Positions 1 to 44,421 of a stretch of DNA of 44,421 nt are shown in pieces. The translations under genes were made by a program, and so were the position numbers. The notes below the pieces were generated by a model, which was not told the DNA's origin, ran no database searches, and worked only from the letters and a program-made list of their open reading frames with translations. This DNA comes from Treponema sp. (GTDB lineage Bacteria; Spirochaetota; Spirochaetia; Treponematales; Breznakiellaceae), in assembly GCA_009787835.1 (NCBI GenBank), contig WQSN01000019.1:1-44421 (forward strand). The letters are read 5' to 3'. Position 1 is the stretch's first letter. Each line of letters starts with the position of its first letter.

Positions 1-1346
1 ACTTGCCCGACAAGAACCTCCCCATAATAAGGAAGGGAGCGTTGTACTTCTTTTTGTTCTTTCTTTGAATGATGTAAACCCATGTGTTTAACTGCTTCAG
101 AATATTGCATCCATTCTTTTTTCATCACTTCAGAACAATCAATCATAAAACGTGATGAAAGCATTGTTGTTCCTACAGGAATATTATAACCGGAAATCTT
201 TTGTATCTGTTCGTGAGTAAGTCCAAAGGGTTTCAAAAAATTAAAAATTACACTTTCATCATCTTCAATCATCAGTTTTTCAATAATCTCATCTTGTTTC
301 TTTATATCCTGATCATCCCATATATTACCGAAGTATTCAGGTTTACGAAATTCAACCGATGTTTCATTGCCTTTAAGTTTGTCCCTTTTATTGTCTTCAA
401 GATTAAATGAACCTGTGTAGTTTTCACCAAATAATTTTCTTATCCGATCAAAGGAAATTGATTTTTGAGTATTCAAAGTTTCAAATAACTTTAGTTTCAA
501 TTCTGAAGGGATTTGTTCTTCTTTGTTTTCATCATTGTAATATCTTAGATTAGTAATATCCTGTAATATTCTAAAACGATGAGCCGAAGGAAAAGCTTTG
601 TAGCCGCGGTCTTCATTGGTATAAAATTGACATCGTCCTCGTTCCGGCCGCTTAAGCGGACGCTGGAAGAATATTAACCAATGAAGTCGTTCCCAATTAA
701 TATCCTTATAATATTTTTCCTGTTTCTTTTTTATTTCAGCGAATTCATTTTCGTACATTTCTCTGGAAGGATAAAAAGTATAAATGATTTTTGTCTTTTC
801 TGTTCTAGCCTTAAACCGCACGGAATTACCCGCCTCTCGTTGATTACAAAGCCATCGCCCAAGAGTAAGCCCTTGTAACTCTGTTTTAAGAGCTTCTATT
901 CCTCCCAGCATTCCTTCTTTTTCTGCATTGCTTTCCGCCTGTTGATCTTTACGCCCTGATTTAAAACCGCGGCGTACAGAAAATTGCATCATTATTCTGC
1001 CCAGTTCAAAAGGCTTTAATTTCCTTTCCAGAGCATTCGAGCGGAGTATGTATGGATCAAGTTGCGTAATAAAATGTTGTTCTTCTCTTTCTTTAGGTAT
1101 AAGTTTATTATTAACAAGAAAGTTGAGCATTGCGTTTTTTCGTCTGATTTTTCTGTCCCGCTGACGGCGCATTTGCCGTGCATTTCGCCTTGCTTCATTA
1201 AGAGGTGTACCGGTTTTAGCTTCCCTGCCATCAGAAAAAATTCGCACTCCCATGTCAAGGATTTTAGTTGGTTTGGTTTCATTATCCAGCTCTAAAGCGG
1301 TCCAACCTATTGAATTTGTGCCTAGATCAAGCGCTAAACGCCACAT
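1..1346 (-). CDS. cas9: Cas9, type II-C-like, N-terminal part (truncated by window edge)
   Basis: This is the RNA-guided DNA endonuclease of a type II CRISPR system. The frame read from ATG at 1346 stays open to the window edge, giving about 448 codons. The first residues (MWRLALDLGTNSIGW) are a RuvC-I motif with catalytic Asp7. An Arg-rich bridge helix follows at residues 51-70 (NEARRNARQMRRQRDRKIRR), then the family motifs LGRIMMQFSVRRGFKSGRK, FFQRPLKRPERGRCQFY and FNLEDNKRDKLKGNET, and LPYYGEVL near the edge. From memory, this set best matches the II-C lineage of Nitrobacter and Parvibaculum. The HNH, RuvC-II/III and PAM-interacting domains lie outside the window, as would any cas1, cas2 or array. 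The start is supported by an AGGAGG Shine-Dalgarno at good spacing (1351-1356 on plus). No stop or frameshift is seen in the visible part. Confidence 0.93.
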   Translation of the reverse strand, partial: MWRLALDLGTNSIGWTALELDNETKPTKILDMGVRIFSDGREAKTGTPLNEARRNARQMRRQRDRKIRRKNAMLNFLVNNKLIPKEREEQHFITQLDPYILRSNALERKLKPFELGRIMMQFSVRRGFKSGRKDQQAESNAEKEGMLGGIEALKTELQGLTLGRWLCNQREAGNSVRFKARTEKTKIIYTFYPSREMYENEFAEIKKKQEKYYKDINWERLHWLIFFQRPLKRPERGRCQFYTNEDRGYKAFPSAHRFRILQDITNLRYYNDENKEEQIPSELKLKLFETLNTQKSISFDRIRKLFGENYTGSFNLEDNKRDKLKGNETSVEFRKPEYFGNIWDDQDIKKQDEIIEKLMIEDDESVIFNFLKPFGLTHEQIQKISGYNIPVGTTMLSSRFMIDCSEVMKKEWMQYSEAVKHMGLHHSKKEQKEVQRSLPYYGEVLVGQ

Positions 1347-1391
1347 AACAACCTCCTCTTTATTAAAATTGTATTTTTTTCACTTTTCTGC

Positions 1392-1421
1392 TTTACAAAC
1401 ATTATATCATTATGGTAGAAT
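1392..1421 (+). promoter_or_regulatory. Candidate tracrRNA promoter, overlapping a possible cas9 promoter
   Basis: TTTACA (1392-1397), an 18-nt spacer and TAGAAT (1416-1421) form a sigma-70-type promoter, one mismatch from consensus in each box. It would start RNA near 1428. On the minus strand a perfect TATAAT (plus 1401-1406) could be the cas9 -10 box, though its -35 (GTAGAA) is poor. The two would overlap face to face. Confidence 0.5.
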
Positions 1422-1427
1422 GTTTCT

Positions 1428-1538
1428 ACAGTTTATTAAGATAATTGGTCGGTATGTTAACAAGACCTCCCGTAAGGGTTGTGTCACAAAATGACGCTGT
1501 ATAGCGTGGAGAAAGGAGGGTACGCCCTCCTTTTTTTT
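1428..1538 (+). ncRNA. Candidate tracrRNA next to cas9
   Basis: This non-coding stretch lies directly upstream of cas9 on the opposite strand and has tracrRNA architecture. A roughly 40-nt 5' part without strong self-structure could act as anti-repeat. It is followed by GTCA/TGAC (1483-1486/1492-1495) or, alternatively, ACGCT/AGCGT (1494-1498/1503-1507); the two overlap by two bases. A strong terminator hairpin closes the RNA. A plausible promoter would start it near 1428. The anti-repeat cannot be fixed because the array is not in the window. If the call is right, the array repeat should be largely complementary to part of 1428-1467. The start is uncertain: a GTAGAA/TTCTAC palindrome at about 1415-1429 could also belong to the RNA. 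The identification rests on position and architecture, not on a family match. Confidence 0.55.
1514..1538 (+). terminator. Rho-independent terminator of the candidate tracrRNA
   Basis: Stem AGGAGGG (1514-1520) pairs with CCCTCCT (1525-1531) around a TACG loop, followed by eight T residues (1531-1538). Confidence 0.85.
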
Positions 1539-1683
1539 ATTTAGAATTATCCAAGTTTGGTTTATAATCCAAATTTATGACACTCGTCCATTAATAACAC
1601 AATTAAGTAATTTAAAGCAGGACAATATTGATAAGGACAACCTACAAGCGGTGTTATATATCTTTTTGCTAGATAATAGAGAT

Positions 1684-1716
1684 TGTTCTAAAAACTGAAG
1701 TTTTGGAACAGCCTCA
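1684..1716 (+). repeat. Hairpin-forming intergenic motif, copy 1
   Basis: TGTTCTAAAAACT (1684-1696) pairs with AGTTTTGGAACA (1699-1710) with one bulge and one G-U pair, followed by GCCTCA. The right half (1699-1716) matches 17841-17858 in 17 of 18 bases, suggesting a dispersed small repeat. Confidence 0.5.
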
Positions 1717-1794
1717 ATAATGAATCTTTTTTAACCGCAAAAAAAATCTGGAATATTCTTTTTAGCTCTTACATACCATGTTCTTACTCGGAGT

Positions 1795-1824
1795 GTGACA
1801 CTTTTCGATTTTCTCATGTATAAT
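1795..1824 (+). promoter_or_regulatory. Candidate promoter of addB-addA
   Basis: GTGACA (1795-1800), an 18-nt spacer and a perfect TATAAT (1819-1824). It would give a leader of about 75 nt before the addB start. Confidence 0.5.
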
Positions 1825-1904
1825 TTCGTTATGATTCAATCCACGCACTTTTAATCTCCAATTCCCTAGACAAACCTAAATTATTCCTCCATACTGCATA
1901 AAAC

Positions 1905-4900
1905 ATGAATTCTGTTGAATCCGTCCTACTCGAAAATATTGACGCTCCCAATTCATGCTTTATCTTTCCCACAGATGTTGCGGCCTCACGATGGGCGGAT
2001 CATCTGTTGCGTCTGCGCGGCGGTACAATAGCGATGAAAAAATTTATCGCTTGGGATGTTTTTAAACAGAATTCAATAAAATCAAAAGTTTTAAATAAAA
2101 AAAGCATACCTTCTGTTCTTAGAAAAGTTTTTATAAGCGCCCTTATTAAAGAGAACGCGCAGGAAGCCGGACAGGGTAAAGCGCCCTTTTTTGTTTCACT
2201 CATCAGGCCACAGTGGGCGCAGCAGGCTGACAGGTTCGCGCCGTGGCTTACAGGACTTTTGCCTCAGCTTGGAATATGGTTCAATAAAACTACAGGCATG
2301 AAAATAGACAGTATTTTATTGCCAAATGCTGAAGATGCGGCGCTTGAAATGGATGATGACGACAGGGATCTTTTTCTGATGGCGCGACGTTATGCGCAAT
2401 TTCTTGAAAAGCACAGGCTTTTTGAGCCTGCCTGGGAAACGCCGCCTTTCAATGATGAGGGACTGGAATGTTTTGTCTTTTTTCCTGAGTCTTTGTCAGA
2501 TTACAGCGAGTATAGGGAACTGCTCGCTTCCAGCGCTCATGTAAAAATTATCAGCTCTTTAAATGCAGAAGCAAATCCGGGTGATACTTTTTATTATACC
2601 AATTCACGCAGTGAAATAACCGAAGCCGCGCTTTATATACGCGCTTTGCATGAAAAATCAGGAATAAGCTGGGATTCAATCGCTGTCTGCATTCCTTATT
2701 CTGAAAATTATGAACCTTATGTCATAAGGGAATTTACCAACAGAAATATTCCCCATGTTAAGCGCAGCAGTAAGCCTCTCGCAGATTATCCTGCGGGACA
2801 GTTTTTCAGCGCTGTAGTTGATTGCACCTCACGCGGTTTTGCTTTTTCAGCCCTCACTTCGCTAATCATGAACAGAAATCTGCCATGGAAGGATACAGCG
2901 TCCATTCATAATCTTGTTGAATTCGGAATTAACAATAATTGCATCAGTTCATGGACCGAAAAAAGCATCAGTGACGGAAAAGAACAGTTAATAAATGTAA
3001 ATGTCTGGGAAGACGCTTTTAACCAGCCCTATAAATGGATTGATCCCGCAGCTAAAACATTTTTTATTAACCTGAAGCGGCATTTATATGATCTAAGGTA
3101 CGCATCTTCATTTTCCCAAGTGCGTAAACAGTATTTTATTTTCCGCCAGTGTTTTTTTAACATGGAAGAATGTACGGAAGAAACAGATTTAATCCTATCG
3201 CGCTGCATATCGGAACTAATATACTTAACAGAAATAGAGAAAAACTTTCCTGAAGCGGTTTTTGACAAATCTTCAGGCGCTTCTTTTTTGGACTCGTTTT
3301 TATTTTTTACGCAATATTTAAGCGAAACAAATTATCTTGCGCAGCAGAAATCATGCGGCGTTAACATTCTACCCTATAAAACCGCGGCATCCGCTCCTTT
3401 TGACTGTCATATAATTCTAGGAGCCGGACATGATGCCTTATCAATTGTTTATTCCAGGCTGGATTTTCTATCCCGTAAAAAAAGGGAAAAACTTGGAGTG
3501 TCAGACGAAGACGCTTCTTTCGCATTTATAAATTTACACAGAATCAATTCTATCAAAAACGCAGCCTTCTTCTGCTGTGAACAGAGTTTTTCGGGGTATA
3601 CAATCCCACATTCAAAAATTGACGCGCAGGGATCGCCGCAGGAACGCTGCGCGGCAAATCCTCAATTACGCGAAAAATTTTCCGTTGATTATTATAAAAA
3701 TGAATATTTATTTAACCCGCTGTTTTCCACTTCAGATAACGCATTTCCCATAACGCTTCATGAAAATCAGAAAGACGGTTTTGAAGAGTGGAAGAAACGC
3801 CGCAAATATCCTGAAAGCTCAGGCGGCAAATGGAAGACAGATAATGTTTTGCTTGACCTTATACAAAAGAAATATATGTATAATGACGCATACCCGGGTT
3901 TACCCGGAGTTTCCGCTTCCGCGATGGAGCCGTATTTTCAGTGTTCTTTAAAATGGCTGTTTAACCGCGTCCTTTCCCTAGAAAATGTTCAGATTGAAGT
4001 GAATTTAATGGCGGAAAATGTAGAAGGCATGGTATATCACGCGGTATTAAATTTATTTTTTACAGAAATAAAAAAAACAAAAAAAGTGTTAATTAAACCG
4101 GATTACTCCGATCACGAGCCTGTTCTCCCAGCAAGTTACAGGGAAATCCTGAAAGACTGCGTAAATAAAATATTTAGCGCTTTTCCTTCACTTCAGACAG
4201 AAGGAGAAGAAAATAAAACTCACATTATAAATCACGCGCAGATGAGCGCTCTTACATCCCGTTTATTGTTCGCGGGCAAAAAACATTTTCTGTTTTCCCT
4301 TGAAAAATTCCTCGCTCATTTTCTGTCGCTGTTCGCAGGACATTATGTATTCGGCTGTGAAATTCCATATCAGGTGAAACGTGATAATTATTTTCTGAAC
4401 GGAAAAATAGATTTTATTCTTGAAGAACCGGATAAAACATCAGATGAACTCTCCGGAAAAAATACCGGAAAACTTATAATAGCGGATTTTAAATTAAAAT
4501 GGACGCCTGAGCGTGATGACTGTACAGCGGAAGGAAAAAACGGGCTTGCCAACTTCCAGATTCCAATGTATACAATCCTCACTGAAGAAAATAATAAAGC
4601 ACAGGTGCATACCGCGCTTTTTTACAGCATCCTTAAATTATATCCTGAAGTAATTATCGGTGAAGTTAATGATATAAAAACAAACGCAATAATTCCCAAA
4701 AATGAAGACAAACGTATTTCGCGAAACAGCGCAGCTTATAACAGAATATTTGAGGAATTCAGCATAAAAACGAGGCAATTCGCCAATGAAATCAATACGG
4801 GTAATTTTACAGTATTTGAAACAGGATATAACAAATGCGTTAGCTGTAAATTCAGCCGGATATGCCGTACAGCCTATACAATTAGCTGTGAAAAATATTT

Positions 4901-4928
4901 TTTACCGGAAAATATTCAGGGGAAGTAA
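1905..4928 (+). CDS. addB: AddB/RexB-like subunit, PD-(D/E)XK nuclease (1007 aa)
   Basis: This is the likely second subunit of an AddAB/RexAB helicase-nuclease that processes double-strand DNA ends for RecA loading. The C-terminal third carries a PD-(D/E)XK nuclease fold: GKIDFI supplies the first Asp and IIADFKLKW the D-x-K motif. A downstream cysteine cluster, CVSCKFSRICR, plus the upstream Cys in MEPYFQCSLKWLF, match the iron-sulphur staple of AddB-type nucleases. The N-terminal half has the degenerate helicase look of AddB, but I see no Walker A (GxxxxGKT), so it may not hydrolyse ATP. The helicase gene starts two bases after the stop, which supports a two-subunit complex. No clear Shine-Dalgarno precedes ATG 1905. 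The exact family name is inferred from architecture and neighbour. Confidence 0.8.
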   Translation: MNSVESVLLENIDAPNSCFIFPTDVAASRWADHLLRLRGGTIAMKKFIAWDVFKQNSIKSKVLNKKSIPSVLRKVFISALIKENAQEAGQGKAPFFVSLIRPQWAQQADRFAPWLTGLLPQLGIWFNKTTGMKIDSILLPNAEDAALEMDDDDRDLFLMARRYAQFLEKHRLFEPAWETPPFNDEGLECFVFFPESLSDYSEYRELLASSAHVKIISSLNAEANPGDTFYYTNSRSEITEAALYIRALHEKSGISWDSIAVCIPYSENYEPYVIREFTNRNIPHVKRSSKPLADYPAGQFFSAVVDCTSRGFAFSALTSLIMNRNLPWKDTASIHNLVEFGINNNCISSWTEKSISDGKEQLINVNVWEDAFNQPYKWIDPAAKTFFINLKRHLYDLRYASSFSQVRKQYFIFRQCFFNMEECTEETDLILSRCISELIYLTEIEKNFPEAVFDKSSGASFLDSFLFFTQYLSETNYLAQQKSCGVNILPYKTAASAPFDCHIILGAGHDALSIVYSRLDFLSRKKREKLGVSDEDASFAFINLHRINSIKNAAFFCCEQSFSGYTIPHSKIDAQGSPQERCAANPQLREKFSVDYYKNEYLFNPLFSTSDNAFPITLHENQKDGFEEWKKRRKYPESSGGKWKTDNVLLDLIQKKYMYNDAYPGLPGVSASAMEPYFQCSLKWLFNRVLSLENVQIEVNLMAENVEGMVYHAVLNLFFTEIKKTKKVLIKPDYSDHEPVLPASYREILKDCVNKIFSAFPSLQTEGEENKTHIINHAQMSALTSRLLFAGKKHFLFSLEKFLAHFLSLFAGHYVFGCEIPYQVKRDNYFLNGKIDFILEEPDKTSDELSGKNTGKLIIADFKLKWTPERDDCTAEGKNGLANFQIPMYTILTEENNKAQVHTALFYSILKLYPEVIIGEVNDIKTNAIIPKNEDKRISRNSAAYNRIFEEFSIKTRQFANEINTGNFTVFETGYNKCVSCKFSRICRTAYTISCEKYFLPENIQGK

Positions 4929-4930
4929 AA

Positions 4931-7900
4931 ATGCAAATATTAGAAAAACACCTGCAGCTTAATGAAGAACAAAAAAAAGCCGCGTTCTATATTGATAATG
5001 CCGTTGTCGCAGCCGGCGCAGGATCGGGGAAAACCATGGTGCTTGCAAGCAGGTTTGCCTGGCTGCTCACAGAGAAAAATTACAAAATTGAAGAAATACT
5101 AACGCTGACATTTACAAAGAAAGCGGCCGCCCAAATGTATAAGCGCATTTTTTTGCTTTTATCAGAAATTGCCGAAGAAAAAAACGGTCTCCGTTCAGAA
5201 AGGGCGCGCAGGGCTTTGGATGATTTTATTCATGCGAGAATCCAGACACTTGATTCCTACAGCGCTTCAATTGTCAGGCAATGCGCTCCCCGTTACGGTA
5301 TAAACCCCGATTTTAAAATTGATCAGGATTTTTGTTACAATCTGGCGCTGGAAGAATCGCTTCCGTTTTTAATCACCTTCCGCCATCATCCCGCGGTTGA
5401 AACGCTTTATTCAGATAACCGTCCCAATGATATTGTCCGAAGCATTTTCGCAGAAATTCTGTTCAATTACTGTCACATTGACAGGCCTTTGGACTTTATC
5501 ACCGGTGTGAAAAAGCAATTTGACTTATTATGCGCTGAATGGAAAAAACAGTGCGGTAATATTAAAACAATTTTTAATGAAACCGCAGAACACGCTTTCG
5601 ATGATATAAATATGTTTCCGGACATTGTTCCGTTTATGGATAAATTTAAAAAAGGAGAAATAATAATACCTGAATCTGATGATATAAAAAAATATTTCAA
5701 TTTTATTCTGAATGAATCTCCTGAAGACTGCATTGAAAAAGCGGAATATCATCCTCTGCAAAAAACCATAGTAAAACTATTGATTTTTTTATCAGATATA
5801 AATTCCCTGAAATTAACCAAAGGCAAAAGGCCGAAAGACGGCAATCCTGTCAAGGAAAGAATATTTTTGCTTCGCGCGCTCTTCGCCAGATTTTCATCGC
5901 TTTCAGTATCATGTTTGCAGGCAGGTTTTATATATTCCATTATGTCTGTCATGCCGCAGTTACAGGAGCGTTATTTAAACAGAAAACGGGCGGAAGGAGT
6001 TTTAACTTTTCATGATATCGCGCGCCTTTCCAGAACAATTCTTCTTGAACAGGAAGATATTAGGCAGGGTGAAAAAGAAGCTTTTAAAGCGATTATGATC
6101 GATGAGTTTCAGGATAACAATGAACTGCAGAAGGATATTTTATTCCTGCTTGCCGAAAAGCCGCAAATATTCAACAGGGGAATTCCTTCAGCGCAGGATT
6201 TGTCGAAAGGCAAACTTTTTTTTGTCGGGGATGAAAAACAGTCAATTTATCTTTTCAGGGGCGCGGATGTTTCGGTCTTCAGAAAATTAAATGATGAGCT
6301 TGACAGCGCGGGCCTGTCATTGAAAATCAACTACCGCTCCTCGCCCGCGCTGATAGGAGCGTTTAACGCCATCTTCGGCGGCAGCGTTTTTGATCCCCAT
6401 GGAAAAGAACCTGTGTCAGTAAAACCTTCCGTCTTTGCGCCGTCGCTGTCTGCAGAAAAACCTCTGCCGCTTTATGAAGCGTCCTATACTCCCCTTGAAT
6501 CAGGAAAGGACAGCCCCGGCGGATTATATATTTTTATACTGAATAAATCATCTGAGAAAACAACAGACAGCGATGAAGAAGACAACCGCCTGTCTCCTGA
6601 TGAAAATGAAGCACGCTTCACGGCGGAACGTATAAAACAATTGTTAAATGAAAGAACTGAATCAGGAGATTTTAAATATCAACCCAAGGATATAGCGATT
6701 CTGTTCCGCGCCCGCAGCCCGCAGTATCTTTTTGAAAAACACCTCAGGCTTCTTGGCGTTCCATATATCTGCGAAGATATTAACGATTTTTTCTACGGCG
6801 GACTTGTAAACGACATCATGTCAGTGCTTTTCCTTGCGGCGCATCCTTTGGACAGCGCGGCGTATGCTGAAATGCTGCGCTCCCCTTTCGCCGGTCTTTC
6901 ACTGTCTGGAACTGCAGCATGTATGGCGGTTTTTAAGGAAGCGGAAAATCCCGAACCATTTAACGAAGAGCCTGTTCCTTATCTCGAAGAAACTGATCTG
7001 GAAAAATACAGGCACGGACAAAAAATATATAAATCAATCTGTAAAAAAGCAGCAAGTGAAAGTATCAGTTCCCTTATCAGTGATTTATGGTATAAAGAAG
7101 GTTACCGTTATGAGACAGAATGGAACCTGTCTACAGGCGTATACCGTGAATTATTCGACTATCTTTTTCATCTTGCTGTAAAAGCGGATACGGATAACAA
7201 AGGGCTTGTTTCCTTTACGGACTCCATGCGCAGGTTAAGGGATTCAGGCGGGCGTCTTACAGATGTAGAAATCCCCCTTGAAAAGCCAAGCGCGGTTCAT
7301 CTGCTGACAATTCATAAAAGCAAGGGGCTGGAATTTCCTGTTGTCTTTCTTTGCTGCTGCGGCAAACACAGCCAGGCGGACAAGGGCGAGAGCATATTTC
7401 TTTCCGACGAAGCCGGAGTCGTCCTTAGCCCTCCACTGCCGCCTGAGTGTTATTCAATTCCGAACATCCGCAATAATTTTTTCCGTGAACAGGCGGAAGC
7501 GGAAATCAAACTGAAGAGAACCGCGGAACTAAGGCGGCTCCTGTATGTTGGCATGACCAGAGCAGAAAGAGAACTGTACTTAACCGGCGTCCTGGGCTTT
7601 GAAGAGACAGAAACTGATAATTTTCCGCTTAAAATAAAAAATTATATTGAAAATAAATGCGCCGCAAACAATAATCCGATAACAGGGGATTCAATATTAA
7701 ACAATGATACATTTTTCGGTTTACTGCTGCCGTCAATTGCCGCGCATATCTCCCAGGACGGTCTTATTGATGAAACATCCTTTTTTACCCTTGACGCAAT
7801 TCCTGTTTACACGGAAGATCAAATAAAAAACCAGGAAAAAAAGTCCGCATTGTTTTCCAATGATCAAAAAGGTTTAAACAGTTATTTTAATAAAGTTGAA

Positions 7901-8635
7901 CCGCTTTACCAGAAAGCGGAAAAAAATATAACTCCGCAAATATATGATAATCACATAACGCCTGTATCATTGCGGAATAAAGATGAGGACTCTACAAACA
8001 ATGAAGCGTCAGGAAGGAACTCCTACATCAACCGGGAATTTTCAGGCGAAAAATCGGAAGATGTCTTTGCAGAAGTCGATTCCATGTTAAGCCGTTTCTC
8101 GCAATCGGGAGAAGATAATAGTGAGAAATTCAATTCAGGCAGTTTCGGAACAATCGCGCATATCTGCGTAGAAGCTCATCTGAACGGCAAAGACGCGGTA
8201 ATTCCGGCGATTATCGCCTGTTTTCTAACCCCCGGCGAGGCGGAAACCCTGCTTAAAGCCGGCAGGGAACTTGCAAGCCGGTTTATCCGTTCTCCCCTGG
8301 GAAAGATCGCGAGTATCGCGAAACTGCGCGAAAGTGAATTCTCATTCAGGAGCATAATAAAAAATATTACAGGAAAAGAAATTTTTATTAACGGCACAAT
8401 CGATCTGTTTTTTGAAGACAGTGATTTTATTCATGTGGTGGATTTTAAAACAGACTCAAGGGAAACTCCCGCTGAGCATACCGCGCAGATGTCATGTTAT
8501 TACCAGGCTGTCTCGTCACTTTTTGCGTTACCTGAAAAAAAGGAATGCCGCGCATGGCTTTACTATCTGCGGACAGGCCATGCAGTAGATATGACGCGCA
8601 GAGTTAAACAATTTGATATTAAACAATACGGTTAG
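4931..8635 (+). CDS. addA: AddA/RexA-like UvrD-family helicase-nuclease (1234 aa)
   Basis: This is an ATP-dependent 3'-5' DNA helicase with a C-terminal nuclease, the motor partner of the preceding gene in recombinational repair. All superfamily 1A motifs are visible in order: Walker A AAGAGSGKT (Lys34), motif Ia LTLTFTKKAAAQM, motif II IDEFQDNN, motif III VGDEKQSIYLFRGAD, motif IV INYRSS, motif V LLTIHKSKGLEFPVVF and motif VI LLYVGMTRAERELY. Near the C-terminus, INGTIDLFF and HVVDFKTD give the nuclease D...DxK motif, followed by an AddA-like QMSCYYQAV helix. Length is normal for AddA. The start has a GGGGAAG ribosome site and lies two bases after the previous stop, so translation is probably coupled. 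It converges on the response regulator gene with only 13 nt between. Confidence 0.92.
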   Translation: MQILEKHLQLNEEQKKAAFYIDNAVVAAGAGSGKTMVLASRFAWLLTEKNYKIEEILTLTFTKKAAAQMYKRIFLLLSEIAEEKNGLRSERARRALDDFIHARIQTLDSYSASIVRQCAPRYGINPDFKIDQDFCYNLALEESLPFLITFRHHPAVETLYSDNRPNDIVRSIFAEILFNYCHIDRPLDFITGVKKQFDLLCAEWKKQCGNIKTIFNETAEHAFDDINMFPDIVPFMDKFKKGEIIIPESDDIKKYFNFILNESPEDCIEKAEYHPLQKTIVKLLIFLSDINSLKLTKGKRPKDGNPVKERIFLLRALFARFSSLSVSCLQAGFIYSIMSVMPQLQERYLNRKRAEGVLTFHDIARLSRTILLEQEDIRQGEKEAFKAIMIDEFQDNNELQKDILFLLAEKPQIFNRGIPSAQDLSKGKLFFVGDEKQSIYLFRGADVSVFRKLNDELDSAGLSLKINYRSSPALIGAFNAIFGGSVFDPHGKEPVSVKPSVFAPSLSAEKPLPLYEASYTPLESGKDSPGGLYIFILNKSSEKTTDSDEEDNRLSPDENEARFTAERIKQLLNERTESGDFKYQPKDIAILFRARSPQYLFEKHLRLLGVPYICEDINDFFYGGLVNDIMSVLFLAAHPLDSAAYAEMLRSPFAGLSLSGTAACMAVFKEAENPEPFNEEPVPYLEETDLEKYRHGQKIYKSICKKAASESISSLISDLWYKEGYRYETEWNLSTGVYRELFDYLFHLAVKADTDNKGLVSFTDSMRRLRDSGGRLTDVEIPLEKPSAVHLLTIHKSKGLEFPVVFLCCCGKHSQADKGESIFLSDEAGVVLSPPLPPECYSIPNIRNNFFREQAEAEIKLKRTAELRRLLYVGMTRAERELYLTGVLGFEETETDNFPLKIKNYIENKCAANNNPITGDSILNNDTFFGLLLPSIAAHISQDGLIDETSFFTLDAIPVYTEDQIKNQEKKSALFSNDQKGLNSYFNKVEPLYQKAEKNITPQIYDNHITPVSLRNKDEDSTNNEASGRNSYINREFSGEKSEDVFAEVDSMLSRFSQSGEDNSEKFNSGSFGTIAHICVEAHLNGKDAVIPAIIACFLTPGEAETLLKAGRELASRFIRSPLGKIASIAKLRESEFSFRSIIKNITGKEIFINGTIDLFFEDSDFIHVVDFKTDSRETPAEHTAQMSCYYQAVSSLFALPEKKECRAWLYYLRTGHAVDMTRRVKQFDIKQYG

Positions 8636-8648
8636 CTGTCATGTATTA

Positions 8649-9134
8649 TCAAATTTTATTCTTAATTCCGCTGATAAATTCATCTATTGAATCAAATTCA
8701 TCATTAGCCGGAGCGCTGATTCCGATTATTTTACAGAGATCTTCAATCGCGCGCTCATATGCTGAAATCTTTAAATGCAGTTTTATTTTTGTGTTAACAA
8801 CTGTTTTGTCAAACGGTTTAATAATATAATCTACAGCGCCAAACTCAAGGCCTTTTGCTTCATCTCCAGAATCGTTTAACCCGGAAATAAAAATAACCGG
8901 AATACTCCTTGTGACTTCTGATTCTTTGAACTTTTGAATAACCTCATAACCGCTCATGTGCGGCATGATAATATCAAGTAAAATTATATCCGGTATTTGT
9001 TTTTGGGCTACTTCAAGTCCCGAAGCGCCGTCTATTGCAACAATGATATCGTATTTCGGCCTCAGGAAATGCGCGAGCGCCATAATATTCATTTTCTCAT
9101 CATCAATAATTAATATTTTTTTTTTGTTTTCCAT
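8649..9134 (-). CDS. Response regulator, receiver domain (161 aa)
   Basis: This is a phosphorelay receiver protein. The sequence is a CheY-like domain: acidic pocket IIDDEK, phosphoacceptor Asp54 in DIILLDIIMPHMSG, the conserved Ser in VIFISG and Lys in DYIIKPFD. About 40 residues follow with no recognisable DNA-binding or enzymatic output domain, so it may act by protein contact. It lies 21 nt downstream of the hybrid kinase on the same strand, preceded by a GGGGAAT ribosome site, and is the likely terminal acceptor of that kinase. Confidence 0.93.
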   Translation of the reverse strand: MENKKKILIIDDEKMNIMALAHFLRPKYDIIVAIDGASGLEVAQKQIPDIILLDIIMPHMSGYEVIQKFKESEVTRSIPVIFISGLNDSGDEAKGLEFGAVDYIIKPFDKTVVNTKIKLHLKISAYERAIEDLCKIIGISAPANDEFDSIDEFISGIKNKI

Positions 9135-9155
9135 GTTTATTCCCCGTTCACTTTT

Positions 9156-12100
9156 CTAGGATACAGAAATATTATCATTTCTGATGGCGGCCAGTGTCTT
9201 TCGGGCCTGTTTGAATTTTAAACTGTCAATCTGGGAAGCCAATTTTTCCATTCCCGGAATACTGTATAAATCATTAACATAATTCAGACAGTCAAAATTG
9301 TCGGATTCAAGGAGCGAATCCAGTGTGTCTAGAATTTTGGAAACGCTTTTTTCATCCAGAAACTTGTTCTCCTGTTTGTTCCTGCTAAAACCTTTGTAGT
9401 TATTCATTATGGGCGTGAGTTCATCCAAAGCGGCATCCAGTTCGCTTTCAAGTTTTGTTATCTGCTCATTTAAAATATCTGTTTTACCTGAAGAAAGGGA
9501 TTGTTCAACAACCAAAGCTGCTTCCACAAGCGAAGTCATGCCTACTATGCCAGCGACTCCTTTCAGCGTATGCGCGATTCTGTGCGCGAGCTTTAAATCG
9601 CCTGAGCTGACGGCTTCTTTTATCTCGTTAATGGTTTTTTGATTGCTTTTCACAAAAGCCTCAATAAGTTCCATTCGCTGCTCTTCTTCTTCAATAAAAT
9701 CCGTGCGCTTTTTCACTTTCAACATGCTGACAGGTTTTAACTGTTTAAGCAGACATGACCACAGATCATGCGCGACAAAAGGTTTTGGAAGACAATCGCA
9801 CATTCCCGATAATATGTACGCCTCTTTGTCGTTTGACATAACGTTTGCGGTTAACGCGACAATCGGGATTTTGGAGTCAATTTTCATAATTCTATCCGCC
9901 GCTTCAAGTCCGTCCATCTCGGGCATATGTATATCCATGAAGATTAAATCAAACTGATTTTCACCTTTTTCGCTGCGCTCTTTTACCATGTCCACGCCTA
10001 TCTTTCCGTTACCGGCGATAACAGCGTTAATTCCCACTTTTAAAAGATGATCCCTTATTACCATCTGATTGAGCGGATTATCTTCACAAACCAGAATTTC
10101 GCCTTCAAAAACAGGTTTTTCCAGAATATTTACCTTGCTCTCTGTTTTTGAAATTTTGGACGCTGTATCTATTGTGTCAAACGTTAAATTAAAGCTGAAC
10201 TTGCTGCCAAGACCGTAATTGCTTTCAACTTCCAGACAGCCTCCCATAAGCTCGATAAAACTTTTTGTAATGGTAAGTCCAAGCCCTGTTCCGCCGAATT
10301 CGCGTGTAGTGCTGCCGTCTGCCTGAGCGAAAGGATGGAATATTTTATTAAGCTGAGTTTCCGTCATTCCGATGCCTGAGTCCTTAACCTCAAAGTGCAT
10401 TGTAACAGTATTGTCAGTTTTTTCGGTAATGGCCGACAGAAGCTTAACCATTCCGTTATTAGTAAATTTGATCGCGTTGGAAAGCAGATTTAAAAGTATC
10501 TGGCGCAGACGCGTAGGATCGCCCAAAAGCATTCTGCCGATTGAAGGTTCGGCGTAACAGAAAAGGGTAAGGCCTTTTTCCTGGGCTTTCGGAGAAGCAA
10601 TCATGCGGCAGAGTTTAAAAACATCATTGACGTCAAATGGAATTTTTTCAAGCTCCATTTTACCCGCTTCTATCTTTGATACGTCAAGGATGTCATTGAT
10701 AATCATTAAAAGGCTTTCCGCGCTTGTTTTGATTTTATTTAAATAGCTTCTGGTTTTAATGGAAATAATGTCATCTAACGCTAGCTCTGAAAAACCAATA
10801 ATACCGTGCATCGGCGTTCTTATCTCATGGCTCATGCTGGCAAGAAATACGGATTTAACGCGCGATGCTTCCTGCGCCATATTTTTTTCACGCACCAGTT
10901 CTGACGCTTCCCGTTCCGCTTTTACTTTTTCTTCCGTTATTAATTTAATATCAGTGATGTCAACTCCATGCTGCAGATGAACCTTAACACCGCCAAGCCA
11001 GTCAATGTAACAATCCGTATGACGGTAATCGCGTCCAAAATCCTCGTTATACTCATCCCATGCGATTTTATTTTCAGGATTTTGATCAAGCTCATCGCAC
11101 GGGCATATTTCGCATTTCGCATCACGTTTTCTGAAAACCTTGTAGCAGTATTTCCCGATACAGTCGCTGTCAGTAATGCTGAACAGCTTTTTCAGCCTGT
11201 CATTGACAAAAAGCAGTTCACCGTTTTCAGGTTTTGTAACATAGATATACGCTTCAACTCCGTTTAAAATATTATGAAGAACGCCAAGAGTGTTTTTTGA
11301 TTCTTCCATGTGTTCTTCAATGCGGCAGGTCATCTGATTTACAGCATCCTTCAATACTGCGTATTCATCCTGATAATCGCCTGTAATCCTTGCGCTGTAA
11401 TCGCCAGAGGCAATTTTATTCGCGCTTTCCTTGAACTCATTGAGCGGACTTGTCATTTTATCCACCAGATAGTAAAGGATTAGCGAAATTAAAACCAGAA
11501 TGCCCACGCTGAGCAGTATAACCAGAACCAATACCCTGATTCCGTTTACATTAATTTCTGAGTAGGGGGCAGCGATGCTGAAATAAAAACGGCTTCCAAG
11601 CCGCGGAAAAATTATCGTATCCCTTGACATCAGGGTGCTTTTATTTGTTATAACAGATTTTACTTTAATTATCGGAGAGCTTTCTATATAAGGATCCAGC
11701 GAATAAAGCAATTCTGACGCTTCCTGTATATGAATATCCTCATTCAATTGCGGAGGTACAGCGCGGTTAAGCCCCGCTTCCTCCAGGGTTTTTCCGATAT
11801 ACTCATACACAGGGTGATATATCACGCGGCCGTTATCATTGGAAATAATTATAAAACCGGTTTCATAAATTTTTTCAGAGTTTAGTAAATCATGAATTTC
11901 CCGCAAATGAATATCAGCGGTAATCATACCGATAAATTCACCGTTTCCGCCGCGGATTGGATACGCGATTAAAAACATGAATATTTCTTCCCCGTCTATT
12001 GTATACTTTTCCGGATTTGTATAAGCGGGAGAGTTTAACGTTTTTATTTCATGATAAAAGGGCATGGTGAAGTCTATATCATTTCCGATGGCTTCAGGCA

Positions 12101-12554
12101 TGTAGGCAGTTTTTCCGTTTTCACGCTTGTAATAAAAACAAATTCTACCGGAAAGATTAGTCCCATATTCCGTATTTATATACTGTTCATCCTTGCCATC
12201 GTACATATCCGGCTCAAAATAAACGCTGGAACCGTCAACATCAGGGTGATCCTCAAAAATGATAAACAGCAATTTTTGAAGCGCTTCCCTGTCGGTATTG
12301 CCGTTCAATACCTGAAATTCCAGGATATTGGCGGTATATGACAGGTAATCAAGAGCGTTGCTGATTTTATTCTCAAATATTCTGGTATGTTTTTTGACAA
12401 TATTCTGAAAATCTGCCATAACCATTCTTTGCTGAGTACTGAACAATGTAAAAAACAGAATAACACATATTATTATGAAGCTGATTACAACCGGGGTAAC
12501 AATATAAATTATGGCTCTTGGTTTTATACCGGAAAATTGCTTCATTTTTAACAC
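9156..12554 (-). CDS. Membrane hybrid histidine kinase: Cache-HAMP-PAS-HisKA-HATPase-REC-HPt (1132 aa)
   Basis: This sensor kinase contains a whole phosphorelay. Transmembrane helix 1 is at about 14-37, then a large periplasmic double-Cache-like sensor to about 330, transmembrane helix 2 at about 340-365 and a HAMP linker. A PAS domain follows (about 425-535) with an unusual cysteine cluster (CYKVF...CEICPC). The dimerisation domain has phospho-His576 in SMSHEIRTPMHG. The ATPase has its N box (LLSNAIKF), G1 (DSGIGM) and G2 (GGTGLGL). The receiver has Asp874 in FMDIHMPEMDG, and the HPt domain has His995 in AHTLKGVAG. The start is GTG at 12554, supported by GAGGTG six bases upstream; the in-frame ATG three codons later is too far from it. 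The ligand is unknown. The downstream receiver gene is the probable partner. Confidence 0.93.
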   Translation of the reverse strand: MLKMKQFSGIKPRAIIYIVTPVVISFIIICVILFFTLFSTQQRMVMADFQNIVKKHTRIFENKISNALDYLSYTANILEFQVLNGNTDREALQKLLFIIFEDHPDVDGSSVYFEPDMYDGKDEQYINTEYGTNLSGRICFYYKRENGKTAYMPEAIGNDIDFTMPFYHEIKTLNSPAYTNPEKYTIDGEEIFMFLIAYPIRGGNGEFIGMITADIHLREIHDLLNSEKIYETGFIIISNDNGRVIYHPVYEYIGKTLEEAGLNRAVPPQLNEDIHIQEASELLYSLDPYIESSPIIKVKSVITNKSTLMSRDTIIFPRLGSRFYFSIAAPYSEINVNGIRVLVLVILLSVGILVLISLILYYLVDKMTSPLNEFKESANKIASGDYSARITGDYQDEYAVLKDAVNQMTCRIEEHMEESKNTLGVLHNILNGVEAYIYVTKPENGELLFVNDRLKKLFSITDSDCIGKYCYKVFRKRDAKCEICPCDELDQNPENKIAWDEYNEDFGRDYRHTDCYIDWLGGVKVHLQHGVDITDIKLITEEKVKAEREASELVREKNMAQEASRVKSVFLASMSHEIRTPMHGIIGFSELALDDIISIKTRSYLNKIKTSAESLLMIINDILDVSKIEAGKMELEKIPFDVNDVFKLCRMIASPKAQEKGLTLFCYAEPSIGRMLLGDPTRLRQILLNLLSNAIKFTNNGMVKLLSAITEKTDNTVTMHFEVKDSGIGMTETQLNKIFHPFAQADGSTTREFGGTGLGLTITKSFIELMGGCLEVESNYGLGSKFSFNLTFDTIDTASKISKTESKVNILEKPVFEGEILVCEDNPLNQMVIRDHLLKVGINAVIAGNGKIGVDMVKERSEKGENQFDLIFMDIHMPEMDGLEAADRIMKIDSKIPIVALTANVMSNDKEAYILSGMCDCLPKPFVAHDLWSCLLKQLKPVSMLKVKKRTDFIEEEEQRMELIEAFVKSNQKTINEIKEAVSSGDLKLAHRIAHTLKGVAGIVGMTSLVEAALVVEQSLSSGKTDILNEQITKLESELDAALDELTPIMNNYKGFSRNKQENKFLDEKSVSKILDTLDSLLESDNFDCLNYVNDLYSIPGMEKLASQIDSLKFKQARKTLAAIRNDNISVS

Positions 12555-12664
12555 TAATTACACCTCATTGCGCGTCATGCTATAATAAATTATAACTGAA
12601 CATATATTTTAACGTACTGCATAAAAAAAGTCAACGAATTGTAAAATGTTATATCATGGATTAA

Positions 12665-12694
12665 TTGACTTTTAGCGGTTTTTATTGTTAAAAT
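12665..12694 (+). promoter_or_regulatory. Candidate promoter of the GH35-hexokinase-esterase operon, with inverted repeat
   Basis: TTGACT (12665-12670), an 18-nt spacer and TAAAAT (12689-12694). The -35 box is also the right arm of a 9-bp inverted repeat, AAAAGTCAA (12626-12634) / TTGACTTTT (12665-12673), which could be an operator or an mRNA/DNA hairpin. The roughly 40 nt after the -10 include the AGGAGG ribosome site. Confidence 0.5.
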
Positions 12695-12733
12695 AAATAA
12701 TATTAATAAATGTAATTGCCGGCAGGAGGGCGA

Positions 12734-15538
12734 ATGGACAGCGGTATTGTCAGTTACGATAAACATGGTTTTATTATTAACGGAAAAAGGGAATTCCTTA
12801 TCGGCGGTGAATTTCATTATTTCAGGGTTCCTTCCGCATTGTGGGAAGATCGTCTTCAAAAGATGAAAGCCTGCGGCGCAAATCTTATTTCTGTATACAT
12901 TGCCTGGAATCTTCATGAACCCGAGGAAGGTTCTCAGCGCTGGTCAGGCGATTATGACCTGGACCGGTTTTTAACTCTGTGTAAAAAATACGGTTTTTTT
13001 GTCCTTATTAAGCCGGGACCCTATATCTGCGCCGAGCTGGATTTCGGCGGTCATCCTGACTGGTTAATCGGTAAAATAGCGCGCGGCGAATTCCGGCTGC
13101 GGACTCTTGATAAAAAATACCTTGAACTGTGCCGGTACTGGTACAAATCATGCTGCGCCCGGTTTGTAAAACATCTTATAACAAACGGCGGCTGCATTAT
13201 CGCCGCGCAGATTGAAAATGAATACGATCATCTGATTGAATACGGCGAGGAAACAATTACAACCCAGGATGCAATTGATTATTTTATGTTCCTGAAAAAC
13301 GCCATGGAGGAATTCGGCGTAAATGTGCCAAAGTTTGCCAATGAAGCTGAATTTTTACGCGGAAGAGGCATTATCGATACGCGCACATATTACCCTAACA
13401 TTCCCGGCCTTTGGATGTGGGAATTTGAACGCTTCGAAGAAAAACTTTTAAGCTCAAAAAAATCCCAGTCCGATTCGCCCATAATGATCCTGGAGCTGCA
13501 GGCCGGATGGTTTTCCCAGATCGGCTCCCCTACCTATTCGCCCGGACTGGAAGTTGTGGAAGGCGTTTCCAAAAGCGTATTTATAACAGGCGCTTCAATC
13601 ATCAACTACTACATGATGGTTGGCGGCACAACCTTTCCTTTTATCGGGGCGCGCGGCGATACGGTTTTGGGAGGCCACGGGAATATTACAAGCTACGATT
13701 TCGGAGGCGCTCCGATAGGCGAAACAGGCGAACTTCACAAAAGCAAGTTTTACTGGCTCAGGGGATTTATCCGTTTCGCGAAGGAATATTCAAACCTGAT
13801 CACGCAGAGCGACGGCAAGCGTTATGCGCAAATTGTTTCAGGCGGCGGAAACATCGCCGTGCTGGGCGAAAATGCGGCGCTTGATTTGTCCCTTGACAGG
13901 AGTTTTGAGAACTTTACAACTTATGAAGAAGGCAATGAAAACGGGCGCTTCTTCTTTGTGCGTAACGCAGAAGATGAAGCGAAGGAACTGACCGTAAATA
14001 TACCGGAAACGTTAACAGGCGCGGAATATAAATTCTGCGTTTCAATCGCGCCCAAAGAGACGCGCCTTTTCCCGCTAGTGTTCAAAGCGCCTTCGCCAAA
14101 TGGCGGATCTGATCTGCGCATCGGATATTCAACATCGGAGGTTCTGCTTTCAAAAACATATAAAAAATCAGCGGCGCTTGTTCTCTGCGGTAAAACCGGA
14201 ACAAACGGTGAGATGGCGCTTAACGCCCCGCCTGCCGAAATCAGCGCGCTGGAAGGCGATGTAAATGTTTACGGTGCCGGCGCGGGATCTGTATTGTGTT
14301 ACAAACACAGCGGCATTAATATAGTAAAAGCAAGAGACGTTTATTTCTTCATTATTGAAGATTCATTTAACGGACGAATCGAGGAATTATCAGGCGGCCT
14401 TTTGTTTCACAACTGTTATTATTTACAGACATTTAAAGAAACAGAAAACAGCCTTTCCATGACATTCCAGATCAGGGAATATACGGACAATATAGTACAA
14501 TTTTTCCCTGTCGAAGTAAACTCAAGTTATAAAAAAGCATTGCTTAACGGACGCGGCGCGATCTTCCATACAGACAGATCCGGTATGCAAACAGCCTTTT
14601 TCCCGGCTAGTACGTTTTTGGATCGTCCGCAGGTGCAGTGGACATCCGCCTGGAAATATACGGCCGACTCAGATGAAGTCAGGCCTGAATATGATCATTT
14701 CGCATGGCGCAAACTGGAAAAACCCGTATCGCTTGAAGAAGCCGGTCTTTATGAGCATGGTTATTTCTGGTACAGGACAAATTTTGATCTGCGCTCGCAG
14801 CCTCAGCGTATATGTCTTGATTTTAACCATAATGAAACTGACAGGTATCTGCTTTATTTAAACGGAGAGCTGATTTTCCGCACACGCAACAAATCAATTG
14901 TACAGAAGGATATAACTGGCTTTGTAAAAACCGGAAACAATACTCTTGTAATGTTATACGCAAATGAGTTTCACAATAAATCGCATCCGCACGAAGGAGC
15001 CATTGTAAAGTTCAGCGGCATCAGAAAGCCAATCACGCTGAGCGGCGCGTACAATGACGGTAAAGCGCTGAACATTTCACTGGAAACTTTTTATGTGAAA
15101 CAGGGTCTGCAGGGTCTGACAGAAGGTTTTACAAAAACGGGTTTCGATGATTCATCATGGCATACAGCGCCTGACGCGGAAAAATTTGTAGTGGGCAGGG
15201 AAATGGGCCACATCATCTGGTTCAGACGGCATTTCAGGTACAGCGCCGCAGAGCAATTTAGCGCGCCGCTAAAATTCGCGCCCCACAGGGCCGATGAGCG
15301 GCTAACGGTATACTGCAACGGGCGGCCTATCGCGCGTTATGATATTCTGGGTCCGCAGGAAGAATTTTATATCCCGGATTCCTACATTGATCCGCAGGGC
15401 GACAATGTCCTTGCAGTAATTCTGGAATGTCCGGGTTTTTATGAAGAGATTATGAGCGGGTACAGGCGCGGTTACATGTACAATCCCGCGTTAAAACCGG
15501 ATTATATATCAGAAAAAGTAAAACTGGAATTTATATAA
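12734..15538 (+). CDS. Beta-galactosidase, glycoside hydrolase family 35 (934 aa)
   Basis: This enzyme releases terminal beta-galactose from oligosaccharides. The GH35 TIM barrel shows GEFHYFRVP, the substrate-site stretch PGPYICAELDFGG, the acid/base Glu163 in QIENEY and the probable nucleophile Glu254 in ILELQAGWF. C-terminal sandwich domains follow (about 560-934), including a jelly-roll-like part with FWYRTNFDL and DNTLVMLYANE-type signatures. No signal peptide is seen, so it is probably cytoplasmic and acts on imported sugars. The frame is open upstream to a TTG at 12716, but ATG 12734 has GGCAGGAGGG just before it and begins at the conserved domain, so that start is preferred. It is the first gene of an operon with hexokinase and an esterase. 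Substrate specificity within GH35 cannot be read from sequence. Confidence 0.88.
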   Translation: MDSGIVSYDKHGFIINGKREFLIGGEFHYFRVPSALWEDRLQKMKACGANLISVYIAWNLHEPEEGSQRWSGDYDLDRFLTLCKKYGFFVLIKPGPYICAELDFGGHPDWLIGKIARGEFRLRTLDKKYLELCRYWYKSCCARFVKHLITNGGCIIAAQIENEYDHLIEYGEETITTQDAIDYFMFLKNAMEEFGVNVPKFANEAEFLRGRGIIDTRTYYPNIPGLWMWEFERFEEKLLSSKKSQSDSPIMILELQAGWFSQIGSPTYSPGLEVVEGVSKSVFITGASIINYYMMVGGTTFPFIGARGDTVLGGHGNITSYDFGGAPIGETGELHKSKFYWLRGFIRFAKEYSNLITQSDGKRYAQIVSGGGNIAVLGENAALDLSLDRSFENFTTYEEGNENGRFFFVRNAEDEAKELTVNIPETLTGAEYKFCVSIAPKETRLFPLVFKAPSPNGGSDLRIGYSTSEVLLSKTYKKSAALVLCGKTGTNGEMALNAPPAEISALEGDVNVYGAGAGSVLCYKHSGINIVKARDVYFFIIEDSFNGRIEELSGGLLFHNCYYLQTFKETENSLSMTFQIREYTDNIVQFFPVEVNSSYKKALLNGRGAIFHTDRSGMQTAFFPASTFLDRPQVQWTSAWKYTADSDEVRPEYDHFAWRKLEKPVSLEEAGLYEHGYFWYRTNFDLRSQPQRICLDFNHNETDRYLLYLNGELIFRTRNKSIVQKDITGFVKTGNNTLVMLYANEFHNKSHPHEGAIVKFSGIRKPITLSGAYNDGKALNISLETFYVKQGLQGLTEGFTKTGFDDSSWHTAPDAEKFVVGREMGHIIWFRRHFRYSAAEQFSAPLKFAPHRADERLTVYCNGRPIARYDILGPQEEFYIPDSYIDPQGDNVLAVILECPGFYEEIMSGYRRGYMYNPALKPDYISEKVKLEFI

Positions 15539-15552
15539 ACAAGGAGAATGTT

Positions 15553-16914
15553 ATGGGCAAATTTAACGCAAGGGAATTATCGGATTTCGCGAGGTACTAC
15601 GGATTTCATTATGACAGTTATAATCCAAACGCTCTGGTTGAGGAAGTATTAATTGAAATGGAACGCGGTCTTACAGGAGAAGGCTCTAGCCTTGCCATGA
15701 TTCCATCCTATATTTCACCTGTTACAAACATTCCTCCCGGGAAAACAGTCCTTGCGCTGGACGCAGGAGGCACAAATCTGCGCGCAAGCCTTGTACAGTT
15801 CAGCGAAAACGGCGAAGCCGCCGCGCAGGGAACAAGAAAGATTCCGATGCCGGGAACCAGCGGTTATGTCAGCGCGCAGCATTTCTTTGATATAATCGCC
15901 GAAGCCGCGCTTCCTCTCCTGAAGGAAAAAAAGGTAGAGGGCATCGGTTTTACATTTTCATATCCGATGGAAATTACAAAAGACGCGGACGGGATTCTTC
16001 TGGAATTCAGCAAAGAGGTTGACGCGCCTGATGTTTACGGAAAATTAATCGGTAAAGGTTTAAGGGATTCGCTTTACGGCATGGGCTTTAAGTACGACGG
16101 TCCCATTGTGATGTTAAACGACACAGTCGCCACCCTTCTTTCAGGACTTGCCTCTATTTCACCTGACGGTGAAAAAACAAGAACGCGCAACGATTTCGCG
16201 GCACAGGGCGGCCCCGTAATCGGTTTCATATTGGGAACGGGATTCAATACAGCCTACCCGGAATCCCGCATTCCAAAAATAAATTTCAATAACGCAAATT
16301 CTCCGCAAATTGTTGTATGTGAATCAGGGAATTTTACAATCCGCAACAGGGGCCAGATGGACAGGGAATATGACAACACCACCAAAAATCCTGGCAGATA
16401 CAATCTGGAAAAAGCCGCATCAGGCGCGTACCTCGGCCCTTTAACATTTCACATTTTAAAACAGGCAATAAAGGATAAACTGATATATTTTGCGAAATCG
16501 GATGAATTCATGTCCATGCAGAATCTTGAAACAAGATTTTTAAATGAGTTCACTCATGCTCCTCTCACAGCCTCAGGTCCGCTTGGATCATTGTTCGCTC
16601 CTGATGAAGGCGATGCCCTGGCGGCTTTTCAGTACATCACTTCAATGGTGACAGAACGCGGCGCATTATTCTCCGCGGCTGTAGTGGCTGCCACAGTCAG
16701 GCGCATGAACGCAGGTTTTGAACCGTATTCGCCTGTACGCATCGCGGTAGAAGGCACAACATACCTGATTTACAAGGGCATGCGCCGCTCCCTGGAATCG
16801 TGGCTGCATCAGATGCTGTTACGTGAAAAACCGCAGCCTTATGTAATCTCGCCCGTGGAACAGGCAAGCCTTTTCGGCGCAGCAGTCGCGGCTCTCAGCA
16901 AAAACAAGCAGTAA
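15553..16914 (+). CDS. Hexokinase, eukaryotic-type family (453 aa)
   Basis: It phosphorylates hexoses (probably glucose) with ATP at C6, feeding glycolysis. The two-domain hexokinase fold shows phosphate-1 ALDAGGTNLRASL, the sugar-binding region with GFTFSYPME, catalytic Asp in MLNDTVATLLSG, glycine-rich IGFILGTGFNTAY, and an adenosine-site loop, IAVEGTTY, near the C-terminus. Its length suits the eukaryote-like hexokinase family rather than the shorter ROK glucokinases. It starts 14 nt after the GH35 gene behind AAGGAG, so both are surely co-transcribed, and it could use the sugar that beta-galactosidase releases alongside galactose. Confidence 0.92.
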   Translation: MGKFNARELSDFARYYGFHYDSYNPNALVEEVLIEMERGLTGEGSSLAMIPSYISPVTNIPPGKTVLALDAGGTNLRASLVQFSENGEAAAQGTRKIPMPGTSGYVSAQHFFDIIAEAALPLLKEKKVEGIGFTFSYPMEITKDADGILLEFSKEVDAPDVYGKLIGKGLRDSLYGMGFKYDGPIVMLNDTVATLLSGLASISPDGEKTRTRNDFAAQGGPVIGFILGTGFNTAYPESRIPKINFNNANSPQIVVCESGNFTIRNRGQMDREYDNTTKNPGRYNLEKAASGAYLGPLTFHILKQAIKDKLIYFAKSDEFMSMQNLETRFLNEFTHAPLTASGPLGSLFAPDEGDALAAFQYITSMVTERGALFSAAVVAATVRRMNAGFEPYSPVRIAVEGTTYLIYKGMRRSLESWLHQMLLREKPQPYVISPVEQASLFGAAVAALSKNKQ

Positions 16915-16928
16915 GAAAGGATGTTTTT

Positions 16929-17768
16929 ATGGCAGCTAACGCATCGAAAGAAATTATATCTATTTATGTTAATGAGCCGGTTTACTTTCTGGATGAAGAA
17001 GTAACATACGCGCAGGCGGACGCATGGTTTGGGCATGTAACGCGCGATTTAAGAATGGATATAATTTATCCTCAGGATAACGAAAGGCAATACCCGTGCA
17101 TCATCTGGGTTTGCGGCGGCGGGTGGATGCAAATGAACAAGGGAGCGCATATACCTTACCTGGCGGATCTAGCCCGCCGCGGTTTTGTTGTAGCTAGCGT
17201 AGATTACAGGCTGGGACATGAAGCGCCGTTTCCCGCCGCGATAATCGATATAAAAGCCGCTATCCGTTATCTGCGCGCGCACGCAAAACGTTACTCAATA
17301 AACAGGGAAAAATTCGGCGTTTCAGGAGAATCCGCCGGAGGATATTTGACAGCCATGACCGCCCTTATCCGCGGCAAACAATATGAAGCCGGTGAATATC
17401 TTGATCAATCAAGCGCTGTGCAGGCCGCCTGTCCGTGGTATATGCCCTGTGATCTGACAAAAATGGTAAATAATAATCTGATGAAACCAGCCTTCTTCAG
17501 CGGCGATCCAAACGACGAAGAGTATTGCAGAACAATCAATCCTATCACTTATATTACAGCGCAAGCTCCGCCTTTCTTAATTTTTCACGGCGCTGAAGAC
17601 ACTCTGGTTCCGCCCGAACAGGGAGAAATGTTTTACAGCGCCCTTGTAGATCAAAACATTAACGCGCGCTTTATTAAACTGAATGGAGCGGGCCACGCAG
17701 ACGCGCATTTTTTCCAGCGTCCTTTATGGGATATAATGGCAGACTTTTTCAAAGAGAAGCTCAAGTAA
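16929..17768 (+). CDS. Alpha/beta hydrolase, esterase/lipase (BD-FAE/HSL-like, 279 aa)
   Basis: This is a probable carboxylesterase. It has an oxyanion loop (WVCGGGWM, the HGGG-type position), the nucleophile elbow GESAGG with Ser135, the Asp in HGAEDTLVP and the His in GAGHADAHF, completing the triad. There is no signal peptide. The start at 16929 follows a GAAAGGATG ribosome site, 14 nt after the hexokinase stop. Operon context suggests removal of acyl groups (acetyl or feruloyl) from plant oligosaccharides so that the glycosidase can act; that substrate is an inference. Confidence 0.85.
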   Translation: MAANASKEIISIYVNEPVYFLDEEVTYAQADAWFGHVTRDLRMDIIYPQDNERQYPCIIWVCGGGWMQMNKGAHIPYLADLARRGFVVASVDYRLGHEAPFPAAIIDIKAAIRYLRAHAKRYSINREKFGVSGESAGGYLTAMTALIRGKQYEAGEYLDQSSAVQAACPWYMPCDLTKMVNNNLMKPAFFSGDPNDEEYCRTINPITYITAQAPPFLIFHGAEDTLVPPEQGEMFYSALVDQNINARFIKLNGAGHADAHFFQRPLWDIMADFFKEKLK

Positions 17769-17840
17769 AATTAAACGAACTCCGCCATAAGGGGCTAAGC
17801 TAAATCTGAAGAAAATTAATTGTGTGACTAAACTTACCTG

Positions 17841-17858
17841 AGTTTTGGAACAACCTCA
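17841..17858 (+). repeat. Intergenic motif, copy 2 (right half only)
   Basis: AGTTTTGGAACAACCTCA matches 1699-1716 in 17 of 18 bases. The left arm present in copy 1 is not conserved here. The rest of 17769-17878 shows no gene and no convincing terminator for the preceding operon. Confidence 0.45.
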
Positions 17859-17878
17859 TTTATCAAATAATAAAACAC

Positions 17879-17907
17879 TTGACTAAATATCACATTTTTG
17901 CTAACTT
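17879..17907 (+). promoter_or_regulatory. Promoter of tRNA-Asp
   Basis: TTGACT (17879-17884), a 17-nt spacer and TAACTT (17902-17907), 11 nt before the tRNA. The same arrangement (TTGACT, 17 nt, TAAC-T) precedes tRNA-Cys, which strengthens the call. Confidence 0.7.
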
Positions 17908-17918
17908 GTAGAAACATT

Positions 17919-17993
17919 GGGGGCGTAGTGAAGCTGGTTTATCACGCTGGCCTGTCAAGCCGGAAATCGCGGGTTCGAGCCCCGTCGCTCCCG
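17919..17993 (+). tRNA. tRNA-Asp (anticodon GTC)
   Basis: The cloverleaf folds throughout: acceptor GGGGGCG/CGCTCCC (one G-U), D stem GTGA/TCAC, anticodon stem CTGGC/GCCGG with loop CTGTCAA, T stem GCGGG/CCCGT with loop TTCGAGC, and discriminator G. CCA is not encoded. A copy of its 3' end lies 185 bp downstream. Confidence 0.97.
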
Positions 17994-17998
17994 AAGTA
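17976..17998 (+). repeat. 23-bp direct repeat, copy within the 3' end of tRNA-Asp
   Basis: This 23-bp sequence, starting CGAGCCCCGTCGCTCCCG and covering the tRNA 3' end plus AAGTA, recurs exactly at 18161-18183. Duplication of a tRNA 3' end is the usual footprint of site-specific integration (attL/attR). Confidence 0.9.
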
Positions 17999-18013
17999 AA
18001 AATGAGGTATAGC

Positions 18014-18160
18014 CAATTATTTAATACAGATGTTTCATGTATTAAATATTGCAGGGGGCTCGAACCGCAGCCCCCGCCGAAGGAAAAGGCAGCATGGATG
18101 CTGCCGTCAGGGGGCTGAGACGGCCTGTAGTGAGTAAACAGGATGTTTACGAACGAAAGG
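18014..18160 (+). other. Structured non-coding element behind tRNA-Asp
   Basis: No reading frame is supported, but nested perfect stems fill the interval. TATTTAATACA (18018-18028) pairs with TGTATTAAATA (18038-18048). GGGGCTCG (18055-18062) pairs with CGAGCCCC in the second repeat (18161-18168) and encloses the rest. CAGCCCCC (18068-18075) pairs with GGGGGCTG (18110-18117) around the hairpin GGCAGCAT/ATGCTGCC (18088-18095/18098-18105). GTAAACA (18134-18140) pairs with TGTTTAC (18144-18150). The left GGCTCGAACCGC is close to the reverse complement of the tRNA T-arm. It would be transcribed with tRNA-Asp up to the terminator at 18200. It could be a small mobile element, an integration scar or a structured RNA; I recognise no named family. 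Confidence 0.65.
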
Positions 18161-18183
18161 CGAGCCCCGTCGCTCCCGAAGTA
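18161..18183 (+). repeat. 23-bp direct repeat, downstream copy of the tRNA-Asp 3' end
   Basis: An exact copy of 17976-17998. Only the 3' part of the tRNA is duplicated; the rest of the cloverleaf is absent, so this is not a second tRNA gene. Confidence 0.9.
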
Positions 18184-18199
18184 GTAAAATAAAAAGAAG

Positions 18200-18223
18200 C
18201 CGTCCTTACGGACGGTTTTTTTT
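18200..18223 (+). terminator. Terminator or attenuator between tRNA-Asp and tRNA-Pro
   Basis: CCGTCC (18200-18205) pairs with GGACGG (18210-18215) around TTAC, followed by eight T residues. It lies only 6 nt before tRNA-Pro, leaving no room for a normal promoter between them. Expression of tRNA-Pro and proS would need read-through or a promoter overlapping this region (TAAAAT at 18185-18190 lacks a -35). Confidence 0.88.
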
Positions 18224-18229
18224 AGCTAA

Positions 18230-18302
18230 CGGGCAGTAGCGCAGTTGGTAGCGCGCTTGGTTCGGGACCAAGAGGTCGCCGGTTCAAATCCGGCCTGCCC
18301 GA
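18230..18302 (+). tRNA. tRNA-Pro (anticodon CGG)
   Basis: The acceptor stem CGGGCAG/CTGCCCG is perfect. The D arm (GCGC) and anticodon stem CTTGG/CCAAG with loop TTCGGGA give anticodon CGG. T stem GCCGG/CCGGC has loop TTCAAAT, and the discriminator is A. CCA is not encoded. The proS start codon begins at 18304, one base after the discriminator. Confidence 0.97.
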
Positions 18303-18303
18303 T

Positions 18304-20145
18304 ATGAACTACTCATGCTCCTTTATTCCAACACTCAGGGAAGTTCCCGCGGACGCTGTAATTATAAGCCACCGTCTTATGTTCCGCGCTGGAATGTTAC
18401 GCAAACTCGCAAACGGGCTATTTACCTATCTGCCGCAGGGACTGCGTTCATTCCGCAAGGTAGAGCAAATTGTCCGCGAAGAAATGGACGCCATTGGCGC
18501 TCTGGAAATAAAACCGACAGTAATTGTTCCCGGCGAATTATGGAAGGAATCTGGTCGCTGGGATTCAATGGGCGAATCCCTTCTGCGCCTTAAAAACAGG
18601 CTCAATAATGATTTTGTCGTCACGCCGACGGCGGAGGAAGCCTTTACCGCCATTGTACGCGACGAGCTTTCCAGTTACCGCCAGCTTCCGCTGACACTTT
18701 ACCAGATTAACACCAAGTTCCGCGATGAAGTGCGTCCCCGTTACGGAGTAATGCGCGGGCGTGAATTTGTAATGAAGGACGCGTATTCATATCATACGGA
18801 TGAAAAAAGTCTGGATGATGTTTATCAGGCGATGGGACGCGCTTACAGGAAAATTTTTAAAAGATGCGGGCTTTCTGTGATTCCTGTAAAAGCCGATTCA
18901 GGGGCTATGGGCGGCAGCGGTTCTGAAGAATTCATGGTAGAAAGCGAAATAGGCGACAACACGCTGATCCTCTGCAAAGATTGCGGTTATGCCGCCAATG
19001 TGGAAAAAGCGGCGTGCAAAAATGATTATACAATGCCGTCTTCGGTTGAGGATGCAAAAAAAACTGCGGCGGTTACTCCGCCATTTGAAAAAATTGACAC
19101 GCCAAATGTAAAAACTATTAATGAACTTTGCGTCTTTTTAAAAACGGAACCAAAATCATTCATTAAAACCCTTATCTACCGCGCGGTAAATGTTGAGCTT
19201 GATCTGTCCTGTGCTCCGGGCTGTTCACTGCTTGAGCAGAGCAAGCCTTTAACAGATGCTCCTTCAGTATATCCGCAGGCTTTCTTCGCTGTGGCAATCC
19301 GCGGCGACCTTGATGTGAACGAAGTGAAACTGGCATCCGTACTCAAAGCTTCTGAAGTGGGCCTCGCCGCTGACGCCGATGTAGTACGCCTGACAGGCGC
19401 TCCTGTGGGCTTTGCCGGCCCTGTAGGATTGAGCGGTTTACCGCTTATCGCTGACTTCAGCGTTACTGCAATGTCAGACGCGGTTACAGGCGCGCTGGAA
19501 AAAGATCTTCACTGCAAACATATAGCATACGGCCGCGACTTTGAGCCCTGGATGGTTGAAGATGTCCGTACGGTAAAAACGGGAGATCGCTGTTCAACAT
19601 GCGGCGGCGAACTGTATATAAAAATGGGTAATGAACTCGGACACATCTTTAAACTTGGAACAAAATATACACGCTCAATGAATGTAAGTTATCTCGATGA
19701 AAACGGAAAAAGCCGGATACCGGTAATGGGCTGTTACGGCATCGGCATAGACCGCACGCTCGCTTCAGTAATTGAGGAACACCACGACGATGCCGGTATA
19801 ATCTGGCCTGCCTCGGTCGCGCCGTATCATGTTATTATTGTTCCCATAAAGTACGAAGGAGAAGTAAAACTCAAAGCGGACAGACTGGCCGCGGAATTAA
19901 CAGATGCCGGTCTTGAGGTTTTACTGGACGACCGTAATGAGCGTCCGGGTGTAAAATTCAACGACGCGGATCTTACCGGTATTCCCTGGCGCGTGGTCAT
20001 GGGTGAAAAAGGACTTTCTCAGCCAATTCCACAAATCGAAATAAAACACAGAAGAGAAAAGGGAAACAGCATGATAAACCTGGACAAGGCAGCGGCGGAA
20101 CTTGCGCAAAAAATCAGGGAAGAGATCAATCAACTAAACAATTAA
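18304..20145 (+). CDS. proS: Prolyl-tRNA synthetase, bacterial type with editing insertion (613 aa)
   Basis: It charges tRNA-Pro with proline. The class II signatures are complete: N-terminal IPTLREVPADAVIISHRLM, motif 1 around GALEIKPTVIVPGELW, motif 2 KFRDEVRPRYGVMRGREF, the YbaK-like editing insertion (about 230-390), motif 3 MGCYGIGIDRTLASV and an anticodon-binding domain from IIWPASVAPYHVIIV on. Length is normal or slightly long for the bacterial class. ATG 18304 is the only start that preserves the conserved N-terminus. It lies one base after tRNA-Pro(CGG), so there is no Shine-Dalgarno and the tRNA itself is the 5' leader. RNase Z cleavage of the precursor would leave an almost leaderless mRNA, and the enzyme's affinity for that tRNA suggests feedback control; both are inferences. 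Confidence 0.97.
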   Translation: MNYSCSFIPTLREVPADAVIISHRLMFRAGMLRKLANGLFTYLPQGLRSFRKVEQIVREEMDAIGALEIKPTVIVPGELWKESGRWDSMGESLLRLKNRLNNDFVVTPTAEEAFTAIVRDELSSYRQLPLTLYQINTKFRDEVRPRYGVMRGREFVMKDAYSYHTDEKSLDDVYQAMGRAYRKIFKRCGLSVIPVKADSGAMGGSGSEEFMVESEIGDNTLILCKDCGYAANVEKAACKNDYTMPSSVEDAKKTAAVTPPFEKIDTPNVKTINELCVFLKTEPKSFIKTLIYRAVNVELDLSCAPGCSLLEQSKPLTDAPSVYPQAFFAVAIRGDLDVNEVKLASVLKASEVGLAADADVVRLTGAPVGFAGPVGLSGLPLIADFSVTAMSDAVTGALEKDLHCKHIAYGRDFEPWMVEDVRTVKTGDRCSTCGGELYIKMGNELGHIFKLGTKYTRSMNVSYLDENGKSRIPVMGCYGIGIDRTLASVIEEHHDDAGIIWPASVAPYHVIIVPIKYEGEVKLKADRLAAELTDAGLEVLLDDRNERPGVKFNDADLTGIPWRVVMGEKGLSQPIPQIEIKHRREKGNSMINLDKAAAELAQKIREEINQLNN

Positions 20146-20155
20146 CCAGGTATTG

Positions 20156-20188
20156 TTTCATATTGAAAAAATATCATATAATATGAAA
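20156..20188 (+). promoter_or_regulatory. Palindrome overlapping a -10 box before the CNB-fold gene
   Basis: TTTCATATT (20156-20164) and AATATGAAA (20180-20188) form a perfect 9-bp inverted repeat, the right arm overlapping TATAAT (20177-20182). This could be an operator. The -35 (TTGTTT, 20153-20158) is weak. A start near 20189 would give a leaderless message. The 13-mer TATCATATAATAT recurs at 21949-21961 before the ACT gene. Confidence 0.4.
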
Positions 20189-20190
20189 GT

Positions 20191-20631
20191 ATGAGTCCGC
20201 AGATATTGCAAAAATATTCCCTCTTTGGCGGAATGATGGAGGAGCAAATCGAAACCATCCTCCCATTCATGCATGAAGAACATTTTACATCAGGCGAAGT
20301 AATCATTACCGAGGGAAAAGCAAACGACAGAATTTATTTTCTTATAGAAGGCCAGGTAACGGTATCCAGAAAAGATGTTTTTCTCGTGCGTTTCTGCGAA
20401 GGCGAAGAATTCGGCGAAGTGGAAGTGCTTGACGTTATGCCGGCTGTCGCTACGATCAAGGCCCTTACGGATGTGTCAGCCATGTCAATTTCAAACAGGG
20501 CATTACGGGAAATTTATAAAATGGATGTAAAAATATTCTCACTTATGATAATGAATCTCGCCCGTGATCTTTCACGGCGCCTTCGCAGGATGGATGAAAA
20601 ACTTGACGTGTCAACACCCATATTTTTTTAA
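20191..20631 (+). CDS. Stand-alone cyclic-nucleotide-binding-fold protein (146 aa)
   Basis: A single CNB domain fills the protein: beta-roll signatures GGMMEEQIETILPFM, ANDRIYFLIEGQVTV and FCEGEEFGEVEVLDVM, then a C-helix. No helix-turn-helix follows, so it is not a CRP-type regulator by itself. The phosphate-binding cassette reads FGEVEVLDVMPAVATIKA: the Arg that normally contacts the cyclic phosphate (PRxA) is Ala, so cAMP/cGMP binding is doubtful. It starts 45 nt after proS and ends 15 nt before paaK, inside the same co-directional block. No good Shine-Dalgarno is present. Function is unknown; a protein-interaction or non-canonical ligand role is possible. Confidence 0.85.
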   Translation: MSPQILQKYSLFGGMMEEQIETILPFMHEEHFTSGEVIITEGKANDRIYFLIEGQVTVSRKDVFLVRFCEGEEFGEVEVLDVMPAVATIKALTDVSAMSISNRALREIYKMDVKIFSLMIMNLARDLSRRLRRMDEKLDVSTPIFF

Positions 20632-20646
20632 AAGACAGGAGCAGTT

Positions 20647-21945
20647 ATGATATTCAACCCCGAGTACGAATGCATGGAAAACGCCATGCGGAAGAAGCTT
20701 CAGCTTGCCGCTTTGAAAAATCTTGCGGAAACCGTATATTCAAAAGTTCCCTTTTACCGTAATACAATCAAGGCAGCAGGCATTACTCCTTCCGACATTC
20801 ACAGCATAGCGGATATAGAAAAACTGCCCTTTACCACAAAAGATGATTTGCGGGAAAATTATCCGCACGGCCTTCGGGCATGTCCGCAGGACAGAATCGT
20901 GGAAGTTCACATGAGTTCCGGAACCACGGGAAAACCTGTAGTAAATGAATACACGATCAAAGACCTTGAAATCTGGCAGCAGGCAATGGCAAGGACTTTG
21001 GCCGGAGCGGGCTGTACGCGGGATGATATTGTACAAAACTGCTACGGATACGGGCTTTTCACAGGCGGTGCGGGAGTGCATTACGGATCATTAACAATAG
21101 GCGCGGAAGTTCTGCCAATGTCAAGCGGCAATACAGAACGTCAGCTTATGATCCTTCGCGACTTTGGTTCCACAATGATAACCTGCACACCCTCATACGC
21201 CCTTTACCTCGCCGAAGAAGCCGCGGAAGCGAAGATTGACATTAAAAGCTTACCCGTTTCCAAGGGCTGTTTCGGCGCTGAACCGTGGAGCGAAAAAATG
21301 CGCGCCGAAATAGAAGAGCGCTATAACATGAAAGCCTATGATATTTACGGTCTGACAGAAATAATAGGGCCGGGCGTCGCTTTTGAATGCGAAGCGCAGA
21401 AGGGGCTTCATGTAAACGAAGACTTTTTCTATCCTGAAATAATTGATCCTGTTACAGGAAAGACTCTGAACGCAGGTCAAAAGGGAGAACTTGTTTTTAC
21501 TACTTTAACAAGGGAAGGCACTCCCCTGCTGCGTTACAGAACGCGCGACATCACATGCTTAATAGAGGAGCCATGCGCCTGCGGGCGCACAACAAGGCGC
21601 ATACACCGTCTGTTGGGCCGCACCGATGATATGCTGATAATCAGGGGAGTAAACATCTTCCCAAGCCAGATCGAACAGGCGTTAATAGAAATTGAGGGAA
21701 CAGAGCCCCAGTATCTGATTATTGTAAACAGGGAAAATCACCTGGACGAAGTGGAACTTCAGGTTGAAGTGAAAAAAGAGCTTTTCAGCGATGAGACCCG
21801 CGGCCTTGAAAACCTTCGCAGCCGCATTGTGCATATAATGAAAAGCAAACTGCAAATCAGTTTAAAAGTAAAACTTGTAGAACCTAAAACCATCGAACGT
21901 TCCATAGGAAAAGCCAAAAGAGTTATCGACAACCGGAAAATTTAA
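20647..21945 (+). CDS. paaK: Phenylacetate-CoA ligase family, AMP-forming (432 aa)
   Basis: It activates aryl acetates such as phenylacetate to CoA thioesters using ATP. The ANL-superfamily P-loop MSSGTTGKPVV, YDIYGLTEIIGPG, LLRYRTRDIT and the C-terminal IIRGVNIFPSQIEQAL hinge are all present at the usual length. A CACGRT zinc-type turn precedes the hinge, as in this family. ATG 20647 follows AGGAGCAGTT. Its neighbour is a tandem-ACT protein, a pairing typical of anaerobes where aryl-CoA ligase works with indolepyruvate:ferredoxin oxidoreductase in aromatic amino-acid metabolism; no oxidoreductase is visible here. Confidence 0.9.
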   Translation: MIFNPEYECMENAMRKKLQLAALKNLAETVYSKVPFYRNTIKAAGITPSDIHSIADIEKLPFTTKDDLRENYPHGLRACPQDRIVEVHMSSGTTGKPVVNEYTIKDLEIWQQAMARTLAGAGCTRDDIVQNCYGYGLFTGGAGVHYGSLTIGAEVLPMSSGNTERQLMILRDFGSTMITCTPSYALYLAEEAAEAKIDIKSLPVSKGCFGAEPWSEKMRAEIEERYNMKAYDIYGLTEIIGPGVAFECEAQKGLHVNEDFFYPEIIDPVTGKTLNAGQKGELVFTTLTREGTPLLRYRTRDITCLIEEPCACGRTTRRIHRLLGRTDDMLIIRGVNIFPSQIEQALIEIEGTEPQYLIIVNRENHLDEVELQVEVKKELFSDETRGLENLRSRIVHIMKSKLQISLKVKLVEPKTIERSIGKAKRVIDNRKI

Positions 21946-21983
21946 GGTTATCATATAATATACGCGTACTATAGGGAGGTATT

Positions 21984-22400
21984 ATGGGAATAAAACAAAT
22001 ATCAGTTTTTTTGGAAAATACGACAGGCAGGCTCAGCGAAGTCACTAAAACACTCGCAAACGCGGGTATAAATTTAAGGGCGATTAGCATTGCCGATACT
22101 GCGGATTTTGGAATTCTGCGCATAATTGTTGATAAAACCGAAGAAGCCGCAAGCGCGCTGAACACAGCCGGTTTTACAACCCGGCAGACTGATGTAGCGG
22201 CGCTGGAAATTGAAGATGTGCCTGGGAGCCTCGCAAAACTGATGGATGTATTTCAACAGTCTCAGGTAAACATCGAATATCTTTACTCGTCTCTTGAAGG
22301 TCAGGTTGGAAAAGCGGTGGTAATTTTTAAACTGGAAGATCACGGCAAAGCCCTGAAAATTTTAAGCGATAACAATCTGAAAATGACGGAAAAATTCTGA
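21984..22400 (+). CDS. Tandem ACT-domain protein (138 aa)
   Basis: Two ACT domains fill the protein. The first starts KQISVFLENTTGRLSEVTKTL and the second ALEIEDVPGSLAKLMDVF, each with the beta-alpha-beta amino-acid-sensing pattern. Proteins of this type sit beside phenylacetate-CoA ligase genes and probably sense aromatic amino acids. ATG follows a strong AGGGAGGT site. TATAAT at 21954-21959, within a 13-mer shared with the region before the CNB gene, may be an internal promoter, though no good -35 is seen. The stop TGA overlaps the glgA ATG by one base, so translation is coupled. Confidence 0.88.
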   Translation: MGIKQISVFLENTTGRLSEVTKTLANAGINLRAISIADTADFGILRIIVDKTEEAASALNTAGFTTRQTDVAALEIEDVPGSLAKLMDVFQQSQVNIEYLYSSLEGQVGKAVVIFKLEDHGKALKILSDNNLKMTEKF

Positions 22401-23938
22401 TGAAAATTTTAATGGTATCCAGTGAAGCTGTACCGTGGGCAAAAACCGGCGGCCTTGCGGACATGGTATCCGCGCTTTCGATTAAACTGGCGAACCTGGG
22501 ACACGATGTAAGAATTGTAATCCCGAGGTATTATTCAATTGATCGCGGCGCGCTAAAACAGCTCCCCGGTGCGATGGGAACGCCAATGGGAGCGGGCATT
22601 GAAGAATGGAGCGCAGTCTACACGACTGTCATGCCTGAAACCGGCAAAAAAAAGGAAACGGGATCTTCTCCTTCCGGCCAGGCGCGGCTGCCTGTAAATG
22701 TATATTTTATCGATCATGAAGCGTATTTCGGCAGGGACGGCATTTACGGCAGTTCTACAGAAACGGACTTTTTAGATAACCCAAGACGTTTCATGTTTTT
22801 CTGCCGAGCCGTTTTTCAGCTTTGCAGAAAAATCAACTGGTTTCCCGATGTGATACACGCTCATGACTGGCCTGCGGCAGTCGCTCCCGTATACCTGAAA
22901 TTCGCAGAAAGGGTTCCGGGCAGCGCAGGCGGCTTTGAAAAAACAGTATCTGTTCTGACAATTCACAACCTTGGATACCAGGGTATATATAACAAAAATA
23001 ATTTTGATTATGCCGGCCTTGGCTGGGATGCGTTTTACAAGGCCGGATTTGAAGACTGGAGCATGCTGAACATGCTGAAAGCCGGACTTTACAGCGCTGA
23101 TAAACTGAACACAGTTTCACCTAACTACGCCGAAGAAACAAAAATACAGGAACACGGTTTCAGGCTTGACGGAGTTCTGCGTTACCGCAGCGCCGATTAC
23201 AGCGGAATACTTAACGGAATTGACAGCGATGTATGGAATCCCGCATCGGATAAAAACATACCGGAAACTTACTCGGCAAAAAACATGGCAGGAAAAGCAA
23301 AAGCAAAGGAAGCCCTGCAGAAGGAATTCGGCCTCCCGCGCGATGCCGGTCTTCCGGTAATCGGAATGGTAACGCGGCTTACGGATCAAAAGGGAGTGGG
23401 CGAGCTTTTCGGCCCTACATACGGTTCCGCCTGGGCGATCTGCCGGGAGATGAATCTGCAGATGGTTCTCCTTGGTTCAGGAGAGCACTGGTGCGAAAGC
23501 GAAATCATGAATCTCACTTCACACCTTTCCAACTTCAGGGCAAAAATCGGCTATAATGAAAAAACAAGCCACCTTATAGAAGCAGGCTCTGATTTCTTCC
23601 TTATGCCCAGCCGTTATGAGCCATGCGGCCTTAACCAGATGTACTCGCTTGTTTACGGGACCCTTCCGATAACGCGCAGAACAGGCGGGCTTGTTGACAC
23701 AGTTGAAAATTTCGACGAGAACACAGGCAGCGGCACAGGTTTTATGTTTGATTACCTTAGCCCGTCTTCAATTTACGACACCGTAGGCTGGGCGGTATCT
23801 ACATGGTACAACAGAAGCAAAGATATCGAAAATATGCGTAAACGCGCCATGGCGCTGGATTTCTCCTGGGAGCGTTCCGCGCTGAAATACGTAGAGCTGT
23901 ATAAACAGACCCAAAAAGCGAAAGGAATAATACAATAA
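22400..23938 (+). CDS. glgA: Glycogen synthase, GT5 (512 aa)
   Basis: It elongates glycogen from ADP-glucose. The GT5 fold shows KTGGLADMVSAL near the N-terminus (ADP-glucose-binding Lys15), HAHDWPAAVAPVYL, TIHNLGYQGIY, GILNGIDSDVWNP and the catalytic/nucleotide region PSRYEPCGLNQMYSLVYGT with TGGLVDTV. Length is a little above the usual 475-490 residues because of loops, including one near residues 78-95. It overlaps the ACT gene by one base (TGATG), an odd partner for glycogen synthesis that may only reflect operon packing. No other glg gene is in the window. Confidence 0.95.
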   Translation: MKILMVSSEAVPWAKTGGLADMVSALSIKLANLGHDVRIVIPRYYSIDRGALKQLPGAMGTPMGAGIEEWSAVYTTVMPETGKKKETGSSPSGQARLPVNVYFIDHEAYFGRDGIYGSSTETDFLDNPRRFMFFCRAVFQLCRKINWFPDVIHAHDWPAAVAPVYLKFAERVPGSAGGFEKTVSVLTIHNLGYQGIYNKNNFDYAGLGWDAFYKAGFEDWSMLNMLKAGLYSADKLNTVSPNYAEETKIQEHGFRLDGVLRYRSADYSGILNGIDSDVWNPASDKNIPETYSAKNMAGKAKAKEALQKEFGLPRDAGLPVIGMVTRLTDQKGVGELFGPTYGSAWAICREMNLQMVLLGSGEHWCESEIMNLTSHLSNFRAKIGYNEKTSHLIEAGSDFFLMPSRYEPCGLNQMYSLVYGTLPITRRTGGLVDTVENFDENTGSGTGFMFDYLSPSSIYDTVGWAVSTWYNRSKDIENMRKRAMALDFSWERSALKYVELYKQTQKAKGIIQ

Positions 23939-23995
23939 AACGGGGAAGTTATTCCATGGTTTCGTATAACGCATCAGGCGGGGATTGCGCATAAC

Positions 23996-24685
23996 ATGAA
24001 GTACAAATGCGTTATATTTGACTGCGACGGAACCCTCCTTGATACTCTGGGCGATATCGCGTTCTCGATGAACCGCTCTCTTGCCGTGTACGGTTATCCT
24101 GTAATAGAAACTGAAAAATACCGTGACATGGCAGGCTGGGGAATTTACAGGCTTGCGTCTTTGGCTCTGCCTGAGAATGCGCGGACAGAAACCAACATAA
24201 ATACGGTAGGCAGTTTCGCCGCGCGGTTTATGGAAGAGCTGGCAAGCGGGCAGCAGGAAGAAAAGAGCATGACAAAACCGTATCCCGGCATACGAGAGCT
24301 TGTTACGGAACTGTCAAATCTGAAAACACCGCATTCAAAAAAAATAGTAACCGCGGTTTTAAGCAACAAACCTGATTCCGCCCTACGCTGCATTATAAAC
24401 GGGCATTTCCCGCCTGCCGCATTTGACGCCGTGCTGGGGCTGCGCCCCGGAATGACCGCAAAGCCGGATCCCTCAATGGTCTGGGAGCTATTGGCCGAAA
24501 TGGGCCGCCTGCCGCAGGATACAATTTTTATGGGCGATTCCGAGATTGACATGGAGACAGCAAGAAACTCAGGCTGTTTTCCGTTAGGTGTAAGCTGGGG
24601 TTTTCGTTCCCGCGCGACGCTTGAAAAGGCAGGTGCAGCGCGAATAATTGACAGGCCTGACGAACTGTGGGAAATATTAAACTAA
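23996..24685 (+). CDS. HAD-family phosphatase, phosphoglycolate-phosphatase-like (229 aa)
   Basis: A haloacid-dehalogenase hydrolase with all four motifs: I FDCDGTLLD (Asp9 nucleophile, Asp11 acid/base), II AVLSNKP, III Lys in TAKPDPSM and IV FMGDSEIDMETA. The C1 helical cap after motif I and the overall length fit the Gph/PGP subfamily, which removes phosphate from 2-phosphoglycolate or small sugar phosphates. Substrate cannot be fixed from sequence. The upstream site (GGCGGGGAT) is distant and weak. The stop overlaps the stop of the convergent LiaF-like gene. Confidence 0.88.
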   Translation: MKYKCVIFDCDGTLLDTLGDIAFSMNRSLAVYGYPVIETEKYRDMAGWGIYRLASLALPENARTETNINTVGSFAARFMEELASGQQEEKSMTKPYPGIRELVTELSNLKTPHSKKIVTAVLSNKPDSALRCIINGHFPPAAFDAVLGLRPGMTAKPDPSMVWELLAEMGRLPQDTIFMGDSEIDMETARNSGCFPLGVSWGFRSRATLEKAGAARIIDRPDELWEILN

Positions 24686-25248
24686 ATCTTTCTTAATTTT
24701 ACTTTAATTTCACCCAATACTATATTTCCTGTTATTTTAATACTTTTGCAGCCGCCTCTTTCCTTTATCCTGTCATCAATGGACATTTCGGAAAGTATTG
24801 GAATCACATCGCTAATTACATTAACGCCTTCAGGCACATTTATAACAACAGAACCCAGTAAAACCATGAAGTTCAGCACTGTCTCATCGTTAATTAAATC
24901 ATCCTCACCAATGTTTATCTTGTGATCCGATAAAATATTCATAAAATTGCCGCTTGTCATCGCGCCTGAAGTTTTTTTTGAAGATAATACCAAAAAATGA
25001 TTTTTAGGCATATCGCCGGCAATTTCCCTGTTATGACTTTCCGCGTTATTCGCATTGGCCTGACCCTGTTCATTTTCCCTTATAATCTTTTCAAATATCT
25101 GAAGTTCTTTTTCAGTTTCAATTCCCTGGCTGTAATGTATCAGCCTTTCATATTCATCCATTGACAGGCGGTTTAAGGAATACTGTGTTGATAATCTTTC
25201 TACAAGTTTGCTTTTTCTGTCTTCTACTGTAACTGATAACGGTTCCAT
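24682..25248 (-). CDS. DUF1707/LiaF-like protein (188 aa)
   Basis: The N-terminal ~55 residues (ERLSTQYSLNRLSMDEYERL) are a short helical DUF1707/SHOCT-type module. The C-terminal ~100 residues (LLGSVVINVPEGVNVISDV, ITGNIVLGEIKVKL) have the repeated beta pattern of the LiaF C-terminal domain linked to cell-envelope stress responses. There is no transmembrane segment, so it is probably cytoplasmic or peripheral. ATG 25248 has AGGAGA at good spacing. Its stop overlaps that of the convergent phosphatase. No kinase-regulator pair adjoins it, so a Lia-type signalling role is only an analogy. Confidence 0.75.
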   Translation of the reverse strand: MEPLSVTVEDRKSKLVERLSTQYSLNRLSMDEYERLIHYSQGIETEKELQIFEKIIRENEQGQANANNAESHNREIAGDMPKNHFLVLSSKKTSGAMTSGNFMNILSDHKINIGEDDLINDETVLNFMVLLGSVVINVPEGVNVISDVIPILSEMSIDDRIKERGGCKSIKITGNIVLGEIKVKLRKI

Positions 25249-25310
25249 TTTATCTCCTGATTTGTATGGAAATTATACCTGAAAAAAATCTGTTCGTGAA
25301 CCTGAGTAAC

Positions 25311-25347
25311 AAAAAAAAACAGAGGACAAAAACAGTCTGTCCTCTGT
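25311..25347 (-). terminator. Rho-independent terminator after the 5'-nucleotidase gene
   Basis: A perfect 10-bp stem, ACAGAGGACA (25319-25328) / TGTCCTCTGT (25338-25347), with nine A residues at 25311-25319 that read as a U tract on the minus strand. It separates the nucleotidase unit from the LiaF-like gene. Confidence 0.88.
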
Positions 25348-25404
25348 GTGAATTCAATTTTTCATACACTGACGTTTACTTTACAGTGAGCGCGGAAAAA
25401 AGCT

Positions 25405-26952
25405 TTACGGCGTTACACCGCCTGTAACAATTAATCTGCCGTCAGTAGCGGGAACAATAGGTCCTTTTTGCGCTTTGATATATTCGGTTACAGTATACGA
25501 AAGCAACAGGGATACATTGAAACGATCTCCCGCTTTTTTCATTACCTCGTAGCCGTCACCGCCTCCGAGGATATAATCATTGGTGCAGAACCGGTAGGTT
25601 TTATTCGGATCTACAGGCGCGCCTGCGATTGTCAGATCTTTAATCACGCCGCTGCCTACCGTTTTATCAATTGTGTAGCGGACATCGCTTGAAAACTGCG
25701 GAAAGCCGCCGTTACCCTGCGGGATTGTCGCGATAAAATTAAATAATTCGATAATATCAGAACCCGGCATGGAAACAACATAAAGATAATTTTCAAAAGG
25801 CAGAATTGTTAATATATGTTCTGTTGTAATGGGCCCTGCGGGAAGCTCGGCGCGCATGTTTCCGCCGTTATGAAAAGCAAAATCAATCTGCAGATTGCTT
25901 ACGGTTCTGAAAAACCAGACATTCGCGTCTGTTATCATATTGCCAAGCGCGGTTTCCTGATAACGGGTTAAACGGTTGCCGAATATGAAAGTATCCGCCG
26001 CTTCTCCAATTACCGCTTTAAGGGTCGCTCCGGCTTTTTCAATGTAGGGCGCAAGCATTGCCGTAACTTCCGGATCCGGGCCTATCGGAACCGGCGTCCA
26101 AATAAAGTCCGCAAGCTGCCTGCCGCGGATTAATAATTTTCCGTGGCCTACATATTTGCCCCATTCATTCGCGCTTACTATCCATGTCTTTCCCTGAACT
26201 ATCGGCTTATCCATGTAAGTATGGGAATGGCCGTCAATAATTATATCGATTCCCGGAACAGATGCAGCAAGCTCAACAGATGTAACATGATCCGGCATTT
26301 CCTTTACATTCCCAATATGGGTCAGGCCGATTACAATATCCGCCTTTTCAATGTTACGCAAAATGTTAACAACATCCCGTGCGGCTGTAATTTCATTGAT
26401 AAATACAAGTGACTTGTCAGGACTCGCTGTCACAATGGTTCTCAGAGTTGTAATTCCGAAAATGCCAACTGTTATATCGCCGTATTTTTTAATTATATAC
26501 CGGTTGCCGCCAAGATACGCGCCGTTTTGCGTCATGACGTTTGATGTAACAAACGGGAATTTAGCAAGCCTGATCTGCGCGTCAAGTTTTTCCTGATTAC
26601 CGTCAAACTCATGATTGCCGAAAGCGACCGCGTCATAACCCATGATGTTATACGCAAGAATATCCGGCTCCGCGCTGAACATATTTGAAAGGGCGCTTCC
26701 TGTGTTTATATCCCCCGCGTCAAGCAGAAGAACATTCTGATTTACGGCTTTTACCGCTTTTACATACGCCGATATCTCCGCGAGCCCTCCCCTGCCGCCG
26801 CTTGAAAGCGTCGCTCCGTGAAAATCATTTGTGTGAAGCAGCACCAGTTCAATTTCTTTCTCCTGAACGGGAGGCGCTTCCCGCACCGCAGACGCATAAA
26901 CAGCGCCCGTCAGCAGAAACACAGTCAGCAGAAAACTGCATATCCTTTTCAT
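25405..26952 (-). CDS. Secreted 5'-nucleotidase / 2',3'-cyclic phosphodiesterase family (515 aa)
   Basis: A periplasmic metallophosphoesterase that salvages nucleosides and phosphate from nucleotides (UshA/YfkN family). A signal peptide (KRICSFLLTVFLLTGAVYA) ends in a signal-peptidase-I type site. Metal-binding motifs follow: HTNDFHG, LDAGDINTGS, FGNHEFDGN, GLTHIGN and DGHSHTYMD. The C-terminal nucleotidase domain shows ALGNMITDAN, HNGGNMRAELP, ILPFENYL and GGGDGYEVM. Length is typical. Its ATG overlaps the stop of the CNNM-like gene by 4 nt (ATGA at 26949-26952), so the two are coupled. A strong terminator ends the unit. Confidence 0.92.
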   Translation of the reverse strand: MKRICSFLLTVFLLTGAVYASAVREAPPVQEKEIELVLLHTNDFHGATLSSGGRGGLAEISAYVKAVKAVNQNVLLLDAGDINTGSALSNMFSAEPDILAYNIMGYDAVAFGNHEFDGNQEKLDAQIRLAKFPFVTSNVMTQNGAYLGGNRYIIKKYGDITVGIFGITTLRTIVTASPDKSLVFINEITAARDVVNILRNIEKADIVIGLTHIGNVKEMPDHVTSVELAASVPGIDIIIDGHSHTYMDKPIVQGKTWIVSANEWGKYVGHGKLLIRGRQLADFIWTPVPIGPDPEVTAMLAPYIEKAGATLKAVIGEAADTFIFGNRLTRYQETALGNMITDANVWFFRTVSNLQIDFAFHNGGNMRAELPAGPITTEHILTILPFENYLYVVSMPGSDIIELFNFIATIPQGNGGFPQFSSDVRYTIDKTVGSGVIKDLTIAGAPVDPNKTYRFCTNDYILGGGDGYEVMKKAGDRFNVSLLLSYTVTEYIKAQKGPIVPATDGRLIVTGGVTP

Positions 26953-28319
26953 AAATTTTCTCCTTCTGATAATTTTTTTATTTCATCCGTTTTAAAAGCG
27001 GAACTAACGATGACTTTCACTTCCATGACGCGCTGCCGCGATACTTTTGTAACGCGGACTGTAAGATAATGCCATTTTAATTTTTCTCCGGCCCTCGGCA
27101 ATCTTCCCAGAGTTTCCATTATCCAGTTCGCAACTGTCGTGCCGGGAGGAGTATAGTCATTTTCATGACCGGCGGGAGTTTCACCTGCGTTATGCGCAAT
27201 TCCATCCGTTATTGTTTTCAGCATATCCTGAAAGTTAACGCTTCCCAGAACCCTGAAGCTGCCGTCTGCTGATTTTTTGACAGGAACCACAACCTCGTCA
27301 TGCTCATCCCAGATTTCTCCTACCAGCTCTTCTATTATATCCTCTATTGTTACAACTCCAATAGTGCCGCCGTGCTCGTCCACAACAACCGCCATGTGCG
27401 ACTGTTTTTCCTGCAATGTTTTAAGGAGCCTGGAAATCTTGATGTATTTAGTAATAAAGACAACCGGCTTTACAATCTGCGCTGGGCTTTTTAAACCCTT
27501 CATAACTTCATGGTAAAAATCCTTTAAAAGAATAATGCCTGTAATGTTGTCAATTGAATCCTGATAAACAGGTATCCTGGAAAAACCGGTTTGAACAAAT
27601 ATGCTGTCAATTTCCTCAACAGTGCTTGTTATGGAAACAGCCTCGACATCAATACGCGGAGTAAAAATTTCTGAAGCCTTCATGTCGTCAAATCCGATTG
27701 CCTGGCGAATCATATGTTCTTCATGAATGTTTATGCCTCCCTCCTGCCTTACTTCCCCCACAAATGTTAAAAGTTCATCTTCAGTTGTAGCGCGGTCCGT
27801 TTTTACAGGAAAAATAATCATCAAGAATTTTTTCCATGCTGTTGTGACAAAAAGAACAGGCGTTAACAGAAAAACAAAAAAACGTAACAGCGGCGCGGCG
27901 CTGATTGCTGTCTGTTCTGGAATTTCCTTTGCGAGAACTTTGGGCGAAATATCACAGAACAGCATGAGCAGAACGGTCATCACAAGAGTCGCGATACTGA
28001 CTCCTGACGGTCCGAAGATGCTGATAAAAAGAGCGGTCGCGATAGACGCTGAAGCGACATTAACCGCATTATTCCCGATGAGAACTGTAGAAAGAACCTT
28101 GTCATACGTTTCAAGCATTTTCAGGGCCAGACGCGCCCGCCTGCTTTTAACGGAGAGATTTTTTAATTTAATGCGATTTAGTGACGAATAAGACATCTCA
28201 CATGCGGAGAAAAAAACGGAAAAACAGAGCAATGTAACAAGCCCAATGATCATGGGAATGGAGTTTGTTTCAGTAATATGCGTCACAATTTGTTCCGCTT
28301 CTTGCTCAAGATCATCCAT
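26949..28319 (-). CDS. CNNM/CorC-family membrane protein (DUF21-CBS-CorC, 456 aa)
   Basis: A membrane protein of the CNNM/HlyC-CorC group, linked to magnesium or cobalt export. A DUF21 membrane domain (about residues 20-190, with FFSACEMSYSSLNRIK) is followed by two CBS domains (ITGIILLKDFYHEV; VVVDEHGGTIGVVTIEDI) and a CorC_HlyC C-terminal domain (LGRLPRAGEKLKWHYL). The chosen ATG, 28319, begins 8 nt after the 3' end of tRNA-Cys on the same strand, with only TATAATTT between and no Shine-Dalgarno. An internal Met23 also lacks one. Transcription therefore probably comes from the tRNA promoter, and processing would leave an 8-nt leader. The old name haemolysin C is misleading. Confidence 0.9.
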   Translation of the reverse strand: MDDLEQEAEQIVTHITETNSIPMIIGLVTLLCFSVFFSACEMSYSSLNRIKLKNLSVKSRRARLALKMLETYDKVLSTVLIGNNAVNVASASIATALFISIFGPSGVSIATLVMTVLLMLFCDISPKVLAKEIPEQTAISAAPLLRFFVFLLTPVLFVTTAWKKFLMIIFPVKTDRATTEDELLTFVGEVRQEGGINIHEEHMIRQAIGFDDMKASEIFTPRIDVEAVSITSTVEEIDSIFVQTGFSRIPVYQDSIDNITGIILLKDFYHEVMKGLKSPAQIVKPVVFITKYIKISRLLKTLQEKQSHMAVVVDEHGGTIGVVTIEDIIEELVGEIWDEHDEVVVPVKKSADGSFRVLGSVNFQDMLKTITDGIAHNAGETPAGHENDYTPPGTTVANWIMETLGRLPRAGEKLKWHYLTVRVTKVSRQRVMEVKVIVSSAFKTDEIKKLSEGENL

Positions 28320-28327
28320 AAATTATA

Positions 28328-28399
28328 AGGCGCCGATCAGAATCGAACTGATGCATAACGGTTTTGCAGACCGCTCCCTTACCGCTTGGGTACGGCGCC
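28328..28399 (-). tRNA. tRNA-Cys (anticodon GCA)
   Basis: Reading minus: acceptor GGCGCCG/CGGCGCC, D stem CCC/GGG, anticodon stem GCGGT/ACCGT (one G-U) with loop CTGCAAA, T stem ATCAG/CTGAT with loop TTCGATT, and discriminator U as expected for Cys. CCA is not encoded. The CNNM-like gene starts 8 nt downstream. Confidence 0.97.
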
Positions 28400-28411
28400 A
28401 CAGCCTTTATC

Positions 28412-28440
28412 ACGTTAAATTAAGAGGGGAAAAAAGTCAA
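28412..28440 (-). promoter_or_regulatory. Promoter of tRNA-Cys and the downstream operon
   Basis: On the minus strand TTGACT (plus 28435-28440), a 17-nt spacer and TAACGT (plus 28412-28417), 12 nt before the tRNA. It has the same layout as the tRNA-Asp promoter. Confidence 0.65.
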
Positions 28441-28521
28441 GTACGGGAAAAATGGACATATTTTTAGGAAAATAACCGCATAAAACGCAATGCATGAATA
28501 TGGGAATTAATATAAAAACTG

Positions 28522-31503
28522 TTATTCCAGCGGATTCCAGGAAGGCAGTGCGCTGTCGCGCCTGAAAAAAGTGTCAAGCGCGCTCTCGCTGAAAAATCTG
28601 GTATAAATATCACCGCCGCCTTCCTGCTGCCTTGTTTCTGTAATGGGTCCGGAAGCTGAAGATGGAGAAACATGCTCCTCCTGTGCGGTATGGCCATCAG
28701 GCAAATATTGATTTACTGTATCAGGAAACGCCCTGCTTTCAGGTCCAGTGTTCTGCGTTCCCGGCGGCGTATCTCCTGGATTGATGTTATGATCAGGTTC
28801 CATTATCTGGGGAGTATATGACTGTAATTCATAAGTCCACTGCGTATCTGTCTGCGGCGCAATATCATCAAACAGAAGATAATTTGACATGTTATCAGGC
28901 GGAGTATAAATTGCGGGCATTTCATCATCAAGCAGAGGATTGCTGAATAATGAAGACGACGGCACAGAAGCGCGCGGATATGTATTGCCGTATGATAGCG
29001 GCCTCTGGCCTGACTGCGGACCGAGAATCTCAGCCAGCAAATCCTGCGGCAACTGAGGCATTGAAAGGGAACTTAGAAAAGCGTCTTCGCCAAGGCTTCC
29101 GAACGGCATGGTGTTAACTGAAATTCTGCTCTGATACGGAGAAGACGGCGTGTGTATTTCACAGTATTGCGATGGCTGCGTTCCTTCAATAAAGGGAAGA
29201 GTCACTTCACCTTCGTTGCACGCGCTGGTCCTTAAGAATCCCGATTTGGCGCAGACTGAGACTTCAACAATGCCGGAAGACGGTTTTTGGAAGTCTTTGC
29301 GGGGAAGCCCCTGGTGAATTTCACGCATATAATCAGCCCAGACAGGACCTGACAAAGTAGCGCCTGTAAGCTCGACACCTAACGAATTTCCGGGCTTGTC
29401 AAAACCAAACCATACGGCAGTTGTGTAATAGGGGCTGAATCCTATCGCCCACGCGTCTGCCCAGTTCTGAACTGTTCCTGTCTTGCCTGCCATTGGCATT
29501 CTGTACGCTCTGTTATTTTCATCCCTGAATGTAAACTTGGCTCCCCAGGCGGAACTGCTCGCAAGAGAGCCGATTTCGACAGTCTTTTCCAGCATCTTTG
29601 TCATAACATACGCGTTTTGCTGGCTTACAATCTGAATATTGTTTCCCATGCGCCTCTGGCGCTGCCTGAGTTCCCTTTCAACATCAAATACCACGCGGCC
29701 GTTACGGTCTTCAACTGTGCGTATCGCGATTGGCGTAACATCGCGCCCGCTGTTGGCAAAAACCGATAATGCCCTTGCCATTGTTAAGGGCGAAGTGGAC
29801 ATGATGCCAAGTCCAAGCGGATAAATGCGCGGGAAAGTGCGGCGAATCTGCGCAGGATCTGTTATGTCCATAAGAGCGGAAGCCCTGTTAATGGCGGCGT
29901 CAAAACCGATAGAATCCAGAATTTTTAATGACGGAATATTTATGGAATGAGCCAGCGCGTAATAAAGCAATACCGGCCCTTTCCATTCGCCCCTGAAATT
30001 CAGCGGAATGTAGGGCGTGCCGTCTTCATTGTGAAATACCATCGGAACATCGTAAATCAAGGTAGATGCGTTGAATTTCCCGCTGTCAATCGCGGCTGAA
30101 TAATACAAAGGCTTAAACGTGGAACCCGGCTGCAGATTACCCTGAGTCGCCCTTATTAACTGATTGGACTCATCATATTTTGATCCGCCGAAAATGGCTG
30201 TTATATAACCGGTTTCATGTTCAAGAGAGATAAGAGCGCCTTCTACAACATTCTGCTCGGTGTTTGTTCTCATCTGCGCGAAACCTCTTCCTGTAATATC
30301 CTTAAGCTCAGGAATACCGAAGGCAAGGGCCGCCATGTCTACAATAGGGTTAATCGTTCTTGTATAACGCGATACCGCTTTTATCGCGTTCTGCTCATTT
30401 GCGGTAGCGCGGATATCGGTAAAATCAAAAAAGAGGGTTAATAAATCCACGATTGGAATGTATGTCCGCTCTGCCTGCACAATGCTTCTTCTGTTGGAAA
30501 GGGCGAACTGCCTGTTGGCTTTTTCAAGACCTTCAGCCATAAATTTTTCGGCCGCTGTCTGGTGGGCAAGATCCAGCGTTGTATGCACAATATAACCGTC
30601 CCGGTAGTAATCCATTGTGCCGTACATTAATACTTCCAGTTCGCGCCTGACATACTCGCTGAACCATGGCGCAAGATCTTCGCGATCATAGTACGCCGCG
30701 ACAGAAGCCCGCGTCCAGTCGAAATTATCCCAGAACTCGGCAAATGAAACTTCTATATCTTCCTTACTCGCGTAACCAAGTTCAACCATTTTTTCAAGCA
30801 CAAAGTACTGCCTGTTCATCGCTTCATTTGGATTGTTAATTGGATTGAAACGGCTGGGACCAGAAAGTAAAACAGCCAGAACGGCGGCTTCCGCAAGGCT
30901 TACTTCGCTTGCGCTGTGACCAAAGAAATATTTACTTGCGGTCTCAACTCCGTAAGTGCCCGGTCCCATGGGCATATAGTTAAGGTAAATTTCAAGTATC
31001 TCATTTTTTGTATAACGCCTTTCAATCTGGAAAGACCACCACAGTTCCCTAATCTTCCGCCATATTGTAAATTCGCTGCGGTCGGCATAAAGAGTGCCTG
31101 CTACCTGCTGGGTAATTGTAGAGCCTCCGCCTGCATAATTTCCGGTAAGATATCCTACAGCGGCGCGAACAATTGCGCGTATGCTAAAACCTCTGTGATT
31201 GAAAAAATCAGGATCTTCACGGGCGAGAACAGCGTTAATCAAATGCCTGGGCAGTTCAGTTAAAGAAACAAGTTCGCGTTTTTCATCAGATGCGAACTCT
31301 GTAACAAGAGTGCCGTGTACATCCAATAATTTGGTGGGAAGAGCCGGCGCGAATTCGGCGAAATTTTCACTGTTTCTAATATTCGCGGTTTCAGCGAGCG
31401 TAAGGCCAAGACCGATACCTATAGTAGCCATAAGTATTATTGTTAATGCCGCGATAAATTTTATAAATAATCCGGAAAGAATGCTTGTGCCGTTTTTTCC
31501 CAT
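28522..31503 (-). CDS. Class A penicillin-binding protein (GT51 glycosyltransferase + transpeptidase, 993 aa)
   Basis: A bifunctional peptidoglycan synthase anchored by one N-terminal transmembrane helix (about 9-33). The glycosyltransferase domain carries AREDPDFFNHRG (catalytic Glu96), GGGSTITQQVAGTLY and ERRYTKNEILEIYLN. The transpeptidase has GSTFKP (Ser461), HSINIPSLK (SxN motif) and AGKTGTVQN (KTG). The last ~190 residues form a long Pro/Ser/Gln-rich tail that is unlike a standard PBP1A end and may be disordered. ATG 31503 has no Shine-Dalgarno; a TTGACG / TAGTCT promoter would start RNA at or next to the ATG. The following 120-nt gap to tRNA-Cys shows no clear terminator. Confidence 0.93.
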   Translation of the reverse strand: MGKNGTSILSGLFIKFIAALTIILMATIGIGLGLTLAETANIRNSENFAEFAPALPTKLLDVHGTLVTEFASDEKRELVSLTELPRHLINAVLAREDPDFFNHRGFSIRAIVRAAVGYLTGNYAGGGSTITQQVAGTLYADRSEFTIWRKIRELWWSFQIERRYTKNEILEIYLNYMPMGPGTYGVETASKYFFGHSASEVSLAEAAVLAVLLSGPSRFNPINNPNEAMNRQYFVLEKMVELGYASKEDIEVSFAEFWDNFDWTRASVAAYYDREDLAPWFSEYVRRELEVLMYGTMDYYRDGYIVHTTLDLAHQTAAEKFMAEGLEKANRQFALSNRRSIVQAERTYIPIVDLLTLFFDFTDIRATANEQNAIKAVSRYTRTINPIVDMAALAFGIPELKDITGRGFAQMRTNTEQNVVEGALISLEHETGYITAIFGGSKYDESNQLIRATQGNLQPGSTFKPLYYSAAIDSGKFNASTLIYDVPMVFHNEDGTPYIPLNFRGEWKGPVLLYYALAHSINIPSLKILDSIGFDAAINRASALMDITDPAQIRRTFPRIYPLGLGIMSTSPLTMARALSVFANSGRDVTPIAIRTVEDRNGRVVFDVERELRQRQRRMGNNIQIVSQQNAYVMTKMLEKTVEIGSLASSSAWGAKFTFRDENNRAYRMPMAGKTGTVQNWADAWAIGFSPYYTTAVWFGFDKPGNSLGVELTGATLSGPVWADYMREIHQGLPRKDFQKPSSGIVEVSVCAKSGFLRTSACNEGEVTLPFIEGTQPSQYCEIHTPSSPYQSRISVNTMPFGSLGEDAFLSSLSMPQLPQDLLAEILGPQSGQRPLSYGNTYPRASVPSSSLFSNPLLDDEMPAIYTPPDNMSNYLLFDDIAPQTDTQWTYELQSYTPQIMEPDHNINPGDTPPGTQNTGPESRAFPDTVNQYLPDGHTAQEEHVSPSSASGPITETRQQEGGGDIYTRFFSESALDTFFRRDSALPSWNPLE

Positions 31504-31509
31504 GTTTAA

Positions 31510-31538
31510 AGACTAATGAACTTAAGTTTTTACGTCAA
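31510..31538 (-). promoter_or_regulatory. Candidate promoter giving a leaderless PBP message
   Basis: On the minus strand TTGACG (plus 31533-31538), a 17-nt spacer and TAGTCT (plus 31510-31515). Six bases separate the -10 from the A of the ATG, so initiation at the usual distance would fall on the start codon. Confidence 0.4.
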
Positions 31539-31589
31539 GTAAGGATATACCAAAAGTAATTCAATGCGCGCGTTTATGAATTAATAAAG

Positions 31590-33008
31590 TTATGTAACGC
31601 CCGCGGCGGAATTTAATTCTTTATTTTTCTTTAATTTCCTGAGTTCAAAGATGATAAAGGCGCCTGTAACAAAAAAGGCGAAGCCGTCGGCTACGGGAGC
31701 TGCGATAATCACGCCCCACAATCCCCATAATCTGCCGAAAATCAAAATGCACGGAATGAGTGCTATGCACTGCCTGAGCATTGAAAGAAAAATTGATATT
31801 TTCGGACGGCCTGTAACGACAAAAAGGTTAGTTGAAACTATCTGGAAACCAGAAAGCGGCAAAAGCAGCATCATAATCCGCATTGCCCTTGGAGCGAAGT
31901 ACATCAGGGCATCGCTGCCGTCAGGTGAAAATATTTTTATAAGCTGAACAGGAAAAAGCATAACCACGGTAAACCCGATTATACATATTGAAGAAGCGGC
32001 GGCTATCGCGCCCAGATATGCACGTAACACACGGTCAAATTTCCTGGCTCCGTAATTAAAACCCAATAAAGGCTGCGCTCCCTGATTAATGCCGAAGACC
32101 GGCATTAGTATAAGCATTAAAACTGCTCCTACTATGTTCATTCCGGAAAGCGCGACGTCTCCCCCGTTTGACACTCCAAGGGAATCAGCTCCGTACCAGC
32201 CTACGCTTGTATTGTTTAAAAGCTGAACTGCGGACATCATAAACTGAAGCAGAAACTGCGCTGAACCAAAAGCCATTATCTGCATAATAACGGCGGGTTT
32301 CGGTTTGAATCTGGATAGATTCAGTTTAACGGCCGCCTTTTTGCTCATGGCGAAAAATAGTATATAAACAGTTACTGTAAACTGGGAAACAACAGTCGCC
32401 CATGCCGCTCCCTGCACTCCCCAGCGGAACACAAGGATAAAAAGGGCGTCAAAAACAATGTTTAACACCGCTCCCAGAATCATTCCTATCATGGTAATAG
32501 CAGGAAATCCCTGCGCTCTTGTACAGTGGGACAGGCCGAAACTTAACAGAAAAAACACTATGCCATAAAGCGTTATGCGAAAATATTCCCTGGCGTAACC
32601 CAGCGCTTCGCTTCCTTCCGCCGCTCCCATAAGCGATAAAACGGGATCAAGGAAAATCAGAGTGAATGTCATGATCAAAAGCCCGGCGCTTATCAGCAGA
32701 AAGAAACAATGATTAAGGGCGTTCTGCGCTTCTTCGCGCCTTCCCTGTCCCAGCCGCATGGAGATCATGTTGGCGGCTCCAATGCCGAACAACATCGCGA
32801 ACGCCATGCCGACTGTCATAAGCGGCATAACAAGCGATATTCCTCCAAGGGCGATTTCATTCACTGCCTGTCCGATAAAAATACGATCTACCACATTGTA
32901 AAGGGCATTGCATAACATCCCGGTAATCGCGGGAATGGAATATTGAAGCAGTAGCCTTGAAATAGGTTCCGTTCCAAGCCTTCCTGCCGCGTCAATTTTT
33001 TGTTGCAT
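31590..33008 (-). CDS. MATE-family multidrug efflux transporter (472 aa)
   Basis: An inner-membrane antiporter of about 12 helices that exports cationic or drug-like compounds with sodium or protons. The N-terminal signature (GTEPISRLLLQYSIPAITG, VDRIFIGQAVNEIALGG) and the second-half repeat (GINQGAQPLLGFNYGARKF, RPKISIFLSMLRQ) are typical. Length is normal. ATG 33008 follows GGAG. It is the last of three co-directional transporter-like genes; substrate is unknown. Confidence 0.93.
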   Translation of the reverse strand: MQQKIDAAGRLGTEPISRLLLQYSIPAITGMLCNALYNVVDRIFIGQAVNEIALGGISLVMPLMTVGMAFAMLFGIGAANMISMRLGQGRREEAQNALNHCFFLLISAGLLIMTFTLIFLDPVLSLMGAAEGSEALGYAREYFRITLYGIVFFLLSFGLSHCTRAQGFPAITMIGMILGAVLNIVFDALFILVFRWGVQGAAWATVVSQFTVTVYILFFAMSKKAAVKLNLSRFKPKPAVIMQIMAFGSAQFLLQFMMSAVQLLNNTSVGWYGADSLGVSNGGDVALSGMNIVGAVLMLILMPVFGINQGAQPLLGFNYGARKFDRVLRAYLGAIAAASSICIIGFTVVMLFPVQLIKIFSPDGSDALMYFAPRAMRIMMLLLPLSGFQIVSTNLFVVTGRPKISIFLSMLRQCIALIPCILIFGRLWGLWGVIIAAPVADGFAFFVTGAFIIFELRKLKKNKELNSAAGVT

Positions 33009-33075
33009 TCAAATCTCCATATAAAATTTTATAACAGCAGGGTTCACGCAAACCGGCGAAAATAATATAAATATT

Positions 33076-35397
33076 TCATTTAACGTTTTCCGCCCATTCC
33101 CGCAATGTATGAGCCGCCCAGTGGACAATCAGAAGGCGCAGGCAATTGTGAACGGACAGTTCTTTATCCGGAACAGCTTTCGATAAAACGGATTTTAAAA
33201 ACGCGCTTTTATCGTGTTCATCCCCGGGAGAAGCTCTTCCCATCGCGCCCGGCAGAGGTTCCGGAAGACCTGAAATCCATTGGGATAACTGCGAGCCGTC
33301 GTTTTCCTTAAAGTATTTTTCCACAGTATTGTAAAAAAATCCGGCATGACCCGAGATTAAGGAAATACTCTCTATCGCGGCTTTCTTTTTTCCGTTCAAT
33401 ATGGAATTTACATATTCAAATGCAGATTCCGCTTCGTCCATCGCGAGAGTACCCGCCAGCGAATTATCCGCCGCGTACTGAATCATAATTCTGTAAAACT
33501 TTTTCTGCGTATTTAAAATCGAGGAAGCGGCCATTGCCACTTCGTCCCTTAGATACGGAGGCGGATTCGCTCCGCGTAAAAGATCGAATAACACGGGAAT
33601 TGAATCGTAACAGTGAAACAGGCCAAGCGCTTCTGTGCCCATTATCTTGAGCCGCGGATTATCAGTATTTAAAATAATTTTTTCTATTTGGGGCCGGCTA
33701 ACTTTATCGTTCATTTTAGCCAGCGCGATAAACGCTTCACCTGCAAGCATATAATCATCCGAGAACACAAGTTCACGTAAAAGCGGGATGGCGGTATCAA
33801 TTTTACGATCTCCTAAAATGCGGGCGGACAGATACGCGGTTGTAAACGGATTGTTGACAATATCGTATATCAGGGCCTTTTCCGCGTTTTCACCAAGGCT
33901 CTGCATTTTCTCAAGCGTTATGATTGACTCCTGCCTCATGGAAAGCATGGGAGACCGGGTGCGCTCAAGCAAATCATCAACCGCAAGACTGGATGGCATA
34001 TTGTGCAATTCACCGAGCAGCAGTTTTTCCTCGCGTGAATCTTCGGCCTTGTTTAACCTGTCAAGAATGCTGATTGTGCGAAGATCCCTTATGGAGAAAA
34101 TCACTTCAAGCGCGTCCCTTACAGGAAGAGATCCCAGTGACTTCATCTTCTTCTGTTTCGCAAGCGCGATTATTGTTAATACGGCCATAATGCCGAAAAG
34201 AATTTTAAATGAAATAAAAGGAATTATTCCGAACGCGGAAAGCAAATCCAGCAGAATGCCCGCGATAAATGAACCGCCTGCGCCGGCGATACCGAAAATA
34301 AAAAAGTAAAGTATGCCCAGATTCAGGCTTTTTTCTTCCGGAATTAACGCCAAATAATAAGTATGCGCAATGCCTTCCGATCCCAAAAAGCCGAAGTTCA
34401 AGGTAAAAAACATAAAGACCATGAAAAGAATCGCGCTTGTCATATTGTCCGCTGCGGAAGCCGGAATGAAAATAACAGGAATTATGCTGATAAAGCCGAT
34501 TATTACGCAGACAATAAAAAGCGGTTTTGTGCCTATGCGATCCACCAAAAATTTAACGCTTAATCCCGCGATTAAAAATCCAAGGCCGCCAAAAACCGAG
34601 TATAGCGATATAAGGCCGTCGCTGTGTCCGAACACTTCGCGGGCATACACAACAATAAATGTTCGCGTAACGCCTGAAACCATCGCGACAAGAAACAATA
34701 TGAACATGAAATGACGCAGATCATTGCAGGTTAACGCATCCCTGAAAATATCAAAGAGTTTCATTTTCATGCCTTCGGTCTGCTCTGGCGGCTCAGGTAC
34801 ATTTTTAATTACACACCCCGAGATAATTCCTGTTATTACTCCTGCCAGCAGCAGAACGGAAAAAATAAAAACCGGCGGATTCATGCCAAGCACCATGGCT
34901 ATGAGGAAGCTTCCGAACATTCCGATTGAACTGCTTATAATTTGAATCTGGGTCATATAACTTCCCCTGTCAGGGCCGGAAGTCAGCAGACTTAATACAG
35001 GGTTATTTCCTATCATCCCTATTCCGCGTAAAATATGAAATGAAAATACGCCAAGCATTACCAAAACCAAGGCCGTGTTCCTGTAGCCGGCGTATTCCAT
35101 AAACGGAGCCGCTACTGCGAAAATCATGCTGATTGATCTTAAAATCCAGGTAACGCTGAAAATGCCGATTATGGAAAAACGCCTTGTAAGCACTTTCCCA
35201 AGGGGAAGCATAAACAAGGCTACATAAACTGACGCTCCCAAAAGCCCGATATATGTAGAGGAAGCTCCCAGTCTGAGCGCAAAAAGGGTAATAATGATTC
35301 CGACAAGCAGATTCCATGAAATGGCATTGAAAATATTAAAATAGTTATAAACCTCGCGCGCTTTCTTTAAACGGTAGGGAGACAATAAAGCTGCCAT
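33076..35397 (-). CDS. MFS transporter fused to a HEAT-repeat-like domain (773 aa)
   Basis: Residues to about 420 form a 12-helix major-facilitator transporter (YNYFNIFNAISWNLL; LISLYSVFGGLGFLIAGLS as the second-half repeat). The remaining ~350 residues are soluble and helical, with HEAT-like pairs such as PMLSMRQESIITLEKM, DDYMLAGEAFIALAKM and NPRLKIMGTEALGLF, probably a cytoplasmic scaffold. The frame extends six codons further to a TTG (35415), but ATG 35397 is preferred; neither has a strong ribosome site. It lies 67 nt upstream of the MATE gene. Transporter-HEAT fusions of this kind have no established substrate that I can name. Confidence 0.85.
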   Translation of the reverse strand: MAALLSPYRLKKAREVYNYFNIFNAISWNLLVGIIITLFALRLGASSTYIGLLGASVYVALFMLPLGKVLTRRFSIIGIFSVTWILRSISMIFAVAAPFMEYAGYRNTALVLVMLGVFSFHILRGIGMIGNNPVLSLLTSGPDRGSYMTQIQIISSSIGMFGSFLIAMVLGMNPPVFIFSVLLLAGVITGIISGCVIKNVPEPPEQTEGMKMKLFDIFRDALTCNDLRHFMFILFLVAMVSGVTRTFIVVYAREVFGHSDGLISLYSVFGGLGFLIAGLSVKFLVDRIGTKPLFIVCVIIGFISIIPVIFIPASAADNMTSAILFMVFMFFTLNFGFLGSEGIAHTYYLALIPEEKSLNLGILYFFIFGIAGAGGSFIAGILLDLLSAFGIIPFISFKILFGIMAVLTIIALAKQKKMKSLGSLPVRDALEVIFSIRDLRTISILDRLNKAEDSREEKLLLGELHNMPSSLAVDDLLERTRSPMLSMRQESIITLEKMQSLGENAEKALIYDIVNNPFTTAYLSARILGDRKIDTAIPLLRELVFSDDYMLAGEAFIALAKMNDKVSRPQIEKIILNTDNPRLKIMGTEALGLFHCYDSIPVLFDLLRGANPPPYLRDEVAMAASSILNTQKKFYRIMIQYAADNSLAGTLAMDEAESAFEYVNSILNGKKKAAIESISLISGHAGFFYNTVEKYFKENDGSQLSQWISGLPEPLPGAMGRASPGDEHDKSAFLKSVLSKAVPDKELSVHNCLRLLIVHWAAHTLREWAENVK

Positions 35398-35478
35398 ATT
35401 TTTAAATTCTATCAATACGGGCGATAAATAACAAGACAGACATCACGCGCCGGGTATATGGAATTTTTATAAAAGTCA

Positions 35479-36732
35479 TCAGCTTGATGAGCCTGACATG
35501 CGGTTTTTGTCAATTTTTTTATTGGCTATTTCAAAGACTATAACAGACAGAACTGCCAGCGCTCCCAAAAATACGGGAAATAATTTAAAACCGGCAAATG
35601 ACGCGAGCTGCCCGAATACAGGCGGCATAGACAATGCCCCGATAAATGAACCTGCCATCTGCATTCCCAATATCGACCTGGATTTTTCATTGCCGAAACT
35701 TACCGGAGTTTCGTGTAACAGGCACGGAAATATTGGAGCGCAGCCAATTCCAATCATGAAAAAACCTGGCACAAGTAAAATTCTTTCTACAGGCAGCAAT
35801 AACGCGGTAACTCCGCATATTATAAAGCCATAACTTATGCGGACTATCTGACGATTGGTTAATTTCATGGTTAAAAATCCGGAAATAAAACGGCCCAACG
35901 TAAGCCCGATAAAAAACAATGAAATCCATTGAGCCGCTGTTTCGGGATTAATATTTTTTTCCGTAACAAGAAAACTGCTTCCCCACAGAACGGCTGTAAC
36001 CTGAACAGAGCAATATAAAAAAAACACTACAAGAATTTGTTTTACTCCCGGAGTGGAAAATAATTCTTTATAATGAATGCTTTCAGTATTTTTTATTTTA
36101 GTCCTTTCATCTTTTTTTTCTTTTTCCCATAATGACAGGGCGAAAAATAAAACAACAACAAGACAGCACTGGATTATACCCGCCGCGCGATATCCCATGT
36201 TCCATGAATTTTTATTCACAAGAAAAAATGACATTATAACAGGCCCAATGGAAGCGCCAATTCCCCAAAAACAATGAAGCCAGTTCATGTGTCTGGCTTT
36301 ATAATGCAGAGTAACATAATTATTTAGCGCCACATCAGCGAAACCAATTCCCAACCCGTAAGGAACGCTCCACAGGCACATAATCAAAAAAGATGATGAA
36401 AATGAAAATCCAAAGAGTGCTGCGGAAAGCGTTAAAAATCCCGCGGCGACAACTGTTCCCGTTCCAAACCGCCTGATAATCCTTTCGCAGAAAATACTTG
36501 ATAAAACCCTTCCGCCTGAGATAATCATGGAAATATATCCTGCGTAATGCAAATGCGTATTCAATGAACCGTACATTGAAGGCCATGCAGGACCAAGCAT
36601 TGAATCCGGCAAGCCCATCCAAATAAAGGAGAGATAAATAATAATTAACAGAATGTTTAAATTTATAAGGGGAACCTTCGTCATGCCGGCCCGTTTGATG
36701 TTTACGGATTGATTTTCATTATTAGACGCCAT
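35479..36732 (-). CDS. MFS transporter, sugar-permease-like (417 aa)
   Basis: A 12-helix major-facilitator protein resembling the FucP/fucose-permease and related sugar-porter branch: WMGLPDSMLGPAWPSMYGSL in helix 1, SGGRVLSSIFCERIIRRFG as the loop 2-3 motif, GFADVALNNYV in helix 4 and GLTLGRFISGFLTMKL in the second half. Substrate is not readable from sequence. ATG 36732 lacks a Shine-Dalgarno. It is divergent from the membrane hydrolase gene, with 87 nt between. Confidence 0.88.
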   Translation of the reverse strand: MASNNENQSVNIKRAGMTKVPLINLNILLIIIYLSFIWMGLPDSMLGPAWPSMYGSLNTHLHYAGYISMIISGGRVLSSIFCERIIRRFGTGTVVAAGFLTLSAALFGFSFSSSFLIMCLWSVPYGLGIGFADVALNNYVTLHYKARHMNWLHCFWGIGASIGPVIMSFFLVNKNSWNMGYRAAGIIQCCLVVVLFFALSLWEKEKKDERTKIKNTESIHYKELFSTPGVKQILVVFFLYCSVQVTAVLWGSSFLVTEKNINPETAAQWISLFFIGLTLGRFISGFLTMKLTNRQIVRISYGFIICGVTALLLPVERILLVPGFFMIGIGCAPIFPCLLHETPVSFGNEKSRSILGMQMAGSFIGALSMPPVFGQLASFAGFKLFPVFLGALAVLSVIVFEIANKKIDKNRMSGSSS

Positions 36733-36793
36733 TTATAAAACAGACTACTATAAATAAAAACAAAAAAACAGCCGTGTAAAGAATTAAATTAGA

Positions 36794-36815
36794 TGTTATA
36801 ATGACTCAAGGAGGT
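36794..36815 (+). promoter_or_regulatory. Extended -10 promoter and strong ribosome site for the membrane hydrolase
   Basis: TGTTATAAT (36794-36802) is a perfect extended -10 box (TGn + TATAAT). AAGGAGGT (36808-36815) is a near-perfect Shine-Dalgarno five bases before ATG 36820. Confidence 0.65.
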
Positions 36816-36819
36816 AATA

Positions 36820-38811
36820 ATGAAAAATTCAATAATAAAACCGCTCATCGCATTTGCCGCGTGCGTTTTAATTACATTTTTATTCAGCGGTCTTTGCGCG
36901 TATATACGAAGCGGAAGCGGAAGCATAGAAGTATCAACAGGGTATATAACGCCGGATAAAAGCATAGCCGCAAACGGCGATCCCGTCCGTATCGCATATA
37001 AACTCTACAAGCCTCGGACTGCGAGCAGTACAGAAAAAGCAGCGGCCGTTCTTGCGATGCACGGATACCAAAGCGATAAAGATACCAACGCCGCATACTG
37101 CACTGAGCTTGCGCGCCGCGGAATTGTTGTCCTTTCCATAGACAGTTACGGTCACGGAGATTCAAAACCCGGAATGCGCGGACGCGGATGGGGTAACTAT
37201 AATATTAAAAACCTGGATAAAACAATTTCCGGTCCAAAACGTTTTATGATAATGATGACATTCAGCATTCTGGATTTTTTCCGCCCGCAAATATCAGAGG
37301 GAGTCGCGGATAGTTCAATGGGCGGCAGGGACGCGTGGCAGTACCTGTCTTCCCTGCCCTTTGTGGATTCAAACCGCATGGGGTTAACAGGCCATTCAAT
37401 GGGAACATGGTCGTCGTGGTCAGTGGCGTCTGACTTCCCCAATCACCGCGCTATAGTTCTGCAGTGCGGTGAAGTTTTTCCTCTGAGTTACTACGATTCA
37501 GAAAACATTAAGTTCAACAATGTGCTGCTTCTGCAGGCGCTTATCGAAGAATTTGAAAACATGCGCGACTATAATCAGCTTATACTCGGGCTAGAAAAAA
37601 CACCCCTTCGCTACCGTGACTTTATGGGACAGAACGCTCCCGTGGAATGGAACAGAACATACGGATCCTTCGCCGACGGCAGCGCGCGGCGGATGGAACT
37701 TATCAAAACAAACCACCGTCTGGTAACCTATGACAGCGACGCGCTCGCTCCTGCCATGAACTGGTTTATAACCGCGCTGGACGTTAAAACAAATTTAGCT
37801 GATACCGATCATGTGCAATGGCTGAAGGAAGGCCTAAATTTACTGGCGATGTTAGCCGCCATGGTTTCCATGCTTCCGCTTTTTCTTATCTTAACCAAAT
37901 TCAGATTCTTCGCGTCTCTGGCGCAGCCCTTAAAGAACAAGCCGAAATTACTTCCGGCCAAAGACAGGCGGAATACAGTACTGACCGCGATTTTAATAAG
38001 CGGAATAACATTTCCCTTTTTAACCCAGCTTGGACACGGACTTTTACCGTTACCTGAAAATATTTTCCGCATGACAATCGGAAACGGTTTTATAACATGG
38101 CTTGGTTTCCTTATGCTTGTCGCGCTTTTCACTCTTCTCCGCTGGTATAAAAAAGGTAAGGGCAAAAAATCGGGCTGGACATTGTCCGACCTTGGGCTTG
38201 AAGGTCATGCAAAAAAAAATATCAGCATCAGCCCCGCGTACGATACAAAAAAATTAATAATCCGCTCGGTAATAGCCGCGTTTATTTTAACAGGCGCCAT
38301 GTACATTCTGACCCTTATCAGCACAGCGATCTTCAAGCTCGATTTCCGTTTTATCTGGCCGTTTTTCAGAACATTTAACCTTGCGCGTTTCGGACAGTTT
38401 TTTGTTTACCTGCCTGTATACGCCGCGTTCTTTACAATCAATGCCGGAGTAAAACTTTACGGGCAGCTGCGTCTGGAAGAAGTAAATTTTAGAGGAAAAA
38501 AATCAGAAACGCTGACTCAGCTCTCATGGTGGGGTTACAGCATATTTGTCATGCTTGGCGGCCTTTTTATCATCGCGCTTATTCAATACATTCCGTTCTT
38601 CATGGGTTTCGGCCCCGGCGCTGATTTATTATTTTCTTCGCTGTTCGGAGGGCCTTTCATGTCAATATTGATTCTGCTTGTTCCGCAGTTCGCGGTTCTT
38701 TTCTTTTTTTCAACATGGCTCTACCGCAAAAGCGGAACAATTTACACAGGTTCCTTTGTACTTTCGATCCTGGCGACATGGGTTGTAACAGGAGGCTCGG
38801 CGGTTTTTTAA
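36820..38811 (+). CDS. Alpha/beta hydrolase fused to a multi-pass membrane domain (663 aa)
   Basis: After an N-terminal membrane helix (about 8-28), residues 45-320 form an alpha/beta hydrolase: AVLAMHGYQSDKD (oxyanion strand), SIDSYGHGDS and the nucleophile elbow LTGHSMGTWS with Ser193. Asp and His candidates are near residues 312-335 (YDSDALAP, DTDHVQW). From about residue 338 there are some seven hydrophobic segments (for example LNLLAMLAAMVSMLPLFL). The topology suggests an extracytoplasmic hydrolase tethered to a transporter- or acyltransferase-like membrane part, but no named family is recognised for the C-terminal half. Expression signals are strong. It stands alone between two oppositely oriented genes; substrate is unknown. 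Confidence 0.82.
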   Translation: MKNSIIKPLIAFAACVLITFLFSGLCAYIRSGSGSIEVSTGYITPDKSIAANGDPVRIAYKLYKPRTASSTEKAAAVLAMHGYQSDKDTNAAYCTELARRGIVVLSIDSYGHGDSKPGMRGRGWGNYNIKNLDKTISGPKRFMIMMTFSILDFFRPQISEGVADSSMGGRDAWQYLSSLPFVDSNRMGLTGHSMGTWSSWSVASDFPNHRAIVLQCGEVFPLSYYDSENIKFNNVLLLQALIEEFENMRDYNQLILGLEKTPLRYRDFMGQNAPVEWNRTYGSFADGSARRMELIKTNHRLVTYDSDALAPAMNWFITALDVKTNLADTDHVQWLKEGLNLLAMLAAMVSMLPLFLILTKFRFFASLAQPLKNKPKLLPAKDRRNTVLTAILISGITFPFLTQLGHGLLPLPENIFRMTIGNGFITWLGFLMLVALFTLLRWYKKGKGKKSGWTLSDLGLEGHAKKNISISPAYDTKKLIIRSVIAAFILTGAMYILTLISTAIFKLDFRFIWPFFRTFNLARFGQFFVYLPVYAAFFTINAGVKLYGQLRLEEVNFRGKKSETLTQLSWWGYSIFVMLGGLFIIALIQYIPFFMGFGPGADLLFSSLFGGPFMSILILLVPQFAVLFFFSTWLYRKSGTIYTGSFVLSILATWVVTGGSAVF

Positions 38812-38854
38812 GAGCGCAGATTTGAAAGTTCGCATCTTTTATTGTTACAGCGTT

Positions 38855-39901
38855 TTAATAAATTTTTTTTCCCGCGCCTCTTCGGGATGCGCCTCTATAA
38901 ATATCCCACTGGGTTGCAATCATGCCCGCAAGCATGAAAATGAAACCCAGTAATGTCCACAAACCAATCTTTTCTGAAAGAAGCAGCACGCCGCCCAAAG
39001 CCGCGAAGCATCCTTCAAAACAGAGAATAATTGTAGCATGAGCCGGCGGCGCGTCGCGCTGTGCTACAACCTGCAGAGTGTATGCAATTCCGACTGAGCA
39101 CAATCCTCCGTACAGGATGGGTATAAGCATTTCCATGGATAAATGAAGTGAACCTGACGTAAGCGTTGCAGCTAACGCAGGGAAAGGCAGCCATTGGAAA
39201 AGGCCAGCGTCCAGCAAAGAAGGATCAATCTGTTCAACAACAGATGCTGTATGCGGTTCGGCAAGAATTGCGCCAATCATGGACAGGACTCCGCATACCG
39301 CAAATTGTCCTGATGAAAGTTCAACAGGGTCTATGGACAAATTCTTCTCTGCGCTGTTATGCGCAACCTTGATCCGCATCAAATGATCTATTAAAAGAAC
39401 ATGCGCCGCCCAGAAAAAAGCGCTGATTACAATTATAATATCGCCAGGATTAACGGAACCCGCGCTTCCGGCGGCGCTGATAAAATAAAGACCTGTCAGC
39501 GTAAGAACTGAACCAACCCATGTAGGAAGTCCGGTTTTTCTGCCAAGAAAAATGCCGAAAATGGGAGTCAGCACTACATAAAGACCTGTGATAAAACCAG
39601 CGTTTCCCGCCGTGGTAAAAATAATTCCGAACTGCTGGAATATAACGGCCACAAAGAGACAGCCTCCCGCGGCGAGAGAAGGCAGAAGCAAATGCCGCAT
39701 CGAAGCTGTTCCAGCGGCGGAACGGCTTCTCCTGATCAGTATCAGCGGGAGGAGGGAGAGGCTCCCCAAAATAAAACGAATTCCGTTAAAAGCGAACGGC
39801 CCGATATATTCCATACCGGACCGCTGAGCGACAAAACCAAAACCCCAAATACCTGCGGTAAGAAGCAGAAGTAAATCCGCCCGCAGCGCCTTTTTATTCA
39901 T
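38855..39901 (-). CDS. EamA/DMT-superfamily transporter (348 aa)
   Basis: A ten-helix drug/metabolite transporter with two EamA repeats, starting LLLLTAGIWGFGFVAQRSGM and PILYGGLCSVGIAYTLQVVA. The repeat linker is longer than usual (about residues 180-225). Proteins of this type export amino acids or metabolites; substrate is unknown. ATG 39901 has no Shine-Dalgarno, and a TTGAAA/TATTAT promoter places the likely transcript start at the ATG. Confidence 0.9.
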   Translation of the reverse strand: MNKKALRADLLLLLTAGIWGFGFVAQRSGMEYIGPFAFNGIRFILGSLSLLPLILIRRSRSAAGTASMRHLLLPSLAAGGCLFVAVIFQQFGIIFTTAGNAGFITGLYVVLTPIFGIFLGRKTGLPTWVGSVLTLTGLYFISAAGSAGSVNPGDIIIVISAFFWAAHVLLIDHLMRIKVAHNSAEKNLSIDPVELSSGQFAVCGVLSMIGAILAEPHTASVVEQIDPSLLDAGLFQWLPFPALAATLTSGSLHLSMEMLIPILYGGLCSVGIAYTLQVVAQRDAPPAHATIILCFEGCFAALGGVLLLSEKIGLWTLLGFIFMLAGMIATQWDIYRGASRRGAGKKIY

Positions 39902-39906
39902 TATTA

Positions 39907-39934
39907 ATAATATTTTTAACTAAGTATGTTTCAA
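39907..39934 (-). promoter_or_regulatory. Candidate leaderless promoter of the EamA gene
   Basis: On the minus strand TTGAAA (plus 39929-39934), a 16-nt spacer and TATTAT (plus 39907-39912), with five bases between the -10 and the A of ATG 39901. Confidence 0.4.
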
Positions 39935-39960
39935 ATTTCATAAAGTTTCAGACACTGATG

Positions 39961-40785
39961 TTAATTTTCTTCACGAATTATAGCTTCCCAAAAACCTGAA
40001 ATACTGAGTTTATCCGCTACCGATTTTACATTGGCTCCGGGTATACCAGGAAGCACTACCCTGAAAAAATCATTATTTTCCCTGTCGGTAAACCTTTCAT
40101 AGGCAGGACTAAGCCCCGCGTTCTTTAGCCTTTCAAAAACTTCAACCGCGTTACGCGCAACCCTGAAGGAACCGACCTGCAAACGGTATGTTTTATTTTG
40201 CGAAATCTGCATGTCAGGAATCAACTTTATTTGAAAAAGAGGTTCAATGGTAATGCTTGTGCTTGCAGCTTCCTGAACATTATCCGTTTCAGGATGCGCC
40301 GAGTTAATCGCTGCGAAAATTTCCGCCTGATTGACATTAAGAGTATTGGCGACCTGCGGTGTTTCAGGAACGGCTGCGGATATAACTGGTACAGCCGGTA
40401 CAGAAGTGACTGGCAGCTCAACAGTTTCTATTACAACAGGCGCGGTGCCTGTAACAATCATATCAAGCTGTTCAGCCGCCGCTCTTGAAATATCGATTAT
40501 TCTCGCAGCGACAAAAGGACCGCGATCATTTACTCTTACAGTCACCTTCCTGTTATTATGCTGGTTGGTTATAGTCAGCATTGTTCCAAAAGGCAGATTG
40601 GGATGAGCGGCGGTAAATTTGGATGAATCATATATTTCTCCCGATGCTGTCGGACGCCCGTCAAATTCCCTTCCATACCACGAAGCGATGCCATCCTGCC
40701 TGAAAGTATCCTGGGTTTGAGCAGGTAACTGATACGAAATGAGAATTGCCATAATAAAAATCACAAATATAAAATTCTTTTTCAT
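39961..40785 (-). CDS. rlpA: RlpA-like septal/cell-wall protein with DPBB and SPOR domains (274 aa)
   Basis: An exported peptidoglycan-acting protein. A signal peptide (MKKNFIFVIFIMAILISYQL) leads to a double-psi beta barrel with GIASWYGREFDGRPTASGEI, LPFGTMLTITN and VNDRGPF, including the catalytic-type Asp. After a Pro/Val-rich linker comes a SPOR domain (YRLQVGSFRVARNAVEVF) that binds denuded glycan. RlpA proteins cleave or organise septal glycan strands. There is no lipobox Cys. The frame extends to TTG 40827, but ATG 40785 is preferred because it puts the signal peptide at the N-terminus; no strong ribosome site is seen for either. Divergent from the Rpn remnant. Confidence 0.9.
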   Translation of the reverse strand: MKKNFIFVIFIMAILISYQLPAQTQDTFRQDGIASWYGREFDGRPTASGEIYDSSKFTAAHPNLPFGTMLTITNQHNNRKVTVRVNDRGPFVAARIIDISRAAAEQLDMIVTGTAPVVIETVELPVTSVPAVPVISAAVPETPQVANTLNVNQAEIFAAINSAHPETDNVQEAASTSITIEPLFQIKLIPDMQISQNKTYRLQVGSFRVARNAVEVFERLKNAGLSPAYERFTDRENNDFFRVVLPGIPGANVKSVADKLSISGFWEAIIREEN

Positions 40786-40867
40786 ATCGTTAATATCGGC
40801 ATAAAATTTTATTAACATAATGAACAATGTTTGATTTAATTTTCAATCTGTTTTTTTCGAGGTCTTT

Positions 40868-41263
40868 ATGGATTTTAATGTCAACAGAAAACACAAAGAC
40901 AGTGTGTTTTCAGCCCTCTTCGGCATTCCTGAAAATTTACGCAACCTGTACTCTGCTAAGGAATACAATGAGTATTTATCACTTGAAGAATCCGTAACAA
41001 ATGCAGTAAAATATTGTTTAGAACAAAATGTGCTGAAGGAATTCCTGGAAGAACACGGAACGGAGGTTATTAATATGCTGTTTGATGATATAAGTATAGA
41101 GGAAATCGCCGCTATTCGCTATAACGAAGGCCGTGAGCAAGGACGCGAATAAAGCTATAGAGTTATTGCGCAAAATTTACTTTCAAAAGGTTCTACTCCT
41201 GGATTTGTACAGGAAATCACAGGATTATCAATTGATGAAATTAGCGCATTTACAGGTAAATAG
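40868..41263 (+). pseudogene. Degenerate Rpn/PD-(D/E)XK transposase-like nuclease
   Basis: The N-terminus (NRKHKDSVFSALFGIPENL) and a C-terminal stretch (ESVTNAVKYCLEQNVLKEFL, INMLFDDISIEEIAAIR) match the Rpn/PDDEXK_2 family, but the catalytic core of roughly 150 residues normally between them is missing. An in-frame TAA at 41150-41152 interrupts the reading; the same frame continues after it with family-like sequence (VIAQNLLSKGSTPGFVQEI) to TAG at 41261-41263. So there is an internal deletion plus a nonsense codon. A GAGGT ribosome site remains before ATG 40868. Intact members promote RecA-independent recombination and are often numerous in gut bacteria; this copy is almost surely non-functional. 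Confidence 0.8.
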
Positions 41264-41293
41264 AAGCTGGAAAAAAACTGATTTCAACGGCTG

Positions 41294-41614
41294 TCACTGC
41301 GCACCCACAGCATATCGTATCTCTTCTGATGTTTTGGGAAATTCCTGTAAAGCGCCCAATTCTATCTGGTGAGCATTCCAAAGATCCAGTTTTAACTGCA
41401 TAGTAAGCCAGCTTTCTGCGCTGGTATGAGTAACTTTTGCTATTCTAAGAGCCATAAGAACAGTACATGAGGTTTTTTCATTTATAAATTCTGAAAGTGT
41501 TTTTCGGGTAATTCCCATCATTTGAGCGGCATCGGTTATGGTATAACCCAGGGGAATAATAACATCATTTAAAAATACATTTCCCGGGTGAACCGGTTTT
41601 CTTATTTTTTTCAA
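41294..41614 (-). CDS. higA: HigA-family antitoxin, Xre-type (106 aa)
   Basis: The antitoxin and repressor of a HigBA module. The HigA signature VHPGNVFLNDVIIPLGYTIT is followed by a helix-turn-helix (DAAQMMGITRKTLSEFINEK) and the family C-terminus ALRIAKVTHTSAESWLTMQ. Length is normal and the frame intact. The start is TTG at 41614 with AGGAGG seven bases upstream, overlapping the end of the toxin region, so it was translated as the second gene of the operon. Its partner is broken, leaving an orphan repressor. Confidence 0.9.
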   Translation of the reverse strand: MKKIRKPVHPGNVFLNDVIIPLGYTITDAAQMMGITRKTLSEFINEKTSCTVLMALRIAKVTHTSAESWLTMQLKLDLWNAHQIELGALQEFPKTSEEIRYAVGAQ

Positions 41615-41626
41615 AATATTTCCTCC

Positions 41627-41898
41627 TCAATGATAATCTCTATAATCTACGACAATTGCATCCTGATCTTCAAATCGAAAAGTAATACGCCAGTTTCCGT
41701 TTACTGTAACAGCCCATGTATCAGCATCTTGTCCCTTAAGCTCATGCAGCCGATAAAGTTCATATCAAACGGTGAAGTGCTGGCATCCAGACGGTCTAAA
41801 ATACGGGCTATTTTATCAGCATGAACAGGTAGAATTCCTTTTTTTGAACCGGTAATAAAAAACGCTTCTATGCCTTAATGTTTAAAAGACCGTATCAT
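41627..41898 (-). pseudogene. higB: Broken HigB toxin (RelE superfamily)
   Basis: Read from ATG 41898 the frame gives MIRSFKH, then TAA where the family has Lys, then GIEAFFITGSKKG and ARILDRLDASTSPFDMN. A frameshift follows, and the next frame gives LHELKGQDADTWAVTVNGNW and FRFEDQDAIVVDYRDYH to a TGA at 41627-41629. So there are two inactivating lesions: a nonsense codon at position 8 and a frameshift near the middle. The rest is well conserved, including the C-terminal RelE-fold strand, so decay looks recent. It lies directly upstream of higA. Confidence 0.85.
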
Positions 41899-41903
41899 GG
41901 ATT

Positions 41904-41932
41904 ATTTAATTTTGTAACCTGTCAGGTGTCAA
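41904..41932 (-). promoter_or_regulatory. hig promoter with palindromic operator
   Basis: On the minus strand TTGACA (plus 41927-41932), a 17-nt spacer and TTAAAT (plus 41904-41909). A 19-bp imperfect palindrome centred on ACCTG-N-CAGGT (41913-41931, 7 of 9 half-site matches) fills the spacer, as expected of a HigA autorepression site. Confidence 0.65.
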
Positions 41933-42001
41933 TAACCGATCTTTCATTTTTACTCATTTTTCAATCCTCAATTTAACTACCTAAGATATAGTATATATAA
42001 A

Positions 42002-42046
42002 CAGCTAACGACTCATGAGGATTTTGTTGGCTGTCACCAGATGTCT
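42002..42046 (-). repeat. 45-bp direct repeat, copy 1
   Basis: It aligns without gaps to 42338-42382 with 33 of 45 identical bases, sharing CAGCTAAC, GAGGATTT and TCACC. On the minus strand it ends in GTTAGCTG, near an integron core site (GTTRRRY). Confidence 0.55.
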
Positions 42047-42082
42047 CAAACCTGATCCATAGAATATTCAATAATTATTACA

Positions 42083-42252
42083 AGGCGGGCAGCGCAAATC
42101 CCTTTCAGGGTCATAAACGGCTGTGGCCTTCTACAACGCACACTTTGGTGCGGCATTGTACGTGATCCACACCGAAACCTCAACCGAGCCTGTCGCAGAC
42201 AGGCGAAGGTTCCCCTCTTGATGACCCTGAAAGGGATTTGCGCTGCCCGCCT
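42083..42252. mobile_element. 170-bp MITE-like element with perfect 32-bp terminal inverted repeats
   Basis: The left arm 42083-42114 (starting AGGCGGGCAGCGCAAATCCC) is the exact reverse complement of the right arm 42221-42252. The 106-nt interior holds further stems: TACAA/TTGTA (42132-42136/42156-42160) enclosing CGCAC/GTGCG (42137-42141/42148-42152), and GCCTGTC/GACAGGC (42188-42194/42198-42204). It is visibly GC-richer than its flanks and has no reading frame. No clear target-site duplication flanks it. Perfect arms suggest recent movement or selection for a large cruciform or RNA hairpin. The transposase that could move it is not in the window. Confidence 0.8.
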
Positions 42253-42321
42253 AATTCTAAATATAAATTTCTACAGAGCAGAATTAAATTTAATAGTTTG
42301 CCTGGCTGTTAACCACTGTGC

Positions 42322-42427
42322 ATATAACGTACATTTGCAGCTAACAACACCGGAGGATTTGGGCGACTATCACCGGGCGTCTACCAAATCACTGGAGGCG
42401 CTTTGCGCATGACCGCGAATGTTATCC
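42322..42427 (-). other. attC-like imperfect hairpin after the lectin-lipoprotein gene
   Basis: The outer arms pair as ATAAC (42324-42328) with GTTAT (42421-42425), then ATTTGC (42333-42338) with GCGAAT (42415-42420), with four extra bases (GTAC) on one side only. That matches the asymmetric arms of integron attC sites, and the ~105-nt span is in their range. On the minus strand the lectin gene stops 4 nt before it, as in a gene cassette. The core triplets AAC/GTT are present, but the seven-base consensus is only partly met. It also contains repeat copy 2 (42338-42382). No integron integrase is seen. Confidence 0.35.
42338..42382 (-). repeat. 45-bp direct repeat, copy 2
   Basis: The partner of 42002-42046 (33 of 45 bases identical, ungapped). 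The two copies flank the 170-bp inverted-repeat element. The remaining non-coding sequence 42253-42321 is AT-rich and shows nothing recognisable. Confidence 0.55.
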
Positions 42428-42431
42428 GTCA

Positions 42432-44357
42432 TTAGTCCCATTCAATAATAAAGCCAAAATAGTTCGATTGAGATGAGTCGTTCCACATCCAGTTAAAATC
42501 TCTCCATAATTCAATCCTATTTTCATATCCGCTATCATTATTCGGTTCTCCCGGGTACCAATTGCTATAATTCATTGGCTCGCCGGTAATCCAGATAAAT
42601 GTATTATTGGTATCGCGGTAACCGCCAAGCCAATAATTATTTATAATACCGTCTCTATTAAGAAGACTTTCAATTGTACTCTGTTCCTGTGCGCTGGTAA
42701 TTACAGCGAGATACCCACCGCGTCTCTCTGCTTCCAATTTAGCGTTCTCCCAGTTCATTGATTGGTTAACTACTTCGTATCTTTTGCCTGAGGAAGGAGA
42801 AGTAGAAAAATTTGATGATCTTACTATGCGTAAACCGTGGTTGTGTTCTTTAAGAGTAGGAGGATCGGCTATATGCACATAACCAACTCTTTGATAGCTA
42901 CCCGGGTCTGTCCATGCTCCGCCGCGAGCGATACGGTACGAACCGGATTTATCAATACACCATTCCCATACATTACCACTCATGTCATAAATACCAAGTG
43001 AGTTAGGTTCCTTACTTTTTACTTCAGCGGTAGAGCTGCTATTACTGCTATAAAACGCTACATATCCTGTAGCGGTACTATTATTTATATTTGAAGCAGC
43101 ATTACTGGCTGAATCTCCTTTGGTAAACCAGGGACTTGAGTATCCTGCTACAGAATTGGTATCATCATTCCTCCAACGTGCGGCAAGTTCCCATTCATTA
43201 CTCATTGGGAGCCTAAAACCTCCAGCTTCATTAACGGGTATTGCTCCGTTAATTTCTGAAGTCTGAGAGGAGGAACGAATTGGAGTTCCACTGCTCACAT
43301 AAACAAATTCAAGAGATGAACCTGTAATAAGATTATAATATTCGGTTAAAGCGTTACACCAAACTATAGAGTCATACCAGCTAATCATTGTAACCGGATG
43401 CTTCCCGCTTCCGCTCCCACTGCTGCCGGATCTGCCTTCACTCATGCTGTAACCGTTTGATACTGCCCATGATCTGACAGTACTCCATATCTCCCATGTT
43501 ACCGGAGTCTCCCCAATAAAATAAGGTGAAGAAATTACCGCTGATCCGTTATCACTTACACCCGTAGGAAATGTCACAGATTCAGAAACAAACACCATAT
43601 TAAACGAGACACCGTTAAGATTATACGCGGATTTGTTTCCTGGCGCCCAGGCAGATATTAATGAGTAAATAAAATCAAAACTAAAATAACTCTCCAACCC
43701 CTCATAAATATGCATATAGTCCACTCTACCTAATGGGCGTTCTCCGCCTGTCATGGAGAATGTTACCTTATAGTAACCTGTGTTCAGTGTCAGGGGAGAA
43801 GAACTGTTGTTTTTCAACGCTCCGCCTGTAAAATTAATTGTCTGCTGCGGGCTTCCGTTTGATGTATTCAAAGGCGTTATAACCATGCTGGCGGATGTTA
43901 CATCAGCAGGGTAATTGATGTTCCAGATAAAGGTTCCGGTTCTGTCAAAAACCATGGCGGGTTGAAGGTACACGGTATGGCTTGTTGTTTGGCTCTGGCC
44001 TACAACTATGCCGTTCGCGCTTCCGTAAACAAGCGGCGTTTGCCTTTGCGCGTCGCTGTATCCGGTCAGGGTCAAATCCCAGGAGCCAGGCGACAGTTCT
44101 ATGCTGACAGCGCCGCCTGTCCAGTCCCTTTCTATCCTATTGCCTAATTTTGTCAGCACCAAAGAAAAAGTATTACAGTTGATATTCGCGTTTTTGGGCA
44201 GAATTGTTCTATTTTCACTTGAATCGCCTATATTTATCGTTAAAAAGCCGTTTTCGCTGTCCTGCGGGTGGGTATTTAGTTCATTATAACCCGGACATCC
44301 CAAAAAAAGCGCTGCAATGGCCATAATTATTGTTATTTTACAAATTTTTGCGGACAT
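42432..44357 (-). CDS. Surface lipoprotein with SUMF1/FGE-like and C-type lectin domains (641 aa)
   Basis: A probable surface adhesin. The N-terminus has a lipoprotein signal with lipobox LFLGC (Cys20). Residues about 35-240 form a beta-rich region of unknown family. A SUMF1 (formylglycine-generating-enzyme-like) domain spans about 250-510, with ETPVTWEIWSTVRSWAV, PVTMISWYDSIVWCNAL, GGFRLPMSNEWELAARW, MSGNVWEWC and RGGAW. The active-site Cys pair of true FGE is absent near RGGAWTDPG, so it is a binding, not a sulfatase-activating, domain. The last ~120 residues are a C-type lectin domain (YEVVNQSMNWENAKLEAERR, EPNN, WND), where EPN and WND are the calcium/mannose-type motifs. AGAGGTG precedes ATG 44357. 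Confidence 0.85.
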   Translation of the reverse strand: MSAKICKITIIMAIAALFLGCPGYNELNTHPQDSENGFLTINIGDSSENRTILPKNANINCNTFSLVLTKLGNRIERDWTGGAVSIELSPGSWDLTLTGYSDAQRQTPLVYGSANGIVVGQSQTTSHTVYLQPAMVFDRTGTFIWNINYPADVTSASMVITPLNTSNGSPQQTINFTGGALKNNSSSPLTLNTGYYKVTFSMTGGERPLGRVDYMHIYEGLESYFSFDFIYSLISAWAPGNKSAYNLNGVSFNMVFVSESVTFPTGVSDNGSAVISSPYFIGETPVTWEIWSTVRSWAVSNGYSMSEGRSGSSGSGSGKHPVTMISWYDSIVWCNALTEYYNLITGSSLEFVYVSSGTPIRSSSQTSEINGAIPVNEAGGFRLPMSNEWELAARWRNDDTNSVAGYSSPWFTKGDSASNAASNINNSTATGYVAFYSSNSSSTAEVKSKEPNSLGIYDMSGNVWEWCIDKSGSYRIARGGAWTDPGSYQRVGYVHIADPPTLKEHNHGLRIVRSSNFSTSPSSGKRYEVVNQSMNWENAKLEAERRGGYLAVITSAQEQSTIESLLNRDGIINNYWLGGYRDTNNTFIWITGEPMNYSNWYPGEPNNDSGYENRIELWRDFNWMWNDSSQSNYFGFIIEWD

Positions 44358-44387
44358 TTCACCTCTCCCTGATTGATTATTTAGTTA

Positions 44388-44417
44388 ATTATACAATGAC
44401 ATGGTGAAATTTGTCCA
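44388..44417 (-). promoter_or_regulatory. Promoter of the lectin-lipoprotein gene
   Basis: On the minus strand TGGACA (plus 44412-44417), an 18-nt spacer and a perfect TATAAT (plus 44388-44393), about 30 nt before the ATG. Confidence 0.6.
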
Positions 44418-44421
44418 CTAA

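Follow-up and report, generated by a model that had tools for sequence, protein, structure and literature searches.

A tRNA-Pro gene one nucleotide from the proS start codon in Treponema: a probable bacterial variant of tRNA punctuation

In mitochondria, tRNAs punctuate the transcripts, and cuts by RNase P and ELAC2/RNase Z release leaderless mRNAs. In Escherichia coli, a tRNA-mimic operator lies upstream of the Shine-Dalgarno (SD) sequence of thrS and is bound by the synthetase, while in tRNA-tufB and metY-nusA a normal leader with a ribosome site follows the last tRNA. For the leaderless mRNAs of Mycobacterium, Leptospira and Propionibacterium, the reported 5′ ends are, in the accessible parts of the sources, transcription starts (PMC4633059, PMC3848588, PMC5243855). 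The open-licence literature, as far as the accessible parts of sources including PMC4681348, PMC4633059, PMC3848588, PMC3160421 and PMC5243855 go, gave no description of tRNA punctuation outside mitochondria; earlier bacterial reports may exist.

The window analyzed here is a stretch of 44,421 nt, contig C19 of a 3.08-Mb draft Treponema genome (G000; 96% complete, 8% contamination). It contains the following features around proS.

17879-17907, plus strand: promoter-like TTGACT-N17-TAACTT upstream of tRNA-Asp, recognized by eye and not reported by the strict consensus scan
17918-17994, plus strand: tRNA-Asp(GTC), which opens the probable unit (ARAGORN, Rfam)
18054-18178, plus strand: copy of a structured element between tRNA-Asp and tRNA-Pro (covariance model)
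18199-18223, plus strand: terminator-like hairpin (stem 18199-18205/18210-18216) with a T run, 6 nt upstream of tRNA-Pro (sequence, fold)
18230-18302, plus strand: tRNA-Pro(CGG), CCA not encoded (ARAGORN; Rfam tRNA, 72.8 bits; sequence)
18303, plus strand: spacer, a single T, expected to be the entire leader of the processed proS mRNA (sequence)
18304-20145, plus strand: proS, bacterial-type prolyl-tRNA synthetase (ProRS), 613 aa (ORF, NF006625)

The initial annotation had placed the end of a complete tRNA-Pro at 18302 and the only sensible proS ATG at 18304, with no SD before it, and ARAGORN, Rfam and the ORF bear this out. The product matches NF006625 (proline--tRNA ligase) with 730 bits against a cut-off of 558. 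The start is secure, since 18304 is the first in frame, with no in-frame ATG, GTG or TTG upstream, and since the N-terminus, MNYS..FIPTLRE, is kept in relatives. None of GGAG, GAGG and AGGA occurs 4-11 nt upstream of the ATG, so proS combines two sequence marks of a leaderless mRNA, taken as one whose leader is under 10 nt: an AUG start and the absence of an SD. It also bears the mark of punctuation, a tRNA 3′ end adjoining the start codon, as do other loci described below (1 nt in four proS copies, 2-11 nt for tRNA-Cys/CNNM). The expected cut, 18302/18303, is set by the 3′ end of tRNA-Pro, and the genome encodes RNase Z (TIGR02651, 347.8 bits), the 3′ enzyme that cuts after the discriminator base. 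In the interval 17700-18500, no T-box is found among Rfam matches to E 1, and nothing but the two tRNAs scores at or above an Rfam gathering threshold.

We propose that tRNA punctuation probably operates here, RNase Z freeing tRNA-Pro and leaving a proS mRNA with a one-base leader. tRNA-Pro and proS would share one transcript, which in G000 probably begins at tRNA-Asp and passes the hairpin at 18199-18223. RNase P would trim the 5′ end of tRNA-Pro, and the predicted RNase Z cut after the discriminator A would release the tRNA, to which CCA would be added later. The proS mRNA would keep the leader U-AUG and would be translated as a leaderless message. The tRNA cut would thus replace a promoter as the maker of the proS mRNA 5′ end, in a gene that is probably leaderless in most relatives too.

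The sequence at 17879-17907, which resembles TTGAC(A/T) plus TA...T in L009, L016, L024 and L045, is the only plausible promoter found by eye in G000, and it is the likely source of a transcript reading through to proS. The hairpin, which the consensus scan listed on the minus strand only, ends so close to tRNA-Pro that there is little room for a separate promoter. Partial read-through past it likely supplies the tRNA-Pro/proS transcript in G000, and the hairpin possibly controls this read-through. It also weighs against our proposal, because a hairpin between the sole visible promoter and tRNA-Pro would lower proS expression unless it is read through. Similar hairpins occur 5′ of tRNA-Pro in relatives (e.g., L009, L016, L045, L118, L119, L131) but not in L024 and L013; L013, L004 and others have a promoter-like sequence in place of the hairpin. 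In many genomes, a terminator-like hairpin with a T run directly precedes tRNA-Pro, including where tRNA-Asp is some 1 kb distant (L018/L132). In contig C15 of G018, tRNA-Asp is divergent and TTGACA-N16-TATAAT precedes tRNA-Pro, so tRNA-Pro and proS look like one unit there.

proS was searched over 39 genomes of the genus, 38 of which gave some match. G009, G013, G033 and G036 gave weak matches, at E about 1e-4, which resemble another synthetase; no clear bacterial-type proS was found by this search in these four or in G032 (G009 and G036 are 94% complete), and the five may have another ProRS type. Thirty-two proS upstreams were readable (L001-L029 minus L025, which makes 28, with L045 of G022, L200, L201 and L202); L025 and L030, which begin inside the gene, and L031, a repeat of L008, were left out. 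The tRNA-Pro/T/ATG junction is present in 4/32 copies and 4/39 genomes: L001 (G000), L016 (G007), L024 (G034) and L200 (G018, contig C15). The spacer is T in all four, and their proteins share 77-79% identity. A same-strand tRNA-Pro lies 67-245 nt from proS in three copies (L007, L009, L045), and tRNA-Asp, with or without tRNA-Pro, is divergent from proS in nine (L002, L004, L006, L008, L011, L013, L014, L018, L202). In the remaining 16, neither tRNA appears in as much of the upstream as could be read; some of these stretches are short, such as the 164 nt of L201. Two different proS copies occur in one draft genome in G018 (L200 and L011) and in G006 (L201 and L009), by paralogy or contamination.

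Since the same junction occurs in three further genomes, assembly error is excluded. A short gap between a tRNA and an ORF is not in itself extraordinary, as 3 of the 46 tRNA contexts of G000 show one of no more than 8 nt before an ORF of at least 100 aa; the exact recurrence of T-ATG before proS in three more genomes is. The other leaders in 28/32 copies imply that the junction is not a conserved regulatory device, and its restriction to four copies that it is dispensable. The same spacing, which the initial annotation had suggested looking for in related genomes, is found in a minority only, and most of the 28 copies show what had been named as refuting the idea, an unrelated proS leader with the tRNA elsewhere. 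A scan of the phylum for a tRNA at most 15 nt from a proS start with the (F/L)IPT motif gave 4/392 genomes, of which G000 and G007 are real and G155 and G364 look like chance by eye; this sample holds three genomes of the genus only, without G018 and G034, and starts with other motifs are missed.

A maximum-likelihood tree was built from 43 ProRS proteins, omitting the partial L042, L025 and L030; its bootstrap is rough, with 18 of 40 inner branches unsettled. The junction copies are scattered over it, and L001 groups with L007 and L015 (99/93). A single origin, modelled as a constrained clade of the four, is rejected on this tree (p-AU 0.0039). As the four copies are not one clade, the junction had several origins, or was repeatedly lost, or proS moved between lineages. 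Another candidate, that an old proS promoter was inverted upstream of tRNA-Asp and left a remnant, was examined in five same-strand genomes and discarded, as 26-165 of 200 shuffles reached the observed score.

The leaders of proS were scanned in 44 upstreams (L200 left out) for a -10-like box, defined as a TAnnnT-like hexamer with A at position 2, T at position 6 and at least 4 of its 6 bases as in TATAAT, that ends 5-10 nt upstream of the ATG. Such a box is present in 21 of the 25 genus copies that have neither the 1-nt junction nor a distant same-strand tRNA-Pro, and in 2-10 of 25 (mean 5.5) in twelve equal control bins farther upstream; the sequences are related, so the enrichment carries no formal p value. 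None of the 21 box-bearing copies has an SD (GGAG, GAGG or AGGA, 4-11 nt before the ATG), which suggests that proS is probably leaderless even without the tRNA junction. Of the four exceptions, L005, L015 and L029 have an SD and L022 has neither. The copies with a distant same-strand tRNA-Pro (L007, L009, L045) all have an SD, L009 with a weak box as well, and neither signal is present in L001, L016 and L024 in the scan or in L200 by eye. In other genera, the box precedes 6 of 13 proS genes. It appears, from these upstream sequences, that proS in this group is probably leaderless by promoter position, SD-led or tRNA-abutted. Two considerations weaken the argument for our proposal. A lone -10-like box says little where the DNA is AT-rich, and the sequences, being related, are not independent. 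Moreover, among the 22 genes of the window, with a crude choice of start, only three have the box 5-10 nt before the first ATG and nine have an SD, and the leaderless share in spirochaetes averages, in the accessible part of the source, 3.9% in the 6 of 18 genomes having any (PMC3160421).

The short-gap ORFs of G000 are three: tRNA-Pro/proS, tRNA-Cys/CNNM and tRNA-Glu with a 465-aa ORF. The tRNA-Cys junction also lies in the window.

28328-28399, minus strand: tRNA-Cys(GCA) (ARAGORN)
28320-28327, minus strand: spacer of 8 nt from tRNA-Cys to the ATG, without SD (sequence)
26949-28319, minus strand: gene for a CNNM/CBS/CorC_HlyC-family membrane protein, 456 aa (Pfam PF01595, 136.3 bits)

Thirty CNNM loci from 30 genomes were read (L222-L251), of the 39 genomes with some match. 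tRNA-Cys precedes the ATG by 2-11 nt in 28 of them; the start is always ATG, none of the 28 spacers contains an SD, and T follows the tRNA at +1 in 17. The two exceptions are L230, which begins inside the gene, and L251, without the tRNA pattern. An RNase Z cut would leave a leaderless or very-short-leader mRNA, although leaders of 2-11 nt are short, not absent, which counts against our proposal. This conservation is, at the level of sequence, the strongest indication that tRNA-abutted, SD-less starts may work in these bacteria. Across the phylum, tRNA-Cys is followed by an ATG within 15 nt in 20 of 392 genomes, and CNNM follows only in G000, G007 and G010, all of this genus; in L252, L261 and L270, another ORF of at least 80 aa begins 1-8 nt after a tRNA-like end. 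tRNA-Glu adjoins the gene for the 465-aa protein, which has no Pfam match, in L168 (G000, contig C11; gap 6 nt) and L282 (G021, contig C8; gap 2 nt); among 27 loci, several of them short or partial, G021 is the only case beyond G000. The chances are somewhat better than even that this genus regularly makes mRNA 5′ ends by punctuation, with RNase Z cutting after tRNA-Cys and tRNA-Pro, and in some cases tRNA-Glu, to give leaderless or very-short-leader mRNAs for the CNNM-family protein, ProRS and the 465-aa protein, so that protein output would follow tRNA maturation. Against our proposal, the three short gaps among 46 tRNA contexts could partly be due to chance in a compact genome.

The element at 18054-18178 belongs to a family, roughly 125-155 nt long (L170-L199, L305-L333), that also concerns tRNA 3′ ends. 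DNA similarity gave 30 loci, 24 with a same-strand tRNA within 400 nt upstream. Twenty-two cores were cut, and 20 were aligned, leaving out L172 and L179, which have extra repeats. The resulting model comprises 31 base pairs, and compensatory changes occur in 21 of them. In the 8-pair closing stem, covariation is to some extent built in, because a match to the tRNA T-arm guided the choice of core ends; the inner helices are unaffected. The model matches 36/39 genomes of the genus, with up to 18 copies each, and 81/118 of the family, in 46/56 genera. Of 29 copies, the best one from each of 29 genomes, 27 follow a same-strand tRNA at a distance of 24-274 nt and end in a copy of its 3′ end (12-14 of 14 bases), and the other two follow tmRNA and carry the tmRNA 3′ end. 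At the left end, 9-12 of 12 bases match that tRNA's T-arm in inverted form across the 22 cores, and the direct duplication is sometimes longer, as with the 80 bp in L177. With Rfam 15, no family reaches its gathering score for the window copy or seven further loci. Short of that score, sraL matches across the window copy with 17.6 of 39 bits, and sX4 across a copy in L196 with 24.9 of 70. By its sequence, the element looks like a small, undescribed mobile element aimed at tRNA and tmRNA 3′ ends.

Could the abutment have no bearing on the mRNA 5′ end, with proS transcription beginning within the tRNA gene, or with translation of an uncut tRNA-mRNA? The T-loop TTCAAAT could serve as a poor -10, but it is ordinary tRNA sequence (TTCAACT in L016), and L001, L016 and L024 have no hexamer with A at position 2 and T at position 6 at 4-11 nt upstream of the start codon. 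With the acceptor stem folded and a single base left ahead of the AUG, SD-type initiation would also have no room. We consider this explanation unlikely. Slightly less likely again, in our estimation, is that cognate feedback has been selected, ProRS binding the unprocessed tRNA-proS transcript and repressing itself, or tRNA-Pro maturation setting the ProRS level. The tRNA is indeed cognate, and the exact junction is shared by copies that are not a single clade. However, the junction is missing from 28/32 copies, and in 9/32 tRNA-Asp, with or without tRNA-Pro, stands beside proS in the opposite orientation, so that the neighborhood may be inherited synteny. The better-conserved tRNA-Cys/CNNM pair is not cognate, which indicates that cognate pairing is not needed and weakens the feedback reading; nor is a thrS-type operator found, there being no SD between tRNA-Pro and the ATG. 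The initial annotation had set such feedback beside processing of the tRNA, as an alternative. Its feedback part is not supported by these data, whereas processing into a tRNA and a one-base-leader mRNA is the part best supported, by the lack of SD and -10 box in the three scanned 1-nt copies, the probably leaderless proS of relatives, the RNase Z gene and tRNA-Cys/CNNM.

A more serious contender shares the mechanism of tRNA punctuation and differs on selection: tRNA-Pro may have been placed against proS several times by neutral rearrangement, harmless with a start that tolerates leaderless translation, so that processing occurs without a selected role. The order and orientation of tRNA-Asp, tRNA-Pro and proS are variable, and the mobile-looking elements sit at tRNA 3′ ends, which are perhaps recombination-prone here. 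On the other side, four copies whose proteins are 77-79% identical have the same one-base spacing, which is tighter than neutral drift of a spacer would suggest. We give this account slightly less than an even chance, and its odds overlap with those of tRNA punctuation as proposed above.

If the cut at the tRNA-Pro 3′ end is real, a bacterium makes the start ends of mRNAs by tRNA processing, and production of an essential synthetase would be tied to RNase Z activity. The tRNA-Cys/CNNM pair would be a widely conserved test case for leaderless initiation on 5′-monophosphate ends, and the proS copies offer a natural comparison of a leaderless-type promoter, an SD leader and tRNA abutment before the same gene.

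As in mitochondrial punctuation, a tRNA abuts the start codon, there is no SD, and the mRNA 5′ end would arise from a 3′ cut of the RNase Z type; unlike in mitochondria, the treponeme also has SD-led genes (9 of 22 in the window, by a crude call), few genes are concerned and cleavage is predicted. proS resembles the leaderless mRNAs of other bacteria in its ATG start, the lack of an SD and a predicted 5′ end on or close to the AUG, but this end would be a tRNA processing site, not a transcription start. With E. coli thrS it shares a tRNA shape upstream of a synthetase gene, and it differs in having a real tRNA, no SD and little conservation. As in tRNA-tufB and metY-nusA, a tRNA and a protein gene would occupy one transcript. 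The tRNA-abutted proS is thus best described, as far as its sequence goes, as a putative variant of the known tRNA punctuation, in a bacterium.
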